The notes under the pieces were generated by a model that searched no databases, was not told where the DNA came from, and saw only the letters and a program-made list of their open reading frames with translations. A program made the translations under genes and the position numbers. From Holophagaceae bacterium (GTDB taxonomy: Bacteria; Acidobacteriota; Holophagae; Holophagales; Holophagaceae): a DNA stretch of 64,000 nucleotides. The stretch spans positions 1 through 64,000 of the forward strand of contig WRHW01000006.1 of the NCBI GenBank assembly GCA_009783055.1. Direction: 5' to 3'. Position 1 is the first letter of the stretch; the number at the start of each line of letters is the position of its first letter. Shown in pieces: positions 1 through 64,000 of this stretch.

Positions 1-173
1 CGGGGGCCGAAGTGGCGCGTCAGGTAGAGCAAAGCGTTCAGGAAGCCGCCTCGGTAGCATCTGCAACCTCCCAGATGGCGGCAACCACCTCCGAGATTTC
101 CCACACAGCCCAGGACCTAGCCGCCTTTGCCGTCAAACTACAGGCAGAAGTGCATAAATTTAAGCTGAGTTGA
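1..173 (+). CDS. methyl-accepting chemotaxis protein, C-terminal end (partial)
   Basis: An open frame enters from the left edge and stops at a TGA at 171-173. The translated tail has alanine-, serine- and threonine-rich heptads (ASVASATSQMAATTSEISH) followed by an amphipathic stretch ending in KFKLS. This is the usual look of the last signalling helix of a methyl-accepting chemotaxis receptor, where it packs against CheA/CheW. No start or ligand-binding domain is visible, so the type of receptor cannot be told. A hairpin with a T-run follows the stop. The assignment rests on composition and heptad pattern only. Confidence 0.7.
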   Translation, partial: GAEVARQVEQSVQEAASVASATSQMAATTSEISHTAQDLAAFAVKLQAEVHKFKLS

Positions 174-187
174 TATCAACCACACTA

Positions 188-212
188 GCCACTGATCACC
201 AGTGGCCTTTTT
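188..212 (+). terminator. rho-independent terminator after the chemotaxis receptor
   Basis: A 7-bp stem (GCCACTG / CAGTGGC) with a 5-nt loop is followed by CTTTTT, 15 nt after the receptor stop codon. The CAGTGGCC...CAGTG words recur near 1300 and 2020, so the terminator overlaps a small repeat family. Confidence 0.7.
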
Positions 213-593
213 CAGTGGTCAGTATTCAGTGCGCCTTGCGGCGGGGCGAATTTTACTTGCACTAGCTAAAAAAGTATGTTGATTGCAACGTGATATGAGA
301 GAAATCTTTATTGAAAAATTCGTCATTTTGCGAAATTATGGTAACGTAGTTATCTATGAGAGGCTTGTTATGATACTTGAGAATGTCACTCAACATGCCC
401 AACTTGAAGAATGTTACAAACAGGAAGAACTTTTCTTCCAGTGGAAGAGAAAATTGAGTGCCCTAACAAAGCTGGAACGTCCAAGCTGTGGGATGCGAGT
501 ATGCGTCCACCATTGATAACATTCTGATTGGGCTTGAGGATTACACTCTTTTGCACACATGGAAGGCCAAATTTAAAAGGGAATTTAGTACAT
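213..593. other. gene-free stretch before the HEPN gene
   Basis: Short open frames occur (for example from 283 to 516), but none has a convincing ribosome-binding site or recognisable product. The reading frame used around 450-520 differs from that used earlier, so this could be a decayed gene. I see no feature I can support here. Confidence 0.4.
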
Positions 594-1016
594 ATGCCAA
601 TGTCTAAAGATGACCATTTCAATAGCTGGCTGGAAATTGCCCAATCAGACCTAAAAGTCGCTGGAACACTGCTCAAAAACAAACACTGGATATACTCGGC
701 TTTTATGTGCCAGCAGGCTATCGAAAAACTAGTCAAAGGCTTGTATCTGCTATATTTGGATGATGAAATCCCAAAATCCCACAATATTGTCTCCTTGGCA
801 AAAGCATTTGAAGAAAAACTCGACCAGCCGATACCCCAAAACACACTGATGTTATTTGCAACACTTTCAAGTTGTTATTTAAACAACCGTTACCCTACCT
901 ATAAGCATGAAATCTACAAGAAAATTAAAGAAAAAGATGCCGCAATGATATACTCACAGTCGAAGGAGACATTCAAATGGCTATTGACATTGAAACCATC
1001 CATCAAACAGCAATAA
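594..1016 (+). CDS. HEPN-domain protein (toxin half of a HEPN/MNT pair)
   Basis: A predicted all-helical protein of about 140 residues with the layout of the HEPN family. It has an N-terminal helix (DHFNSWLEIAQSDLKVA), then a helix with MCQQAIEKLVKGLYL typical of HEPN proteins, and a C-terminal NNRYPTYKH giving the R-x5-H pair that in active HEPN RNases forms the catalytic site. The start at 594 (or 600) is preferred over 528 because the earlier codons do not match the family. Its 3' end overlaps the nucleotidyltransferase gene by 40 bp, so the two are probably co-translated. In characterised pairs the HEPN protein is an RNase toxin and the MNT partner neutralises it by AMPylation. Activity here is inferred. 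Confidence 0.8.
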   Translation: MPMSKDDHFNSWLEIAQSDLKVAGTLLKNKHWIYSAFMCQQAIEKLVKGLYLLYLDDEIPKSHNIVSLAKAFEEKLDQPIPQNTLMLFATLSSCYLNNRYPTYKHEIYKKIKEKDAAMIYSQSKETFKWLLTLKPSIKQQ

Positions 1017-1297
1017 GCTACGCCAAAAAAGTTAGTCAGACAATGCCAGTTGACAAAGCGGTCATCTTCGGGTCATACGCCAAAGGCAACCCATCTAGAA
1101 CTAGTGACGTAGACATCTGTTTTTTTTTAAAGGACTACAAGGGCAAAAAACAATTAGATATCCTCACAGAACTCATACTGCTAACCCAGGACTACAAAGG
1201 GATATATTTTGAACCCTTGGTCTTTGAGACCTCTGAGCTTGACAACAACAACCCATTTGTTAAAGAGATCATAAAAACCGGCAAAAATCTCCTGTAG
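977..1297 (+). CDS. MNT-type minimal nucleotidyltransferase (antitoxin half)
   Basis: A 106-residue protein with the minimal nucleotidyltransferase signature: FGSYAKG at about residues 31-37 followed by SDVDICFF, supplying the metal-binding aspartates. AAGGAG lies 8 nt before the ATG. It overlaps the 3' end of the HEPN gene, the usual HEPN/MNT arrangement. Its C-terminal half (FEPLVFETSEL, NPFVKEI) matches the second MNT gene in this window at 30244-30708, so the two are paralogues. Comparing them exposes an in-frame insertion in the second copy. This copy appears intact. Confidence 0.85.
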   Translation: MAIDIETIHQTAISYAKKVSQTMPVDKAVIFGSYAKGNPSRTSDVDICFFLKDYKGKKQLDILTELILLTQDYKGIYFEPLVFETSELDNNNPFVKEIIKTGKNLL

Positions 1298-1337
1298 TCT
1301 CAGTGGCCTCGTTCAGTGCTCAGTGTGGATTGAGTTT

Positions 1338-1751
1338 TCATACATGAAAGCGGGCATACTTTTCAGCCAATGATTCCTGCAACACCTTTGAGAAATTAAG
1401 GTTCTGCGATTCTGCAAAAGTATTGAGGTAGGCAGGAATAGTGATATTTTTTCTAACAACCTTCCTGCCGAATTTCCTTGCATGTTCATCTAAATCCAAA
1501 GAAATCAGATTAACAAAACCATCTGGTTCTTCACTATCTGGGATTATTGCTTCGCGAGGGCTTGGGGGCGGAACTGGGTTGCCGTCCTCCATCTCACCCA
1601 GAATCCAGCCTGCCGCGGCCTCATTGATCATCAGCATTGCCTCAGTCAAAGTTTCGCCCTGCGAAAGGCATCCTGGCAGGTCAGGCACTTCAACAGTGTA
1701 GCCAAGCCCATCTTCCCAAGGGTAAAAAACTGCCGGGTAAACGAGTTTCAT
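1338..1751 (-). CDS. hicB: HicB-family antitoxin
   Basis: The N-terminal part has the HicB fold signature (PAVFYPWEDGLGYTVEVPDL, then PGCLSQGETLTEAM), which mimics and inhibits the toxin. After a proline-rich linker the C-terminal part (KNITIPAYLNTFAESQNLN, SKVLQESL) looks like a ribbon-helix-helix DNA-binding segment, as expected for an autorepressor. The ATG at 1751 is chosen because GGAGG lies 5 nt upstream; a GTG two codons earlier would sit inside that site. The ATG overlaps the hicA stop by 4 bp (ATGA), so the two are translationally coupled. Confidence 0.9.
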   Translation of the reverse strand: MKLVYPAVFYPWEDGLGYTVEVPDLPGCLSQGETLTEAMLMINEAAAGWILGEMEDGNPVPPPSPREAIIPDSEEPDGFVNLISLDLDEHARKFGRKVVRKNITIPAYLNTFAESQNLNFSKVLQESLAEKYARFHV

Positions 1752-1960
1752 TTCCACCTCCCCATACCTGCTTGTCTGAGCACAGAACGAATTGTTTTGA
1801 TGTTCAAATCACGACTACCGTGATTGGGAATAGTAACCTTGCCTTTCTTGCTTGGGTGCTTGTAGTGATAGTGGGAGCCGTCTACTTCTTTTAGAGTCCA
1901 CCCATCTGCCTTGATAATTTTTTCCAGCTCTTTGAAATTCAAAGCCGCCTCTGTTTTCAT
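1748..1960 (-). CDS. hicA: HicA-family mRNA interferase toxin
   Basis: A 70-residue basic protein with the HicA double-stranded RNA-binding-like fold: an N-terminal helix (KELEKIIKADGWTLKEV) followed by GSHYHYKHP, which holds the conserved catalytic histidine, and then GKVTIPNHGSRDL. HicA toxins cleave mRNA and are held inactive by HicB. It lies upstream of hicB with a 4-bp overlap. ATG 1960 is chosen over a TTG at 1969, although no strong ribosome site is seen for either. The gene looks complete. Confidence 0.9.
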   Translation of the reverse strand: MKTEAALNFKELEKIIKADGWTLKEVDGSHYHYKHPSKKGKVTIPNHGSRDLNIKTIRSVLRQAGMGRWK

Positions 1961-2015
1961 TATACACAAATTAAGTATATAGCAACACTACTTTTGGTAG
2001 TTCATAATTACCAAA

Positions 2016-2130
2016 GTGGTCAGTGGCCTTGTTTAGTGATCAGTGGCAAGTGGTCAGTGTGGTTGAGGCGGCTGACACCGCGATAGAGGTTGGTAGTTAT
2101 ACCAGTTCACAGTTATCAGTTTTCAGGCGG
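2016..2130. repeat. short CAGTGG/GTCAGT and CAGTTATCAG repeat words
   Basis: The segment is made of repeated words: AGTGGTCAGTGGCC, AGTGATCAGTGG and AGTGGTCAGTGTGG, then CAGTTATCAGTTTTCAG. The first kind also occurs at about 200-232 and 1299-1330. The second also occurs at about 34680-34697 and, inverted, at about 16212-16228. They lie only between genes. Confidence 0.6.
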
Positions 2131-2173
2131 ATTAACTAAAAATACCGCACAGAAATATGGAGATACGACTGCT

Positions 2174-2437
2174 TTATTCGTAATGCCCAAAGTATCTATG
2201 AACCAGTATTACATCGCCATGAACTTCATACAGAACGCGGTGTTGTTCTGTGATGCGTCTTGACCAGAACCCAGCAAAATCATACTTGAGTTGTTCAGGC
2301 TTCCCAATGCCAGTGAAGGGATCGTTCTCCATGTCATCAAGAAGCTCCTCAATCCTGTCGATCACTCGCTGGTCACTCCGCGCCCATCAAATGTAGTCTT
2401 TTTTGGCTTGTTTGGTCTGTTCAATTTGCCAAGGCAT
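2174..2437 (-). pseudogene. YoeB-type toxin with an in-frame TGA
   Basis: Read from the ATG at 2437, the protein is MPWQIEQTKQAKKDYI, then TGA at 2389-2387, then WARSDQRVIDRIEELL and onward in the same frame. The rest carries YoeB hallmarks: DPFTGIGKPEQLK, FWSRRITEQHRVLYEV and a C-terminal HRYFGHYE. YoeB toxins are ribosome-dependent mRNA endonucleases of about 85 residues, and the total here is about 87 codons. The TGA replaces the aromatic residue of the family motif DYxxW, as a TGG to TGA change would. A shortened product from the GTG at 2365 is possible but would lack the first strand and helix. The ATG overlaps the antitoxin stop by 17 bp. Confidence 0.8.
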
Positions 2438-2657
2438 TGACTTCACGTCTCACTTCTTCGCGAGAAAAAGTTTGCAATCGTCCAGCTTTGTATTCTGCAG
2501 ATGCTTGGCGGATTTCCTCTGGAGTTGACGCACGACAATCTTCATCCAGGCACGATTTGATAACTGAAGTGAGGGCCGCCTGAAAGGTTTTGTCCTCGCA
2601 TATTTGTATTGCTAGAGCCTCGGCAGTGATGGGTTGCATTGTCTCTGCTGTAACCAT
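2421..2657 (-). CDS. probable antitoxin of the YoeB-type pair
   Basis: A 78-residue acidic protein immediately upstream of, and overlapping, the YoeB-like gene, the standard antitoxin position. GGAG lies 8 nt before ATG 2657. The C-terminal tail (EYKAGRLQTFSREEVRREV) resembles the toxin-binding tails of Phd/YefM-type antitoxins. The N-terminal part (ITAEALAIQICEDKTFQAAL) does not look like the usual YefM DNA-binding fold and I do not recognise it. Function is inferred from position and tail. It may now be an orphan because its toxin gene is interrupted. Confidence 0.65.
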   Translation of the reverse strand: MVTAETMQPITAEALAIQICEDKTFQAALTSVIKSCLDEDCRASTPEEIRQASAEYKAGRLQTFSREEVRREVNALAN

Positions 2658-3055
2658 GAAGAAACTCCAATAACAGTATGTATTAAGTGTACTGCATAGC
2701 CGAACAGATTGGACACGCGGAAGTCATCGTATTCGCTTATATCGTGGATGTTTTTGATGTCTTGGATTTCAAAAGTTGCCCCATCGTCGGCATCCAGTGA
2801 GATGATTTCGCCAAGGATGACTTTGAGGCCATCCTGAGTGATAGACAGGCCTTTTGCCGTCGCGTCCAAATCCTTTGTCGTGCGCCTGTCGATGCCAACC
2901 ATTGAAGCAATCAGGAAGCCCCCTTTAAGGATCAGGTTATTGCGGTAATGCGATATTGATACCCGTTCAACCAATCGCTCCATCATGTAAGTCTGCAAAA
3001 GTACATTTGGGGGAGTCCCAGTCTGCTTTGACTTGTTTTTGATCCAGTCCTTCAT
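2612..3055 (-). pseudogene. truncated AbiEii-family nucleotidyltransferase toxin
   Basis: Residues from MKDWIKNKSK match AbiEii/nucleotidyltransferase toxins: ERLVERVSISHYRNNLILKG, GGFLIASMVG, RRTTKDLDATAKG and DDGATFEIQDI. The glycine pair and the DLD motif of the active site are present. Resemblance ends at YDDFRV near 2714, after which the frame runs about 30 codons of unrelated sequence and into the next gene. The C-terminal half is missing and no AbiEi antitoxin is nearby. The ATG at 3055 lies inside the end of repeat element A1, and upstream codons are element sequence. AbiE systems act in phage abortive infection; this copy is most likely dead. Confidence 0.75.
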
Positions 3056-3525
3056 ACCAAGTTGCACCCAAACGGGAGCAACTTGGTATGACGGCAATGC
3101 GAAAGCAGTGCCCGCAGTAGGAAGGTGAAGAAAACAAGATACCAGCAAGCGTGTCCGAAATAACAAGTTTCCAAAAATGCTTGGCGTGGCAGTCTCGCGT
3201 ATCCGAAGGATACCGAGAAATTTTTGATTATGAAGGCTGTTATGCCGAAAAACTTGAAAGCGAGAAAGAAGACTGGCCATGCCTGAATGGCCGGCGTGGG
3301 AGCCTCGGATATCCGAGCATAGCGAAGGATTCCGAGAGATTACGGGCTTTGCTCGTGTTTGCAAAAAATTCTCTCGGTATCCACTTGCCTGCAAGTGGAT
3401 ACACGAGGCTTCCACGCTGACTTTTCCTGCATTTTGTCCTTTCAAATCGCTGTTTATTTGGTTGCTTACGTCACGTTCATTATGACGTTTCGCGTTTAAT
3501 CCCGATTAAACGCAACCTAGTATTA
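3054..3525. repeat. element A1, long composite multi-hairpin repeat
   Basis: The left end is the 36-bp palindrome ATACCAAGTTGC...GCAACTTGGTAT (3054-3089), followed by the GAAA-tetraloop hairpin (3093-3112). The right end is the perfect inverted repeat GCGTTTAATC/GATTAAACGC followed by GCAACCTAGTATTA, which matches the revcomp of the left arm with two changes. The middle is about 320 bp longer than in copy A3 and holds further inverted repeats (for example GTATCCACTTG/CAAGTGGATAC), suggesting a nested insertion. The left end contains the start codon of the AbiEii remnant and the right end gives waaA its TAA. Confidence 0.8.
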
Positions 3526-4776
3526 TGGCCGATGGAGATATGGCTCTATGCAACTCCAAGTCTTTTGAAGGCTTCCTTGGAGACACTCCGGGATTTTGAT
3601 ATGGCTAGGGTTTAGCCCCCTGCCAGATAGCTGTTTCACAATGCAATTTCCAAGCCCAGCTATCTCAGCCACTGTCAGACTCCCAGCCTCCAATAGTGGT
3701 AGAACTATGTCTTCAAAATTTGTATATGATGGGCCAATTATCGTAGGTATACCCCAATATATCGACTCCAAGGGGTTATGTCCCCCATGCCATTTCCAAC
3801 CTCCGCCAATAAGGGCTATATGACCGATACTATATACTGAGGCAAGCTCGCCCAAAGTATCTAATAGCAATACTTGAGTTTCGCGGCATTGATCTGAATC
3901 CAAAGAATCTAGGTTTGTCGCCCTGCAAAAAGAAATCCCATAGCCATTCAATAAGTTTGCAACGTACTCAAATCGCTTAGGTTGACGGGGGGCAATAATC
4001 AAGCGCAATTGTGCATAGGCTTCTTTTGCATGGTTCCAAGCGTCTAATATTAGTTCCTCCTCTCCATCGACTGTATTTCCGGCCACAAGTATGGGTAGAC
4101 CGTACCATCCTTTACGGATTATTTCCCAGCCACCATGTAAAGGGATGGGAGCAGGTAAATCTGATTTCAAATTTCCGCCAACCACTACATTTGGGGCTCC
4201 CATTAGTCTAAAGTTTTTTTCCGAATCAGAATCTTTGGCAGAGACTATGGATATGCAGGAGATAGCACAACGTAGCCAGGGTTTGAAAAAGCTGTCCATC
4301 GTGCGGGCAGTGAGTCGCCCATTAACAATACATATTGGGATATTTCTAGATTCCAGTTCCCTGAATAAATTTGGCCATACCTCGGTTTCTAGAGCAATGA
4401 AGACTGCTGGGGGAGTTTCTAGGAAACTTTTTAGACCACCAGAATCATCCAGTGGAAAAGCACCTCCAGTAATCTTGCCTGAACCATCATCCCAAGTAAA
4501 AATACGGCTTTTCAATAGTTCTAAACCAGCTTGGGTACCCGTTGTGATATGTACCCGGAATTTGTTTTCACGCAACTTGCCTAATATTCCAGTAGCAAGC
4601 AGTAACTCACCAACGCTTACGGCATGGAGCCATATCCACCCATATCCTAAGTTTTGAGGAGCCTCGGCTTGGAGGCGCAGTTGAAGAGCCTTTGGCAACC
4701 CGTTAGATAGTGCCCGCCCTATCGAACCTGCCAGGCCAACGATTGTGAAATAAATTCCGCTTAGCAGGGTGTCCAT
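3523..4776 (-). CDS. waaA: 3-deoxy-D-manno-octulosonic acid (Kdo) transferase
   Basis: Transfers Kdo from CMP-Kdo to lipid A at the cytoplasmic face of the inner membrane, the first step of LPS core assembly. Visible landmarks are an N-terminal hydrophobic segment, IWLHAVSVGELL, ITTGTQAG, IALETEVWPNL, CIVNGRLTARTM and a C-terminal GGGWKWHGGHNPLES, all typical of this GT-B enzyme. About 417 residues matches the family. The track-length TTG start is replaced by ATG 4776, which begins the membrane segment; no strong ribosome site decides it. The stop codon TAA is the last three bases of repeat element A1. With lpxD it shows the cell makes LPS. Confidence 0.93.
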   Translation of the reverse strand: MDTLLSGIYFTIVGLAGSIGRALSNGLPKALQLRLQAEAPQNLGYGWIWLHAVSVGELLLATGILGKLRENKFRVHITTGTQAGLELLKSRIFTWDDGSGKITGGAFPLDDSGGLKSFLETPPAVFIALETEVWPNLFRELESRNIPICIVNGRLTARTMDSFFKPWLRCAISCISIVSAKDSDSEKNFRLMGAPNVVVGGNLKSDLPAPIPLHGGWEIIRKGWYGLPILVAGNTVDGEEELILDAWNHAKEAYAQLRLIIAPRQPKRFEYVANLLNGYGISFCRATNLDSLDSDQCRETQVLLLDTLGELASVYSIGHIALIGGGWKWHGGHNPLESIYWGIPTIIGPSYTNFEDIVLPLLEAGSLTVAEIAGLGNCIVKQLSGRGLNPSHIKIPECLQGSLQKTWSCIEPYLHRP

Positions 4777-4801
4777 CAACGAGCGTTCCGCATATGGCAA
4801 T

Positions 4802-4827
4802 GAGGGGGCACCCGCCCCCTCATTTTC
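4802..4827. terminator. strong GC hairpin between waaA and the OmpA gene
   Basis: An 8-bp perfect stem (GAGGGGGC / GCCCCCTC) with loop ACCC, followed on the plus side by ATTTTCCC. It lies between the end of the OmpA-domain gene and the start of waaA. The T-run is poor in either direction, so it could be a terminator for the OmpA gene or an RNA-stabilising hairpin. Confidence 0.45.
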
Positions 4828-4853
4828 CCAAAATAAATTCTGACTGGATGGTA

Positions 4854-6170
4854 TTACCTATTTTCTACAATGCGTCTGCCTTCCAAAGTAGACGATGGGG
4901 TAATTCTAAATTTAGAATGGTTAATAGTCACTTCAGAACGCCTATCGGTTGCAAGCCCTTCAGGAGTCTCATTGTTAGCAATCGGCTGGGAGAAGCTACG
5001 GCCAATTATATTTGAAGCAGGTATATTGATACCTTCCATCCTCAAGAGATATGCCAAGGCTCTGGCGCGTTGCATAGAGAGTTGCTGGTTGTGTTCAGGG
5101 AGTCCGCGGATATCGCAATGTCCAATAACTGTTATCGCGGTGGTATCTATTCCCTTGTGTTTTTCAACCCATCTCTTGACAAGTGCCCTGTCAGCGGCAG
5201 TAGTGGCAGAGGAATTTGTGGCGAAATGGATTCTAAGCCCATCTACCTCTGTTACTTGCTCTTCTAGCCTACGACGAGCTTCTTCATCTGCTTTTCTGCG
5301 GGCTTCTGCGGCGGCGATACGTGCATCTTCTTCTGCCTTGCGACGAGCTTCTTCGGCTCTGCGGGCTTCTGAATTATCAGGAACAACCACTTTTTCTGCT
5401 TCTATCACTGGTACCACAGGAACTACAGGCACAGCCTTAACTTTGGGGGCACCCACTCCGTGCCTCCCAAAGCGAATTCCGGCCACCGCCGCAACTTCCC
5501 AAGCGGGGAAGTGACCTCGCGTAAAACTTTCTGGAGTGCGAATCTCAGAATTGGGAACGGCACCAAGGAAGTAGTTGCCGGAATTGATTGCGTAGTCACG
5601 ATAGTGATTGTTGTTATCTACATCCAGATTAGAAAGCGCAAAGCCGGCTTCCAATCCAATAAATGGGGTGACATTAGTTCCCTTATCAAACATGTATCTG
5701 GCGTTTGCGCGAAGCCAAGGTCGCCAAGCGGTGTCTTGGGTATCAGTTCCGTGTAATTGGGGAACTTTCATCCAGTCTCGCCTATAATCTAGACCAACAC
5801 CTAGCTCGAAGTTTGTGCTTGTTTCGATTCTCAGAGTAAGGCCAAATTGAGTCTGCTCTTCATGAGACAAGTCTGAATAATAGTTAAGTGGTACATCATT
5901 TTTAAGCCGATAGCCTGCGCTAAGTAAAATAGAGCCAAAAGGCAGACCGATAGGGTCAATAGCAACCTTTATTGATGGAGCCAAACGAGGGTTGTCGGGT
6001 GAGAAATTCCTCGAATAACCCATCCATGAAGAATCATGGGAGTGATATCCCATAAAGCTGGCTCCGACTTGTACCTCAAATGGCCAGTACTTTGATTTTT
6101 CTGGTTTTTCCTGAGCCATTAGACTTACTGAAGCGACTATCGCTACAAACAATGAAGAGTACTTTTTCAC
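4854..6170 (-). CDS. outer-membrane OmpA-family protein with coiled-coil linker
   Basis: A secreted protein with three parts. Residues 1-20 form a signal peptide (VKKYSSLFVAIVASVSLMAQ). The next 230 residues or so are rich in alternating polar and aromatic strands, consistent with a beta-barrel. An alanine/arginine/glutamate-rich segment (EARRAEEARRKAEEDARI) predicts a coiled coil. The last 120 residues are an OmpA C-terminal peptidoglycan-binding domain (IHFATNSSATT, VIGHCDIRG, SMQRARALAYLL, DRRSEVTI). The GTG at 6170 is chosen because GGAGG lies 5 nt upstream and it begins the signal peptide; the longer frame adds codons with no such features. The gene has its own predicted promoter. Confidence 0.85.
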   Translation of the reverse strand: MKKYSSLFVAIVASVSLMAQEKPEKSKYWPFEVQVGASFMGYHSHDSSWMGYSRNFSPDNPRLAPSIKVAIDPIGLPFGSILLSAGYRLKNDVPLNYYSDLSHEEQTQFGLTLRIETSTNFELGVGLDYRRDWMKVPQLHGTDTQDTAWRPWLRANARYMFDKGTNVTPFIGLEAGFALSNLDVDNNNHYRDYAINSGNYFLGAVPNSEIRTPESFTRGHFPAWEVAAVAGIRFGRHGVGAPKVKAVPVVPVVPVIEAEKVVVPDNSEARRAEEARRKAEEDARIAAAEARRKADEEARRRLEEQVTEVDGLRIHFATNSSATTAADRALVKRWVEKHKGIDTTAITVIGHCDIRGLPEHNQQLSMQRARALAYLLRMEGINIPASNIIGRSFSQPIANNETPEGLATDRRSEVTINHSKFRITPSSTLEGRRIVENR

Positions 6171-6196
6171 GCGAACCTCCGAAAAACAGTCCTCTA

Positions 6197-6227
6197 ATAC
6201 TAGAGCATTAACTGCCAAAAATGTCAA
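6197..6227 (-). promoter_or_regulatory. predicted sigma-70-type promoter of the OmpA gene
   Basis: On the minus strand a perfect TTGACA (6227-6222) is followed after 19 nt by TAGTAT (6202-6197), about 27 nt before the GTG start and its GGAGG. The spacer is longer than the ideal 17 nt, so the -10 call is tentative. Upstream is a very AT-rich stretch that could act as an UP element. Confidence 0.45.
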
Positions 6228-6288
6228 ATTTGTAATTATTAAAAAAGATTTTTTTGCAAACCTATAAAAAAGGTACTTATTGAGGTAA

Positions 6289-6540
6289 TTTCAAAATCCG
6301 GTTTCTCGTCTGCGCCTTCATTTTCTCGCTATCCTCCGCTACATGAGGCTTCCACGCGATCCAGTTTTGCATTATTAACATGCTCCTCGCTTTATGGATT
6401 GTTGCTTTTTCACCTTCGTTATCCCCGTATTCTGCTCAGTAGGTGTAAATTGCGAAATAATACATTGTTTCGCAGAATTCGACTACATTCTGGCACAGCC
6501 TTTCAACATCTGTTGTTTCAAAACCCTGGCGGGTTTTGAA
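6289..6540. repeat. element D1, multi-hairpin repeat
   Basis: It begins with TTTCAAAATCCGG and ends with the palindrome TTTCAAAACCC-TGGC-GGGTTTTGAA (from 6516). Inside, ATTCTGC and GCAGAAT flank a roughly 33-nt loop. Copy D2 (42587-42739) has the same order, with ATCCTGC and GCAGGAT: a compensating change in one base pair. D1 is about 100 bp longer near its left side and shares GAGGCTTCCACGC with element A1. Together with the OmpA promoter region it fills the gene-free stretch 6171-6573. Confidence 0.75.
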
Positions 6541-6573
6541 AATGGCTTTATCGCTAAGCAGAATAAAAAAATA

Positions 6574-7749
6574 CTAAATAATCGGCAAAGTCACCTGAGG
6601 TTTGCTCAGCCATTCGGCCCCGTTTTCTGTCACGACAACCATCTCTTCTATAGAGATAATTCCATGTTCCGGCACTGTTAGGCGTGGCTCTATTGTAAAT
6701 ACCATGCCACACTCTAATGGTTTGAATGGTTTTTGGGCATACTTATCCCAAGCGGGACCTAAAATTGCCGTGCCATCGTGGGCAAACCGCCCAACCTGAT
6801 GTCCCAAGGCAAAGGGGTTTTCTCCATAGCCTGTAGCGATCAGGTGGTTGCGCGCGGCTAAATCAACATCCAACCCAATTACACCAGGCTTTATCACTGC
6901 CTTGGCGGCTTCAATAGCATTCCTTAAGGTATCAAAGCCTCTCTGAACGGCCTCAGGTAGCTCAGTTTCCCCCGGATTTGCTACGTAGAAAGTACGCTGT
7001 AAGTCTGAGCAGTATCCATCTATCCTAACCCCAAAGTCCATGGTTACTAAGTGACCAGGTTCTATTATGCGTTTGGTTGGGGTGTAGTGAGCTTCGGCTG
7101 TTTCTGGCCCTGTAAACACTGATGGACAGGTTGCTGGGTTCCAAGCGGTACACAGCTTTCTACGCTCGACTTCGGCACCCATGAAGGCCGCAATGTCTTG
7201 CTCGGTGCGCCCTGGTTTTATTTCATTTTGTACTAGATCAAATATTTCTAATGTGTGGCGGATTGCTTCTTTCATTGATTTTAGTTCGCCCTCAGACTTG
7301 CGCTCTCTAAGTGCAGAAACAATGACCTCAGCCGAAGTAATGCGATCTGCCATACCCAGTTCGCCCAATAGCTTTTGCAATGTGAGAAACATGCCGTGGG
7401 TTATCCCATCACAAATTTCGCTTCCCTCTGAATAATTGAGAGCTATTGTCTTGGGATTGATTTTTTTCATTACCTCCAAAAATGGTTCGCGGAAACTGGA
7501 TACAAAATCAAAAACCTCGTCGTATGCCCCTGTTTCCTCTACAGTGGCACGGTCGTAACGACCCACGATAGCCCTGGACTTGCCATCGGAAGTAATAATT
7601 ACTGCCGAATGCCAGGTGACAGGCCCTGGCAACAGGAGCGGCAGTATTGGATCGCCGTTTATCTCGCTTTCACGCGTAAAAGTAATCCAACAATCAATTT
7701 CAAATTCTTTTAGTAGCTTTACTGCTTGCTTAATTTTTTCTTTAATCAT
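6574..7749 (-). CDS. M24-family Xaa-Pro peptidase
   Basis: A 391-residue creatinase/prolidase-type protein. The N-terminal half is the non-catalytic creatinase domain. The C-terminal pita-bread domain shows the five metal ligands: aspartates in VTMDFGVRIDGYCSDLQRT, histidine in ALGHQVGRFAHD, glutamates in FTIEPRLTVPEHG and ISIEEMVVV. Such enzymes remove residues or dipeptides next to proline. AGAGG precedes the ATG. It sits directly downstream of a second M24 gene (35-nt gap), so the two are probably one operon for peptide breakdown. The 3' end lies beside element D1. The exact substrate cannot be told. Confidence 0.88.
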   Translation of the reverse strand: MIKEKIKQAVKLLKEFEIDCWITFTRESEINGDPILPLLLPGPVTWHSAVIITSDGKSRAIVGRYDRATVEETGAYDEVFDFVSSFREPFLEVMKKINPKTIALNYSEGSEICDGITHGMFLTLQKLLGELGMADRITSAEVIVSALRERKSEGELKSMKEAIRHTLEIFDLVQNEIKPGRTEQDIAAFMGAEVERRKLCTAWNPATCPSVFTGPETAEAHYTPTKRIIEPGHLVTMDFGVRIDGYCSDLQRTFYVANPGETELPEAVQRGFDTLRNAIEAAKAVIKPGVIGLDVDLAARNHLIATGYGENPFALGHQVGRFAHDGTAILGPAWDKYAQKPFKPLECGMVFTIEPRLTVPEHGIISIEEMVVVTENGAEWLSKPQVTLPII

Positions 7750-7783
7750 TTTTTACCTCTTTTGTTAGGGGTTACTACTAGCG

Positions 7784-9145
7784 CTACCCTTTCCTAATTG
7801 CTGTCACTTCTTCAACAGTTCGAGGTTTGGGCGAGCCTAAACGACGACTGCCTGTGGCAGTGATGACAAAATCCTCTTCGATGCGAAGGCCGCTAAAGTT
7901 TCTGTATGCCTCTACAGCGTCATAGTTGATGAAATCTTTGTGTCGACCTTCGGCTTTCCACATGTCAATTAACTCAGGCATAAAGTAAATACCTGGCTCT
8001 ACTGTGAGCACAAAACCCTCTTTTAGCTTGCGTCCCAAGCGCAAAGACTTTAAGCCAAATTGAGTACTCTTTGGCCTTCCCTCATAGCCGAAATATACTT
8101 CGCCAAGATTTTCCATGTCATGAACATCTAGCCCCATTAAGTGACCCAGTCCACAGGGAAAAAACAGAGCGTGAGCACCTTGCGCCACCGCATCTTCTAC
8201 ATCGCCCTTCATCAAGCCTAAATCCTTTAGCCCCTCTGCAATTTTTTTGGCGGCTTGGAGATGAATGTCCACAAAGTTGATTCCAGGTTTAAGAGCATCT
8301 ACTGCCAGCAAAAAAGACCCTAGCATGATGTCATAGATGTCCTTCTGGCGTTGGGTAAAAGTTGAATCAACAGGGAAAGTGCTCGATAGGTCTCCGGCAT
8401 AATGTGTATCTGTCTCGGCTCCTGCATCCAGTAAAAAAAGTTGGCCAGATTTCAGCACATTTTCATAGTGATGATTATGTAGTACATGGCCGTTGATAGT
8501 TGCAATTACTGGAAAAGCCAGACCGCCACCAGCTAGTGCAATTTCTGTTACTTTGGCCATTATTTGCGCTTCGGTCATGCCTGGTCTTGCCATAGACATG
8601 GCTGTGAGATGCATCTGGAGTGATGTCTCAACCGCTTTTTCGATTTCGGCAATTTCGTAAGATGATTTGCAGATTCGAAGTTCAGAAACAGCCGTAATTA
8701 ATGGAACTGAAGCCCCAACACCTTTTATCCCTAATTGACACAGCTTCCGCATGTGTTCGTCTCGATATGGTGGCAGAAAATTTACCTGTCTCCCTTGCTT
8801 CGTTGCTACTTCTAAAATCGCTTTTAGATCAGCCAGCGGGGCTGTCTTTTTTATTCCAGCTTGGTTTGCATATTCTTTTATGGAAGGCAGTTGGCCTGTC
8901 CACACAATGTCATCTGCTGTCAGGTCGTTGCCGAAAAGAGTCCATTCACCATTTTCCAGGTCAGCCAGGAGCGCAAGCCCTGGACGGTCGATGCCTGAAA
9001 AATATAAAAAAGTACTGTCTTGTCGGAAGTGGTAGGTGTTATCTGCATAATTCATCGGACTTTCTTCGTTGCCCAGGAATAGCACCAACCCTTTGTCAAG
9101 TTGCTCCTGTAATTTTTGTCGTCTTTCTGTATACATTTTTGACAT
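7784..9145 (-). CDS. pepP: Xaa-Pro aminopeptidase (M24B, PepP-like)
   Basis: A 453-residue enzyme with an N-terminal aminopeptidase P domain (YTERRQKLQEQL, then FLYFSGIDRPGLAL) and a C-terminal metallopeptidase domain. The metal ligands are the aspartates in LLDAGAETDTHYAGDLSSTF, the histidine in GLGHLMGLDVHD and the glutamates in VEPGIYF and LRIEEDF. Length and motif order fit PepP, which releases N-terminal residues before proline. AAGGAG lies 6 nt before ATG 9145. It is followed by another M24 gene and preceded by an S9 prolyl oligopeptidase-type gene on the same strand, a cluster aimed at proline-containing peptides. Confidence 0.92.
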   Translation of the reverse strand: MSKMYTERRQKLQEQLDKGLVLFLGNEESPMNYADNTYHFRQDSTFLYFSGIDRPGLALLADLENGEWTLFGNDLTADDIVWTGQLPSIKEYANQAGIKKTAPLADLKAILEVATKQGRQVNFLPPYRDEHMRKLCQLGIKGVGASVPLITAVSELRICKSSYEIAEIEKAVETSLQMHLTAMSMARPGMTEAQIMAKVTEIALAGGGLAFPVIATINGHVLHNHHYENVLKSGQLFLLDAGAETDTHYAGDLSSTFPVDSTFTQRQKDIYDIMLGSFLLAVDALKPGINFVDIHLQAAKKIAEGLKDLGLMKGDVEDAVAQGAHALFFPCGLGHLMGLDVHDMENLGEVYFGYEGRPKSTQFGLKSLRLGRKLKEGFVLTVEPGIYFMPELIDMWKAEGRHKDFINYDAVEAYRNFSGLRIEEDFVITATGSRRLGSPKPRTVEEVTAIRKG

Positions 9146-9196
9146 GTGAACTCCTTAAAAATATAAGGTGATTTGCGTTGGGTATGTAGCTATAGA

Positions 9197-11431
9197 TTAT
9201 AACCTTGGCTCTACTCCGTGAAGGTGTCTGACAAAGAAATCTGCCCGTCTGCGCCGTCCATAAGGGCTTTCTGCACTGCCATGATTTGCGCTGGTCATCA
9301 CAATTAGGTCAAAATCCTTGTCTGCCTTGATGAGGGCATCGGCCACCTGCATTGTAGATGCTGGATCGACGTTGGTATCTACTTCACCAACTATTAGCAT
9401 CAACTTGCCTGTCAGATTATGAGCTTGGGTGACGTTGGATTGTTCCTCGTAGTGTGGGCCGATTGGCCAGCCCATCCATTGCTCGTTCCACCAGATTTTA
9501 TCCATACGATTGTCATGGCAACCGCAGTCTGACACAGCGACCTTGTAAAAGTCACCGAAGGCAAGGAGGGCGCGGGTACTACTCTGCCCACCTGCACTGC
9601 CGCCATATATGCCTACTCTATTAAGGTCCATCTGTGGATATTTTTTTTGAGCTTCTTTGATCCAGATAATTCTGTCTGGAAATCCCGAATCACCTAAGTT
9701 TTGCCAACAGACATCGTGGAATACTTTTCCACGATTACTAGTCCCCATACCATCTATCTGTACGAGAATAAAACCAAGCTCGGCCATTCCTTGTAAGTTG
9801 CGGTTATAAGGGGAAAATGCTTTTGGAACAAAGCTATCGTGTGGGCCAGCGTAGATATATTCTATGATGGGGTATTTTTTATTGGGGTCAAAATTCGAGG
9901 GCAAACATACAATGCCATATATGTCGGTCTTGCCGTCCCGCCCCTTAGTTACGAATGGTTCCGGCATACGAATGCCTGTCTTTTGCCAGTCAGAAATATC
10001 TGCCTTTTCTAATTCTAATACTACCTTGCCGTCTGAAACCCTTCGTAACTCAGCCACTGGCGCGCTGTTTACTCTCGACCATACATCAACGAAATGGGTA
10101 TGGTTTTCGTTAAATGTAGCAATATGCGTCCCTTCACCTTCTGTTAGTAATCTAAAGCCACTGCCATCTAAATTTACTGTGGCATAGTGTAGGAAATATG
10201 GGTCTTCGCCAGGGCGGAAACCACTAACCTGTAAAATCATAGTTCTATTTTTTTTGTTTAGGTTGATCACTCGTCGAACAACCCAATTACCTTTTGTAAT
10301 TGGGTTCTTGATATTACCGGTGCGACCATCCACTAAGTATAAATGATTCCATCCACTCTGCTCGCTCATCCAAACCAGCTCGTCTTGATTGTCTAAAAAA
10401 TCTACCCAGGTTTTTGCAGAATAGTGGACAAAAGTTTTGGATGTCTCTTCCGCCAATATCCTGGAGCTACCCGAACTGGCATCCACAGCAATTAATCGCT
10501 GTAGCTGATGCCCTCGCTGATTAAAGATGTATGTAAATCTACTGCTATTTTCTGACCACCTAATCCCGGTAATGCTATAGGGATTTGGTGCGAGCGCATC
10601 AGAGGTGGGAATTTGTTTTTTTTCTAGCGCATCAAAGAGCTGTGGACGTGGAATAGGCAATGGATCGCCAGGCTTTGTGTAATCATTTTCATGCACCTTT
10701 GGCTGTAGCTGATCCCTGGGAGACGTTTCTACAAAAGTCACCTTGCGCTGAGGTACTATGGTTGCTCTCACTGCAACCAGATACCTGCTGTCGGGGCTCC
10801 AAAAAAATTGGCCGTTGTATCGGTCGCCGATGTTTCCATCTTTGCTCCGAAAAACTGCTGTCTGTCCATCTACTTCTCTGATTAATACATTGTTATCCTG
10901 AACAATGGCTTCGTACTTACCATTTGGGCTGATATGGTCTCTTCTCGCCTCTGGGGTTCTTGGCCTTCCCTGGCCTTGTTGGAGCCTTTGAAGTTCCGGC
11001 CCTGCAGTAATCAAATAGGTTTTTGCATTTGGATCTGCAATCTTCCAGTTTTTGCCGTCAAGCCTAAAGGTTAGTTCGGTTCCCTCACCAAAATTTAGTG
11101 CCTCGATGCTCGTTTTCTTGAGGTCTACGGCCTTGCCGAGAGCCTTTTCCATTGCAGGTATAAACTTGTTTTCGTCAATAGCTGGCCTCTTTTTCTCACT
11201 TTCTACGCGTATCCATTCAGTCCGTCCATCCGGCAGGTAGTTGCTGTATAAAAAAGAAGTCCCAGCCTTATTCCATACAGGCACAACCTGGCCGCGATAC
11301 ACCTTATTTCTGGTTAATTCCTGTATCTTTGACCAGCGGTCGTAATCTGCCTTAGTCCCCTGAGCAACAAGGGGCATTTGCGTACAAAGCTCCAAACATA
11401 CAAGAAAAAAAATTGGCAACGAAAATCGCAT
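9197..11431 (-). CDS. secreted S9 dipeptidyl-peptidase IV-like peptidase
   Basis: A 744-residue protein with a signal peptide (MRFSLPIFFLVCLELC..VAQG). A long N-terminal region with beta-propeller-type repeats (ISPNGKYEAIV, FFWSPDSRYLVAV, GIRWSENSSRFTY) matches the DPP IV N-terminal domain. The C-terminal alpha/beta hydrolase domain has the catalytic serine in GIYGGSAGGQSS, aspartate in IVGEVDTNVDP and histidine in SANHGSAE. It probably cleaves dipeptides after proline in the periplasm. GGAGG precedes the ATG. It is divergent from rarD with only 39 bp between them, so the two starts must share a promoter region. Substrate preference is inferred from the family. Confidence 0.9.
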   Translation of the reverse strand: MRFSLPIFFLVCLELCTQMPLVAQGTKADYDRWSKIQELTRNKVYRGQVVPVWNKAGTSFLYSNYLPDGRTEWIRVESEKKRPAIDENKFIPAMEKALGKAVDLKKTSIEALNFGEGTELTFRLDGKNWKIADPNAKTYLITAGPELQRLQQGQGRPRTPEARRDHISPNGKYEAIVQDNNVLIREVDGQTAVFRSKDGNIGDRYNGQFFWSPDSRYLVAVRATIVPQRKVTFVETSPRDQLQPKVHENDYTKPGDPLPIPRPQLFDALEKKQIPTSDALAPNPYSITGIRWSENSSRFTYIFNQRGHQLQRLIAVDASSGSSRILAEETSKTFVHYSAKTWVDFLDNQDELVWMSEQSGWNHLYLVDGRTGNIKNPITKGNWVVRRVINLNKKNRTMILQVSGFRPGEDPYFLHYATVNLDGSGFRLLTEGEGTHIATFNENHTHFVDVWSRVNSAPVAELRRVSDGKVVLELEKADISDWQKTGIRMPEPFVTKGRDGKTDIYGIVCLPSNFDPNKKYPIIEYIYAGPHDSFVPKAFSPYNRNLQGMAELGFILVQIDGMGTSNRGKVFHDVCWQNLGDSGFPDRIIWIKEAQKKYPQMDLNRVGIYGGSAGGQSSTRALLAFGDFYKVAVSDCGCHDNRMDKIWWNEQWMGWPIGPHYEEQSNVTQAHNLTGKLMLIVGEVDTNVDPASTMQVADALIKADKDFDLIVMTSANHGSAESPYGRRRRADFFVRHLHGVEPRL

Positions 11432-11470
11432 ATATCCTCCAAAGGAATAATTTCACAATAAGATATATTC

Positions 11471-12382
11471 ATGGAAGTGTCACCGAATTTATCCAAATCA
11501 GCAAAAGAATTGCGCGCAGGAACATGGGCGGCTATAGCCTCTTATGGAATGTGGGGGCTATTCCCAATCTACTGGAAACAAATTACTGATATTGACGCAG
11601 TACATATCCTCTGCCATAGAGTTCTATGGTCAGCACTTTTTTTGCTCCTTGTGATGCAAATTACTGGCTTAGCCAAACAACTCATTCCAATATTCAAAAA
11701 CTGGCGGAGCCTAATTTCTGTGATTGTTTGCGCTATATTAATAACTATTAACTGGGGTACATATATTTGGGCAGTAAATGCAGGCAGGGTGACAGAATCC
11801 AGTTTGGGCTACTACATTACTCCCTTGCTATCCATCTGCCTAGGTAGCCTTTTCTTCAAGGAAAAATTGGATAGCTGGGCAACCACAGCAGTCATCTTTG
11901 CCACAATTGGAGTTGCGATTGCGGCATTCATGATTGGAAAAATCCCTTGGGTTTCACTTTCTCTGGCAACATCTTTTTCTATTTATGGAGTAATTAAAAA
12001 AAAGGTTGGCCTAGATGCCCTAGCTGGGCTTACTGCTGAAACGATAACCGCTACTCCCTTTGTCCTCATCTGGCTACTTTGGGCGCAACAATTTGGCTGG
12101 GGGTACTTTTTCGGGCCAGGGGCAAAATCTGTTATCTTCCTAACCGTTGCAGGGCCAGTAACAGCAATACCACTACTGGCCTTTGCCTATGCCGCAATCA
12201 GAATCCCATTGCAAAGAATTGGTTTCATACAATATCTCTCGCCTACATTCCAATTAGTGCTAGGAATAATGGTCTACGGTGAAAAAATGACCCCACCAAT
12301 GCTACTTGCCTTTTCAACTGTCGTAGCGGCAGTGGTGATATATCTGGCTTCAAGGAAATGGGTGGCCGCCAAAAGGCATTAG
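11471..12382 (+). CDS. rarD: RarD-type EamA-family transporter
   Basis: A 303-residue membrane protein with about ten hydrophobic segments. The opening (GTWAAIASYGMWGLFPIYWK, HRVLWSALFLL) and the internal NWGTYIWAVNAGRVTESSLG are characteristic of RarD, a branch of the drug/metabolite transporter superfamily. The second half repeats the fold (PLQRIGFIQYLSPTFQLVLG). The substrate is not known for most members. It converges on clpA with 7 bp between stops and diverges from the S9 peptidase gene. Confidence 0.9.
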   Translation: MEVSPNLSKSAKELRAGTWAAIASYGMWGLFPIYWKQITDIDAVHILCHRVLWSALFLLLVMQITGLAKQLIPIFKNWRSLISVIVCAILITINWGTYIWAVNAGRVTESSLGYYITPLLSICLGSLFFKEKLDSWATTAVIFATIGVAIAAFMIGKIPWVSLSLATSFSIYGVIKKKVGLDALAGLTAETITATPFVLIWLLWAQQFGWGYFFGPGAKSVIFLTVAGPVTAIPLLAFAYAAIRIPLQRIGFIQYLSPTFQLVLGIMVYGEKMTPPMLLAFSTVVAAVVIYLASRKWVAAKRH

Positions 12383-12389
12383 GGCATTT

Positions 12390-14654
12390 TCACTTAATAT
12401 TTTTAGAGCGCAATGCTAATTTTCCACCTCTGGCAGTAAACATAGCTTGGCCACCATTTTTTAAGACACCAAACAACATTTCTTCTGCCAATGGCTTTTT
12501 GACATGCTCTTCAAACACTCGCGTCATGGGACGCGCACCCATAGATGGGTCAAAACCCTTTTCTGCAAGCCAATTGCGAGCCGAGGTGGTTAGGTTTAGC
12601 TTGACCTTTTTTTCGCCAAGCAAGGCCTGTAACTCATTGGCAAACTTATCCACAACCCTCAATATTTCAGCATGTCCCAGAGGTTTGAAATACAAAATAG
12701 CATCGAGACGGTTTCTAAATTCAGGGCTGAATGTCTTTTCGATGGCACCCCTAGCACTACTGCCCACACCGGAATCATTAAAGCCCAGTCGTCGCTGACT
12801 GACATTTTTTGATCCTGCATTGGTTGTAAGAATAATGACAACGTGGCGAAAATCGGCTTTGCGTCCGTGAGGGTCGGTCAATGTGGCATGATCCATCACC
12901 TGAAGCAGAATCGCAAACAAATCAGAATGAGCCTTTTCTATCTCATCCAGTAGCAAAACAGCATGAGGTTGTTTACGTACCGCATCAACTAGTAGACCAC
13001 CATCTTCAAACCCCACATAGCCTGGTGGGGCACCTATCAGGCGACTCACAGCATGTTTTTCCATATATTCCGACATGTCATAACGGATAAATGGCACACC
13101 TAAAACCATAGCCAATTGCTTTGCCAACTCTGTTTTGCCAACCCCGGTTGGGCCTGCAAATAAAAAAGAACCACCTGGCCTTTCATGTCCCCGCAGTCCA
13201 GAGCGACTTAGCTTGATAGAAGAAACGACGCGCTCTACAGCCTCGTCTTGGCCGAACACCTTATCTTTCAGGTCTGCTTCTAAGTTGGCAAGCCGCATAG
13301 CATCATCAGAGGACACAGATTGAGTAGGCACCTTTGCCATTTTTGCAACAACCTCCTCGATCTCGGCCACACCCACTTCCTGCTTACGTTTATCTATTGG
13401 TAGCAATCTCTGTGTTGCACCTGTTTCATCTACTACATCAAGTGCTTTGTCTGGCAAAAAACTTTCTCTGAGATGTCTTGCCGATAGGCGGACGGCGGCT
13501 TCCAGAGAGTCATCTGTAAACTTAACGCCATGATGTTTTTCATAAGCTCCTCGCAGACCCTTGAGGATTTCTACAGCTTCGGCCTCTGCAGGCTCAGTCA
13601 ATTCAATTATCTGAAACCGTCTGGAGAGGGCACGATCTTTTTCAAATCCCCCCTTCAAATCCTGATAAGTGCTGGCACCAATGCAACGGAGGTTGCCTGA
13701 GGCCAAAGCAGGTTTTAGCAAATTTCCAGCATCTAAGCTTCCACCACCAACAGCCCCAGCACCGACAAGTGTATGTATTTCATCTATAAACAACAGCGAT
13801 CCTGGCTTGTTCTTGAGTGCGTCTAACACTGACTTGACACGTGCCTCAAAGTCACCCCTGTAGCGTGTCCCAGCCAAAAGTGCCCCTAAATCCAGGGCAT
13901 AGTAGGCATTTGTAGCAAGTTCTTCAGGAACCTCCCCCTTATGAATGCGTAATGCCAGCCCCTCGGCAAGTGCAGTTTTACCAACGCCTGCCTCGCCTGT
14001 AAGCAGTGGGTTATTTTTTCTGCGCCTACAGAGAATGTGCATGATGCGTTCAAGTTCTAGCTCACGCCCAACCAATGGGTCGATATGCCCATTCCTTGCT
14101 TTTTCGATAAGGTCTACTGCATACGTCTTTAGCGGATCGTTGGAAGGCGAGTCATCGTCCTCTTCAGCTTCTTCTTTACGTTTGGGTTTTGTTCTAACTC
14201 GTGACGGCTGTTCGCCAGAGCCATGACTCAGGAAGCGTAGGAGGGGCAAACGCTCAACACCATACTTAGTCAATAAATATGATGCAAAGCTCTCCGTTTC
14301 AGGGAGTATAGATGCCAGCACCGCACCCGAGTCAACATAGCTGACCTCACTTGCAATGGCGTGGACTATCGCCCTCTCCATTACCCTATTAAATGCTATT
14401 GTCGGAGTTGGCTCCGGTGCTTTTTTCCAGGGTATAGACTCCATTTTTTCAGACAGATAAACTTCAAGCTCCCACCAAATTTTATCTTGATCCCCACCAC
14501 AAGCACCAATAGCCTTAATCACGAGTGAATCATCCCGCAGGCTATACAACAAATGTTCTAGCGTAAGATATTCATGCCCCCTCCTCGAAGCATGCCAAAA
14601 AGCTGATTCTATTGATTTTTGTAGGGCTGGTGCCAATCTAGGTTTGTCTGCCAT
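12390..14654 (-). CDS. clpA: ATP-dependent Clp protease ATP-binding subunit ClpA
   Basis: A 754-residue AAA+ unfoldase that feeds substrates to ClpP. It has the N-terminal Clp repeat domain (about residues 1-150), where ClpS binds, then two AAA+ modules. The first carries GEAGVGKTALAEGLAL and LLFIDEIHTLVGAG; the second carries AGPTGVGKTELAKQLA and VLLLDEIEKAH. The spacing without a long middle coiled coil separates it from ClpB and ClpC, and pairing with clpS supports ClpA. Its ATG overlaps the clpS stop (TGATG), so translation is coupled. No clpP lies in the window. Confidence 0.95.
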   Translation of the reverse strand: MADKPRLAPALQKSIESAFWHASRRGHEYLTLEHLLYSLRDDSLVIKAIGACGGDQDKIWWELEVYLSEKMESIPWKKAPEPTPTIAFNRVMERAIVHAIASEVSYVDSGAVLASILPETESFASYLLTKYGVERLPLLRFLSHGSGEQPSRVRTKPKRKEEAEEDDDSPSNDPLKTYAVDLIEKARNGHIDPLVGRELELERIMHILCRRRKNNPLLTGEAGVGKTALAEGLALRIHKGEVPEELATNAYYALDLGALLAGTRYRGDFEARVKSVLDALKNKPGSLLFIDEIHTLVGAGAVGGGSLDAGNLLKPALASGNLRCIGASTYQDLKGGFEKDRALSRRFQIIELTEPAEAEAVEILKGLRGAYEKHHGVKFTDDSLEAAVRLSARHLRESFLPDKALDVVDETGATQRLLPIDKRKQEVGVAEIEEVVAKMAKVPTQSVSSDDAMRLANLEADLKDKVFGQDEAVERVVSSIKLSRSGLRGHERPGGSFLFAGPTGVGKTELAKQLAMVLGVPFIRYDMSEYMEKHAVSRLIGAPPGYVGFEDGGLLVDAVRKQPHAVLLLDEIEKAHSDLFAILLQVMDHATLTDPHGRKADFRHVVIILTTNAGSKNVSQRRLGFNDSGVGSSARGAIEKTFSPEFRNRLDAILYFKPLGHAEILRVVDKFANELQALLGEKKVKLNLTTSARNWLAEKGFDPSMGARPMTRVFEEHVKKPLAEEMLFGVLKNGGQAMFTARGGKLALRSKNIK

Positions 14655-14977
14655 CAGTTATCCGGTTCGCATGTACAGAGAAGTGGAAATTCGTGACGTT
14701 CCGCAAGTTGCCTCACTTGTTCAACTTTAGTTTCTGCTACTTGAAAAGAATATACACCAGCCACACCAATGCCCTTGTTGTGGACAGAAAGCATGATCCC
14801 TACTGCATCTGCTTCAGATTTACGGAAAATCTCCTGGAGTATATATACAACAAAATCGCGGGTTGTAAAATTGTCGTTATGAAGCACCACCCTGTATTGC
14901 CGTGGTAACTGTATCCTTTCAGACACATCTGTTTCAGTGCCTGTCAAAATTTTTGTACTTCCAATAGGCTGGGACAT
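14654..14977 (-). CDS. clpS: Clp protease adaptor ClpS
   Basis: A protein of about 107 residues that delivers N-degron substrates to ClpA. The core shows YRVVLHNDNFTTRDFVVYIL, then SVHNKGIGVAGVYSFQVAETK and a C-terminal HEFPLLCTCEPDN, with the expected hydrophobic pocket residues. ATG 14977 is chosen because GGAG precedes it by 8 nt and the family begins shortly before the VVLHND motif. A longer open frame to 15091 reads through palindrome A2 and is rejected. The stop overlaps the clpA start. Confidence 0.95.
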   Translation of the reverse strand: MSQPIGSTKILTGTETDVSERIQLPRQYRVVLHNDNFTTRDFVVYILQEIFRKSEADAVGIMLSVHNKGIGVAGVYSFQVAETKVEQVRQLAERHEFPLLCTCEPDN

Positions 14978-15029
14978 CCAATTCTCCAAATACATTCTAT
15001 AGCAATTTGACTTATTGTAGTTGATGGTA

Positions 15030-15065
15030 ATACCAAGTTGCACCCAAACGGGAGCAACTTGGTAT
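15030..15065. repeat. element A2, solo palindrome
   Basis: A 36-bp palindrome with arms ATACCAAGTTGC / GCAACTTGGTAT, identical to the left end of element A1. It lies 53 bp upstream of clpS and lacks the rest of the element. Confidence 0.85.
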
Positions 15066-15151
15066 GATGGCGCAACAAGATCACTAGCCACTGACCATTT
15101 TGGGCTTGGGGCACCTATGGCAAACGCGATAATCTCGGCAATGGCCTGTCT

Positions 15152-16144
15152 CTAAAAGGATTGTAGTCCAAAGGCGATGATATATTGCTCGAATTGGTCA
15201 GGCAATTCTGCTAAGACATTCAACCTCTTACCATTGGGGTGATCGAGCGAGAGCTTCCAAGAGTGTAAAGCAGGGTAGGGGCATGTCAGGGGATTTGCAG
15301 ACTTGTCTTGCCAGGTGGTGGCTCCTCCATATAGTGGGTCGCCCAGTAGGGGTGCGCCAATGCTTGATAGATGTACTCGAATTTGATGTGTTCGCCCGGT
15401 TAAAATTTCACAAGCCACTAGAGCTAAACCCATTGATTTACTTATGACCTTGATCCGTGTATGCGCCTCCTTGCCTTTTGAATGGATAGTCATTTTTGTC
15501 CGATCTACTCTATGTCTGGCAATGGGCGCAGAGATCAAAATGCTACCGATCTCTGGTAACTTGCGGGACTGACGGGCAATAGCCAGATAAGTCTTTTCAA
15601 CCGTGCGAGCTTTGAATTGATCTTGTAGGCATGTTTTTGCATTTTCATCTTTAGCCATTGCCATGCAACCAGAGGTATACCTATCTAGGCGATGCACCAA
15701 ACCTGGCCAAGCCTGATTTATTTCATAATCTCCTTCTGATATATCCTCGTTTTCATTTTGTTTTTCAACGGAAAAAGCATTGGAGCCAATTCTTGCCAGC
15801 AGTGCATTAAGGACAGTGGCGGCAGGATGCCCAGGTCCGGGATGTACTACCATCCCCATTGGCTTATTGATGATCCACAAGCGTTCATCTTCATACAGCG
15901 TAGGCAAATCCATTGCCTCTGGGATCAAGTATGTCGCAGGAGGAGCAATATTTGGCAGTTCAGTCTCGACTATATTGCCCACATGCAATATCTGACCATT
16001 TTTTGTGGCAGGAATACCATTAACTAAAACATTGCCACCCCTTATCCATGATTCCCACTGACTACGCGGTATTTCAGAGTGCAGTGATACCAAAAACCTA
16101 TCTAACCTCCCGACCTTTTCTTGTATTTCAATTTTGATAGCCAT
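15152..16144 (-). CDS. RluA/RluD-family 23S rRNA pseudouridine synthase
   Basis: A protein of about 330 residues with an N-terminal S4 RNA-binding domain (RLDRFLVSLHSEIPRSQWES) and a catalytic domain with LWIINKPMGMVVHPGPGH and the signature WPGLVHRLDRYTSGCMA, in which the aspartate of HRLD is the catalytic residue. The C-terminal part has GRTHQIRVHLSSIGAPLLGD. This layout is that of RluD-type enzymes, which modify helix 69 of 23S rRNA; the exact target cannot be proven. ATG 16144 is chosen because AGAGG lies 6 nt upstream. The longer frame lacks support. Confidence 0.9.
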   Translation of the reverse strand: MAIKIEIQEKVGRLDRFLVSLHSEIPRSQWESWIRGGNVLVNGIPATKNGQILHVGNIVETELPNIAPPATYLIPEAMDLPTLYEDERLWIINKPMGMVVHPGPGHPAATVLNALLARIGSNAFSVEKQNENEDISEGDYEINQAWPGLVHRLDRYTSGCMAMAKDENAKTCLQDQFKARTVEKTYLAIARQSRKLPEIGSILISAPIARHRVDRTKMTIHSKGKEAHTRIKVISKSMGLALVACEILTGRTHQIRVHLSSIGAPLLGDPLYGGATTWQDKSANPLTCPYPALHSWKLSLDHPNGKRLNVLAELPDQFEQYIIAFGLQSF

Positions 16145-16230
16145 TATACCTCTTCCTATTGCTAATTTGAGGGATGATCTATGTAAGGCCGCACAATGCA
16201 AGGCTTTTCATCTGAAAGCTGATAACTGAA

Positions 16231-16365
16231 ACTAGTGCCATGTAACGCTTTAGATGCTTGCTTAACGGCGTAGCAAGTCCGCCTTGCAAGCATCTAGCGG
16301 TCGTGATTTGCGAGCAAATCCCGACCCTAGTGCAGTGTAACATTTAAGTGTTACACTGCACTAGT
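16231..16365. repeat. element B1, triple-hairpin repeat
   Basis: The left end ACTAGTGCCATGTAACGCT is a near inverted repeat of the right end AGTGTTACACTGCACTAGT. From left to right it holds three hairpins. The first is AGATGCTTGC...GCAAGCATCT around the core GGCG..CGCC. The second is GATTTGC/GCAAATC inside GGTCG/CGACC. The third is the palindrome AGTGCAGTGTAAC/GTTACACTGCACT. It is about 94 percent identical to B2 and B3 by eye. The bases just after it (TTA) are the lgt stop codon. Confidence 0.88.
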
Positions 16366-16366
16366 A

Positions 16367-17167
16367 TTAGGCTCTCTGCACCTTATGTTTCCTGTGGCTC
16401 TTTGCTGAAAAAAACCAAATAGCACTACCGATCAGGATAAACAAAAAGCCGGTAAGCCTCCCCGTGGAGAGCCAAGAAATATCAAACCATAAACCGCGGT
16501 CGAAATCGCCTCGCCAAGTTTCAAGCACCATCCGGAATACACCCTCAAGGATAAAGAATAGTGCCGCAACCTGACCTGGGAATTTCCGGAAACGCCTGAA
16601 CCTGAGTAGGATTGTAAGAATGATAAGGTTTGAGAGGGCAAAATATAACTGGACTGGGTGCAGGGGATCGCCCACAGGAGTGCCAAATCTGGCCGCTTCA
16701 TGGTTATGAAAAACTATTGCCCAAGGGGCATCGCAGTAGGTGCCAAAGCAACATCCTGCCGCAATACAACCCAATCGGCCAATGGCCTGACCCAACGGAA
16801 CTGCAGACGATAGCGCGTCCAGGGTTTTCAGCAATGGCAACTTTAGGGAACGCACTCTCCAAAAAAAAGCAAGAATGGCCAACAATATGCCTCCATGTAC
16901 TGCTCCCCCTGCCCTGAGGGTATCCAGACTAAAAACCCTGGCGAATGGTTCGCCATTAAATAGGTCAACTACAACCATCAATAACTTTGCCCCTAAGATG
17001 CCTGCTATCAGCAGAGTAATGCTGATGTCTACAATGGCATCTGGCGGTAATCCATCCGCCCTGGCAAGACGCTTGGCAAGCCAAAGGGCGGCTAAAAAAC
17101 CAATAGCCAATAGTAGGCCGTAGGTGCCAATTTCAAAAGAGCCTATGCGAAAAAGGATTGGATACAT
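16367..17167 (-). CDS. lgt: prolipoprotein diacylglyceryl transferase
   Basis: An inner-membrane enzyme of about 266 residues that moves diacylglycerol from phosphatidylglycerol to the lipobox cysteine of prolipoproteins. It opens with YPILFRIGSFEIGTYGLLLA, has HGG in the conserved periplasmic region (AVHGGILLA), and the signature GRLGCIAAGCCFGTYC, the cysteine-rich version of the GRxGN motif found in several non-proteobacterial lineages. Seven hydrophobic segments are visible. ATG 17167 is chosen because the family starts right at this segment. The TAA stop abuts element B1. Its likely clients here include the SPOR/NlpC and OmpA lipoproteins. Confidence 0.93.
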   Translation of the reverse strand: MYPILFRIGSFEIGTYGLLLAIGFLAALWLAKRLARADGLPPDAIVDISITLLIAGILGAKLLMVVVDLFNGEPFARVFSLDTLRAGGAVHGGILLAILAFFWRVRSLKLPLLKTLDALSSAVPLGQAIGRLGCIAAGCCFGTYCDAPWAIVFHNHEAARFGTPVGDPLHPVQLYFALSNLIILTILLRFRRFRKFPGQVAALFFILEGVFRMVLETWRGDFDRGLWFDISWLSTGRLTGFLFILIGSAIWFFSAKSHRKHKVQRA

Positions 17168-17279
17168 GGGGTACCTGTACTGATAACTGCATGTTTTCAA
17201 TTATATAACTTTTTTGTTTTTTTCAAACATGAGCAATGATGGCGAAAACTGCTATATTGGCATTTGATAAGGAGGCAAA

Positions 17280-18287
17280 ATGTCTCAAACCGATATATCA
17301 GCCGGGAAATTAGCCGAACTATTTGAAGGCACCTTACAGCGTTGCCCGCCGGAAAGAATATTGACTGAGGTACTGCCCTTAGACGAGGCTCGTAATACAT
17401 CCATTAGTTTTTTGGCAAATCCAAAATATGCCTCCAAAGCTACGGAAAGCTGTGCGGGTCTTATCCTTGTCAGCAAAAACAATACTCTCGAAGATAAGCC
17501 GGTTTTAGAAGTGTCAGACCCATATTGGGTAGCCGCCCAGTGCACTGCAAAGCTACACCCTGAACCTGTTGTAGAATTTAGCGAACAGCCAATTCATCCA
17601 TCAGCAGTAATAGGAATAGATTGCAATATTTCATCAAGATCAACCATAGGAGCAAGGTCTATCATCGGAAACAGAGTAATAGTACATCCGGGTGTAAACA
17701 TTGCCGAAGATTGTCTCATCGGAGATGATTGCGAGTTTTTCCCTGGTGTGGTCATATATCGCAAAACAAAAATTGGTTGCAGGGTGCGGATTCACGCCAA
17801 CAGCGTTTTGGGATCAGACGGCTATGGCTATGCGTTTCATGGGGGAAGACATAACAAGGTTCCGCAGATTGGATGGGTTGAAATTGGTGACGATGTTGAA
17901 GTTGGAGCATGTACAACGATAGACAGAGGCGCGCTTGGCCCAACCAGAATCGGCTCTGGCACAAAGATAGATAACCTCTGCCAGATTGCCCATAACGTCC
18001 AAGTCGGCGATCACTGTTTGATAGTCAGTCAGACAGGTATCTCTGGCTCGACAACCCTCGGTAGCTATGTCACTATGGCAGGCAAGGTTGGAACCGCAGG
18101 GCATATCAGTATAGGCTCTCGCTCTATCATCAGCGGAAACTCTATGGTGGCAAAAGATGTCCCTGATGGGAGTCACCTAAGCGGCTACCTAGCCAGGCCG
18201 CATAAAGAGTGGATGGAGAGCCAAGCGGCAGTAAATAGGTTGCCTAAGATTCTAAAGAAACTAAAAGGCATTATCGAAACAAATTAA
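17280..18287 (+). CDS. lpxD: UDP-3-O-acylglucosamine N-acyltransferase
   Basis: Third enzyme of lipid A synthesis, adding the N-linked 3-hydroxyacyl chain. The 335-residue protein has the N-terminal uridine-binding domain (about residues 1-100), then a left-handed beta-helix of hexapeptide repeats (IGARSIIGNRVIVHPGVNI, DCEFFPGVVIYR). The catalytic histidine region is DNLCQIAHNVQVGDHCLI, with a second histidine in GYAFHGGRHNKVPQIG. AAGGAGG lies 5 nt before the ATG. It is followed after 27 bp by ettA. Divergent from lgt. Confidence 0.95.
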   Translation: MSQTDISAGKLAELFEGTLQRCPPERILTEVLPLDEARNTSISFLANPKYASKATESCAGLILVSKNNTLEDKPVLEVSDPYWVAAQCTAKLHPEPVVEFSEQPIHPSAVIGIDCNISSRSTIGARSIIGNRVIVHPGVNIAEDCLIGDDCEFFPGVVIYRKTKIGCRVRIHANSVLGSDGYGYAFHGGRHNKVPQIGWVEIGDDVEVGACTTIDRGALGPTRIGSGTKIDNLCQIAHNVQVGDHCLIVSQTGISGSTTLGSYVTMAGKVGTAGHISIGSRSIISGNSMVAKDVPDGSHLSGYLARPHKEWMESQAAVNRLPKILKKLKGIIETN

Positions 18288-18314
18288 TACATAGCAACAA
18301 CCTCGGAGAGCCAA

Positions 18315-19994
18315 ATGGCAAAGCAGGAAGAGCCTACAATCATCTACTCCATGATGAGAGTTTCAAAAATCTATAACAATAAGCCTGTCATCAAAGACAT
18401 CAGCCTTGGATACTACTATGGCGCAAAGATAGGTGTATTAGGTCTAAATGGGGCTGGCAAGTCCACAGTTCTGCGGATCATGGCTGGTGTAGATAAAGAC
18501 TTTAATGGCGATGCAGTGTTAAGCAAAGGCTACTCCACAGGCATGTTAGAGCAGGAACCACTATTAGACGAGTCAAAAACCGTGAGAGAAATTGTGGAGG
18601 AAGGGGCCGCCGAACAGGCAAGCTGGTTGAGGGAATATAACGAGATAAGCGACAGATTTGCAGAGCCTGACGCTGATTATGATGATCTATTGGCAAAACA
18701 GGGTGAATTGCAGGAGAAAATTGACGCGGCAGATTGCTGGGATTTAGATTCACGCTTAGAACAGGCGATGGATGCTCTGCGATGCCCCGACCCCGATACT
18801 CCTATAAAGATATTGTCCGGCGGAGAGCGTAGGCGGGTAGCACTTTGTAAGCTCCTCATTCAAAAACCAGATATATTATTGCTGGATGAACCAACAAATC
18901 ACCTAGACGCTGAAACTGTTGCATGGCTGGAGAAGCACTTACAGGAATATAGCGGTACAGTAATAGCTGTGACCCATGATAGATATTTTTTGGATCATGT
19001 TGCAGAGTGGATTCTCGAACTAGATAGGGGTGAAGGAATCCCTTGGAAGGGTAATTATTCAAGTTGGTTAGAGCAAAAGAAAAATCGGCTGTCTCTCGAA
19101 GAAAAACAAGATGACAAAAAACAGAAAACGCTTGAGCGCGAGTTAGAGTGGATTCGCATGTCCCCAAAGGGTCAGCACTCCAAGAGCAAGGCAAGGATCG
19201 CCAATTATGAAAAACTTGCCAGTATTGATGCAAAAGAGCGTGAAACTCAGCTAGAAATATATATCCCAAGTGGCCCCCGTCTTGGAGATGTCGTAGTCGA
19301 TTTTAATGAAGTCTCCAAGTCTTTTGGCGACAAGTCCCTGTTTGAAAAATTGTCCTTTCAGGTGCCAAGGGCTGGCATTTTAGGTGTGATAGGAGCAAAT
19401 GGCGCGGGTAAGACCACCCTGCTTCGCCTGATAACCGGTCAGGAAAAGCCTGATGGAGGCAGTATCAAAATTGGTGAAACAGTAAAGATGGCTTATGTAG
19501 ATCAACTGCGTTCTGGCCTAAACATGGATAAAAGCGTCTTTGAAGTTGTAAGTGGTGGCTACGAAATAATCAATCTGGGAGGCAGGGAAATCAATATCAG
19601 AGGTTGGCTAAGTCGCTTTGGATTTCGCGGTGACGACCAGCAAAAAAAAGTTAAGGAATTGAGCGGTGGTCAACAAAATCGCCTAAATCTGGCACTTACA
19701 CTAAAAAGTGAATCAAACCTGTTGTTCTTTGACGAACCCACAAACGACCTAGACGTAAACACCATGAGGGCACTAGAAGAGGCCATAGATGGTTTTGCCG
19801 GAAGTGCTGTGATAGTGAGCCATGACAGATGGTTCTTGGATCGCCTAGCCACCCATATACTAGCATTCGAGGGCGATTCAAGGGTTGAATACTATGATGG
19901 AAACTATACAGAATATGAACAATACAGAAAGGACGTACTGGGTCTCAAACCCTTTGATCCACACCGGATCAAGTACCGCAAGTTGACGCGGTGA
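18315..19994 (+). CDS. ettA: ABC-F protein EttA, energy-dependent translational throttle
   Basis: A 559-residue soluble ABC-F ATPase with two nucleotide-binding domains and no membrane segments. Domain one has GLNGAGKSTVLR, ILSGGERRRVALC and LLLDEPTNHLDAETV. The linker (LEEKQDDKKQKTLERELEW) holds the charged arm that reaches the ribosomal E site. Domain two has GANGAGKTTLLR, ELSGGQQNRLNLA and FFDEPTNDLDVNTM. Opening, length and the C-terminal FDPHRIKYRKL match EttA, which gates early translation according to the ATP/ADP ratio. GGAG precedes the ATG. Confidence 0.94.
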   Translation: MAKQEEPTIIYSMMRVSKIYNNKPVIKDISLGYYYGAKIGVLGLNGAGKSTVLRIMAGVDKDFNGDAVLSKGYSTGMLEQEPLLDESKTVREIVEEGAAEQASWLREYNEISDRFAEPDADYDDLLAKQGELQEKIDAADCWDLDSRLEQAMDALRCPDPDTPIKILSGGERRRVALCKLLIQKPDILLLDEPTNHLDAETVAWLEKHLQEYSGTVIAVTHDRYFLDHVAEWILELDRGEGIPWKGNYSSWLEQKKNRLSLEEKQDDKKQKTLERELEWIRMSPKGQHSKSKARIANYEKLASIDAKERETQLEIYIPSGPRLGDVVVDFNEVSKSFGDKSLFEKLSFQVPRAGILGVIGANGAGKTTLLRLITGQEKPDGGSIKIGETVKMAYVDQLRSGLNMDKSVFEVVSGGYEIINLGGREINIRGWLSRFGFRGDDQQKKVKELSGGQQNRLNLALTLKSESNLLFFDEPTNDLDVNTMRALEEAIDGFAGSAVIVSHDRWFLDRLATHILAFEGDSRVEYYDGNYTEYEQYRKDVLGLKPFDPHRIKYRKLTR

Positions 19995-20015
19995 TGCTTG
20001 ACAGTGTCATCAGTA

Positions 20016-20150
20016 CCCTAGTGCAGTGTAACACTTAAATGTTACACTGCACTAGGGTCGGGATTTGCTCGCAAATCACGACCGCTAGATGCTTGCAAGG
20101 CGGACTTGCTACGCCGTTAAGCAAGCATCTAAAGCGTTACATGATACTAG
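20016..20150. repeat. element B2, triple-hairpin repeat (inverted relative to B1)
   Basis: Reverse-oriented copy of B1 with the same three hairpins and terminal CTAG. The palindrome has arms AGTGCAGTGTAAC / GTTACACTGCACT. The second hairpin is GGTCGGGATTTGC/GCAAATCACGACC and the third GATGCTTGC/GCAAGCATC around GGCGGACTTGCTACGCC. Its right-hand CTAG contains the TAG stop of the PHP gene, and it lies 21 bp after the ettA stop, so it fills a convergent intergenic space. Confidence 0.88.
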
Positions 20151-21307
20151 CTTCGCCCCAATGTTATTTCTAGTGGGCGGTTTAGCCCTGCTATCCAATT
20201 TGATACTGTTAATTTTGTCATGCCACTCTGATCAATTACAACTTGTCCTCTGGCAGGCAGTTCCCATTTTTTTCCATTGACTTGTAATGTGCATGGAATA
20301 TCGCTTTTATTAATCAACTCCAGACCAGCTTGTTTTGTAGTCTGCGATATACATGCAGTAAATAATTTCTGGAGCCACTCATTACTACCAAAGACTAGGC
20401 CAGCCGCAAATCCAATTGTACGTCTCGCAAGAAATGCTTCCCTGATTGAATTTAGAGACCGTTCTTTAGCCAAAACTAGTGTCATAGGTCTCAGATGATT
20501 TTGGCTACCATATTGATCCCATTCCGAAACGTGAATGTCGCTATTGGCAATTAGTGCAAGGTTCATGTCGTTACACCACTGAGAAACGATGGGAAAATAG
20601 TCTGAACCATTAAATACTTCTATACCATGCAAATGTCCGCTTTTATAGACATCTTCATGCTCTTTCATAAAGCGCATAGGATCAGTCGCCTTTAGGTCGG
20701 GAAAATTAGGATGGTTCCAGTGAACAAAGCCACCTTGATCGGTAGCTATAGCAAGCATTTTTTTCCAGTCTGTTACAGCAGAGGCAATAGCATTTGCATC
20801 TTTAATAAATAGAGCGTTGAAATGTCCAGGTGGCATTTTCTTGGTAATTTCTGTACCACGAACGAGAATCAGATTGTGCTTTTCAGCCTCTGGCAGGGCA
20901 ATGTTGTAGGCCATGTGGTGGTCATCGTTTTTATCCAACAACTTGATGGCATTGCCACCAAAATAGGGGCGGTATTCAATATGGTCAGTGATTGCAATAG
21001 CGTCTAGACCGTTATCTACGGCTTCTTTTACACGGTCTTTGGGCATAATTACCCCATCCGAAAAAACCGTATGGATATGAAAATCACCTTTTAAGACGCG
21101 GTACTCTCCCACGTCTGGTATGAGAATTTTTCGGGGTGCAGGTTTAGTCCGCAGTATTTGACGAGTTGGAATGGCAAATAAGCCATCATTGGCTTGCTCA
21201 GAGAGGGGCCGATCAATAGATGTCCGTCCGAGGTCAAATGTAACCGGCGTTGTAGTTGCAACCCCCATCACAGCCAATTGCTTCAAAAAGTCGCGGCGAT
21301 CTAACAT
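20147..21307 (-). CDS. PHP-domain metallohydrolase with a twin-arginine signal
   Basis: The protein starts with MLDRRDFLKQLAVMGVATTT, a twin-arginine (RRDFLK) export signal. The body is a PHP domain: DFHIHTVFSDGV (first metal histidines), IAITDHIEYRP, RGTEITKKMPPGHFN, FVHWNHPNF and a late IANSDIHVSE. PHP proteins are metal-dependent phosphoesterases or hydrolases; the substrate is unknown here. A C-terminal part of about 70 residues (LQVNGKKWELPARGQ) looks like a small beta domain. ATG 21307 is preferred over 21313 because of the distance to AGGGGG. The TAG stop is the edge of element B2. Confidence 0.8.
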   Translation of the reverse strand: MLDRRDFLKQLAVMGVATTTPVTFDLGRTSIDRPLSEQANDGLFAIPTRQILRTKPAPRKILIPDVGEYRVLKGDFHIHTVFSDGVIMPKDRVKEAVDNGLDAIAITDHIEYRPYFGGNAIKLLDKNDDHHMAYNIALPEAEKHNLILVRGTEITKKMPPGHFNALFIKDANAIASAVTDWKKMLAIATDQGGFVHWNHPNFPDLKATDPMRFMKEHEDVYKSGHLHGIEVFNGSDYFPIVSQWCNDMNLALIANSDIHVSEWDQYGSQNHLRPMTLVLAKERSLNSIREAFLARRTIGFAAGLVFGSNEWLQKLFTACISQTTKQAGLELINKSDIPCTLQVNGKKWELPARGQVVIDQSGMTKLTVSNWIAGLNRPLEITLGRS

Positions 21308-21398
21308 GGGCATTCCCCCTTTGTGATTGATTATAGCTACATAGTAATTTGTTGCATGTAAAATTGGTGCAAATAAATGTTTTGTAAGACCCTTGCTA

Positions 21399-22562
21399 CT
21401 ACAAAGTATTAAGGTCAGGGATTACGTAGTCACCTTTCTTCATCAGTGACATTCTACTCCCATCATCGAAGAGCAGGTCTACACTTTCTGGGCAAATGTT
21501 CGGTTGCATTTCTGGTACGTATACCCTATCAATGTGGATCACTGCCTCAGGCGAAGAAAATGCCGACGGCCCAACTTGCCCACCAAAGTGTTCGCTACGG
21601 CCAAATGCTATATGTAGGCCGAGCTTTTCATCAAGCAATATTGCACCTATTGGCTTGATGCCAAACGGAGCTAATACCCCAAGCCCCAATTCTGCCAAGT
21701 TGCCATATCCTAGCTCTTTTGCGAGCAGTGCCGATTCGCGCTCGGATTCTGTCCCCTTGGAAATTACACTGGTAGCGCGGTTGCCCTCTATTTTATAGAG
21801 CACTATTTCATCGCCAAACTGAACCGGCAATTCGCCTTCGCTTCTGCTTGGATCACCTTGGATTTCTCCTTCATAAGGCACAATATAGGCTTCACCTGAT
21901 GGTAAGTTACCAGCAATACCAGGCTCTGGCACAAGTCCGCCGGAAGCATGGCAACTGCGATGCCGTAAGTCTAAATGTAGCCTTGACTGGCCTGTGGGGT
22001 GACTAAACACAAAATCAGCTCCAGTAGCGCGGTCGAGAAGCTCTTTAAGTACATTTACACGCCGGTTGATTTCTGAATAATCTAGTCGCAGGGCAGGAAT
22101 CATAGCCTCCCCAAAGCCCGGCATGGTAGCGGCCCGTATGCCATATTTTTTTGCGGCCATCTTTAGAGGAGCGGTGGAGCTAAATTTTGTGATTGCGATG
22201 AGGATGGGAAAGTCAGAATAAATCTTTTCCATTTCTATCGCCGAACTAGCAGATAATCCATCTGATGAATCTGGCAATGAGTCGCCATCCAATATCCATG
22301 CACTACCCGGCAGGTCGCCATTATTGGTATGGCAATTTGTATATGCCACCAATCGCACATCAAGCCCCAATTCCATACTGTGTTGGCGCAAGATATTAAC
22401 CCATTCGAGGGCTATCATTCGCCTTGCTTTCCAAGCAGTATCGTCACCAACCACGGAGTCCGGCAGGTCAACCATGATGCCCAGTTTTTTTTCATTTTGC
22501 TTGGGTAAAAAAACCTTTTTAACTAGGTCTATGAGTTCCTTTGCTGTCATTTTTTCAGTCAT
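21399..22562 (-). CDS. M29-like (thermophilic) aminopeptidase
   Basis: A protein of about 387 residues resembling aminopeptidase T/AmpS metallopeptidases. Recognisable parts are GNLPSGEAYIVPYEGE, equivalent to the conserved NLP-GE-P motif with a metal-binding glutamate; ELGYGNLAELGLGVLAPFG; GAILLDEKLGLHIAFG; and HFGGQVGPSAFSSPEAVIHI. These enzymes remove N-terminal residues with two bound metal ions. AAGGA lies 8 nt before ATG 22562; the longer frame to 22610 lacks such support. The N-terminal 150 residues are more divergent than the catalytic part. It adds to the peptidase set of the window. Confidence 0.75.
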   Translation of the reverse strand: MTEKMTAKELIDLVKKVFLPKQNEKKLGIMVDLPDSVVGDDTAWKARRMIALEWVNILRQHSMELGLDVRLVAYTNCHTNNGDLPGSAWILDGDSLPDSSDGLSASSAIEMEKIYSDFPILIAITKFSSTAPLKMAAKKYGIRAATMPGFGEAMIPALRLDYSEINRRVNVLKELLDRATGADFVFSHPTGQSRLHLDLRHRSCHASGGLVPEPGIAGNLPSGEAYIVPYEGEIQGDPSRSEGELPVQFGDEIVLYKIEGNRATSVISKGTESERESALLAKELGYGNLAELGLGVLAPFGIKPIGAILLDEKLGLHIAFGRSEHFGGQVGPSAFSSPEAVIHIDRVYVPEMQPNICPESVDLLFDDGSRMSLMKKGDYVIPDLNTL

Positions 22563-22592
22563 GGCTGTTCCTTTGTCAGATAATGAATTATA

Positions 22593-22627
22593 CCAAGCGT
22601 TGCTTGTCATAAGTTAAACGACTATAA
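22593..22627. repeat. small repeat E, copy 1
   Basis: CCAAGCGTTGCTTGTCATAA followed by GTTAAACGACTATAA. A close copy lies at 60832-60866. It sits upstream of the M29 peptidase gene and is preceded by ATA, as in element A (ATACCAAG). Confidence 0.55.
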
Positions 22628-22641
22628 ATCACGAGACTTCC

Positions 22642-24402
22642 TCAGGAAAATACAGTTTTTGAAGTCATTTCCCGTTCCAAACTTTGCAAATTGCGGATTT
22701 TTGAGTAAGGGCCATCGACTTCTGCTAAGGTAGCGGGGCTTCCAGATTGAATGAGTAGGCCGTTATCCAATACGATAACCTTTTCGCATAGCTCTGCTAC
22801 AAAAACTCTGTGGGTGGCCAAAACCAAGGTGGCCTTGCCTAAATATGCACCCAAATTATTTAGTATTCGGCTTTCGGTTTCTGCATCAACTGCAGAAAGA
22901 CAGTCATCTAATAGCAATATCCCCGGTTTTCGTAATAGTGCCCTGGCAAGGGTAGCCCTCTGCCGTTCACCACCTGACAGGATAACGCCACGCTCTCCTA
23001 CCACTGTGTCGAGCCCCTCTGACATACTGTCGACGAGATGATCAAGACATACTGCTTTTATTGCTTCCCATATTTCATCTTCGGTTGCAGTTGGAGAGCC
23101 TATGCAAATATTTTCTCTCAGACTCCCCGAAAAGAGTACTGCCTCCTGTGGTACCCAACCTAGAGATGCCCAATGGTTGCGTAGGGATTCATTGGTCATT
23201 TGAAGGCCATTGGCCAAAAAAGCACCCTTTTGTGGCTCCCTTAACCCTGCCAGCAAGTGGAGCAGGAGGGTTTTTCCGGAGCCGATGCTACCTAGAATTG
23301 CAAGGCTACCCCCGGCGGGGACAGAAACAGAAATTGGCCCCAAGCCTCTTCCGGAACTAAAGTGGACTTCAGCCTCATCTAATTCCAGAGATACTGCCCC
23401 ATGCTGTACAGCTGTTGACTCAGTGCCTGGCACGGCAATGTCAGGCTGGGCAAGTAGTTGTCTTATCCTCAATTGACCCGCCTTGCCACGCTGAAATAGG
23501 TTTGCGGCCCATCCCACAGACATCACAGGCCACCCAAGTGCTCCAAGGTATCCTGTAAAAGCAGTGAGGTCGCCAATCCCCAAGCGACCTTTCAATACCA
23601 GTGAACCACCATACCAAATTAGGACAATAATACTGATACTGCCCATGATCATAGCTATTGGGCCATAGGAGGAAAATAGCCCGGTTTGGATTACATTTAA
23701 TCTTGCTTGTTCATGGCTCAGAGTGGAAAAGTGCTTTACTCGAATATCTTCGATTCCGAAGGCCTGTACAACTTTTTCGCCTGATATGGTTTCGTGACTG
23801 AATATATTGAGCGCGGAATTTGATAGTTGTAGCTTTTGTTGGTTTATGTGGCTCCATTTACCGATGTAGTAGTAAATAGCCGGAAGGAGTGCGAAGGGCA
23901 CCAAGACTGCTATTGATACAAATGGCTCGGTATAGACCATCAGCGTTAGAGTCATTGGCAAAATGCTTGCAGTCTGCAGAAGGCTCATCAGCCCTGGACC
24001 TGTAGCCATCCGAACTGTTGAGATGTCGTCGCCAATCCTGCTCATTAAATCACCTGTGGATTGACGCTCGTAAAACGAAAATGGCCTAGAGAGAAGATAC
24101 AAATAGAGTTCTTCACGTTGCCATCGCTCAATCTGTCGACTTAGGCCAATTAAAATGTTTCGCATGTAATATCGCCCAAGTCCTGCTATTACTGTTACGA
24201 GCAACATCCACAACAAGTATTGGCGAGATAATATATATTCACCTTTTTCAATTGCCCTTACCGCTTCTCCTGCCCAGTATGGAACCCATGAGGCGGATAT
24301 TCCACAGGTGAGAGTTGCAATTAACCCCAGGGTTAGCATTTTCTTGTAAGGGGATAATAATTCCCACCACCAAGGAATCCATTTGCTACTCTGAATTGAC
24401 AA
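22642..24402 (-). CDS. ABC exporter half-transporter (MdlA/YheI type)
   Basis: A 586-residue fusion of a six-helix membrane domain (about residues 15-310) and a nucleotide-binding domain. The latter has ILGSIGSGKTLLLHLLAG, VPQEAVLFSGSLREN, VILSGGERQRATLARALL and LLLDDCLSAVDAETE. The Walker B catalytic glutamate is replaced by aspartate (LLLDD), as in the degenerate-site half of heterodimeric exporters such as MdlA or YheI. No partner gene is adjacent. A TTG start at 24402 is used; GGAGG lies 4 nt upstream. The substrate is unknown. Confidence 0.88.
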   Translation of the reverse strand: MSIQSSKWIPWWWELLSPYKKMLTLGLIATLTCGISASWVPYWAGEAVRAIEKGEYILSRQYLLWMLLVTVIAGLGRYYMRNILIGLSRQIERWQREELYLYLLSRPFSFYERQSTGDLMSRIGDDISTVRMATGPGLMSLLQTASILPMTLTLMVYTEPFVSIAVLVPFALLPAIYYYIGKWSHINQQKLQLSNSALNIFSHETISGEKVVQAFGIEDIRVKHFSTLSHEQARLNVIQTGLFSSYGPIAMIMGSISIIVLIWYGGSLVLKGRLGIGDLTAFTGYLGALGWPVMSVGWAANLFQRGKAGQLRIRQLLAQPDIAVPGTESTAVQHGAVSLELDEAEVHFSSGRGLGPISVSVPAGGSLAILGSIGSGKTLLLHLLAGLREPQKGAFLANGLQMTNESLRNHWASLGWVPQEAVLFSGSLRENICIGSPTATEDEIWEAIKAVCLDHLVDSMSEGLDTVVGERGVILSGGERQRATLARALLRKPGILLLDDCLSAVDAETESRILNNLGAYLGKATLVLATHRVFVAELCEKVIVLDNGLLIQSGSPATLAEVDGPYSKIRNLQSLEREMTSKTVFS

Positions 24403-24455
24403 TCAGCCTCCGGGGGGGAACTAAAAAAAGTCTTATTGTAATTTGTTGCACAATG

Positions 24456-24908
24456 CTAACTTGGTCTCAGCTCTAAGTGTTCCCATTGCACACCAAAGTG
24501 TTCTAGGATTGCCTGACGTTCGATTTTTTCCTGATCGGCGATGCTCTTATAGGGGCGAAGAAAAACAACCCTCCGCACTCCACGCCTTATCAGGGCACGG
24601 GTGCAAGTCAGGCACGGTTCATCAGTAATATAGGCAGTTTGAACCGAGCCGTCACAAAACCCCAGGGCATTTTCTTCGGCATGGCTTGTATGCAAACAAC
24701 GCTGGTCAGGGTTACAGGTTTGGGGTGTGCAATGTGGCATACCAGGGAGAGCACCGTTGTAGCCCCCAGAAGCAATACCTCCATCTGGCCTGAGAAGAAT
24801 ACAACCTACCTTTAATCTACAACAAGTCCCAAGACGGCTTAACTCAATAGCCATCATCAAAAAAACTTCATCTTTTAATTTTTCGCGCCCTTTGGCACCA
24901 TCACACAT
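24456..24908 (-). CDS. dCMP deaminase/ComEB-family zinc deaminase
   Basis: A protein of about 150 residues of the cytidine/deoxycytidylate deaminase fold. The zinc site is complete: TSHAEEN (histidine ligand and catalytic glutamate) and DEPCLTCTRAL (two cysteine ligands). An upstream segment with H, C and C residues (PHCTPQTCNPDQRCLHTSHA) matches the second zinc site of dCMP deaminases. Such enzymes make dUMP for thymidylate synthesis, which would fit with tmk elsewhere in the window. The ATG at 24908 overlaps the end of rng by 8 bp, suggesting an operon. Earlier starts lie inside rng. Confidence 0.85.
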   Translation of the reverse strand: MCDGAKGREKLKDEVFLMMAIELSRLGTCCRLKVGCILLRPDGGIASGGYNGALPGMPHCTPQTCNPDQRCLHTSHAEENALGFCDGSVQTAYITDEPCLTCTRALIRRGVRRVVFLRPYKSIADQEKIERQAILEHFGVQWEHLELRPS

Positions 24909-26433
24909 TGGTTGCCTCTGCCTTTTTTCCATGTGTAGTTTCAAATCCAATTGTATCTTCTCTATAATCAGACCTCTCAACCCACAGAACATGAGCGCCA
25001 AGAAATCTTGCCAACTGCATTAGCCCATCCCTTGTTTCATCTGAAATTGCCGCCCTGAGGTTGGGATGTAAAACAATGCGGATCGATGCTCCTTTTATCC
25101 TTTCACCCATGCGCGCCATTTCCCGATAGCCCCTGAGGACTAAAGTTTCAGGACTTAAGCGACGACCGCTTCCCTCGCAACGAGAACAGGGAATCGTCAA
25201 TTGGCTATCCAGGCTTGGCCCGGTACGTTTTCGAGTCATCTCCACGAGGCCAAAGTCGCTTATTTCTAGTGCTCTAGCGTGATTTCTGTCTAGCAAAAGT
25301 TCCTGATGCAGGCGTTCCATCACTTTCGCTTTATGTTCGGGGTCTATCATATCTATAAAATCAATGACAATGATGCCACCAAGATTTCTCAATCGCAACT
25401 GGCGGATGATCTCTGGAATAGCCTCCATGTTGGTCATAAAGACAGTTTCTTCCAAGTCTTTTCGCCCAACAAACTTACCAGTATTTACATCAACGCTTAC
25501 CAACGCTTCGGTTTGATTGATAACTATCGACCCCCCCTGGCGCAAAAAATATTTTGGCTGTAGGGCAAGTTCGAGTTCCCTTTCAACTTCAAAGGCTTCA
25601 AATATTGGAATATCAGACGTAAAACGCTTAACCCTATCTATCCAATTTGGATGAAGAGCCTGGACGAAGGCAACAACTTGTTGATAGGCCTCATCAGTAT
25701 CGACCCAAAACGAAGCGACCTCCTCTCTAAAGAGATCGCGCAGAACTTTTTGTAATAGCCTGAAATCTTGCCACACTAAGCTAGGGGCTTGTCGCCTATT
25801 AGACCTTGACTGAACTTCTTTCCATATTTCTCGCAAAAAAGTTATGTCTGAAACAAGGTCACTATCATCCTCGCCGATTGCCGCTGTCCTAACGATAAAA
25901 CCTTCCCCAGGTTCAGAATGAGCCTTTATGAGTGTCCTCAGGCGTTCACGCTCGTCTGGATCAGTAATTTTTCTTGAAATACCTACATGGTCGATGCCGG
26001 GCATAAAGACTAAAAAGCGACCGGGAAAGCTAATATGTCGGCTTAGACGTGGCCCTTTTGATGCAATGGGGTCTTTTACTACTTGGACCAAAGTCTCTTC
26101 ACCCTCTTTTAGTGGCGGAAGTGCCACGTTAAGAGAAGCTATTTCCATCACTGCTGTATCAGAATAGTCCTCAATGTCAGACTCTTCGCCCGTCATGCGG
26201 TGAGCCTCAGGCTCGTCAAGGTATAAAAAGCCGTCCTTAGAATCGCCAATGGCAACAAACGCGCTTTGCATCCCCGGCAAAAGTTTTGCGACCTTGCCCT
26301 TGTGAACATCTCCGACTTGGCTAACAAAAGATGTACGTTCAAAAAATAGCTCACAAACCTGGCCATTTTCCAGTAAGGCGATACGTGTCTCCAGTGGGGT
26401 CGCATTGACCACCAGGGAGCGGCGGACTACCAT
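24901..26433 (-). CDS. rng: ribonuclease G/E family endoribonuclease
   Basis: A 510-residue protein close in size to RNase G. It has an S1-like RNA-binding domain (VGDVHKGKVAKLLPGMQSAF, VAIGDSKDGFLYLDE), the 5'-sensor/RNase H-like region, the catalytic DNase I-like domain with metal-binding aspartates in GGIIVIDFIDMIDPEHKAKV, and the zinc-link TIPCSRCEGSGRR, in which two cysteines join protomers. No long disordered C-terminal scaffold is present, unlike RNase E. It processes rRNA and decays mRNA. It overlaps the deaminase gene downstream. Confidence 0.93.
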   Translation of the reverse strand: MVVRRSLVVNATPLETRIALLENGQVCELFFERTSFVSQVGDVHKGKVAKLLPGMQSAFVAIGDSKDGFLYLDEPEAHRMTGEESDIEDYSDTAVMEIASLNVALPPLKEGEETLVQVVKDPIASKGPRLSRHISFPGRFLVFMPGIDHVGISRKITDPDERERLRTLIKAHSEPGEGFIVRTAAIGEDDSDLVSDITFLREIWKEVQSRSNRRQAPSLVWQDFRLLQKVLRDLFREEVASFWVDTDEAYQQVVAFVQALHPNWIDRVKRFTSDIPIFEAFEVERELELALQPKYFLRQGGSIVINQTEALVSVDVNTGKFVGRKDLEETVFMTNMEAIPEIIRQLRLRNLGGIIVIDFIDMIDPEHKAKVMERLHQELLLDRNHARALEISDFGLVEMTRKRTGPSLDSQLTIPCSRCEGSGRRLSPETLVLRGYREMARMGERIKGASIRIVLHPNLRAAISDETRDGLMQLARFLGAHVLWVERSDYREDTIGFETTHGKKAEATNV

Positions 26434-26643
26434 TTGTGAACCTCTTTACTCATTCGATGGGATTTATGGCACCCAGGCAACCCCCAAGCGTTGGTATTTG
26501 ACCAATAAACCAGTACCACTATTCTACATCAAGAAACCAATTAATTACAGCAGTTTTACTTTTTGCGCTCCGGATTTCTACCAAGTTATGTTTTCAAACA
26601 ACCTGACAGGCAAAGCCTACCTAAAAAGCCTATGAATGCTCCA

Positions 26644-29502
26644 CTAAACCCTATACACCTTCATAACCTCATCCCCAAGGTAGTTGATTACCTTGACGGC
26701 GATTCGGCCAGACCTTGGGCGGTCGAAGGGGCGGGACGTATCGCTATGTAGGCTCTCCCAGGCAGACCTGTCGATTTCGGCCTTGAGGCTGGTCTGCAAT
26801 GCCTTGTAAGGGTCGTTGGCCCCCAAAAAATATGCGTGGCGCACAAAAAACGACTCCTCGTTGTAGTTTGTGTCTATAAACCAACAAGCAATCTTATCCG
26901 TATCGCCGCTCCGCACCTTGCCCTCGCGGGGGTCAAACACGTCTACCCCCTTTACAACAACCCTAAGCTGGTTATTATCTGTAGTTTCGATGTCAATGTC
27001 CGGCTCGCCGAAGATGACAAATAAGTTGCCTGTGCCTGTGTTTTTTAGGTCGGTAGACATGTGCAGGTCGGCATTCATTCTGGCCTTTAGCACATTTACC
27101 TTGCCATAGTTGGCAAACTCATTTGCAGTGGCGTGATAATTAAAGGCGCAGGCAATCAAGTCGTCAAAATCTGACTGGGCGGCCTCCCTGGCGGCGGATT
27201 TAAGGTCTTCCAGCCCCACGCTACCCAGCTCAGGGCCAATAAAAATTGCCGCCCGCCTGGTATTATCACCCTTGGTATAAATACCCTCGCCACATATATA
27301 GCCATGACCCGGCCATGGCCTTAACGAATCAAACTCAATACGGTCAGCCTTATCCGTCTGCTGTACACCTGCCGTTTTAAGTTCCTCCAAAATAATAGAC
27401 GCAAAATCTCTGGCACCATTTTCTACAGCCCTCTCCATTGGGTCAATCGTATCGCCATTTTCGTCCACAGGTAACATTCGGTGTGGGGAGAGGCTCTCCA
27501 CCGTAAACGGCCCCGCTACACGAACCTTGTTTTTGTCCGTGTATGGCTTGTCGAATAGATATTCAGTGTCAGCCTTGGCGGCTATGGAGGCATCAATTTC
27601 CTTTTGGCGGGCAATGCGCGCCTCCCACCAAGAGGCATGGGCTTTTTTGGCAGAGTCTGACCAAGATGGGTTAGGCTCTCGCGGTATCTCCCACTCCTCC
27701 CATGAATTTTTTAGTGCCTTGTTTAATTGCTGGCGCAGAGGCTCAAGTTTTTCTTGCCACTTATCCCAAATCACATCTATTTCCGCGTTGTTGGCGATAG
27801 ACTTTAGCGTGATGTGTGGTACTCGCTCGTATACAAAGCCGTGATTGATGTTGCCGTACGTGGGTCTGGAAGAAGGCACAGAGTGGGTTACGCTGGCCTC
27901 CTTAGCCTGACCCTCCGGAGAATCGGCCAAAAGGTAATATGGGTAACGCGCACCCATTAGCCGAGCGCGGGCAAGGGCAAGAGCTACCCGTGAAGTATCT
28001 ATGGTAATCCACCGCCGCCCCCACTGCTCCGCCACATAAGCAGTTGTGCCACTGCCACAGGTGGGGTCGAGCACTAAGTCGCCAGGGTCGGTGGCCATGA
28101 GGATGCAACGTTGGATGATTGTCAATGCAGTTTGAACAACATAGATTTTATCCCCTCCGAATTGATTTTGCCCTAGTGTATCCGACCAGATATTGTTTTG
28201 GGAAAAAACGGGGAAATCAGTAAAAAATCTCCTGTATGCTGGCTTATTACCTGAAGAAACACCTATCCGATTTGCTTTATTAAGGCGTGTTAATCCGAGC
28301 AAATCTGTCTTAAATGTACCTTTCCCTGGAGAAACTTTTTTTCCATCTATTTCAAAAGATACAACATCTGCACCCTGCGAAGGACGCTGTGATGTGATGT
28401 TGTCTGCGGCAAATAAACGCAAACCAGGTTGAAGTGAATCTGGGTCAGATAGTTCATGAGGCTCTGCTGGCCTAACATTTCCTTTTCCATCTATTATTCT
28501 CCGATAAGCAGTACCACCAGCTTCACCTGCAATTTTATTTGAAAAAAGAGGACGATATTTGGCTATAGTTTTATTTTTTGAGTACCACATTACATAATCC
28601 GCCACGCTTGATAACATATCCTCGCTACTTGACGATGTTTTGGCGCAAATAATTGCACTTACAAAATTCCCCTCCCCAAATACTTCGTCCATTACCGCCC
28701 GCACCCGGTGCACGTTTTCATCGCCTATCTGCACAAAAATTGAACCGCTTTCTGTGAGTAATTCCCTGGCCAGTATTAGCCGATCCCGTATGTAGCCCAA
28801 GTAGCTATGTATGCCGTCTTTCCAAGTGTCACGGAATGCCTTTACCTGTTCCGGCTCTCTGGTGATGTGCTCGGCCTTGCCATCTTTTACGTCCCTGCTG
28901 GTGGTTGACCACTGAAAGTTGGAGTTAAATTTGATGCCATAAGGGGGGTCGAAGTATATGCACTGCACCTTGCCCCGCAGTCCCTCCCGCTCTGAGAGTC
29001 CGGCCATTACCTGCAATGAGTCGCCCAATATTAGCCTATTTGCCCAGTTCTGCTCGTGTTTGTAAAACTCTGTCCTGTCTACACCCTGAGGTATACCGTT
29101 AAAGTCTGCAAATAGGCTGGGCTGGCTTGAATCGTGTCCATGGCTGTTGATGCGACTTTCTGTCTCTCGCTTTAGGTCGTCTATGAGGGCTTTTGGGTGC
29201 ACTTTTTCTTGTATGTATAGCGCGGGTGCCCTAACCAGTAGCTGGCCTTCTTCCATGGCTTGCTGGTCGTATTTGCCCCTCCATATCAACTGCGGGTCAA
29301 GGTCGGGGTCGCGCCTTTGATAACTTTTATTTATCGGGGTAATGTCGCCCGGCCTTGCTATGGCTGATTGTTCGGCGGTTGGTATTATTGGCCGCTTTGC
29401 AGTGTCGTGGATTATCGTCTCCACTGTTACTACTGCTGTTTTGCCTGCTTTTGTGGCTTTTTTTGCCTTAGCTGTGCTGTTTGGTTTTTTTGTGGTTGGC
29501 AT
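26644..29502 (-). CDS. mod: type III-like restriction-modification DNA methyltransferase (Mod)
   Basis: A 952-residue site-specific DNA-adenine methyltransferase. Catalytic motif DPPYG is in CIYFDPPYGIKFNS at about residue 190, ahead of the SAM-binding motif LDPTCGSGTTAYVAEQWG, the beta-class order of type III Mod proteins. The region between and the long C-terminal part probably hold target recognition and Res contacts. The first 25 residues are lysine-rich (TTKKPNSTAKAKKATKAGK). It is the last gene of a minus-strand set (res, relB-like, DUF2442, mod). The length is greater than classical Mod (about 650), so it may be an extended variant. Confidence 0.88.
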   Translation of the reverse strand: MPTTKKPNSTAKAKKATKAGKTAVVTVETIIHDTAKRPIIPTAEQSAIARPGDITPINKSYQRRDPDLDPQLIWRGKYDQQAMEEGQLLVRAPALYIQEKVHPKALIDDLKRETESRINSHGHDSSQPSLFADFNGIPQGVDRTEFYKHEQNWANRLILGDSLQVMAGLSEREGLRGKVQCIYFDPPYGIKFNSNFQWSTTSRDVKDGKAEHITREPEQVKAFRDTWKDGIHSYLGYIRDRLILARELLTESGSIFVQIGDENVHRVRAVMDEVFGEGNFVSAIICAKTSSSSEDMLSSVADYVMWYSKNKTIAKYRPLFSNKIAGEAGGTAYRRIIDGKGNVRPAEPHELSDPDSLQPGLRLFAADNITSQRPSQGADVVSFEIDGKKVSPGKGTFKTDLLGLTRLNKANRIGVSSGNKPAYRRFFTDFPVFSQNNIWSDTLGQNQFGGDKIYVVQTALTIIQRCILMATDPGDLVLDPTCGSGTTAYVAEQWGRRWITIDTSRVALALARARLMGARYPYYLLADSPEGQAKEASVTHSVPSSRPTYGNINHGFVYERVPHITLKSIANNAEIDVIWDKWQEKLEPLRQQLNKALKNSWEEWEIPREPNPSWSDSAKKAHASWWEARIARQKEIDASIAAKADTEYLFDKPYTDKNKVRVAGPFTVESLSPHRMLPVDENGDTIDPMERAVENGARDFASIILEELKTAGVQQTDKADRIEFDSLRPWPGHGYICGEGIYTKGDNTRRAAIFIGPELGSVGLEDLKSAAREAAQSDFDDLIACAFNYHATANEFANYGKVNVLKARMNADLHMSTDLKNTGTGNLFVIFGEPDIDIETTDNNQLRVVVKGVDVFDPREGKVRSGDTDKIACWFIDTNYNEESFFVRHAYFLGANDPYKALQTSLKAEIDRSAWESLHSDTSRPFDRPRSGRIAVKVINYLGDEVMKVYRV

Positions 29503-29518
29503 TTGTTTGTTTACCTAA

Positions 29519-29758
29519 CTATTCGCATTTACTGTTGTCATATAGCTCTGATGGGTCTAAGTCTTGGCCATGAGGCCACTCTACGCTTATTCCCGATGGC
29601 TTAACTTGTCTAAAGTAATTGGGGCAATTTAGCTCGCCGTACCAAGACCCGCGAATATAGGGCCTGACATTAAATATTTTGGATTCTCCTGTGTCAAAGC
29701 TGAGTTTCAGCATATAATCAGGCATTGGCTCTGCGTGGAGGATTTTGTGAAAGGTCAT
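29519..29758 (-). CDS. DUF2442-family small protein
   Basis: A 79-residue protein with the DUF2442 pattern: an N-terminal strand pair (LKLSFDTGESKIFNVRPYI), then GSWYGELNCPNYFRQVKPSG and the closing VEWPHGQDLDPSELYDNS. AAGGA precedes the ATG. The family often sits beside DUF4160 proteins in toxin-antitoxin-like pairs; no DUF4160 gene is seen here. It lies 16 bp upstream of mod and probably shares its transcript. Confidence 0.8.
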   Translation of the reverse strand: MTFHKILHAEPMPDYMLKLSFDTGESKIFNVRPYIRGSWYGELNCPNYFRQVKPSGISVEWPHGQDLDPSELYDNSKCE

Positions 29759-29811
29759 AATAAATCCTTATTTTAAGGGGTCTATTTTAAAGCATTGTTC
29801 ACCACTAGAAA

Positions 29812-30045
29812 TCAGTCGCCAATGGATGGGTCATTAATCATTTGCTCTACTTCCTCCATTGCCTCCAGAGTTTCGGCGTTGGCCACGTTGAGGGAAATTT
29901 CAAATGGGATTTTTCCAAGCCTGACAGACTGGCTTACAAAGACGTTGATGGCAGTAGATAGGCTCATTCCCAAACTATTAAATAGCTCTTCGCCACTTTT
30001 CTTTAAGTTGTCGTCTATCTGGACAAGCAACTCTGTCTGCGCCAT
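29812..30045 (-). CDS. RelB/DinJ-family antitoxin-like protein
   Basis: A 77-residue protein with the ribbon-helix-helix opening of RelB/DinJ antitoxins (TELLVQIDDNLKKSGEELFN, SLGMSLSTAINVFVSQSVRL, GKIPFEI) and an acidic tail (MEEVEQMINDPSIGD). AGGGG precedes the ATG. Such proteins bind their own promoter and block a RelE-type toxin. No RelE-type gene is adjacent; the next gene is DUF2442. It may be an orphan or work with DUF2442. Confidence 0.85.
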   Translation of the reverse strand: MAQTELLVQIDDNLKKSGEELFNSLGMSLSTAINVFVSQSVRLGKIPFEISLNVANAETLEAMEEVEQMINDPSIGD

Positions 30046-30085
30046 GACTCACCCCTTGCTTGATTATATAGTAGTTTCACAGTTG

Positions 30086-30195
30086 ATATAGCGGTTCAAC
30101 TTTTTGTAGTTGAACTGCTATATGCCAGGATTTGCTTGCAAATCATGGCCGTTTGTTGTTCATAGGCGGGCTTGGCTCGCCGTTGAGTGAACAAC
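30086..30195. repeat. element C, triple-hairpin repeat structurally matching family B
   Basis: Hairpin 1 is ATATAGCGGTTCAAC / GTTGAACTGCTATAT (30086-30123). Hairpin 2 is GCCA-GATTTGC/GCAAATC-TGGC (30124-30149). Hairpin 3 is GTTGTTCA/TGAACAAC around GGCGGGCTTGGCTCGCCGTT (30155-30195). The inner cores equal those of family B while the outer stems differ but still pair. It lies between the divergent RelB-like and MNT genes, and AAATAGCTATAG follows it, echoing the left end. Confidence 0.8.
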
Positions 30196-30243
30196 AAAAA
30201 CGTAAATAGCTATAGTATACTCTCATACACAAGAGGTATTTAC

Positions 30244-30708
30244 ATGGCTGTTGACTTTGAAGCCGTAAACCAAGTTTGCCGACAATATGCCGATGATGTA
30301 CGTCGCGTTTTGCCCGTTGACAAGGTTATGCTGTTTGGCTCTTACGCCAAGGGCACGGCTGACGAAAAGAGCGACATTGACATTTGTTTTTTCCTCGACA
30401 ACTATGGCGACAAGGGACGGTTTGAAATCATGGTCGATTTGTTATACCAAGTTGCACCCATACGGGAGCAACTTGGTATAACGGCAATGCGAAAGCAGTG
30501 CCCGCAAGTTTTTGAAAATACGGGCTTTGCTCGTGTTTGCAAAAACTTTTGCGCTTCGCGTTTAATCCCGATTAAACGCAACCTAGTATTAGGACTTTCG
30601 CATCGCTTCAAGGATGCTTTCTTTGAACCATTGGTCTTTGAAACGTCTGAACTCGAAAATGACAACCCCTTTGTAAAAGAGATTCTCCGCACAGGTAGGG
30701 AAATATAG
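30244..30708 (+). CDS. MNT-type nucleotidyltransferase carrying an in-frame repeat element
   Basis: A 154-residue frame. Residues 1-67 match the MNT at 977-1297 (LFGSYAKGTADEKSDIDIC, including the active-site aspartates). Residues 68-116 (YQVAPIREQLGI...KRNLVL) have no counterpart and are the translation of element A3. Homology resumes at SHRFKDAFFEPLVFETSELE and runs to the end. Without the insert the protein would be 105 residues, the same as its paralogue. AAGAGG precedes ATG 30244. No HEPN partner is adjacent. The active-site half is intact, so the protein may fold around the insert, or the gene may be decaying with its frame intact by chance. Confidence 0.85.
   Translation: MAVDFEAVNQVCRQYADDVRRVLPVDKVMLFGSYAKGTADEKSDIDICFFLDNYGDKGRFEIMVDLLYQVAPIREQLGITAMRKQCPQVFENTGFARVCKNFCASRLIPIKRNLVLGLSHRFKDAFFEPLVFETSELENDNPFVKEILRTGREI
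30445..30591. repeat. element A3, 147-bp four-hairpin repeat inserted in frame
   Basis: Hairpin 1 is the palindrome TTATACCAAGTTGC / GCAACTTGGTATAA (30442-30481). Hairpin 2 is GGCAATGC-GAAA-GCAGTGCC (30483-30502), with a GNRA-type loop. Hairpin 3 is AAGTTTTTG/CAAAAACTT (30506-30548), enclosing AAATACGGGC/GCTCGTGTTT with G-T wobble pairs. Hairpin 4 is GCGTTTAATC/GATTAAACGC (30558-30579). It ends CCTAGTATTA. The triplet TTA occurs at both edges and could be a target duplication. Removing 147 bp restores an uninterrupted MNT gene. Confidence 0.88.
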
Positions 30709-30722
30709 CAACTTAACTTTTT

Positions 30723-30758
30723 ATACCAAGTTGCACCCAACCGGGAGCAACTTAGTAT
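30723..30758. repeat. element A4, solo palindrome
   Basis: A 36-bp palindrome with arms ATACCAAGTTGC / GCAACTTAGTAT (one arm base changed). Its right arm contains the TAA stop codon of the res gene. It separates the convergent MNT and res genes. Confidence 0.85.
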
Positions 30759-33700
30759 GAAACCCTGTCCAGCACGTCTCTAATTTTATAAATGTCCCCT
30801 ATCTCTACAAAGTCCCACCGGCCATAAGTCTTTAGGCGATTTATCCCCGGTAGCCAAAAATTTTTGATGGCCTCGCTCTTGGCCTTGTCGGTTTCGTCTC
30901 GCTGGCCTTTGATTTCTACTATTAGGTTTAGGAGGTCTTGCTCACCCCGCCCGTCATCTATTTTTACAACGAAGTCGGGGATATATATTTTTTGTTCGCC
31001 TCCATAGCTATAAGGCACTTCAAAACCAAGGCTGTAATTTTTGACGTATGCTTTTACCTTTGGATGGTCTTCGGCTACACGGCAAAAATCTGGCTCCCAT
31101 TCTGCGTGATATATAAGGTAGTTGAGGTGACATTTTGTTGTAGGTGTCCAGCGTGTTTTTTTGGATGTTTGAAAATTTACTGTATTTGTACTACCTGTTG
31201 GGCTGTACGAATCTAGTATCGCTGTTACTGGGGGATCGCCTCCCTTGCTATCTGACAGACCCGCCCTGACTATCGCGGCATATATCTTTTCTGTGGCTAT
31301 GCTTAGGTTGGTGGGTTCGGTCAAATTAAATTCTGTGTAACCTCCTGAAGCCTTGAAACATTCGTCCATCCACTTCTCCACGATGATCATCAACTGGCCG
31401 TATAGGTGCATTGGTAGGCTACCATCGTTGCTCGGCCACTTTGTCCTGAGACAGTGTAGGGCTATATCCATTATTAGGGACTTTCGGCGATTTCTGGTTT
31501 GGTATTTTACTTCTAATTCATTTGATTGGCCTGCTATGCCTGATACCTTAGTTTCTGTGGGACGACCGGTGATTAAAGTACTCAACTCCATTTCGGAGTC
31601 TTTGTCAAATTCGGCCCTGATTTTTTCTTTGGGTAGCTCCAGCCTATAGCCAACTACTCTCGGAAATGTTATTTCCCACTGATCCCTTTCTGGCCTAATA
31701 GCATGAACCTTTATGGAGTCGGTGGGAGGGCGGGCAGGAGCTACAACTGGCTCGGCGGTAAAGTCAAATGGTATTCCCAGCACGTCTGCATATTCGGGGG
31801 TAAAGAGGCCATTTTCGTTTAACTCGTACGACCTTCTGCGAAGTGCGCGGCCTATGACTTGCTCGCACAATAATTGTGTGCCGAAGGCTCTCACGCCTAG
31901 TATGTGTGTGACGTTGTTGGCATCCCATCCTTCGGTGAGCATGGATACTGATACAACACAACGTATGCCACCCCCTAGTGAATTTGGCTTGCCTACGGTG
32001 TTCATAACTTCGCGCAGGAGTGTTGCATCGTCTATGTCTTTTCCCTGCCTCAATTGGTCTGCTAAAGCACCGCCGCGCTCTCTGGCCTGATACTTAAAGC
32101 GGTCAATTTCTGCTGAATATATCTTGCGAAAATCGTCTGGTAATTTGTCGCCCGACTCTAACTGACGGCTGTCTACCAAGATTGTCCTTGCGCGAGGATG
32201 CGGGTTTCCGTTGTCGTCATAGTTGCTAAATAGGCTATACATGCCCTTTACTGCCCTGCCGTCTTGAGTTGCATAGCCCGATATGTAGTCGTAGAGCAGT
32301 TTTGATGTTGAGGTGTTGTTGCATACCAGTATAAAGCAGGGTGGCACTATCTGGCCTGATTCTTCCCACTGAGCAGAAATTTTTTCGTAGTGGCCATACA
32401 GGGCTGTAATCGCATCCAGCAATAATCGCAGGCTGGGGTTGCCTTCCAATGTAGCTGGGTCAAATGACACCCTGCCCTTTTTTGGCATGTGTTTGCCGAT
32501 ATGTTTCCAGAGTTCGCGAAACTTTGGCATTATGGTGGTGGAGTCCGGCAGGTTGTCGGCTATTGGCACTCTCGGCACTTTTACGATGCCACACTCTATT
32601 GCATCCATGAGCGAAAAATCTGACATCGTCCATGGAAATAATGTGCCTTCCGGCTCGCCCGATCCGCGCAAAAAGAATGGTGTAGCCGATAGGTCAAATA
32701 TCCGCAAGATATTTTGCTTTTTCTGGATCATCTCTAAACCAGAAATCCAGAGACGGGCGGCCTCGTTGTTTTCTTCGGCCTCTCTGCCAGCCTCGCCTTT
32801 TGTTTCGCCTTCTTGTAACTCGATATCTTGCTGGTCGCTGGGCTTAACTCGGTAGCAATGATGACCTTCATCATTAAATACGATGATATTTTTTTGTCCC
32901 ATCAAGTCGCCCATGGCTCGCTGGATCATCTGGCCTTCAGTTTCCAGCGTATTAGGGCTACTACCCGTCCTGCCCTTTAGTAATCCGCGTGTGCCTTTTG
33001 CAATGTCTTGGGTTTCTCTCTGCTTGAAGGCGTGGTAGTTGGTTATAACTATTTTTGCCCTTTGGACATCCCGCAACATGTCTTGTGGAACTAGCTGTCT
33101 TGACTGGTAGTAGCTCTCTGGGTCGGTTGGCAGTAGCACACGCAGGCGATCTTTGATGGTTATGCCCGGAGCTATTACTAGAAATCCTTTGGTGAATTTT
33201 GGGCTATTTGGGTATCGCACGGCATTTACTGTTTGCCATGCTATTAGCATTGCCATTACTGCGGTTTTACCTGCACCTGTGGCCAGTTTTAGGGCTATGC
33301 GATTTAGCCCTGGGTTCGCTACTTCGTTGTGCCTATTTAGATAATCAATAAAGTGCCTGCCCTTGGCGGTTGTTGGTGCTACTTCGGTGAGCCAAATTGC
33401 TACTTCAACTGCCTCTATTTGGCAAAAGAATGGCCTAATACCACTGAATTGAAAGTTGTGCCAATGATTGAGAAGTCGCCCCGTCTCCGGCGTTATTTTT
33501 CCACCTGCATAGCCGCTACTCCTCCATTTTGACACTTCGTTTCGCAGGGAGTTGATTATCTGTGCCAGTTCATATTTTCGCCCATCCGCCGAAATGGACT
33601 GTGTGACATCATCCTGAAAGAAACCAAGGTCTTGTTGTTCACTTTCTTGTTTTGGCTTGCCCTTTGACTTTTGTGGGGCGGGGACTGCGGCTACAGTAAA

Positions 33701-33826
33701 GTCGGCCTCTCTGCGACCATTGATGATTTTTTGTGTGGGTTGCCCCTCGCTGTTTAACTCCCAATGGCACCGTGGCTCTTCATATGGGGAGTTGAGGATC
33801 GGCTCTGTGAAAAATTTTTCGGTCAT
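30752..33826 (-). CDS. res: type III-like restriction enzyme, DEAD-box helicase/nuclease subunit (Res)
   Basis: A 1024-residue superfamily 2 helicase-nuclease. Motif I is RIALKLATGAGKTAVMAML, motif II is FNDEGHHC (DEGH in place of DEAH), motif III is DLSATPFF and motif VI lies in EQVIGRALRRRSY. Near the C-terminus, IYIPDFVVKIDDGRGEQDL and LIVEIKGQRDETDKAKS form a PD-(D/E)XK-type nuclease site. Length and order fit type III Res. Its partner mod lies 1.2 kb downstream on the same strand, unusually separated by three other genes. The stop codon lies in repeat A4. Confidence 0.88.
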   Translation of the reverse strand: MTEKFFTEPILNSPYEEPRCHWELNSEGQPTQKIINGRREADFTVAAVPAPQKSKGKPKQESEQQDLGFFQDDVTQSISADGRKYELAQIINSLRNEVSKWRSSGYAGGKITPETGRLLNHWHNFQFSGIRPFFCQIEAVEVAIWLTEVAPTTAKGRHFIDYLNRHNEVANPGLNRIALKLATGAGKTAVMAMLIAWQTVNAVRYPNSPKFTKGFLVIAPGITIKDRLRVLLPTDPESYYQSRQLVPQDMLRDVQRAKIVITNYHAFKQRETQDIAKGTRGLLKGRTGSSPNTLETEGQMIQRAMGDLMGQKNIIVFNDEGHHCYRVKPSDQQDIELQEGETKGEAGREAEENNEAARLWISGLEMIQKKQNILRIFDLSATPFFLRGSGEPEGTLFPWTMSDFSLMDAIECGIVKVPRVPIADNLPDSTTIMPKFRELWKHIGKHMPKKGRVSFDPATLEGNPSLRLLLDAITALYGHYEKISAQWEESGQIVPPCFILVCNNTSTSKLLYDYISGYATQDGRAVKGMYSLFSNYDDNGNPHPRARTILVDSRQLESGDKLPDDFRKIYSAEIDRFKYQARERGGALADQLRQGKDIDDATLLREVMNTVGKPNSLGGGIRCVVSVSMLTEGWDANNVTHILGVRAFGTQLLCEQVIGRALRRRSYELNENGLFTPEYADVLGIPFDFTAEPVVAPARPPTDSIKVHAIRPERDQWEITFPRVVGYRLELPKEKIRAEFDKDSEMELSTLITGRPTETKVSGIAGQSNELEVKYQTRNRRKSLIMDIALHCLRTKWPSNDGSLPMHLYGQLMIIVEKWMDECFKASGGYTEFNLTEPTNLSIATEKIYAAIVRAGLSDSKGGDPPVTAILDSYSPTGSTNTVNFQTSKKTRWTPTTKCHLNYLIYHAEWEPDFCRVAEDHPKVKAYVKNYSLGFEVPYSYGGEQKIYIPDFVVKIDDGRGEQDLLNLIVEIKGQRDETDKAKSEAIKNFWLPGINRLKTYGRWDFVEIGDIYKIRDVLDRVSY

Positions 33827-33874
33827 CTTGTCTCAAAAAAAATCAAAGCGTGAATATAAACAACCTTAAATTAC

Positions 33875-34660
33875 CTACAAATAGCTCTTGGCTCCGATGT
33901 ATTGGCGTGACCAGACTTGCGAATTTAGATTATCTTTGCGGATCACTTGGCCGGAACTGGGGGCGTGGATAAAGATGCCATCTCCTATATAAATGGCTAC
34001 ATGGCTTACGTTTGTGCCTTTTGATGTAGAAAAGAAGAGCAAGTCGCCTCCCCTCAAATTGTTTTTGGTGACGGCTCTACCTTTTGAGTATTGTTCTCTG
34101 GATGTGCGTGGTATCGAGAGGCCATTTAGCTTGTAAACTGATTGGCTTAACCCACTGCAATCAAAGCCCGTTTGGGCTGATGTGCCTCCCCAACGATAGG
34201 GCACTCCCAGGTAACTTTCGGCTGTGGTTATGAGGGATTTTCTTATGCCTGTCTCTGCCCTAGAGTCGCCAATCAGTGCTCCGGCTAGGCTTTCGGGCGC
34301 AATTAGGTAATATACTTCTAAAACTCTTTGCGCTCGCAGAGATTCTGCCCTGTTACGTGCTATATCCCTAGTAGTAAAATTGCCAAATCGAACCTTGTAT
34401 AACTTGTCTGTATCCCTGAAGTATGTGGCCTCAAGCCCCCTGCTATTGAGGCTTTCGGAAAGACGAACTGCATTATCTATTTGAGAAAATGCACCTGCCT
34501 GAATTGACCAGCCAAGGCGTGTGGCTGTTGGACGTTGTTGTGGTACTGGCCTGGTAGTCGGCCTTCGAGCGGGCTGGGAAGGCGGCATTGGCCTGTAACA
34601 GGCCTCTGTGAGAAGCAGTAGGACAAGGACGAGAATTGATAATCGCAGTTTGGGAAACAT
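33875..34660 (-). CDS. SPOR-domain NlpC/P60 lipoprotein peptidoglycan hydrolase
   Basis: A 261-residue lipoprotein. The signal peptide ends in LLTEACYR, with the lipobox cysteine at about residue 21. A proline/arginine-rich linker follows, then a SPOR domain (WSIQAGAFSQIDNAVRLSES, YKVRFGNFTTRDIARNRAES) that binds denuded septal peptidoglycan. The C-terminal NlpC/P60 domain has the catalytic cysteine in GFDCSGLSQSVY, histidine in NVSHVAIYIGDGI and third residue in FIHAPSSG. It should cut peptide cross-links in the periplasm, perhaps at division. Lgt in this window would lipidate it. Confidence 0.92.
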   Translation of the reverse strand: MFPKLRLSILVLVLLLLTEACYRPMPPSQPARRPTTRPVPQQRPTATRLGWSIQAGAFSQIDNAVRLSESLNSRGLEATYFRDTDKLYKVRFGNFTTRDIARNRAESLRAQRVLEVYYLIAPESLAGALIGDSRAETGIRKSLITTAESYLGVPYRWGGTSAQTGFDCSGLSQSVYKLNGLSIPRTSREQYSKGRAVTKNNLRGGDLLFFSTSKGTNVSHVAIYIGDGIFIHAPSSGQVIRKDNLNSQVWSRQYIGAKSYL

Positions 34661-34750
34661 TTAGTACCAGTTGTCAGTTATCAGTTTTCAGCGGTGAACT
34701 ACAATAAGTGAAAGGGCTATATCAAGAAGTAGGGGGGTATTGCAGGAATT

Positions 34751-35212
34751 TCATTTAACTAGCTCTACGCTTAAAACAAAATAGGCACCCCGATGGACCC
34801 TCTCTGTAACCTGCCAGAAGTTGAGGTCGAATTTTCTGGTTTTTCCTGGTCTTACGACACCCAATTTGCTACCGCCGGTGGCGACTCCGACTAAATTATC
34901 GCGTTCATCAAATACTGCAACTGCAAACCCTACGTTTTTGGAGGTGTCGGATGTGTTTTGCACTTCTACTTGTGCCCTTGTTCCAAATTGAGCACCCTTC
35001 AAAAAGGTTTTATTTATTTCCCTCTTGTTAAAAAAAATGGTTTTTATCTGTAGATTGTCTACTGAAAAATCAAGGGGGATCATCCTATCCCAGTGATAGT
35101 TATACCTTAAGCTACTGAAACTAAGAGGTGCCTGTTGTGGCTCGGTAGCCTCTTGTGACTGGCCAGAGATACACTGGAAAAGGATTAGCAAAGGAAAAAT
35201 CAGATTGCGCAT
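34751..35212 (-). CDS. secreted protein of unknown function with a beta-sandwich-like domain
   Basis: A protein of about 153 residues with a signal peptide (MRNLIFPLLILFQCISGQSQ). The rest alternates strands: GTRAQVEVQNTSDTSKNVGF, AVAVFDERDNLVGVATGGSK, VRPGKTRKFDLNF and GAYFVLSVEL. This resembles FxLYD-type domains, often found with zinc-ribbon proteins; I cannot confirm it. AGGAG precedes ATG 35212. It is the next gene after the zinc-finger protein at the end of the pil gene run and may belong with it. Confidence 0.6.
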   Translation of the reverse strand: MRNLIFPLLILFQCISGQSQEATEPQQAPLSFSSLRYNYHWDRMIPLDFSVDNLQIKTIFFNKREINKTFLKGAQFGTRAQVEVQNTSDTSKNVGFAVAVFDERDNLVGVATGGSKLGVVRPGKTRKFDLNFWQVTERVHRGAYFVLSVELVK

Positions 35213-35267
35213 GGCTCGGCTCCTATACAAAAAATATTAGTTACAAACTTGTGCCAATACCGCCAAA

Positions 35268-37184
35268 TTAGTTCCGCCCAAAGAGTCCACTGAATAGACC
35301 CCTCTTGGCCTGTCCATCTTGCAATTGTGGAACTGTTGTTATTTCTTCGGGGGGGCGTTCTTGACGCAATCTGTCAAAAATTGGCCTCAGTGCTGGCACT
35401 TTGGGAGCCTGTATCCAGTTTTCACTAAATTGGCGCGCTACCATGTGATGTTCCTGTAGCCTTCCATCCTCTGCCATTGCTGACAATTCTTCAATGCTTA
35501 GTTCCTCAATTAAGGTGTCATCATCCATCCGGACTTTTAGCTTGGCCGCCTCGTTGCTGGCCACGCTGTCAGATACATCGGGTGGAACAGATACAGTGGC
35601 TTCCTTAGGTGTAACTTTCGGAATAATTGCAGGAGGAGGGGGAGGGGGAGGGGGAGGAGGAGGAGGAGGAGGGGGCGGAACTACCGCCTGTTCATCTGCC
35701 TCTTGCGATACTTTTGCTGGAGGTGCCATCTCTTTTTGTGGGGCAGGGGCAGACGGTTTAGGCATGGAAACACTGGAGGCCATCGCCGCAAGTATATCCC
35801 TTGGCGATAGCACAACCGTGCCTCCCGCCTTTGCCATAGCCTCGTTGTGGGCTACCTTGGAGTCATCGTCATTTGCAACAACAGCAGTAGCGGTATCCTC
35901 AGACTCCATGGTTTGAATAGGTTCAACAGGTTCAAGAGATTCAACAGATTCAACTGGTACTTCAGGTATTTCTGTTTCAATTGATTCTAAAGAATCGTCA
36001 TGCTCCGGGACATCATCATGGAATGGAGTATGTTCAGCCTCTACGCCGGATTCTTCAATTGCCATTGCTATATCATCACTAGCAAACTCAAATTCCTCGT
36101 GTGCGAGGGGTTCTTCCGCTGAAAGAGACGTGGAGTAATCTAGGGTTTCGGCAGTTGATACTGGTTTTTCGTCTGGAGTTGGTAGGTCAGGCTCGTCCTC
36201 GACACTTAGTTGAATTTTTACTGCCGGAGGTGCTTCTCCCGCTTGCAATAATAGAGAGTAATCTAGGGTTTCGGCAGTTGATACCGGTTTTTCGTCTGGG
36301 GTTGATGGGGCGGGCTCGTCCTCGGCACTTAGTTGAATTTTTACTGCCGGGGGTGCTTCTTCCGCTTGCAATAATAGAGAGTAATCTAGGGTTTCGGCAG
36401 TTGATACCGGTTTTTCGTCTGGAGTTGATGGGTCAGGCTCGTCCTCGACATTTAGTTGAATTTTTACTGCCGGGGGTGCTTCTTCTGCTTGCAATAATAG
36501 AGAGTAATCTAGGGTTTCGGCAGTTGATACTGGTTTTTCGTCTGGAGTTGATAGGTCGGGCTCGTCCTCTACCTTCAGTGATACGTCTATGTCTTGCGGT
36601 GCTTCCACTGATAAGGAAATAGATATATCTTCTAGTTCTGCTGGCGGAGGTTCTGGCACTGGGTCTGCTGTAGCTTGGGTAGCCTCTATGGGATCGTCAG
36701 CAGGCGTCGCTATCGGTTCTTCGTCATCGAGTTGAATTTCTTCTGCGGTATATTCTTCCTGAACCTCTACTTCATTATTGGGAACAATGTCTTCTATTGG
36801 AGAAAAATCAAAGTCTTTTAGGGCTTCTAGAGCCAGATCGTCAACATGATCTTCTTGAGCAGAGGCAACTATTTCTTCCGGCTCAATGACTTGTGGTTTC
36901 TGTACTGGCTGTAGGGGTTGTAATGGTTGCACTGGTGGCTGAATTGGTATATCAGAGGGCGTGTTGTTGGCTCCTAGTGCAGTTAAAACCTCGGCAGACT
37001 GGAGATTGCTTGTATCAGTGGTGGTTTCTGGGCTAATTGTAAAAAACCTTGTGACATCGCCCTCTATGTCAAACTCTGCTTGACATCGATAGCAACGCGC
37101 ACGTTTAATGCCTGGGTGCAACTTCCCCAAACGCAGGTAGTACTTTGTTGAACAATCAGGACATTTGATAGTCTGTTCCACCAT
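35268..37184 (-). CDS. MJ0042-type zinc-finger protein with tandem repeats, polyproline and a GYF-like C-terminus
   Basis: A protein of about 638 residues. Residues 1-38 are an MJ0042-type zinc ribbon: IKCPDCSTKYYL and ARCYRCQAEFDI give two CxxC pairs. A long acidic region follows, with four copies of a 41-residue repeat containing KPVSTAETLDYSLLLQAEE. Then come a run of about 17 prolines and a C-terminal LIEELSIEELSAMAEDGRLQ, HHMVARQFSENWIQAPKVPAL, resembling GYF_2/DUF4339 domains. ATG 37184 is preferred over 37193. It follows pilC by 24 bp on the same strand, so a role in type IV pilus assembly or regulation is a fair guess. No transmembrane segment is seen. Confidence 0.75.
   Translation of the reverse strand: MVEQTIKCPDCSTKYYLRLGKLHPGIKRARCYRCQAEFDIEGDVTRFFTISPETTTDTSNLQSAEVLTALGANNTPSDIPIQPPVQPLQPLQPVQKPQVIEPEEIVASAQEDHVDDLALEALKDFDFSPIEDIVPNNEVEVQEEYTAEEIQLDDEEPIATPADDPIEATQATADPVPEPPPAELEDISISLSVEAPQDIDVSLKVEDEPDLSTPDEKPVSTAETLDYSLLLQAEEAPPAVKIQLNVEDEPDPSTPDEKPVSTAETLDYSLLLQAEEAPPAVKIQLSAEDEPAPSTPDEKPVSTAETLDYSLLLQAGEAPPAVKIQLSVEDEPDLPTPDEKPVSTAETLDYSTSLSAEEPLAHEEFEFASDDIAMAIEESGVEAEHTPFHDDVPEHDDSLESIETEIPEVPVESVESLEPVEPIQTMESEDTATAVVANDDDSKVAHNEAMAKAGGTVVLSPRDILAAMASSVSMPKPSAPAPQKEMAPPAKVSQEADEQAVVPPPPPPPPPPPPPPPPAIIPKVTPKEATVSVPPDVSDSVASNEAAKLKVRMDDDTLIEELSIEELSAMAEDGRLQEHHMVARQFSENWIQAPKVPALRPIFDRLRQERPPEEITTVPQLQDGQAKRGLFSGLFGRN
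35630..35678. repeat. polyproline-coding, G-rich simple repeat
   Basis: About 49 bp of GGAGGAGGGGG-type triplets on the plus strand, encoding about 17 prolines on the minus strand inside the zinc-finger gene. It is a strong purine/pyrimidine mirror tract able in principle to form G-quadruplex or triplex DNA and prone to slippage by multiples of three. Confidence 0.85.
36134..36570. repeat. 123-bp tandem repeat in the zinc-finger gene
   Basis: The word AGTAATCTAGGGTTTCGGCA occurs at 36134, 36257, 36380 and 36503, an exact 123-bp period that keeps frame (41 codons). Copies differ by only a few bases, implying recent expansion or gene conversion. Confidence 0.92.
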
Positions 37185-37208
37185 CAACTCCAACCTTTTC
37201 GTGGGGCT

Positions 37209-38408
37209 TTATTCGCCCACTGCTTCACCAAGCATAAATATTGGCATATACATTGAAACAACAATGAAGCCGATGATAGCACCAAGTACACCAATCATCA
37301 GTGGTTCCATGAGAGATGTTAGGGCGGCTACTGCGTTGTCAACTTCATCATCATAAAAATCAGCCACCTTTGAAAGCATGGCATCTAGGGCACCAGTTGC
37401 TTCACCCACTCCTACCATCTGAACAACCATCGGAGGGAACACCTTGGTTTCTGCCAGCGGAGTAGCTATGTTACGCCCCTGCTCTACTGCGTCGCGACAC
37501 TTCAAAATTGCGTTTTGGATGACCATGTTCCCTGCTGTTCGGGCTGTGATGTCCATCCCTTCCAGTATTGGCACGCCAGAACTAACCAATGTACCGAGTG
37601 TACGACAAAACCTAGCGATGCCTACCTTGAGCAATATGTCACCTAGCACGGGCATTTTTAGGTATAGAGTATCACACTGCAATTTTCCGGACTGTGTTTT
37701 ATAGTATTGCCGGTAGAGGATAAATATCACTACCAGTGCTCCAACAACAATATAGCCGTAATTCATCAGTACGTTGGAAATTGATATACATACTTGTGTT
37801 GGTGCCGGAAGGCCACCACCCACACCTTCATATATTTGAGAAAAAACTGGAATGACTTTGACCATGATGACCCAGACGACAATGACGGCGATAGATATAA
37901 CCGCCGAGGGATACATCATGGCACTCTTTACTTTACCTGTCAGTTTTACAGCTTTTTCGATATAGCCCGACAACCGCTGAAGTATTAGATCCAAAATACC
38001 ACCGACTTCACCTGCCCCGACCATGTTTACAAATAGGTCGTTAAATGCCTTTGGGTGCTTAGAAAGAGCGGCTTGGAGGGTTGCGCCTTTTTCAACGTCC
38101 TGGCGCACTTCTTCAATAATGCTCTTGAAATTTTTATCCTCTTGTTGGGATGCCAAAATCTCCAGGCACTGAACTAGGGGTAGACCTGCGTCTATCATCA
38201 CACTGAACTGTCTGGTAAATATCGCCAGTGTTTTTGGCTTTACCTTTCCAAAGCGAGCGGCTGTCTTCGCGGATTGAGGCTGTATGGTCGAAACTTGGAT
38301 GCCGTTGCGTTGCAACATCTTAAGCGCACCATCTTTGTTATCCGCAACGATCACGCCTTCCTGGGCATCCCCCAAGCGATTTTTACCTTTCCAAGCAAAT
38401 GCGGGCAT
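37209..38408 (-). CDS. pilC: type IV pilus inner-membrane platform protein PilC/GspF family
   Basis: A 399-residue integral membrane protein. It opens with PAFAWKGKNRLGDAQEG, typical of PilC, and has two copies of the T2SSF domain. The first is around FTRQFSVMIDAGLPLVQCLE and VEKGATLQAALSKHPKAFND; the second is around FCRTLGTLVSSGVPILEGMD and VEQGRNIATPLAETKVFPPM. Three transmembrane segments are visible (ISIAVIVVWVIMVKVIP; YIVVGALVVIFILY; near the C-terminus). It anchors the PilB and PilT motors. GAGG lies 5 nt before the ATG. It follows pilT by 21 bp. Confidence 0.95.
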   Translation of the reverse strand: MPAFAWKGKNRLGDAQEGVIVADNKDGALKMLQRNGIQVSTIQPQSAKTAARFGKVKPKTLAIFTRQFSVMIDAGLPLVQCLEILASQQEDKNFKSIIEEVRQDVEKGATLQAALSKHPKAFNDLFVNMVGAGEVGGILDLILQRLSGYIEKAVKLTGKVKSAMMYPSAVISIAVIVVWVIMVKVIPVFSQIYEGVGGGLPAPTQVCISISNVLMNYGYIVVGALVVIFILYRQYYKTQSGKLQCDTLYLKMPVLGDILLKVGIARFCRTLGTLVSSGVPILEGMDITARTAGNMVIQNAILKCRDAVEQGRNIATPLAETKVFPPMVVQMVGVGEATGALDAMLSKVADFYDDEVDNAVAALTSLMEPLMIGVLGAIIGFIVVSMYMPIFMLGEAVGE

Positions 38409-38429
38409 AAGAACCTCTAATAGACTAGT

Positions 38430-39614
38430 TTAAGAATACCTGATATTTGGGTTGCGACTACCTGCCACAGATGGGGGTAGTGCGCTGTTGTTTGGCATAG
38501 AGGGTCTGGCCATATCTAGCGTTCCAACCCCTCTGTTAATTAATTCCATCAATTCATCCTGATTACTGGAGTAGGCCATTGCGACATCTTGCGTAATTTC
38601 GCCCCTCAGCACAAGCCCGGATAGGCACTGGTTAAGGGTCTGCATACCATGCTTTCCTTGCCCTGCCTGCATTGTTCCATAAATCTGGTGTATTTTATCT
38701 TCGCGGATTAAATTTCTAATTCCTGGCGTGGGGATTAAAATTTCATGCGCCGCAACTCTGCCCTTGCCTGATGCCTTTGGAAGGAGGTTTTGGCAGATGA
38801 TGCCTTCTAAAACTAACGAAAGCTGTGCGCGCACCTGTGGTTGCTGGAAGGATGGAAACACGTCGATTACTCGATTGATAGTCTGTACTGCAGAATTGGT
38901 ATGTAGCGTGCCAAAAGCAAGATGCCCAGTTTCGGCGATGGTCAAGGCGGCTTCAACAGTTTCTAGGTCGCGCATTTCGCCGATTAATACAACATCTGGG
39001 TCTTGCCTGAGTGCCGAGCGAAGTGCTTTTTTGAAACTCTTGGTATCTGCATGTAGTTCGCGCTGATTTACAAGGCTGTTTTTGTGCTGGTGGACATATT
39101 CCACTGGGTCTTCAATGGTCAATATGTGACAATATTCGTCTGTATTAATTTTATCTATCATGGCGGCGAGTGTGGTTGATTTACCGCTACCTGTTACACC
39201 CGTTACAAGCACTAGTCCCCTTGGTTTATCACACAGAGATTGAATTGCATGAGGTAATCCAAGCTCTTCCATAGAGCGAATTTTTTCTGGGATAGTCCTA
39301 AAAGTACCTGCTGTTGCACCGCGCTGATTAAATACGTTGGCGCGAAAACGAGCAATGCCAGTAATACTGAAAGAAAAGTCGACTTCTAATTCGTTTTCCA
39401 GGCGCAGTTTTTGTAAGTCAGTCATAATCCCATAGCAGAGCCAACGACTTTGGGCGGCATCTATTGGAGGCAACTTCATTGGAATTAAATTACCATCCAC
39501 ACGAATCTGGGGGGCACTGTCAATGGTGATGTGCAAGTCTGTCCCGCCATATTCAACCATGGCTCTGAGTAATTGCTGTATTGGAACGGTGTAATTTGCA
39601 GAATTTTCAGACAT
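38430..39614 (-). CDS. pilT: type IV pilus retraction ATPase PilT
   Basis: A 394-residue hexameric ATPase that retracts pili. It has GGTDLHITIDSAPQIRVDG at the N-terminus, Walker A VTGVTGSGKSTTLAAMID, the Asp box ILTIEDPVEYVHQHKNS, Walker B DPDVVLIGEMRDLETVEAAL and the His box ETGHLAFGTLHTNSA. The AIRNLIRE-like motif of PilT is present as GIRNLIREDKIHQIY. A C-terminal tail of about 35 residues (RPSMPNNSALPPSVAG) is longer than usual. It lies 14 nt after pilB. Confidence 0.96.
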   Translation of the reverse strand: MSENSANYTVPIQQLLRAMVEYGGTDLHITIDSAPQIRVDGNLIPMKLPPIDAAQSRWLCYGIMTDLQKLRLENELEVDFSFSITGIARFRANVFNQRGATAGTFRTIPEKIRSMEELGLPHAIQSLCDKPRGLVLVTGVTGSGKSTTLAAMIDKINTDEYCHILTIEDPVEYVHQHKNSLVNQRELHADTKSFKKALRSALRQDPDVVLIGEMRDLETVEAALTIAETGHLAFGTLHTNSAVQTINRVIDVFPSFQQPQVRAQLSLVLEGIICQNLLPKASGKGRVAAHEILIPTPGIRNLIREDKIHQIYGTMQAGQGKHGMQTLNQCLSGLVLRGEITQDVAMAYSSNQDELMELINRGVGTLDMARPSMPNNSALPPSVAGSRNPNIRYS

Positions 39615-39628
39615 GATTGCCTAGCCCC

Positions 39629-41425
39629 CTACAGGACAGTTTCACGGACAATTTCTTCCACGGTGGTGACTCCATCTAAAACCTTTCGGCATCCTGACCG
39701 TCTCAGTGTGAACATACCTTCTTTTACTGCCTGCTCACGGAGTTCGATGGCTGAAGCACCTGTAAGAATCATGTCTTTTAAGGTTTCAGATATTTCCATC
39801 ACTTCATACAATCCAACTCTTCCCTTATAGCCTCTGCCTCCGCAAACATCACACCCTTTCCCCTTCATGGCAGTAATGCCTCTCTGGATTTCATCATTGG
39901 TGAAACCAACTTTTAGGAGTGATTCTTGAGGTTGCTGGTATGGGTCGGGGCCTTTGCATTTGACACAAATTCGCCTAACTAAACGCTGTGCACAGATAAT
40001 GTTTACCGAAGTGGCAACCAAGAAAGGCTCTACACCCATGTTCATCAACCTGCTAATTGTGGCCGGAGCATCGTTTGTATGAAGCGTTGATAACACTAAA
40101 TGGCCAGTCAGGGATGCTTTGATCGCTATTTCTGCTGTTTCAAAGTCGCGAATCTCTCCAACCAAAATGATGTTTGGGTCTTGGCGCAGGAATGAACGCA
40201 GTGCCGCGGCAAAGTTTAATCCAATTTGATCTTTCATCTGAACTTGGTTGATGCCCGCAAAGTTGAACTCCACTGGGTCTTCCGCCGTCATTATGTTTAC
40301 GTCTTCTGTGTTTAGGCTGGCAATAGAACTATATAGGGTATTTGTCTTACCTGATCCAGTTGGCCCCGTCACCAACACCATCCCATAGGGCTTGGCGATT
40401 TGGCGATTCCACATCGTTAGGCTCTCTGGCTCGAAACCTAACTTTGTGAGGTCGAGCATCAATTTGTCGCTGTCCAGCAACCTGAGCACAATCTTTTCAC
40501 CAAATAACGTAGGCAACACTGATACGCGGTAGTCGATTACCTTTGTTCCTCCAGATATGTTGACCCTGAGCTTGATGCGGCCATCCTGAGGTAGACGTTT
40601 TTCTGCAATGTTGAGTTTTGATAAAATTTTGACGCGACTTGTAATAGGGTCTTTTAGCTTTATATTTGGCTTCATCACTTCCTGTAATAAACCATCTATC
40701 CTGTATCGGATACGCATATGTTTTTCGTATGGCTCGATGTGAATGTCAGAAGCTCCTTTGCGGATAGCGTCTATGAGAACCATGTTGACCAGTTTAACAA
40801 CTGGGGCACCCTCGTCACCCTTAGCAAGTGACTCAACGTCAACGCTTTGCTCATCCTCTATCTCTTCAAATTCGTTATCTACATGAGCCAGATTTTCTTC
40901 CATGGCTCTGAGGTTGAGTGCATCATCTGATACATTGCCAAAGTTTGCAGAAGAAGATGCTGTCGTTGGAGGCGGCTCTTTTAGGCGGACTGCTGATGTG
41001 CCCCCATAATATTTTTCTATGGCCTTAGCTAGGCTCATTTCTGATGTAATAACCAAGTCTACGTTGTAGCCTGTTTGGAATCGGATGTCATCCATCGCAA
41101 AAATATCGGTAGGATCGGCTATGGCTATCGTCAACACGTTACCTGTTTTTTGTAGTGGCAGAACTTTGTGCCTGTTGGCTAACTCCGCAGGGACGAGGCT
41201 TATAACTGAAGGTTCGATTGATGGCCACTGCTCTAAATCTGCAGATGGAACTCCAAACTGTAATCCCAGAAAGCTGATGATGTCTTGCTCTGAACAAAAT
41301 CCAAGACGAGTGACGACACCGCCAATCTTTCCACCACTCGTTTTTTGAGCTTGCAGGGCTTGGTCTAATTGCTCCTGAGTGATCAGGTGAGATTTCACTA
41401 ACATATCGCCGAGTCTGACAACCAC
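39629..41425 (-). CDS. pilB: type IV pilus extension ATPase PilB (GspE family)
   Basis: A protein of about 598 residues. The N-terminal part is a T2SSE/MshEN domain (LGDMLVKSHLITQEQLDQAL, GFCSEQDIISFLGLQFGV) that may bind nucleotide or c-di-GMP. The motor has LVTGPTGSGKTNTLYSSIAS, ADPV-type Asp box MTAEDPVEFNFAGINQ, DPNIILVGEIRDFETAEIA and TGHLVLSTLHTNDAP. A zinc site is present (CVKCKGPDP and GCDVCGGRGYKGR). GTG 41425 is chosen because GGGAG lies 6 nt upstream and the family starts near RLGDML. It heads the pilB-pilT-pilC run. Confidence 0.93.
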   Translation of the reverse strand: MVVRLGDMLVKSHLITQEQLDQALQAQKTSGGKIGGVVTRLGFCSEQDIISFLGLQFGVPSADLEQWPSIEPSVISLVPAELANRHKVLPLQKTGNVLTIAIADPTDIFAMDDIRFQTGYNVDLVITSEMSLAKAIEKYYGGTSAVRLKEPPPTTASSSANFGNVSDDALNLRAMEENLAHVDNEFEEIEDEQSVDVESLAKGDEGAPVVKLVNMVLIDAIRKGASDIHIEPYEKHMRIRYRIDGLLQEVMKPNIKLKDPITSRVKILSKLNIAEKRLPQDGRIKLRVNISGGTKVIDYRVSVLPTLFGEKIVLRLLDSDKLMLDLTKLGFEPESLTMWNRQIAKPYGMVLVTGPTGSGKTNTLYSSIASLNTEDVNIMTAEDPVEFNFAGINQVQMKDQIGLNFAAALRSFLRQDPNIILVGEIRDFETAEIAIKASLTGHLVLSTLHTNDAPATISRLMNMGVEPFLVATSVNIICAQRLVRRICVKCKGPDPYQQPQESLLKVGFTNDEIQRGITAMKGKGCDVCGGRGYKGRVGLYEVMEISETLKDMILTGASAIELREQAVKEGMFTLRRSGCRKVLDGVTTVEEIVRETVL

Positions 41426-41579
41426 CTTGATCTCCCTAAAAAGATGACAAAATTGTAACACTTAGAAAGCAAAAATGACCAAAAATCGTTTTGACTTTGA
41501 GACAAAATTTGATCGATTGCAAGCTAAAGGCTAATATTTTTAATATTTAGTGTTGATATTTTGTATTGTAAATGCCCCC

Positions 41580-42566
41580 CTAACATAGGGAAAGTGATAT
41601 TTTTCTCAGGATGGCTTCGGGAGTGACGTTTCTGTTTAATGCCCTCATCGCATCCAGTGTGTACTTATAGCTGGTTTTTATGTTGCGTTGTGTTTTTGCA
41701 ATGGAATCAATCCTTTCTCTCCAATCTGCTAGGCGACTAGGTTTGCCAGCTTGCAGACGCGAGAGATCGTCTAGCACTATTAGCAGTTGCTCCATGGCCA
41801 TAGCTAGTTGTTTGCTCTGCGCTACGTCTCCAGACTTAGGTAGCAATTTTTCTGATACCCCGACAAAGGGAGTCCCCTCCATTATTGAAACCCATGCCTC
41901 AATCTGCGAACTGGCTCTATCAAACAAATCTCTATCTAGGTATTTAAGCGTCCCATTAGAAATAGCTGTCCAAGAATCTAGTTCAGAAGTTTTCCAACCA
42001 TTTGCCACCGCAATTTTGCCTATCACTTCTGGCTCAAGTGTGCCAAATGCAATTCGCTCGGCTCGGCTTTGGATAGTCGGCAATACCGAAGCAGGTGTAT
42101 GGGACACCAAAATAAAAAATGTTCCGGGGGGCGGTTCTTCCAAGGTTTTCAGCAAAATGTTGGCACCTATTTTACCAAGCCTGTGCGCATCCTCGATTAG
42201 TATCCATTTGTGGCAGTTAGGGGCGGGGGCTTGGTATGCCCAGTGGATAATACCGCCTTCCACTAGGTCGTCCTCTCGGATAGCATTCACCTTGATGATG
42301 CCCGCTTTGCCCTCTGGGGCTATCCTTAACATATTTGGAAATTCTTTTGGCAATGGCTCTGATTTGAAAATCAGGCAACCTTCACAAATTCCACATGCAG
42401 ATCGCCTAAAGCAAATCTCGCGCTGGGCTAACTCCATCGCCACGCGCCGTTTCCCAACTCCTTCCGCTCCTACAAATAGCATGGCTCCAGAAAGTGTGCC
42501 AGCATTCAATCGGCTGAACAACCGACTGCGTATTTCATCATGTCCCAATATTGTTTCATCAAACAT
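41580..42566 (-). CDS. holB: DNA polymerase III subunit delta prime
   Basis: A 328-residue clamp-loader subunit. It begins ILGHDEIRSRLFSRLNAGTL and has a P-loop-like VGAEGVGKRRVAMELAQ, a zinc module with four cysteines (CFRRSACGICEGCLIF), LIEDAHRLGKIGANILLKTL, EEPPPGTFFILVSHTP and the SRAERIAFG sensor region. It loads the beta clamp together with the other subunits. AGGAG lies 7 nt before the ATG. It follows tmk in the same direction, a common pairing, but element D2 fills the space between them. Confidence 0.93.
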   Translation of the reverse strand: MFDETILGHDEIRSRLFSRLNAGTLSGAMLFVGAEGVGKRRVAMELAQREICFRRSACGICEGCLIFKSEPLPKEFPNMLRIAPEGKAGIIKVNAIREDDLVEGGIIHWAYQAPAPNCHKWILIEDAHRLGKIGANILLKTLEEPPPGTFFILVSHTPASVLPTIQSRAERIAFGTLEPEVIGKIAVANGWKTSELDSWTAISNGTLKYLDRDLFDRASSQIEAWVSIMEGTPFVGVSEKLLPKSGDVAQSKQLAMAMEQLLIVLDDLSRLQAGKPSRLADWRERIDSIAKTQRNIKTSYKYTLDAMRALNRNVTPEAILRKISLSLC

Positions 42567-42586
42567 GACTCACTCCTGTGAGGTGA

Positions 42587-42739
42587 TTTCAAAACCCAGT
42601 TTCTCGCCTGTGCCTTCACATCCGCCGTATCCTGCTTAGTGACTGTAAGTTGTGAAATAATAGAATGTTACGCAGGATTCGGCTACATTCGGGCACAGCC
42701 TACCAACTCCGTTGTTTCAAAACCCTGACGGGTTTTGAA
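42587..42739. repeat. element D2, 153-bp multi-hairpin repeat overlapping the end of tmk
   Basis: The left end is TTTCAAAACCCAG. The right end is the palindrome TTTCAAAACCCTGACGGG followed by TTTTGAA (42715-42739). Nested inverted repeats inside are TGTGCC/GGCACA and ATCCTGC/GCAGGAT. Its right 40 bp encode the last residues of thymidylate kinase and its TAG stop, so the tail SSKPVRVLKQRSW is element-derived. Confidence 0.8.
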
Positions 42740-43404
42740 GAGGGTTCCAGTAAAAAGCCAGCGGCCATTATTTTTGGCTTTACAGCAGACCAAACTCTTT
42801 CGGCTACTTCTTCTGGGTGTTCATCTGCCTTTATCACAAAGATTCGCTCTGGTTCTTGAACTGCGATTTTGAGAAATTCTTGCCGGACACTCTGATGAAA
42901 ACTAATTGCTTCGTTGTCAAAGCGTGTTTCGGCAAACCCATTTTTGGCACTATTGCGGGAATTAGCCCGCTCAAGAGTTTTTATGGGGTCGGCATCAAAT
43001 AGTAGCGTTAGGTTTGGCCGAAAATCTTTCATTACTAGCTGTCTTAATATAGACAACATTTCCTCTGGTATGCCTTGGGCACCTTGGTAGGCGCGTGTGG
43101 AGTCCTCAAACCTGTCGATTAAGACAATCTGCCCTGCATGTAGGGCGGGCTTAACTACTTCCTCCAAATGTTGCGCCCGATCCGCAAAAAAGAGCAGTAG
43201 CTCGGCCATAGTACACCATTTTTTGCCGGAAGAATGTGGTTCTAGCAACAATGAGCGTAATTCTTTGCCCAGTATTGTGCCTCCGGGCTCCTTTGAACAG
43301 ACATAGGGTAGCCCATGCTTAGAAATCCTCTCTTTGAGCAAGCCTAGCTGGGTAGACTTCCCCGAGCCTTCAATCCCTTCTAGCGTGATCAAAACTCCCG
43401 GCAA
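42700..43404 (-). CDS. tmk: thymidylate kinase with an element-derived C-terminus
   Basis: A 234-residue dTMP kinase. It has the P-loop LEGIEGSGKSTQLGLL, the substrate motif VLIDRFEDSTRAYQGAQ (DRF in place of DRY) and the LFDADPIKTLERANSR lid region. The family is usually 205-215 residues; the extra C-terminal part SSKPVRVLKQRSW is translated from palindromic element D2. A TTG start at 43404 is used because GGGAG lies 7 nt upstream and LITLEGIEG follows at once. It makes dTDP for DNA synthesis and sits upstream of holB. Confidence 0.92.
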   Translation of the reverse strand: MPGVLITLEGIEGSGKSTQLGLLKERISKHGLPYVCSKEPGGTILGKELRSLLLEPHSSGKKWCTMAELLLFFADRAQHLEEVVKPALHAGQIVLIDRFEDSTRAYQGAQGIPEEMLSILRQLVMKDFRPNLTLLFDADPIKTLERANSRNSAKNGFAETRFDNEAISFHQSVRQEFLKIAVQEPERIFVIKADEHPEEVAERVWSAVKPKIMAAGFLLEPSSKPVRVLKQRSW

Positions 43405-43427
43405 ATTATTTCTCCCATATCCACGTC

Positions 43428-43508
43428 AAAGCCGTGTACGGCTTTATTATGGCACAGCCTACCAAATCCGTTGGATTTCAAAACTGGAAAAAATTACAGT
43501 TTTGAAAT
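43428..43508. repeat. element D3, partial copy
   Basis: It has hairpin AAAGCCG/CGGCTTT, the shared word GGCACAGCCTACCAAATCCG (compare D2) and the palindrome ATTTCAAAACTG / CAGTTTTGAAAT. In D2 the matching stem ends in CCC/GGG; here it is CTG/CAG, a compensating pair change. It lies between the divergent tmk and GH13 genes. Confidence 0.7.
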
Positions 43509-43565
43509 TAGCTTATTTTGTCATACAATACAAATAGTTGATTGTCATTTCCTTGAGGTGCATAC

Positions 43566-44900
43566 ATGGGCGTTTTGATGCAGGCCTTTTATTGGGACTG
43601 CCCTGAGAGATCAGGTTGCGAATTTAAGTGGTGGGACCATGTAAAATCAAATATCAATAAACTTGCGAGTGCAGGCTTTACGGCTATCTGGTTGCCACCT
43701 CCAAGTAAGGGTGCCGAACAGAGATCAATGGGCTATGAACCCTTTGACCATTTTGACATTGGTGAATTTGACCAGAGGGGTGGTATTCCCACGTGGTTTG
43801 GAACCAGAAAATCTCTGGAAGAATTAATATTCCACGCACATAAATCCAACATGCAGGTATATGTCGACCTTGCCATTAACCGCGCTGGAGGGGGGTCGCC
43901 CGAATTAAATGACTACTCAGGTCAAACTGGCTTTACCGCTTTTCAACCTGCAAGCAATAAATTTGCAAAGAATTGGGAATGTTTTCATCCCAGTCACTAT
44001 GAATACTGGGAAGGGGCTAAGATAGTGGGTACTGAAACCCCAACGTTTTGCCACAAGAACCCATATGTCTACGAACAATTGATGGAATATTCTCGGTGGT
44101 TGGTAGAAGAAATCGGGGTTGACGGCTACTGCTTTGACCTCGGCGATGGCTACGGGACTTGGATGACAAAGGTCATCTTGGGGCAACAATATAAGAGGGA
44201 GGATAAATTCATCCGACCGTTTGGGATGGCTCATGCCTTGGGGTCGAGCTATAACACAGACTTTTGGCTAAATGAATTTAATAGACAGACAGATAATCCC
44301 CTATCGGTTTTCGATGTTCCGTTAAGGTTTCGTTTGAAGGCTCTCTGTGATGTATATGGAACAAATATCCCATCGTTACTGGGGTCTGGGACGTTAATTA
44401 ATGACAATCCTTTTTTAAGCGTAACTTTTGTAGATAACCACAAGTTCCATGATGAAGCTCACCCTCCTATCTTTAATGACAAAATGCTAGCCTACGCATT
44501 TATCCTTACCCATCCAGGCTATCCATGTGTGTATTGGGAGGATTATTTTGAACACAAACTAGCCCTTCCAGACCAGGTAAGTGGCATACATGCGTTGGTA
44601 AAATGCCATGAACACTTTGCCAATGGACCTATGGTGACTCACCACATTGGGTCAGACTTATATGTGATGGAACGACTGGGGATAGATGGTAAGCCAGGTT
44701 TGATACTCGTGATGAATAATCGAGGAGATCGCTGGCAGGGTGTTTGGGTACACACATCGAAGCCGAGTACTCGGTTTATTCCCGTAGCGTGGCGTGGCAA
44801 GGATGACCTTAATCCTCCAGCCGAAACTTGGACACACAACGAGGGACACGGTAATTTCTGGGCACCTCCCAGGGGTTATACTGTATATATACCTCAGTAA
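43566..44900 (+). CDS. GH13 alpha-amylase-family protein lacking catalytic residues
   Basis: A 444-residue cytoplasmic (beta/alpha)8-barrel protein that lines up with bacterial and plant alpha-amylases: MQAFYWDCPERSG, FTAIWLPPPSKGAEQ, MGYEPFDHFDIGEFDQRG and a C-terminal beta domain. The catalytic regions are altered. Region I reads VDLAINR instead of DVVINH. Region II reads GVDGYCFDLGDG, keeping the nucleophile aspartate but with cysteine for the conserved arginine. The region III glutamate is not found (FGMAHALGSSYNTDFW). Region IV reads FVDNHK instead of FVDNHD. Hydrolysis is therefore doubtful; a binding or scaffold role is possible. No signal peptide. GAGG precedes the ATG. Confidence 0.8.
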   Translation: MGVLMQAFYWDCPERSGCEFKWWDHVKSNINKLASAGFTAIWLPPPSKGAEQRSMGYEPFDHFDIGEFDQRGGIPTWFGTRKSLEELIFHAHKSNMQVYVDLAINRAGGGSPELNDYSGQTGFTAFQPASNKFAKNWECFHPSHYEYWEGAKIVGTETPTFCHKNPYVYEQLMEYSRWLVEEIGVDGYCFDLGDGYGTWMTKVILGQQYKREDKFIRPFGMAHALGSSYNTDFWLNEFNRQTDNPLSVFDVPLRFRLKALCDVYGTNIPSLLGSGTLINDNPFLSVTFVDNHKFHDEAHPPIFNDKMLAYAFILTHPGYPCVYWEDYFEHKLALPDQVSGIHALVKCHEHFANGPMVTHHIGSDLYVMERLGIDGKPGLILVMNNRGDRWQGVWVHTSKPSTRFIPVAWRGKDDLNPPAETWTHNEGHGNFWAPPRGYTVYIPQ

Positions 44901-45000
44901 ATCAGTAATCCAGCTTTAGTATCTTCAAATGCCACTAATACAGTAGAGCTGTGCAAAGGTTTTTTCTCACGTTCAAAGCCCATCTATAGGAGGCAGTCTT

Positions 45001-48000
45001 ATGCTAGGTACATCGTTATTTTCTATGCGCTTTTCGATGTCTCTCCTCTTGTCGGCCTGGGTGAGCCTGTTTGGTGTGCAACCGCACAATGAGGGCAACA
45101 TGGGCAGTGTCCGCCTGATTACTGATAGGGAAATCGAAATCCAATATTCTAAGCCTGTATCAAACGATGCCGAGGCCAAGGCAATCTTTGAAGTTTTTAT
45201 TGACGCTAAACCGCTTGCTACATCAGATTGGGAATATCTTTCTTTTTTTAATTTCGGCCAATATAAATGGGCAGAAAATGGCGGGGTTGTAAACATCAGG
45301 CTAAAAGTTCCGCTAGACGCAAGCGGTGCGCCACTTGTGCCACTAGGTAGACAACGTGTAAACCAAGTTGCAGGTACAAATACCTATCTAACACATGGAC
45401 AATCTACCGCCAAAAGAGTTGAAATTAATTGTGGCAAGGCCAAAAAAATAGCGTCTTGGAAACCATTTTATGGTTTTTCGCAGATCGGCCATATGTCTAG
45501 GCTATGGGTTTGGGGTTCGGCAACTGCAGGTATGGACGGAGTGCAATTAAACAATAGCACCTTTAGTGCTTCTATTCAGAGATATGACGCAATGTGGGTG
45601 ACAGACATGCTGGGCGAGGGCATCAACAGGTTTGTGGGTCGCGCTGAATATCTAAACATTCCAATGGTAGATGCAAATTTTAGAGCAGTAGTAGTGGGGC
45701 CAAGCCAGTCTGTGTATGAGGCTCCCGAATACCGTGAGTTATATAACTACAAAACTATGAGCCACAACGATATATACAATAGGCGCGTCATTCATGGAAC
45801 ACGTGAAAAAGCAGTCATAGTCACCACGGCAGACGACGTGATGAGGCATGACAGCGAAGTTTGCCTCAGCGGTAGCAAAACTCCTGCTCGCACCCGGACA
45901 AATTTTTTCTATTTTGCAGAAGCATTCTTTCGTCTGTACTATCAGCTTGGTGTAATGGAAGGTTGTTTGCGCTACCCACTAAGCGGGTATAACCGGCCTG
46001 ATGACTATCGCTACGACTTTCAGATTCGGAGTGCTTTCGTCGCTAGTGAATCCAGCCAAAAATGGCCAGGCACAGTTATGCGAAAGAGTGCAGAAGACTA
46101 CTATGTTTACGGTGCCATGGTGCATTTTGAACTTGTGCCAGAATCAGAGGATGGCTCTTGGCAGGCAACTAGGTTTCCGGTAAATACCCGCGCAGAACTT
46201 GAATCGTACGACAATAAACTCTATGTGGCGTTGTCTGGTATTCATGGCAAGTATGAATATTTTTCAGGCACTGCTGATGCCTATGTTGCAGGAAGTCGCT
46301 CAAATGCCGAGTGGGGTGGCTGGGGACAGGGCGGCTCAGTCAATGCAAGCATGTCAAATGATGTTATGAAAAAAAGCCATCCATGGTTTTGGCGCAGTCA
46401 GGTCGACAATTTTGGGATTGATGGCAAACCCTACTCGCCACTAGCGATAGAGCACGTCCACGTAATTTCTGACTCCCAGATAGAAATAAAATTTAATCGC
46501 GAGGTAAGCACCATCACAGCAGTTACTAATCCCAAAAACTGGAAGGTCTATTTGGATGGCGTGGAGTTGACAAATATTTCCGAAGTTAGTGGCAGTGGGG
46601 ACGGTATCAGAAATGACTTGGTTCAGGGTGGATATGCGTGGCAAGCAATCACATTGAATACTGGCTATGGCAGAACAGCCACAAATTTTGGGGGCACATC
46701 AACAAAGCCCATCGGCTCCGGCCATGACAAGCCACTATCAAAAGGTGCTTATGGGCGAGGCTTCAACGGCTTCACTAGTCAGGATATTGCCGAGCGTAAA
46801 GTAAGCAATGATGGTTGGATTGCCAATAACATGACCGCCAGCCCTACTGCCCTCAAGCGAGGTGAATTTGTCGATTTAATGGAGGCAACAAAAAGGGGCG
46901 CGGGGCTTGCTGGAGTAATTTCAGTGGAGTTTACTGGCACGGCAGACCCTGTAAAGGACTGGGGGGGCAACATATTAGCTAAAGGGCAACACAAGGCTGA
47001 ATTTATGCCTTGGGTTAGCAGTGTCTATCGTAGCCCACTAACAGGCTATTACATTTATGCAGATGGAATGGTAAAACTCAATACCTTAAAGGCTGGAGCA
47101 TATTATTTTGACCTGTCACTGGCCAATAACTCTACTATTACATATCAAAAAAGTGCTGGCGGAGCTGACTTCCCTGCACATGACCCCAACTACCAGCAAC
47201 CCTTTGGCATAAGTAGTCCGCCCGCCGATTATTCTGGCCTACTATACCTGCACAAAGAAGGAACTACTTATGACAGGGTAGGGCAGAGGATTGCAGATGG
47301 TGCCGTGGCAAATGGTGGCGGAATGCAAATTGTTGCAGGGTCTGTTTATGCTCACCATCCCGCAAAACAGCCCACCCACAGAGGACAGATAGGCGTTAAT
47401 TTTCATAACGCGCTGTATGTAGAAGGCTGGGGGGGCAACACATTTCAATGCGAGGATGTCAACATCTGGAAAGAACTCAACCTAAACAGATACAAAAATG
47501 AATCCCTCTTCTACCATGAGGGCGGACATGGCATTGACGCATTTACACAAGGGTCTGGCCGGAATGTAACTTATGCGCGAAACGTATACGACGACATAAC
47601 TTCTGCATGGCTTACGGCTGTTCACCAAGATAATGGCAGACGATGGCACGATGTAAACGAAGTCAGAGCCTATTGTGGCCAGAGGGGGGAATATATTTCT
47701 GTCCTTTCTACACACTGGCATGGCACAGAGCGCGAATCATTCCTTGGCATCAACGATGGAACATGGACACCTGTAAACACAAGGGAAGAATTGTTGCGTT
47801 ATGATCCCTATGGTTTTGAAGTTCATAAAAGAATTTTCTTTAATGGTGACTTGGGGCTATGGTACGAAAACAGGGTGGGCGACCCTGACTACAGGGTTAT
47901 CCCTGAAGACTGGGAGCTACTAAAGGAACAAAACGAAGAATTTAGCCACTGGACTAGCGTTGACAACTTGATCGCATGGGGGGCAACAGTCCCTGAGACC

Positions 48001-48570
48001 GCACGGCACAACCCATATACTGGCGAGCGAAATCCACTTATCAACTGGGTATCGTGGAATACACCAAATGTATGGAATATTGGCCTAAAGGAATCTCAAC
48101 AAGGGGATCGCGGCTATCCAAGCAATAAATTTGACTTCATTGGCCGCGATGCCTATAACCCTAATCCAGATGGCTCATCTCCAACAGTAAACGGTATTCA
48201 TCCATTTCTCAGGAAGGGTGGCGTAAAGAAACCCATTAGACCAGCCCATATATATGACCTAGTAAAAAAGACAACTGTAAGTCCCTCCCACTTCACCGAC
48301 ATCACTATGGTGACACCAGTCTTGATACAGTTCACGATACATATCCCGTGGGAAAAACGACCAATACACCCGATTACTATGAACAACGCCCCAACCAATT
48401 TTGATGTGATTGTGGACGATAAGCTGGTGGGATTTAGTTTTTGGTCGTACGAGCCCGATACTGAAATATCTGCCAGAGTCACCCTACGCCTCAATTGGCC
48501 ATTGGAAGAAGGGGCAAAGGTAGACGTGCGTAATTTTGGGTGGTATTTTACGGCACGATCTCGTCATTGA
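45001..48570 (+). CDS. large secreted protein with an HEGGH putative zinc-protease motif
   Basis: A 1189-residue protein I cannot place in a named family. It begins with a signal peptide (SMSLLLSAWVSLFGVQP). Two segments look like SbsA/Ig-type domains: VRLITDREIEIQYSKPVSND near residue 40 and VHVISDSQIEIKFNREVSTI near residue 485. A third related stretch is at the C-terminus. Around residue 840, LFYHEGGHGIDAFTQG gives HExxHxxD, with later acidic candidates for the third ligand (HDVNEVRAYC, RGEYISV). Many tryptophans and aromatic residues suggest glycan or peptidoglycan binding. AGGAGG precedes the ATG. It follows the GH13 homologue and overlaps the end of ftcD by 7 bp, convergently. Confidence 0.7.
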   Translation: MLGTSLFSMRFSMSLLLSAWVSLFGVQPHNEGNMGSVRLITDREIEIQYSKPVSNDAEAKAIFEVFIDAKPLATSDWEYLSFFNFGQYKWAENGGVVNIRLKVPLDASGAPLVPLGRQRVNQVAGTNTYLTHGQSTAKRVEINCGKAKKIASWKPFYGFSQIGHMSRLWVWGSATAGMDGVQLNNSTFSASIQRYDAMWVTDMLGEGINRFVGRAEYLNIPMVDANFRAVVVGPSQSVYEAPEYRELYNYKTMSHNDIYNRRVIHGTREKAVIVTTADDVMRHDSEVCLSGSKTPARTRTNFFYFAEAFFRLYYQLGVMEGCLRYPLSGYNRPDDYRYDFQIRSAFVASESSQKWPGTVMRKSAEDYYVYGAMVHFELVPESEDGSWQATRFPVNTRAELESYDNKLYVALSGIHGKYEYFSGTADAYVAGSRSNAEWGGWGQGGSVNASMSNDVMKKSHPWFWRSQVDNFGIDGKPYSPLAIEHVHVISDSQIEIKFNREVSTITAVTNPKNWKVYLDGVELTNISEVSGSGDGIRNDLVQGGYAWQAITLNTGYGRTATNFGGTSTKPIGSGHDKPLSKGAYGRGFNGFTSQDIAERKVSNDGWIANNMTASPTALKRGEFVDLMEATKRGAGLAGVISVEFTGTADPVKDWGGNILAKGQHKAEFMPWVSSVYRSPLTGYYIYADGMVKLNTLKAGAYYFDLSLANNSTITYQKSAGGADFPAHDPNYQQPFGISSPPADYSGLLYLHKEGTTYDRVGQRIADGAVANGGGMQIVAGSVYAHHPAKQPTHRGQIGVNFHNALYVEGWGGNTFQCEDVNIWKELNLNRYKNESLFYHEGGHGIDAFTQGSGRNVTYARNVYDDITSAWLTAVHQDNGRRWHDVNEVRAYCGQRGEYISVLSTHWHGTERESFLGINDGTWTPVNTREELLRYDPYGFEVHKRIFFNGDLGLWYENRVGDPDYRVIPEDWELLKEQNEEFSHWTSVDNLIAWGATVPETARHNPYTGERNPLINWVSWNTPNVWNIGLKESQQGDRGYPSNKFDFIGRDAYNPNPDGSSPTVNGIHPFLRKGGVKKPIRPAHIYDLVKKTTVSPSHFTDITMVTPVLIQFTIHIPWEKRPIHPITMNNAPTNFDVIVDDKLVGFSFWSYEPDTEISARVTLRLNWPLEEGAKVDVRNFGWYFTARSRH

Positions 48571-50405
48571 GTAAGCATTTTCTCCAATTTGGCATCACCA
48601 CTGGCAACTATGTCATCAAGCAGTTTTTGAGCCTTTATCAACAACTCACTACATTTTGCTTTCATTTCATTGTTGTATGCCGTATCAGAAATATCCTTTA
48701 GATTTATCAGCACGTTCCATATTCCACCCCTAACTCCTGCAAATCCCATTTGTAATCCTACCAAGCCATCAGTAATTGAAGCAGGGTTGCCGTGCTCCAC
48801 AACTATGGCCGCCGCTTTCATTGCTTCAAGGCTTAGAGTCGCTGTTTGGAACGGTACATTTACAGCGACCTTGAGTCCATCGAGCATAGCCGCTTCCCTA
48901 GTGGCCTTTTCCTCTGGTGTACTTTGGGGAAGTCGCCTTGCATCCATATATGCGTTAAAAGCACTTGTATCTTCGTCCACAGCCAAAATTAGCGCGTCTT
49001 TTACTCTATGAGCAATCTCAGCCGATTTTAGCAGATGAGAGCCATGCTCACTATTTTTTGCCTTTGTCAAGTTTGCAACCATAGAGGCTAGGCTTGCGCC
49101 CAATGCCCCTGCCAGAGCCGCTATGCTACCTCCTCCGGGGGCGGGCGTGTCGCGACTGACCTCTGTGACAAGTTCGATTGCAGACATGACCATGAGGCCA
49201 TTGGGGTATGTCTTTGGAAGACCCAATACTTTTTTATCTATTTCAAATGGAGCCACATCTGACAAGCCCATGCTGAACACTGCGTTTTCGAGTACGTCTG
49301 CCGTTGGTACATATTGGCTCTTACCCTGTTGTTGTAGGTAAAATTGCCCTGCGTCAAAGAGAGGCTTAAAGGGAACTAATCCCACTATTTCAGAGCCAGT
49401 TACAACCAAACCACGATCTATCGCTATCCTGCGGGTAGCTTCTAATACATCAACCATGCTAGTGGTTTTGTAATTTGTTAGATTGATACTTAATTGTGCG
49501 CGCTTATAAGTATCTACATACCATCCAATCGCCTTACATGCCTTAAATAGCCCTGCCTTATAGGCTTTTTTTCCAATGACATCCTTATCTGCGTTAATGT
49601 CATTTAAGGAAAGTAAAACCTTTATGTCGTAGCCATGAATTGCCTTGCAATGCTCTGCGAGGGCAGTAAAAGTGACAAAGTCTTCATTGCAATTGCCGCA
49701 GGGGAAACAACCATCCGCATAATATAGTTCCTTTCCGCTACTGTAAAAAGCAGTGGTCTGGCCTCTGCGGGCGACTCGGCCTTTTTCTCTCAACTCAAAA
49801 GCAATATCCGTTGCATGGGCTTTATCACGGCTATTGAGCGTAATATTATATGCAATTAAAAACTCTCTAGCCCCTGTAATTAGTGCCCCAAAGGTAGGTA
49901 TGAAGGTAGCGGGGCCAAAGTCTGGTAGCCAATTTGGGTCATTTAATTTTTCTTCCAGACCTTCATATTCGCCTTTGCGTACAACTGCCAGATTGGTACG
50001 TTCAGGCTTACTGGCGGCGGCCTCGTAGAGATAGACCGGAATCTTTAGCTCATGGCCTACCCTTTTGCCAAGCCTTCGGGCAAGTTCAGCGCAATCCTCC
50101 ATTGACACACCTTCTACAGGAATAAAGGGGCATACATCACATGCACCCATCCTTGGATGGCTACCATGATGTGCCCTCATGTCAATTACTTCGCTGGCCT
50201 TTTTAATGCCCCTGAAAGCGGCCTCAACAACTCCATCGGGGTCGCCTACGATGGTTACTACAGTTCTGTTGGTATCGGCACCTGGGTCTACATCTAATAA
50301 CCTGACTCCAGCAACGCTTTCCATAGCGTCAGTAATTGCCTTTATCCTGGCCATGTCGCGGCCTTCACTGAAGTTTGGTACACACTCAACAACTCTCAGG
50401 GTCAT
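48564..50405 (-). CDS. ftcD: glutamate formimidoyltransferase / formimidoyltetrahydrofolate cyclodeaminase
   Basis: A bifunctional protein of about 613 residues from histidine degradation: it moves the formimino group of formiminoglutamate to tetrahydrofolate and then releases ammonia. N-terminal domain: VECVPNFSEGRD, GSHPRMGACDVCPFIPV. A cysteine/histidine module (DGCFPCGNCNEDFVTF, EHCKAIHG) sits between the transferase subdomains, a zinc-finger-like insert. The C-terminal cyclodeaminase domain has TPAPGGGSIAALAGALGASL and TSAFNAYMDARRLP. ATG 50405 is chosen because GGGAGGGG lies just upstream; the longer frame reads element B3. No other hut genes lie in the window. Confidence 0.92.
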   Translation of the reverse strand: MTLRVVECVPNFSEGRDMARIKAITDAMESVAGVRLLDVDPGADTNRTVVTIVGDPDGVVEAAFRGIKKASEVIDMRAHHGSHPRMGACDVCPFIPVEGVSMEDCAELARRLGKRVGHELKIPVYLYEAAASKPERTNLAVVRKGEYEGLEEKLNDPNWLPDFGPATFIPTFGALITGAREFLIAYNITLNSRDKAHATDIAFELREKGRVARRGQTTAFYSSGKELYYADGCFPCGNCNEDFVTFTALAEHCKAIHGYDIKVLLSLNDINADKDVIGKKAYKAGLFKACKAIGWYVDTYKRAQLSINLTNYKTTSMVDVLEATRRIAIDRGLVVTGSEIVGLVPFKPLFDAGQFYLQQQGKSQYVPTADVLENAVFSMGLSDVAPFEIDKKVLGLPKTYPNGLMVMSAIELVTEVSRDTPAPGGGSIAALAGALGASLASMVANLTKAKNSEHGSHLLKSAEIAHRVKDALILAVDEDTSAFNAYMDARRLPQSTPEEKATREAAMLDGLKVAVNVPFQTATLSLEAMKAAAIVVEHGNPASITDGLVGLQMGFAGVRGGIWNVLINLKDISDTAYNNEMKAKCSELLIKAQKLLDDIVASGDAKLEKMLTQ

Positions 50406-50432
50406 TCCACCCCTCCCAAAAAAATGTATAGA

Positions 50433-50567
50433 ACTAGTACCACGTAACGCTTTAGATGCTTGCTTAACGGCGTAGCAAGTCCGCCTTGCAAGCATCTAGC
50501 GGTCGTGATTTGCGGGCAAATCCCGACCCTAGTGTAGTGTAACATTTAAGTGTTACACTGCACTAGG
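50433..50567. repeat. element B3, triple-hairpin repeat
   Basis: Same orientation and near-identical sequence to B1. Left end ACTAGTACCACGTAACGCT, right palindrome AGTGTAGTGTAAC / GTTACACTGCACT. It fills the space between the start of ftcD and the end of the OmpA lipoprotein gene, whose TAG stop (50571-50569) begins 2 bp beyond the terminal CACTAG. Confidence 0.88.
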
Positions 50568-50568
50568 T

Positions 50569-51264
50569 CTATCGGCCAAGAATTATTTCTATTCGTCTAT
50601 TTCGGGCGCGTCCTTGTTCGGTATCATTGGACACTAACGGAAAATCATTTGCAAACCCCTGCACCTTCATACTGGCATTAGGCACACCTGCTTCGATCAA
50701 CTCGTTGTAAACCGACATAGCTCTTTCTAATGATATTTGTAGATTTCGCTGACGGCTACCGAGTGAGTCGGAATGTCCGCAGATAAATATATCAACCCCT
50801 TTGAAGTATTCGTTGAGTATTTCGGCTTGTTTTTTGAGAAGGGGTTTTAAGTCAGGCTTTATATCTGATTTATTGAAATCAAAAGTAATCTCTTCACCAT
50901 AATCAAAGACTAGGATTTTGGTAAGGTTAAGTGCCTTGGCCATCTTTGAAAGATCATGGTCTAAAATTAGCGTTACTTCAACCTTGCTATCGCTGATAAC
51001 CTTAATCCTCTGTTCAACCAAACCGTCTGGAGCACTTGCAGGAAACAGGCTATCAGTAAGTTGATCAATAGTGTTGACCTCTAGAGTAGCAGGAGACTGA
51101 CCAATATTTTTTCCGTCAAATATTATTCCGTCTTGGTGTGGCATGGTTGTTATCGTTGCTGAAATCCCATGGACGGGAGGCGGCTCGGCAGGTGGAGCAT
51201 CCGGCACAACAACTTTTTGGCAGGCCACAAGGAGTAAGAGAAGGGAGATATATAGGACTCGCAT
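50569..51264 (-). CDS. OmpA-domain lipoprotein
   Basis: A protein of about 231 residues with a lipoprotein signal (VLYISLLLLLVACQK, cysteine near residue 15). A proline-rich stretch is followed by a domain with SPATLEVNTIDQLTDSLFPA that resembles a PEGA-like beta unit. The C-terminal OmpA domain binds peptidoglycan (EITFDFNKSDIKPDLKPLL, FICGHSDSLGSRQRNLQ, SLERAMSVYNELIEAG, RARNRRIEIIL). Its ATG overlaps the stop of the kinase gene (TGATG), so the two are translationally coupled. The longer open frame upstream lies inside the kinase gene and is rejected. The stop abuts element B3. Confidence 0.88.
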   Translation of the reverse strand: MRVLYISLLLLLVACQKVVVPDAPPAEPPPVHGISATITTMPHQDGIIFDGKNIGQSPATLEVNTIDQLTDSLFPASAPDGLVEQRIKVISDSKVEVTLILDHDLSKMAKALNLTKILVFDYGEEITFDFNKSDIKPDLKPLLKKQAEILNEYFKGVDIFICGHSDSLGSRQRNLQISLERAMSVYNELIEAGVPNASMKVQGFANDFPLVSNDTEQGRARNRRIEIILGR

Positions 51265-52778
51265 CAATTTGTTCTCCTCAGCGGAACAGCTACAGTACAT
51301 TCTGATTCCACAGGATTGCCATCTTCTGCCAAGGCGGGAGAAAACTCCAATACCATTGCAACTGACCTTGCAAACTCCATTTCTGTCGGACTCAGTCCTT
51401 TGTTTAATATGGTGCATTTTACTACTTTTCCGTTTTCGCCAACGGTCACTCTTGCCTGAACCATTTTTCCGTCTAACTCCGGCGGGATAACAATTGATTC
51501 GGGTAATTTTTCTGTCACCAGCACTGCTGTTGAAACAGGTCGCCTGACAGGAGTAACCTTGGGAGGTGTTTCGGGGGATGGCGTTGGCCGGGATTCCGCA
51601 GGCGTTTTTGGATTGCTTGGGGTAGGCGTTGGGGATGTTTCATCAGCCTTTACGGGAATAGACTCAGACGGAGCGACACCACCGGCAGACCCGTTACCTT
51701 CGTTATTACCACTAGTAGCATCCGGTTTCATAAAATAAATAGCACAGGCTATGGCAATAAAAGCAACAAGGGCGGCCCCTAAAAGAAACCCCTTCCTGCC
51801 TTCATCTGACTTGGGGGGCTGAGCCGTTATGGGTGCGTAATCATCAAGATACCCGACATCGCAAATCTCGATTGGTTTCCTGACGATCAACTTGTGTTCA
51901 TAGCCATCAAAGGGCTTATTCCAGTGAATATTGCAAGATGCCGCGGCAAGTTGTAACTCTTTCTGCATTTCTTCAATAGTCGGGTATCGATCATCCATTT
52001 CCCTAGAGAGAGCCTTCATTAGTACCCGTCGGAGTGGCTCCGGAAATTCAGGACAGTGCCACTCGATTGGCTCTGGGTCTTCTTTAAGCCTTAACACAAG
52101 AGTTGCCATTGGCTCGTCAGATGAAAAGGGCAACTTGCCAGCAATTGCTCTATACAACGTAATGGCAAGGGCATACTGGTCGGTTCTGCCATCAACGGGT
52201 TTGCCTTCCGCCTGTTCCGGTGCCATATAAGCAGGAGTGCCCATCATGCTACCAGTTTCAGTAAAGTCGTTAGAACCTGAAAATTTTGCAATTCCAAAAT
52301 CAGTTAGACATGGATAGCCACTGGGCTGAATCAATATGTTTGCCGGTTTGATGTCTCTGTGAATGATCCCATTTTTGTGGCTGAATGCAAGAGCCTCTAA
52401 TAGTGCAACCCCAAGTCTGGAAGCGCCGGTGGCATCTATCCTCTTTTTTGACTCCATGATGTCGGAAAGGGACGGCCCATCAATCAACTGCATACTGTAC
52501 CAAATGGCCCCATCCAATTGTCCAAAGTCGTAAACCCTTACGATGCCTGGGTGGTCAAGAGATGCCGAGATTCTTGCCTCCTGAACAAACCGTCTCGTAG
52601 TTTCCGGACTCATCGAATTATCTAAAACTTTTAGTGCCTCTACGCGTTCTAGCTGGATATTGCGAACCTCATAGACAGTTCCCGATCCTCCGTGCCCAAG
52701 CACCGACAAAAAGACATACCTATCCTGCAGGAGTTCCATCATTCTGCGAGGTGGCTTTGGCTCGTGTAAAAGATTCAT
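51264..52778 (-). CDS. membrane Ser/Thr protein kinase with a TonB-type C-terminus
   Basis: A 504-residue protein. Residues 20-275 are a Hanks-type kinase: GHGGSGTVYEV (P-loop), EALKVLD (lysine), IIHRDIKPANILIQ (catalytic loop), LTDFGIAKF (DFG), GTPAYMAPEQAEG (activation segment). A single transmembrane helix (FLLGAALVAFIAIACAIYF) is near residue 340. A proline/threonine-rich periplasmic linker (TPTPSNPKTPAESRPTPSPE) leads to a TonB/energy-transducing C-terminal domain (VQARVTVGENGKVVKCTIL, VAMVLEFSPALAEDG). A kinase inside and a TonB-like domain outside suggest signalling linked to the envelope. Coupled to the OmpA lipoprotein gene. Confidence 0.92.
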   Translation of the reverse strand: MNLLHEPKPPRRMMELLQDRYVFLSVLGHGGSGTVYEVRNIQLERVEALKVLDNSMSPETTRRFVQEARISASLDHPGIVRVYDFGQLDGAIWYSMQLIDGPSLSDIMESKKRIDATGASRLGVALLEALAFSHKNGIIHRDIKPANILIQPSGYPCLTDFGIAKFSGSNDFTETGSMMGTPAYMAPEQAEGKPVDGRTDQYALAITLYRAIAGKLPFSSDEPMATLVLRLKEDPEPIEWHCPEFPEPLRRVLMKALSREMDDRYPTIEEMQKELQLAAASCNIHWNKPFDGYEHKLIVRKPIEICDVGYLDDYAPITAQPPKSDEGRKGFLLGAALVAFIAIACAIYFMKPDATSGNNEGNGSAGGVAPSESIPVKADETSPTPTPSNPKTPAESRPTPSPETPPKVTPVRRPVSTAVLVTEKLPESIVIPPELDGKMVQARVTVGENGKVVKCTILNKGLSPTEMEFARSVAMVLEFSPALAEDGNPVESECTVAVPLRRTN

Positions 52779-52919
52779 AACATCTTAAAAGAAAAAACAA
52801 TAATCATATCCAGTTTGCCCTACATTGGCTCTGTATACAATTGCAATGTTATAAAAATGTGAGTCTGTTGCAAAACCGCGAGGTATTTTCCCCATTTGAG
52901 GCTATTGGAGCCACAATTT

Positions 52920-52955
52920 ATACCAAGTTGCACCCAACCGGGAGCAACTTGGTAT
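52920..52955. repeat. element A5, solo palindrome
   Basis: A 36-bp palindrome ATACCAAGTTGC / GCAACTTGGTAT, loop ACCCAACCGGGA, between the start of the kinase gene and the end of the M28 peptidase gene. Confidence 0.85.
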
Positions 52956-53014
52956 CAGGGGGACGCGTCACTATAGTGAAAACTCTCAGAATTATATCCG
53001 GCTTGCTAAAAACC

Positions 53015-54442
53015 CTAATCTAAATTGGCCAGTTCGTAGCCAAACCTAAACATTAGTTTGGATGTTTTTTCCATTATTTCAGCCTGAACTAGGTTATGCG
53101 TATCTCCGGGTTGGTGGTAGAGGTCTTCTGGTCGGGGACCATTGGAACTAAGGCCAATCAAGGGCACACCCTTTTTGAAAAATGGAACGATATCTCCACT
53201 CCGCACCCCCAATGTCCTTACCATCCTTATATTCCCAAGCACTGATAGCCCCTGATCTGAAGCCTCCAATTTCCCGCGGTGGGTTTCCATCAATTCGCTC
53301 ATGCTTGTATTTACTTTTGTTCCCATTCCGACCATGTCGAAGTTGATGAAGGCTGACATTTTTTTGAATTGAGGAGGTAGGTTCTCTGCAAAGTGGGCTG
53401 ATCCATGTCCGCCCTGTTCCTCGCTACCGAATAAAACAAAAACAACGCTCCTTTTAGGGCGCAAACCATTTTTTACAAATGCTTTAGCTATTTCAATCAC
53501 AACTGCGCTACCAGAGGCATTGTCCTCGGCACCGGGAAACCTAAGCCCTATATGATCCCCAACACCATCCAAATGCCCACCAATCACTACACACTCTTCC
53601 TTGAGTTTGGGGTCAGAGCCTTCAAGCCATGACACCACGTTATAGCCCTCGGACTTAGGGAAGTGGCGAGCCTTAACAGAAAGGTCAATTACTGCATCTA
53701 AAGGAAATGAAGCAGGTTTTTTCGTTTGTCGCAACTGCTTTGTAAGGTCCTCTGTCGTACTACCTTCAGCAGTCAGTAGCTTGTCAAAAAAGGAATCACT
53801 TATCATTGTCACCAAAAACTTTGGAATTAAGTCTCCGTTAGGATGTGCGATTACTGTCGAATAAACATATATTAGCCCCACAGCTCCCCTCTCGCTGGCG
53901 ACCTTCATCCTAGTGCGGTGTTCATCATGGTAAACCCACTTAGGGTCATTGTCAGGAGTACCACGAAAACAGACTACAAACTTGCCCTTAACGTCTACTC
54001 TTGCATAGTCGTCGTAGCCAAGCTCCGGCGCATGAATGCCCCAGCCGACAAATACTGATGGAGCCTTTGTTTGCCCAGAGTCAGAAAACAACAAGGGCAG
54101 AAATTCCTTTAGCAGTTCGGCGGTATGAACTTTTTCTTCATTAAGAGTAGCCACCAAGCTACCCCCATCAAGTACAGAATGGGGCTGTGGATATGCCTGA
54201 AGTTGCCCTTTTAGTCCCAATGATGTAAAGCGTGAAAGCGAATACTTCGCGGCATTCGTATAGCCCGCATGCCCAGTTAGTCGTCCAGCGGTATTTTTAT
54301 CTGATAGTCTAGCAACAGTGGCCACGGCGTCACGCCCCCTTATTGCAGACTCCCCTTTAGCCGTAGCGGCAGTTTGGGATGCCACATAGTTGCTTGGGAG
54401 TGCAAGTAGGAGCAGTGCTAGAAAAGAATTTCTGATGTTCAT
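53015..54442 (-). CDS. secreted M28-family aminopeptidase with a PA-type insert
   Basis: A 475-residue protein with a signal peptide (SFLALLLLALPSNYVASQ). The middle (YDDYARVDVKGKFVVCFRG) is a protease-associated region. The C-terminal M28 zinc-peptidase core has VVIGGHLDGVGDHIG (first histidine and aspartate), GAEDNASGSAVVIEIAKAF (bridging aspartate), VFVLFGSEEQGGHGSAHF (catalytic glutamates), INFDMVGMG (aspartate) and a late histidine in YHQPGDTHNL. It removes N-terminal residues from peptides in the periplasm or outside. GAGG lies 6 nt before the ATG. Confidence 0.9.
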   Translation of the reverse strand: MNIRNSFLALLLLALPSNYVASQTAATAKGESAIRGRDAVATVARLSDKNTAGRLTGHAGYTNAAKYSLSRFTSLGLKGQLQAYPQPHSVLDGGSLVATLNEEKVHTAELLKEFLPLLFSDSGQTKAPSVFVGWGIHAPELGYDDYARVDVKGKFVVCFRGTPDNDPKWVYHDEHRTRMKVASERGAVGLIYVYSTVIAHPNGDLIPKFLVTMISDSFFDKLLTAEGSTTEDLTKQLRQTKKPASFPLDAVIDLSVKARHFPKSEGYNVVSWLEGSDPKLKEECVVIGGHLDGVGDHIGLRFPGAEDNASGSAVVIEIAKAFVKNGLRPKRSVVFVLFGSEEQGGHGSAHFAENLPPQFKKMSAFINFDMVGMGTKVNTSMSELMETHRGKLEASDQGLSVLGNIRMVRTLGVRSGDIVPFFKKGVPLIGLSSNGPRPEDLYHQPGDTHNLVQAEIMEKTSKLMFRFGYELANLD

Positions 54443-54556
54443 GTTTGACCTCGTAAAAAAATTTTATACCAAATTGCATTTTTCCCAATTCTTATTTCCA
54501 CTAAACCACAAATAGCGTTCTCCGTAGCCGTATATACTGATCGAAGAGGAGGTCAC

Positions 54557-54904
54557 ATGCGCTACATAGTTCCATGTTTGCTGGTCGCAGGCATTTTATT
54601 GCCCGCAGATGCCCAAACCCCAAAATTTATTAAGGTAGAAATCGAGACATCTCAAACCAAGAGCCTATTAAGGCAGGGGAAAGGAAGTGAAATTCCTGAA
54701 TCTGTGCTAATCAGATTTCCCATAGCTCTGGCAAAGACATTTTTGAAGACAATTGAAGGCAACGAAATAAAAGTAAACGGCGAAGAAAAACCAGGCATGA
54801 AGGCTGATGAAATACTAAAATTGCTGAATGAATTCAAAGTAGGAGATTTATTGCTGGAGATTACAACCAGTGATGGAGACTATATCAAGATAAGTTTGGA
54901 ATAA
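54557..54904 (+). CDS. small secreted protein of unknown function
   Basis: A 115-residue protein with a clear signal peptide (MRYIVPCLLVAGILLPADAQ) and a strong ribosome site (GAGGAGG 5 nt upstream). The mature part has one long amphipathic stretch (IPESVLIRFPIALAKTFLKT) and ends in KVGDLLLEITTSDGDYIKIS. It resembles short secreted proteins with a C-terminal beta-hairpin, but I do not recognise the family. Followed at once by palindrome A6. It is divergent from the M28 gene. Confidence 0.65.
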   Translation: MRYIVPCLLVAGILLPADAQTPKFIKVEIETSQTKSLLRQGKGSEIPESVLIRFPIALAKTFLKTIEGNEIKVNGEEKPGMKADEILKLLNEFKVGDLLLEITTSDGDYIKISLE

Positions 54905-54920
54905 TAACAAAATGTGTTTA

Positions 54921-54956
54921 ATACCGAGTTGCAACCAAAGCATTGCAACTCGGTAT
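54921..54956. repeat. element A6, diverged solo palindrome
   Basis: Arms ATACCGAGTTGCAA / TTGCAACTCGGTAT. Compared with other A palindromes, CCAAG/CTTGG has become CCGAG/CTCGG, a paired change that keeps the stem. It truncates the transposase remnant on its right: the stop codon of that frame starts in its flank. Confidence 0.8.
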
Positions 54957-55120
54957 TAGTAAACCAAAGTCTGCCGCGTGTTCAGCCGTTCTTTGATGTT
55001 GTCAAATGCCTTTTCTATAAAGTCTTTTCTGCGATAGAGTCCCAGAGCCTTTATCGAATCCATCTTTTCATTGCTATAACAAACAAAACTCCCAGTTAGT
55101 TGTCTTGTTTTATAGAGCAA
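54956..55120 (-). pseudogene. IS1634/IS4-type transposase C-terminal fragment
   Basis: Read on the minus strand from 55120, an open frame gives TGSFVCYSNEKMDSIKALGL, then YRRKDFIEKAFDNIKERLNT and RQTLVY. This matches the conserved C-terminal YR-KD-(V/I)EK-F-LK-RL-R motif of IS1634-like (IS4 superfamily) transposases, including the catalytic-glutamate region. Both sides are cut: an in-frame TAG precedes it and palindrome A6 ends it. No inverted repeats of an intact insertion sequence are seen. The segment also fills the gap between the small secreted protein and pepD. Confidence 0.75.
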
Positions 55121-55130
55121 CTATAAATCC

Positions 55131-56576
55131 TTATTTTTTGGAAAGGATCGCAAGGAGGAATTTCCAGAAGTTACCAACTGATGGTATGTTTACATGCTCT
55201 TCGGGAGTATGTACATCCCACATATCAGGCCCAATAGATACCATCTGCATACCTGGATATTTTTCGCCTATGATGCCACATTCCAGACCTGCGTGAATAG
55301 CGACAACCTCCATATCTTTGCCAAAGGTTGCTTTGTGAACCTCGTTGATTAGCTTGACTAAGTCGCTGTCAGGCTCCGGCTTCCAACCTGGGTAGCCCCC
55401 AATATGAGTTGTCTCAAAACCTCCAAGGGCACAGTGGGCACTCACTCTATCAACGACTGTCATCTTAGATGCATCAATCGAAGAGCGGTGCAACATATAG
55501 AAGCTAACAATGTCTTCTTGAGTATCCAAGACACCTAAGTTTGTACTTGTCTGCACTAAGCCTGGCATCTCAGGACTCATGGCCACCACTCCATGAAGTA
55601 TCGTAAAGAGTGTATTTACAACTGCTATTGCATCATTATCGGCAATCACTTTTGCAGGAAGGTCAACTGGCTCTAGTGTAATTTGAAGATCGGGGTCAAA
55701 TTTTCCAATGGCCTGCTTGGTTTCGGCTACCACAGCAGAAATTATTGATTTAGCCTTTGCCTCATCTTGTAATGCCAAAATTGCCGTAGCCTCGCGTGGT
55801 ATGGCGTTCCGCTTGTTGCCACCCTTTAGGCTGGCGATGCCTACCTTGGTTCCATTTTGAAGCGCGTATAGAGTGCGAGCCAAAATCCTTATTGCATTCC
55901 CCCTGCTACTGTTGATATCAATACCGCTATGTCCACCCTTTAGGCCAGAAACTTTTAGTTTGAAACCTTTGCTACTAGAAGCAGGAGCTGAAAGTGCAAC
56001 TTTCTTTTTGGCTTCTGTATCTATACCACCAGCGCAACCAATTGTTAAGAATCCCTCCTCTTCGCTATCCAAATTGAGAAAATATTTTCCTGTCAGGATG
56101 CCACCTTTAAAGAAGTTGGCACCATTTAAGCCCATCTCTTCATCAATGGTTACAAGCACCTCAACCTGAGGATGTTGTAAATCCTTGGAGGCAAGAATAG
56201 CTAAACCAGTGCAGACACCTACTCCATTGTCAGCACCAAGAGTTGTGCCAACAGCGTAGAGATTATCGCCTTTAATCTGGAGCTTAATTGGGTCTTTGTC
56301 AAAATCATGCACGGTATCTTCGTTTTTTTCGCAAACCATATCTACATGGGCTTGGAGTATAAATCCTGGGAGTTTTTCGTAGCCGGGTGTCGCCGGTTTG
56401 CGTATAACAACGTTTCCAACTTCATCCTGAATGGTTTCTAGCCCAAGGGCGCGCCCCTGCTCGGCAACCCAATTAGCGGCGGCGGCCTCCTTTTTTGATC
56501 CATGAGGAATCTTGCACAGCTCAATGAAATAGTTCCAGAGTAGCTTGGTCTCAGGCTTTTGAAGCAACGCGTCCAT
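55131..56576 (-). CDS. pepD: cytosol non-specific dipeptidase PepD (M20C)
   Basis: A 481-residue zinc dipeptidase. Metal-site motifs are ILQAHVDMVCEKN (histidine and aspartate), TTLGADNGVGVCTGLAIL (bridging aspartate), VTIDEEMGLNGANFF (catalytic glutamates), LNLDSEEEGFLTIGCAGG and a late AIHAGLECGIIGEKYPGMQ. The lid/dimerisation domain lies between. Length and motifs fit PepD. It hydrolyses a wide range of dipeptides in the cytoplasm, the final step of peptide use. AGGAG lies 7 nt before the ATG. Confidence 0.95.
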   Translation of the reverse strand: MDALLQKPETKLLWNYFIELCKIPHGSKKEAAAANWVAEQGRALGLETIQDEVGNVVIRKPATPGYEKLPGFILQAHVDMVCEKNEDTVHDFDKDPIKLQIKGDNLYAVGTTLGADNGVGVCTGLAILASKDLQHPQVEVLVTIDEEMGLNGANFFKGGILTGKYFLNLDSEEEGFLTIGCAGGIDTEAKKKVALSAPASSSKGFKLKVSGLKGGHSGIDINSSRGNAIRILARTLYALQNGTKVGIASLKGGNKRNAIPREATAILALQDEAKAKSIISAVVAETKQAIGKFDPDLQITLEPVDLPAKVIADNDAIAVVNTLFTILHGVVAMSPEMPGLVQTSTNLGVLDTQEDIVSFYMLHRSSIDASKMTVVDRVSAHCALGGFETTHIGGYPGWKPEPDSDLVKLINEVHKATFGKDMEVVAIHAGLECGIIGEKYPGMQMVSIGPDMWDVHTPEEHVNIPSVGNFWKFLLAILSKK

Positions 56577-56730
56577 GGTTTTCTCCTATAGGTTATGGAT
56601 AATAAAACACCCGTTTTGACTATGGAATGAGTCACAGGGATATATATCTATTAAAAACCCTTTTACAAAATCAGTCAATTGTATGGCTGTGGCAATGGCA
56701 GTTTTAATTGTGAAGATTGTTGCGTTTATG

Positions 56731-57786
56731 TCAAAAAATATTTTTGACCAGCATCGCATCCCCATAGCTAAAAAAGCGATATTTTTCCTGTATGGCAATT
56801 TTATAGGCGTGGTGAGCCTGTTCTACACCCAACAGCGCGCAGATCAGCACAAATAGAGTACTTTCGGGCAGGTGGAAGTTAGTCAGGAGATGGTTGGCTG
56901 TAGAAATTTTATATCCGGGGCGAATAAAAATCTTTGTTGCGCCTTTCCGAGCCAGGTTTGCCCCATCCCATGCGGACTCTAGCGTCCTCAGGGCGGTAGT
57001 GCCTATGGCCAGCAGTCCTCTTGAACGATTGTGCAGGGTTTCTTCAAGTTCTAAGGCAGTTTGGTCTGATATTTCATAGCTTTCCTCGTGCATGGCGTGG
57101 TCTTCGATATTTTCGGTAGTCATGGGACGAAATGTTCCCAACCCCACGTGGAGACGTATTGGTCGCCACAGGCAACCATTTTGCTCCAGCGAGTTTATAA
57201 GTGCTTTTGTAAAATGAAGTCCGGCTGTAGGTGCCGCAACAGCTTCACCTTGGCCGGCGTGGAATGTGGTCTGATAGCACTTATCATCCTCAGAATCGGC
57301 AGGGCGTTGAATATATGGTGGTAGCGGCAATTGTCCCATTCCATCTATTGCCTCCCAGTCGATGGGTCTGCCGCCCAATATCTGAATTATCCTCAACCCT
57401 TCCTCTAGTTCAGCTTCAACCAATAGGGTTGCCAAAGTTGCCCCATTGTTGATTTCCACGATACTTGCCTGTTTTCCCTTTCTTAATTTTGCTCCGGGGC
57501 GCACCAGGGCTTCAAAGCGATTGTTGCCGAGTGATTTAAGCAAGAGAGCCTCACCCACGCCGCCACCGTTACGTCGTAAAAATAGTCGCGCATGACGAAC
57601 CTTTACATCGTTTGGAACACATAGCGATTCCGCAGGTACCCATTCTGATAACTGTCGGATATGTGAGTGATACAACTTTCCACTAACTACATCCACAACC
57701 AACAACCTGGCTCCGTCCCGCTCTTTGGAGGGGTGTTGGGCAATTAATATCTCTGGGAGATCAAATTTGAAATCAACACGTTTCAT
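56731..57786 (-). CDS. queA: S-adenosylmethionine:tRNA ribosyltransferase-isomerase
   Basis: A protein of about 351 residues from queuosine synthesis; it adds the ribosyl part of S-adenosylmethionine to 7-aminomethyl-7-deazaguanine at tRNA position 34. It opens MKRVDFKFDLPEILIAQHPS and has ARLLVVDVVSGKLYHSHI, LPLPPYIQRPADSEDDKCYQ, AAPTAGLHFTKALINSLEQN, VGLGTFRPM, GTTALRTLESAW and the C-terminal LLTNFHLPESTLFVLICALL. ATG 57786 is chosen by family alignment; there is no clear ribosome site. Divergent from hppA. Confidence 0.95.
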   Translation of the reverse strand: MKRVDFKFDLPEILIAQHPSKERDGARLLVVDVVSGKLYHSHIRQLSEWVPAESLCVPNDVKVRHARLFLRRNGGGVGEALLLKSLGNNRFEALVRPGAKLRKGKQASIVEINNGATLATLLVEAELEEGLRIIQILGGRPIDWEAIDGMGQLPLPPYIQRPADSEDDKCYQTTFHAGQGEAVAAPTAGLHFTKALINSLEQNGCLWRPIRLHVGLGTFRPMTTENIEDHAMHEESYEISDQTALELEETLHNRSRGLLAIGTTALRTLESAWDGANLARKGATKIFIRPGYKISTANHLLTNFHLPESTLFVLICALLGVEQAHHAYKIAIQEKYRFFSYGDAMLVKNIF

Positions 57787-57992
57787 TGTGTGTAGGATAT
57801 AATATCTGCCAGTCACTAACCACTATTTTCCGCTGTCAGCTAATAACGCAAAAATGTGAAACTGTTTTGGCACCAACTGGCAAAAAAATGTTTGGAGTTG
57901 AAAACCAATATAAATCATTTTTCTGCTATATTTACGGTTAGAGGGGAATTTGCCTCTCATATTTGCCAGTACCTTCATTTCAGGAGTGCAAA

Positions 57993-60746
57993 ATGCTTAT
58001 CAGGTGGTTAAAACAGCTAACAGCCTCGCCTAAAGCGCGACTTGCCTATTTAGTTGGCTTGCTGGCGTTTTTTGGAGGTGCCATTTTTCTGCGTGCCCAA
58101 AGTGTTATAGACGCTGGAAATGGCTCAGGTGATGGACATGGCTTTCAATGGTTCACTCCATTTCTCGATAAAGAAAATTTTAATATCTTCGAGCGAGTCT
58201 GCCTTATAGTTGTTGTGGGAATAGCCATTGCTGGATTGCTTTATGCCCTGATGCTGGTTAAGCAGGTAAGAAATGCAGATTCGGGCACACCCAAAATGCA
58301 GGAAGTAGCGTCTGCTGTTAGGGAAGGTGCTATGGCTTATCTTTCGGCACAATTTAGAAAGATTGGTCCTTTAATTCTCGTTATCACTGTTGTTCTCTAT
58401 TTCACCACGGCAAGCGATTATGCCGCTTTCAAATTTGGCCGTGCAATTGCCTTCATGGTTGGTGCACTATTTTCTTGGGCGGTAGGGTATGTGGGTATGC
58501 GCTTGGCCACCATTGGCAACCTCCGTGTCGCCGCCGCCGCAAAACACAGCTATGGCCTTGCAATGCAACTTGGCTACCGCACTGGCACGATCACCGGTAT
58601 GCTCACAGACGGTCTGGGACTCTTGGGGGGCACGCTGATATTCCTCTTATATGGAACCGAAGCATACGAGGCTCTGCTTGGCTTTGGATTTGGTGGAACT
58701 CTGTTGGCTCTCTTCATGCGAGTTGGAGGAGGAATTTATACCAAGGCCGCAGATGTAGGTGCCGACTTAGTTGGCAAGATCGAAAAAGACATTCCCGAAG
58801 ATGACCCCCGCAACGCGGCGACCATCGCTGATAATGTTGGTGACAACGTGGGCGACTGCGCGGGAATGGCCGCAGATATTTTTGAAAGCTACGAGGTTAC
58901 AATTGTCGCCGCTATGATTCTTGGCATGGCAACCTTTGGTCACAAGGGTGTGCTTTTTCCACTATTAGTTAGAGCCATTGGCGTTGTGGCCTCTATCATC
59001 AGTACCTATACTGTTAAAGCTGGCCCTAATGACACAAGCGACACAGCTCTCAAGAGCGTTCACAGGGGGTTCTGGATAGGTTCAGTGCTTTCTGTAGTAG
59101 GCTTCATCGTATTGGGCTTCTTCTATCTCCGCTTCGATCCGACCATTGTGCAAAAAATGGGTGACATGGCCAATTACGCTTTCCCTGGTGGAAACCCAGC
59201 GAACCTTCCTTTCTGGGCAAACTTTGGGGTTGAATACCTAGACATGCGCCCCGCCATAACCTGCCTGATAGGTGTCTTTTTGGCTGTAGCATTAAATAAA
59301 GTGACAAGCTATTACACCCATACAAGTCACAAGCCTGTGCAAGGTCTTGCAAAAAATTGCACCACTGGACATGCTACTAACATCATCGAAGGCTTTGCTG
59401 TTGGCTATGAATCCACTGTCGCAACGTTAGTGATTTTGGCCGCCGCCATTTTTGTCTCAGTACTAGTCTATACTGGCACTTCGCCTATGTTTATTGCTTA
59501 TGGCGTTGCAATGGCAGGTATTGGTCTGCTGACTCTAACAGGCAATACCATTTCTATGGATGTCTTTGGACCAGTTGCAGATAACGCAAACGGCATTGGC
59601 GAAATGGGCTACGAAAAAGATGAAATGGAAGCTAAGGAGGTAGGTAGCTATCAGCGCGCCCGACAGATATTGGCAGACCTAGATGCTGTAGGCAACACCA
59701 CCAAGGCTGAAACAAAGGGTATCGCCATTGGCAGTGCTGTTATAGCGGCAGTATCATTGTTCGCCAGCTTCATTGCCGTCATTGCTGTGGGTAGCGAAGA
59801 CAAAATTGCAGAAATGACGATGAAACAGTATAACGAACATTCCAGTATGCTCTCTGTTGCAGACCCCAAAATCTTAATTGGTTTGCTGATAGGTGGAGCA
59901 GTTCCTTTCCTGTTTAGTTCCAGCCTTATCAGAGCTGTTGGACGCGCCGCCTACTACATCGTTAAGGAATGTCGAGTCCAATTCCGAGATGCCGATATTT
60001 GGGCAGGTAAGAAAAAGCCCGACTACGGTCGTGTGGTTGACATCTGCACCTCAACTGCTCAAAAAGAACTAATTGGCCCCGGACTATTGGCGATTGTTGC
60101 CCCCATGACAGTCGGTCTCTTACTCGGCCCCTATGCCTTAGGGGGATTTCTGGCTGGTATGATAGTGGTTGGCCAACTGCTTGCTGTGTTTATGGCTAAT
60201 GCCGGCGGAGCTTGGGATAACGCCAAAAAGCTAATTGAAGATGGGGTATATGGTGGCAAGGGTAGCGAGGCTCACAAAGCCGCCGTCACAGGCGACACGG
60301 TTGGCGACCCACTGAAAGATACAGCCGGCCCTGCAATTAATCCGCTGATTAAGGTTATGAACATGGTCAGCTTGTTGTTGTTAGGCGTTATTATGAGCTT
60401 CTCCCTCAGTGGGGGCAGAATCATCACCCGCGATATGCTTGATACTAGGGAAAATATAGTGCCTATTACTGAAAGTATGGTTGGGCAAAAGATGGATGCC
60501 ATCGGAACTGCTGATACTTCAGTATATACAGTGACAATTACAGAAGAGATGGTAGGTCAAACATTGCACCATACAGAAATTGTAGATACCACAGTTGGTG
60601 AGATGCTTATCACACCTGACATGGTAGGCCAACCCATGAATACTAATAAGACTATCGGGGCTATTTTGGCTCTCATTTGCCTTGCAGTAATAGTTTGGGG
60701 AGTATTGCAGAGCAAGAAGGAAACCCCAGGGCTGATTGAAGAATAG
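57993..60746 (+). CDS. hppA: membrane proton-translocating pyrophosphatase with a repeated C-terminal insert
   Basis: A protein of about 917 residues with some 16 membrane segments. The pyrophosphate site is intact: KAADVGADLVGKIEKDIPED, DPRNAATIADNVGDNVGDC, a later NANGIGEMGYEKDEME and GDTVGDPLKDTAGPAINPLI. The motif GNTTKA (lysine rather than alanine at the second-last position) marks K+-independent proton pumps. About 90 extra residues lie before the last helix, with three copies of an ITxxMVGQ motif and one weaker copy. AGGAG lies 7 nt before ATG 57993. It stores energy from pyrophosphate as a proton gradient. Confidence 0.94.
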   Translation: MLIRWLKQLTASPKARLAYLVGLLAFFGGAIFLRAQSVIDAGNGSGDGHGFQWFTPFLDKENFNIFERVCLIVVVGIAIAGLLYALMLVKQVRNADSGTPKMQEVASAVREGAMAYLSAQFRKIGPLILVITVVLYFTTASDYAAFKFGRAIAFMVGALFSWAVGYVGMRLATIGNLRVAAAAKHSYGLAMQLGYRTGTITGMLTDGLGLLGGTLIFLLYGTEAYEALLGFGFGGTLLALFMRVGGGIYTKAADVGADLVGKIEKDIPEDDPRNAATIADNVGDNVGDCAGMAADIFESYEVTIVAAMILGMATFGHKGVLFPLLVRAIGVVASIISTYTVKAGPNDTSDTALKSVHRGFWIGSVLSVVGFIVLGFFYLRFDPTIVQKMGDMANYAFPGGNPANLPFWANFGVEYLDMRPAITCLIGVFLAVALNKVTSYYTHTSHKPVQGLAKNCTTGHATNIIEGFAVGYESTVATLVILAAAIFVSVLVYTGTSPMFIAYGVAMAGIGLLTLTGNTISMDVFGPVADNANGIGEMGYEKDEMEAKEVGSYQRARQILADLDAVGNTTKAETKGIAIGSAVIAAVSLFASFIAVIAVGSEDKIAEMTMKQYNEHSSMLSVADPKILIGLLIGGAVPFLFSSSLIRAVGRAAYYIVKECRVQFRDADIWAGKKKPDYGRVVDICTSTAQKELIGPGLLAIVAPMTVGLLLGPYALGGFLAGMIVVGQLLAVFMANAGGAWDNAKKLIEDGVYGGKGSEAHKAAVTGDTVGDPLKDTAGPAINPLIKVMNMVSLLLLGVIMSFSLSGGRIITRDMLDTRENIVPITESMVGQKMDAIGTADTSVYTVTITEEMVGQTLHHTEIVDTTVGEMLITPDMVGQPMNTNKTIGAILALICLAVIVWGVLQSKKETPGLIEE

Positions 60747-60770
60747 AGTTTGGCTGTTTCAGTTTCCCTG

Positions 60771-60802
60771 ACTCTAAATGGCATGCTTGTGCTATTTAGA
60801 GT
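60771..60802. other. stem-loop after hppA
   Basis: A 13-bp stem (ACTCTAAATGGCA / TGCTATTTAGAGT, with one G-T pair) and a 6-nt loop, 24 bp after the hppA stop. There is no T-run, so it may protect the 3' end of the message rather than terminate. Confidence 0.5.
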
Positions 60803-60831
60803 TGGAGAAATTGCAGATCACTATGACATGC

Positions 60832-60866
60832 TCCAAGCGTTGCTTTTCACAAGTAAACGACTATAA
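60832..60866. repeat. small repeat E, copy 2
   Basis: TCCAAGCGTTGCTTTTCACA followed by AGTAAACGACTATAA, matching copy 1 at 22593-22627 with a few differences. It lies between hppA and rubrerythrin. Confidence 0.55.
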
Positions 60867-60966
60867 TGCTCTTATGTGCTATTGTTCAGGAAGCCTGCTA
60901 TTGCCATGGGGGCATTTTTGTGAATTAGCGAGTCACATTCCTTGCAGGTGTAGCCACTTGTATTTC

Positions 60967-60984
60967 TCCGGCAGTGATGCCGGA
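60967..60984 (+). promoter_or_regulatory. leader hairpin before rubrerythrin
   Basis: A perfect 7-bp stem TCCGGCA / TGCCGGA with a GTGA loop (GNRA type), 9 nt before the AGGAG of the rubrerythrin gene. It could influence translation or message stability. Confidence 0.4.
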
Positions 60985-61006
60985 TGGACAATTTAGGAGA
61001 ATTGCC

Positions 61007-61558
61007 ATGAAGAAATTTATCTGTACTGTTTGCGGTTATGTTCACGAGGGTTCTGAACCCCCTGAAAAATGCCCCCAATGCAAAGTGCCTGCCAGCAAAT
61101 TCAAAGAGCAGTCCGGCGATAACCTGGCATTTGCCGATGAGCATAGAATAGGTGTTGCAAAGGATGTTGACCCGGAAATCATTGAAGGATTACGCCAAAA
61201 CTTCATGGGAGAGTGCACAGAAGTTGGGATGTACTTGGCCATGAGTCGGCAGGCGGATAGGGAGGGCTACCCTGAAGTTGCCGAAGCCTATAAGCGGATT
61301 GCCTTTGAAGAAGCCGAACACGCCGCCAAGTTTGCAGAATTGCTCGGTGAAGTTGTTGACGTTTCAACTAAGAAAAATCTAGAGATGCGAGTTCTAGCAG
61401 AACATGGTGCTACTCAGGGCAAGAAGGATTTAGCGACAAAAGCAAAGCAACTTAACCTTGATGCCATTCATGATACGGTACACGAGATGTGTAAGGATGA
61501 AGCTCGCCACGGCATGGCCTTCCAAGGATTGTTGAAAAGGCATTTTGGTGCCAGCTAA
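61007..61558 (+). CDS. rubrerythrin with N-terminal rubredoxin domain
   Basis: A protein of about 183 residues that reduces hydrogen peroxide in anaerobes and microaerophiles. The rubredoxin-like iron site is at the N-terminus ([12 protein letters not shown] and [11 protein letters not shown]), the reversed domain order compared with classical rubrerythrin. The four-helix di-iron domain follows, with [45 protein letters not shown] and [17 protein letters not shown] holding the ExxH ligands. AGGAG lies 7 nt before ATG 61007. Oxidative-stress control is likely but no operator is recognised. Confidence 0.94.
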
Positions 61559-61603
61559 CAGAAGAATGGTTCAAACCCATCAAAACATTTTTTGGAGCAT
61601 TCC

Positions 61604-63376
61604 ATGAAAACTTTTTTACAGTCCTTTTTAGGCTCCCTGCTCGCTGTGGTGCTGGCTTTGGCTGGATTTTTTGCTTTTTTTATGATTTTGGTGGCATCTA
61701 TGGGGCCAAAGCCTCCGGTTGTCCCAAGTAAAGCAGTATTGATACTTAACCTAAACCGCGACCTGCTGGATGGTAATTCTGAGGATGACCCTGCGGTAGC
61801 TATTCAAAAGGCTATTGGGGGAGATTTAAGCCAGGATACCCCTCTGCCAATGCTCATTCAGGCTTTAGACAAAGCCTCTGATGACCCAAAAATTTCTGGC
61901 CTTTTTATTACCGGAAATCTAAGAGGAGGCGGGGCCGCGGCACTGCTGGAGCTTCGACAAGCACTGCTCAGATTCGAAAAGAAAAAGAGCGTGATTTCTT
62001 ACAACCAAACTTGGGGGCGCGGAGAGCTATATCTCTGTTCTGGGCTAGGAAAAATAATCGTTAATTCTTTTGGAGCAATAGACATTACTGCACCATCAGC
62101 CAATTTGATGTTTTTTTCAAAAGCGTTTGATAAGTACGGGATTCAGGTTCAAGTCACAAAAGTTGGCAAGTATAAAAGCGCGGTTGAGCCCTTCATCCAA
62201 GACCAGATGAGTGCCGAAAACCGCGAACAGGTGCGGGCTTACCTAGAAGAAATTTGGAATGGCATGGTATCGGAAATCGCAAATGGTCGAAAATTAGAGC
62301 CAGAATATATTCAGCGTTTAGCTAATACTAAAGGGCTTATGAGTGCTATAGAAGCAAAGGATACCAACATAGTTGACCAGTTGGCATACTATGACGAGGT
62401 TCTTGACGAGCTAAAAAAATTGGCTGGAAAAGATGCCACTTCAAAGGACTTTCCACAGATTAGCATTGAAACATACGCCAAGATTCCAACCGCACCCATA
62501 AAGAGTCGCAATAGGATAGCCGTTGTAGTTGCTGAAGGTACGATAGTAGACGGAGAGGGTGGCTCTGGCGAAATTGGTGGTGATAGCCTTGCTAGAGAAT
62601 TGCGCGCATTACGGACGAATAGTAATGTCAAGGCGGTTGTGCTACGTGTAAACAGCCCTGGTGGTAGCGCAATGGCATCAGATGTCATCCTACGCGAAGT
62701 TATTGCCCTCAAAAAGGAAAAGCCTCTGGTTGTTTCTATGGGCAACCTTGCGGCCTCCGGTGGCTACTGGATTTCCACTTATGCCGACTACATCTTTGCA
62801 GAGCCGGGTACACTCACAGGTTCTATTGGTGTTTTCGGAATGTTTCCTAACGCCAAAAAACTAGCAAACAACCACGGAATCACTTTTGATTCTGTTCAGT
62901 TGACAAAAATTGGTAATCCATCACTATTTAGACCTATGAATTCTGAAGAGCAACAGAGGGCACAGGCACTCGTAGATTATGTATACAGCCAGTTTTTAGA
63001 AAAAGTGTCTGATGGTCGAAAAATCAATAACGTCAATGCAGTCCATGAAATCGCTCAAGGACGGGTCTGGACAGGACGGCGCGCAGTGGACTTAAAGTTG
63101 GTTGACGAACTTGGTGGTTTAGATGTGGCGATTGCACATGCGGCCAAGCTAGCAAAAATCGAAGATGACTACCGCGTAGACAAACCAAAGGCTCCACAAT
63201 CTCCTATGGAACGTTTTATGAAAGCCTTTGGCGGTTCTGAAAAGCGCAAGCTGGCAAAAATAGGAACCTTTGACGCTACCAAAAATGAGCTGATGGATGT
63301 AGCTCAGCAATTGCGCTCACTCAATGACCCAAATGGCATTTATGCCCTTGCTCCTATAGGTATTTCTATTAAGTAG
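61604..63376 (+). CDS. sppA: signal peptide peptidase SppA, 67K type
   Basis: A protein of about 590 residues, an inner-membrane serine protease that degrades cleaved signal peptides. One N-terminal transmembrane helix (LLAVVLALAGFFAFFMILV). Two tandem S49 domains as in the 67K form: the first holds the catalytic lysine in QVTKVGKYKSAVEPFIQ, the second the nucleophile serine in MGNLAASGGYWISTYADYIF. LTGSIGVFG follows. GGAG lies 8 nt before ATG 61604; a TTG four codons earlier is less likely. It ends at a strong terminator. Confidence 0.94.
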   Translation: MKTFLQSFLGSLLAVVLALAGFFAFFMILVASMGPKPPVVPSKAVLILNLNRDLLDGNSEDDPAVAIQKAIGGDLSQDTPLPMLIQALDKASDDPKISGLFITGNLRGGGAAALLELRQALLRFEKKKSVISYNQTWGRGELYLCSGLGKIIVNSFGAIDITAPSANLMFFSKAFDKYGIQVQVTKVGKYKSAVEPFIQDQMSAENREQVRAYLEEIWNGMVSEIANGRKLEPEYIQRLANTKGLMSAIEAKDTNIVDQLAYYDEVLDELKKLAGKDATSKDFPQISIETYAKIPTAPIKSRNRIAVVVAEGTIVDGEGGSGEIGGDSLARELRALRTNSNVKAVVLRVNSPGGSAMASDVILREVIALKKEKPLVVSMGNLAASGGYWISTYADYIFAEPGTLTGSIGVFGMFPNAKKLANNHGITFDSVQLTKIGNPSLFRPMNSEEQQRAQALVDYVYSQFLEKVSDGRKINNVNAVHEIAQGRVWTGRRAVDLKLVDELGGLDVAIAHAAKLAKIEDDYRVDKPKAPQSPMERFMKAFGGSEKRKLAKIGTFDATKNELMDVAQQLRSLNDPNGIYALAPIGISIK

Positions 63377-63405
63377 AGGGATGTTTTGTAGAGAGCAATT
63401 ATTTG

Positions 63406-63436
63406 TCGCGCCCCTAAAAGCGGCGCGATTTTTTTA
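63406..63436 (+). terminator. rho-independent terminator after sppA
   Basis: A 7-bp GC-rich stem (TCGCGCC / GGCGCGA) with a 9-nt loop, followed by a run of seven T. It lies 30 bp after the sppA stop. Confidence 0.9.
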
Positions 63437-63451
63437 GTTTTGGTCACGTTT

Positions 63452-64000
63452 ATGAGTCTTCCAAGATTTTTCATACCAGATTTGATCCAGCTTACGGAAA
63501 ACCAGACACTGCTCCTGGATGGTGCGCAGACAAAACACATATCTGTGCTCAGACTTCACCTCGGAGATTGTCTGGAAATAATATTTCCAAATGGAATCTG
63601 GCGAGGCGAACTTGCAAGTATTGATAATAACAAAGCGACAATCAGGTTAGTGGCACCGATACATGAAGATAGAGAAGCCCCCATAAAAATTTATGCCTAC
63701 CTGCCAATCACGGCTCAATTGAGCCTCTGGGACGAGTTTCTGCCTGGGGCGGTTGAACTTGGCACCACTATTTTTCAGCCCGTGATATATGAGAGGAGCC
63801 AGTACAACAAAAGTAAAGTAGAGAGGCGAATGGATCGTTGGAGAAAAATTGTTCAATCTGCATGTGAACAATCTCATCGCAGTCGCATACCAGATTTGCT
63901 AATGCCAGTGCCACTAGAATCATTACATTCTCTGGATATAAAACAACGCTGGGTAGCCTACGAGCTAATGACCGCAGGCCCCAATCCGGAACTAACTCTA
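63452..64000 (+). CDS. rsmE: 16S rRNA (uracil-1498-N3)-methyltransferase RsmE (partial)
   Basis: An open frame from ATG 63452 runs off the right edge after 183 codons. It begins SLPRFFIPDLIQLTENQTLL with a PUA-like N-terminal domain (QTKHISVLRLHLGDCLEIIF), then the start of the SPOUT domain: KIYAYLPITAQLSLWDEFLP, AVELGTTIFQPVIYERSQYN, RWRKIVQSACEQSHRSRIP. These match RsmE, which methylates U1498 of 16S rRNA. No clear ribosome site precedes the ATG. The SAM-binding knot lies beyond the window. Confidence 0.92.
   Translation, partial: MSLPRFFIPDLIQLTENQTLLLDGAQTKHISVLRLHLGDCLEIIFPNGIWRGELASIDNNKATIRLVAPIHEDREAPIKIYAYLPITAQLSLWDEFLPGAVELGTTIFQPVIYERSQYNKSKVERRMDRWRKIVQSACEQSHRSRIPDLLMPVPLESLHSLDIKQRWVAYELMTAGPNPELTL

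Follow-up and report, generated by a model that had tools for sequence, protein, structure and literature searches.

A four-hairpin MITE in the reading frame of a nucleotidyltransferase gene of a Holophagaceae bacterium

In the stretch of 64,000 nucleotides analysed here (the window; contig WRHW01000006.1 of Holophagaceae bacterium assembly GCA_009783055.1), an MNT-type nucleotidyltransferase gene at 30244-30708 on the forward strand contains 49 codons made of a structured repeat. How did such a repeat come to lie within a protein frame, and is the element built for doing so? A first-pass annotation had proposed an independent family with the same in-frame ability as the Rickettsia palindromic elements (RPEs). 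RPEs are palindromic mobile repeats of about 150 bp that have an open phase and in some cases lie within protein genes, in frame (PMC10969869, PMC2229807), and the fusion protein from the Rickettsia guanylate kinase gene that carries one is translated and active (PMC2229807, PMC10969869). In-frame insertion is thus established in Rickettsia, but this is not the sole precedent: the 107-bp Correia/NEMIS element, ERIC, YPAL and RU-3 form occasional in-frame fusions in Neisseria and enterobacteria (PMC2229807). The locus is very probably best read as a non-autonomous MITE that was inserted in frame recently, was tolerated through chance and weak constraint, and adds a peptide without selected function.

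The inserted element and its host gene

The open frame encodes a predicted protein of 154 aa (about 105 aa without the insert) of the nucleotidyltransferase superfamily (Pfam NTP_transf_2, E=4.4e-11; Polbeta, E=1e-10). The 49-residue block is absent from all three aligned homologues, which are encoded elsewhere in the same genome (G000:C58:590-910; 77% identity), in a same-genus genome (G001:C4; 72%) and at 977-1297 (+) in the window itself (51%). All three match the 30244 protein in length on both sides of the insertion point and run through it without a gap, leaving a clean empty site, and the block matches repeat copies outside genes. The first-pass annotation had delimited this extra block exactly, as 147 bp at 30445-30591 within an open frame, with TTA at both edges. 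It consists of a 144-bp core (30445-30588, +), supported by genome copies, fold and covariation with relatives, plus one extra TTA; the core starts TACCAAGTTGC, ends CCTAGTA and is flanked by the left and right copies of a TTA target duplication (30442-30444 and 30589-30591, both +).

The insert folds as DNA into four hairpins (−47.6 kcal/mol; z = −10.2 against shuffles), bearing out the four that had been recognised in the letters. Hairpin 1 (30445-30478) joins the left terminal repeat TACCAAGTTGC to an inner inverted copy, and the fold places hairpin 2 at 30483-30502, hairpin 3, a long interrupted stem, at 30503-30553, and hairpin 4 at 30558-30579 (all +). The right terminal repeat (30578-30588, −) reads TACTAGGTTGC on the minus strand, so that the terminal inverted repeats TACCAAGTTGC and TACTAGGTTGC are imperfect, about 11 bp long and identical at 9 of 11 positions. 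The 144-bp element encodes no transposase; its longest phase has 48 codons, and the fusion frames had no family match over the element. Across the window no Rfam family reached its gathering score, and viral contigs had no match to the hairpin 3 pattern.

Judging from the open frame, the 49-residue insert would be translated, and its reading on paper includes the predicted peptides EQLGITAMR and QCPQVFENTGFAR. Alignment to the solved nucleotidyltransferase 2rff puts the insertion after the helix that follows the catalytic D-x-D, ahead of the next strand, in what is likely a surface loop, a location the first-pass annotation had raised. An AlphaFold model of the fusion protein was unusable (pLDDT 36).

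The genomic setting of the gene differs from that of its homologues. HEPN genes or their remnants lie immediately upstream of the MNT homologues on C58, on G001:C4 and at 977, the last being preceded by a HEPN gene at 528-1016. The HEPN frames upstream of the intact C58 and G001 homologues (L088 130-593; L089 700-1090) are broken, by a frameshift on C58 and by an in-frame stop in G001. No HEPN remnant was found in the three forward frames of 29701-30243, so that the HEPN-MNT pairing seen at 977 is missing at 30244, where the upstream region holds hairpins and a RelB-like gene on the opposite strand. Constraint on an antitoxin-type MNT that has no toxin partner is plausibly weak.

Also upstream of the gene, at 30087-30122, is a palindrome ATAGCGGTTCAACT...AGTTGAACTGCTAT. 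The same motif adjoins elements in G001 and in a second same-genus genome, G002, and probably represents one more repeat family.

A repeat family and its occurrence in genes

A survey of loci and stretches of the draft genome (2.7 Mb, 141 contigs) yielded about 40 element copies with fixed ends. Many contigs break off within the element, which is what a recent, assembly-breaking repeat should produce, and with the draft broken at many copies part of the copy contexts is unseen. Full short copies with both flanks are nearly all exactly 144 bp long. Two such copies are 100% identical to the MNT insert, most being 94-99% identical, and the MNT insertion is therefore young. Longer variants of 254 and 468 bp have both ends in common with the short form. 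The first-pass annotation had called the insert a copy of an element seen elsewhere in the window; the exact 144-bp form does occur elsewhere in the genome, but the window copy, a 468-bp long variant at 3055-3522 (+) with TCA and TTA flanks, shares only ends and inner blocks with it. The genome contains the motif TNATACYAASTTGC 200 times, a reversed control not at all. The first 35 bp of the element, a palindrome of the terminal repeat and its inverse, are also found alone in the window as solo hairpins 1 (15031-15065, 30724-30758 and 52921-52955, all +), the second of them 15 bp past the MNT stop codon.

The element's four hairpins recur in a 153-bp version present in G002 and in the Holophagales MAG JAITCJ, the nearest named carrier; this version is about 73-78% alike to the present element where alignable. 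In a covariation analysis of 13 sequences, 97% of cells were paired and 11 pairs had a compensatory change on both sides, compared with 33-49% paired cells and one to three doubly compensated pairs when the partners were slid as a control. The 153-bp version also has TGA and TAG stops in the phase that is open in the present element. Compensatory changes together with these stops indicate that base pairing, not peptide, has been kept: selection has preserved the hairpins and not an encoded sequence.

Three further features of the window may be recorded here. An AbiEii-like nucleotidyltransferase gene (2612-3442, −) abuts the 468-bp element with its 5' end. There is an ATG at the TCA edge of the element, and the start of this gene may have been supplied or replaced by the insertion. 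Another repeat family, with copies of about 135 bp (16230-16364, 19988-20154 and 50432-50567; 97-98% alike), ends in a long palindrome CCTAGTGCAGTGTAACA...TGTTACACTGCACTAGG. At 36010-36605 there are four tandem copies at 123-bp spacing (41 codons), 61-94% alike.

Since core plus duplication come to 147 bp, or 49 codons, the short form preserves the frame by its length wherever it inserts. Of the element's six phases two lack a stop, and when 5000 sequences of matching composition were simulated, 857 (about 17%) had at least two open phases; the open phase is within chance. To place copies in or out of genes we used a codon-usage score trained on the long genes of the window. A search for in-gene copies, as the first-pass annotation had suggested, brought up a second in-frame case, on contig C53, but only these two among 18 two-flank copies show a coding frame to left and right in a single phase. 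The flanks of the MNT copy score 0.30 and 0.31, which is normal, and those of the C53 copy, in a 162-aa ORF (L090:1064-1552), score 0.18 and 0.38. This ORF has GGAG, a plausible ribosome site, before its ATG and is followed by the next gene 23 bp on; it has no homologue in 61 family genomes, so that an empty site for its insertion cannot be shown. The remaining two-flank copies look intergenic, and 20 one-flank copies gave no convincing coding frame entering the element. Among copies with readable flanks there is thus no sign of a preference for genes.

Several other frames had been candidates for fusions. A 215-aa ORF on C115, considered as a third case, was rejected: its coding score is not positive across the insertion site, and other repeats match its C-terminal part. 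At the copy next to folK on contig C4 a long open frame leads into that gene, but the element is closely followed by a GGGAGG-TTG start and a fusion is probably not made. On C38 and C23 the fusion frame lacks a coding signal across the insertion site. Relatedly, a gene for a repeat-containing lipoprotein-like protein on C64 (L029 472-1500) is closed by the TAA of the duplication at the element's right edge and was possibly truncated by the element.

These counts bear on the idea that the element, like RPEs, is adapted to genes, with length and open phase retained as a means of spreading within proteins in the form of a tolerated peptide. Consistent with this, 144+3 and 153+3 are both divisible by three, the MNT and C53 fusions use the same sense phase of the element, and that phase is open in every copy whose phase was examined. 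On the other hand, only 2 of 18 two-flank copies and convincingly none of the 20 one-flank copies lie in genes, stops close this phase in the relative's version, the length of the 254-bp variant plus 3 is not divisible by three, and two open phases are not rare by chance. We consider adaptation to genes unlikely. What had been put forward as an independent family with a special in-frame ability thus holds as a new family, with an empty site and a second case on C53, but the ability itself is not borne out by the share of 2 in 18, the chance-level phase and the stops in the relative.

Target duplication and the search for a partner transposase

The triplets at the two edges of the element are identical in 24 of 30 copies (13 of 17 in the genome itself and 11 of 13 of the relative's version). 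With right-hand triplets shuffled, the mean was 10.7 matches in 30, and none of 20,000 shuffles reached 24. TTA, TCA, TAA, TGA and CAA were each seen paired with themselves at element edges, and the element makes a 3-bp target duplication at TNA. This duplication, together with the imperfect 11-bp inverted repeats, identifies the element as a MITE: we found many copies with fixed ends, terminal inverted repeats, a target duplication and no transposase gene within the element.

Duplication of TNA is in keeping with the IS1031 subgroup of the IS5 family, whose MITEs resemble the present element in duplicating 3 bp at TNA; they differ from it in that an IS5-type transposase with the element's ends was not found in the genome. 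To judge from the duplication, a DDE transposase probably moved the MITE in trans; its gene would lie elsewhere or have been lost since. None of the nine DDE_Tnp_1 genes of the genome is an autonomous partner with the same ends, and the draft has no match to Y1_Tnp, DDE_Tnp_1_2, DUF4096 or DDE_Tnp_4. The partner may have been lost, may come from another family or may lie in the missing part of the draft.

That an enzyme recognising single-stranded hairpins, of IS200/IS605 or RAYT type, moves the element instead of a DDE enzyme would suit an element that consists of hairpins. It would also suit the inner foot of hairpin 1, where 19 of 29 copies (10.3 expected) carry the reverse complement of their left target triplet; the inner triplets are TAA, TGA and TTA (copies including that in the window, 30445-30482). 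The clear 3-bp duplications speak against such an enzyme, as does the failure to find a Y1 transposase in the genome, and the IS200/IS605 and RAYT class is not known to make target duplications; we regard this route as very unlikely. The triplet match may simply be an effect of subfamily and target preference, the TAACGG subfamily being found at TTA in 11 of 11 copies. That hairpin 1 base-pairs with the target to choose the site while 3 bp are still duplicated would likewise predict such a match but seems to us marginally less credible again, and if true it would mix two styles of transposition.

Probable tolerance of the insertion and relation to known elements

In the reading that we prefer, a MITE of this bacterial genus, probably mobilised in trans by a DDE transposase now lost or encoded elsewhere, would have inserted at TNA with duplication of 3 bp. 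Core and duplication, at 147 bp and with a stop-free sense phase, would have left the MNT frame intact and placed 49 residues between helix and strand. The recent insertion would then have been tolerated through chance and through weak constraint on an orphan MNT without a HEPN toxin, and the added 49-residue peptide would have no selected function. The dN/dS of the MNT flanks against the homologues (0.15-0.28) is that of ordinary long-term purifying selection; with the insert identical to intergenic copies, this figure does not bear on the time since the insertion. Ten of 11 lineage-specific residue changes fall between residues 58 and 81, around the insertion point, and could reflect local selection; the same stretch is variable in all homologues. 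Least probable of all is that the 49 residues are a functional addition, e.g., a new interaction surface replacing the HEPN contact, for although frame and codon use of both flanks are intact and residue changes cluster near the insertion, the HEPN partner gene is missing and 100% identity to copies outside genes leaves no selection visible at the peptide level.

Like RPEs, the element is a palindromic mobile repeat with an open phase and in-frame copies in protein genes. It differs from them, in a comparison by published description, in host phylum, in its in-gene share (2 of 18, against the reported 'nearly half' for RPEs), in its clear TNA duplication (marked '?' for RPEs in PMC2229807) and in an open phase that is not conserved in the relative's version. 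Correia/NEMIS, ERIC, YPAL and RU-3 are likewise small, structured and mostly intergenic, mostly with terminal inverted repeats, but have other ends and another hairpin layout. The solo 35-bp intergenic hairpins resemble REPs; unlike REP and BIME, the full element has target duplications, and a RAYT (Y1) transposase was not found.

A limited literature search found no description of this MITE family. The in-frame habit is already known in bacteria; what appears to be new is the family, an independent one. The MITE family reported here, from a Holophagales-type genome, is apparently undescribed; its four hairpins are kept by compensatory change in same-genus relatives, and it supplies two concrete instances of a mobile hairpin element with a predicted reading as protein. 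For in-frame insertion a length divisible by three and one open phase are enough, without any special adaptation, and the in-frame cases that survive may be those that sit in weakly constrained genes.
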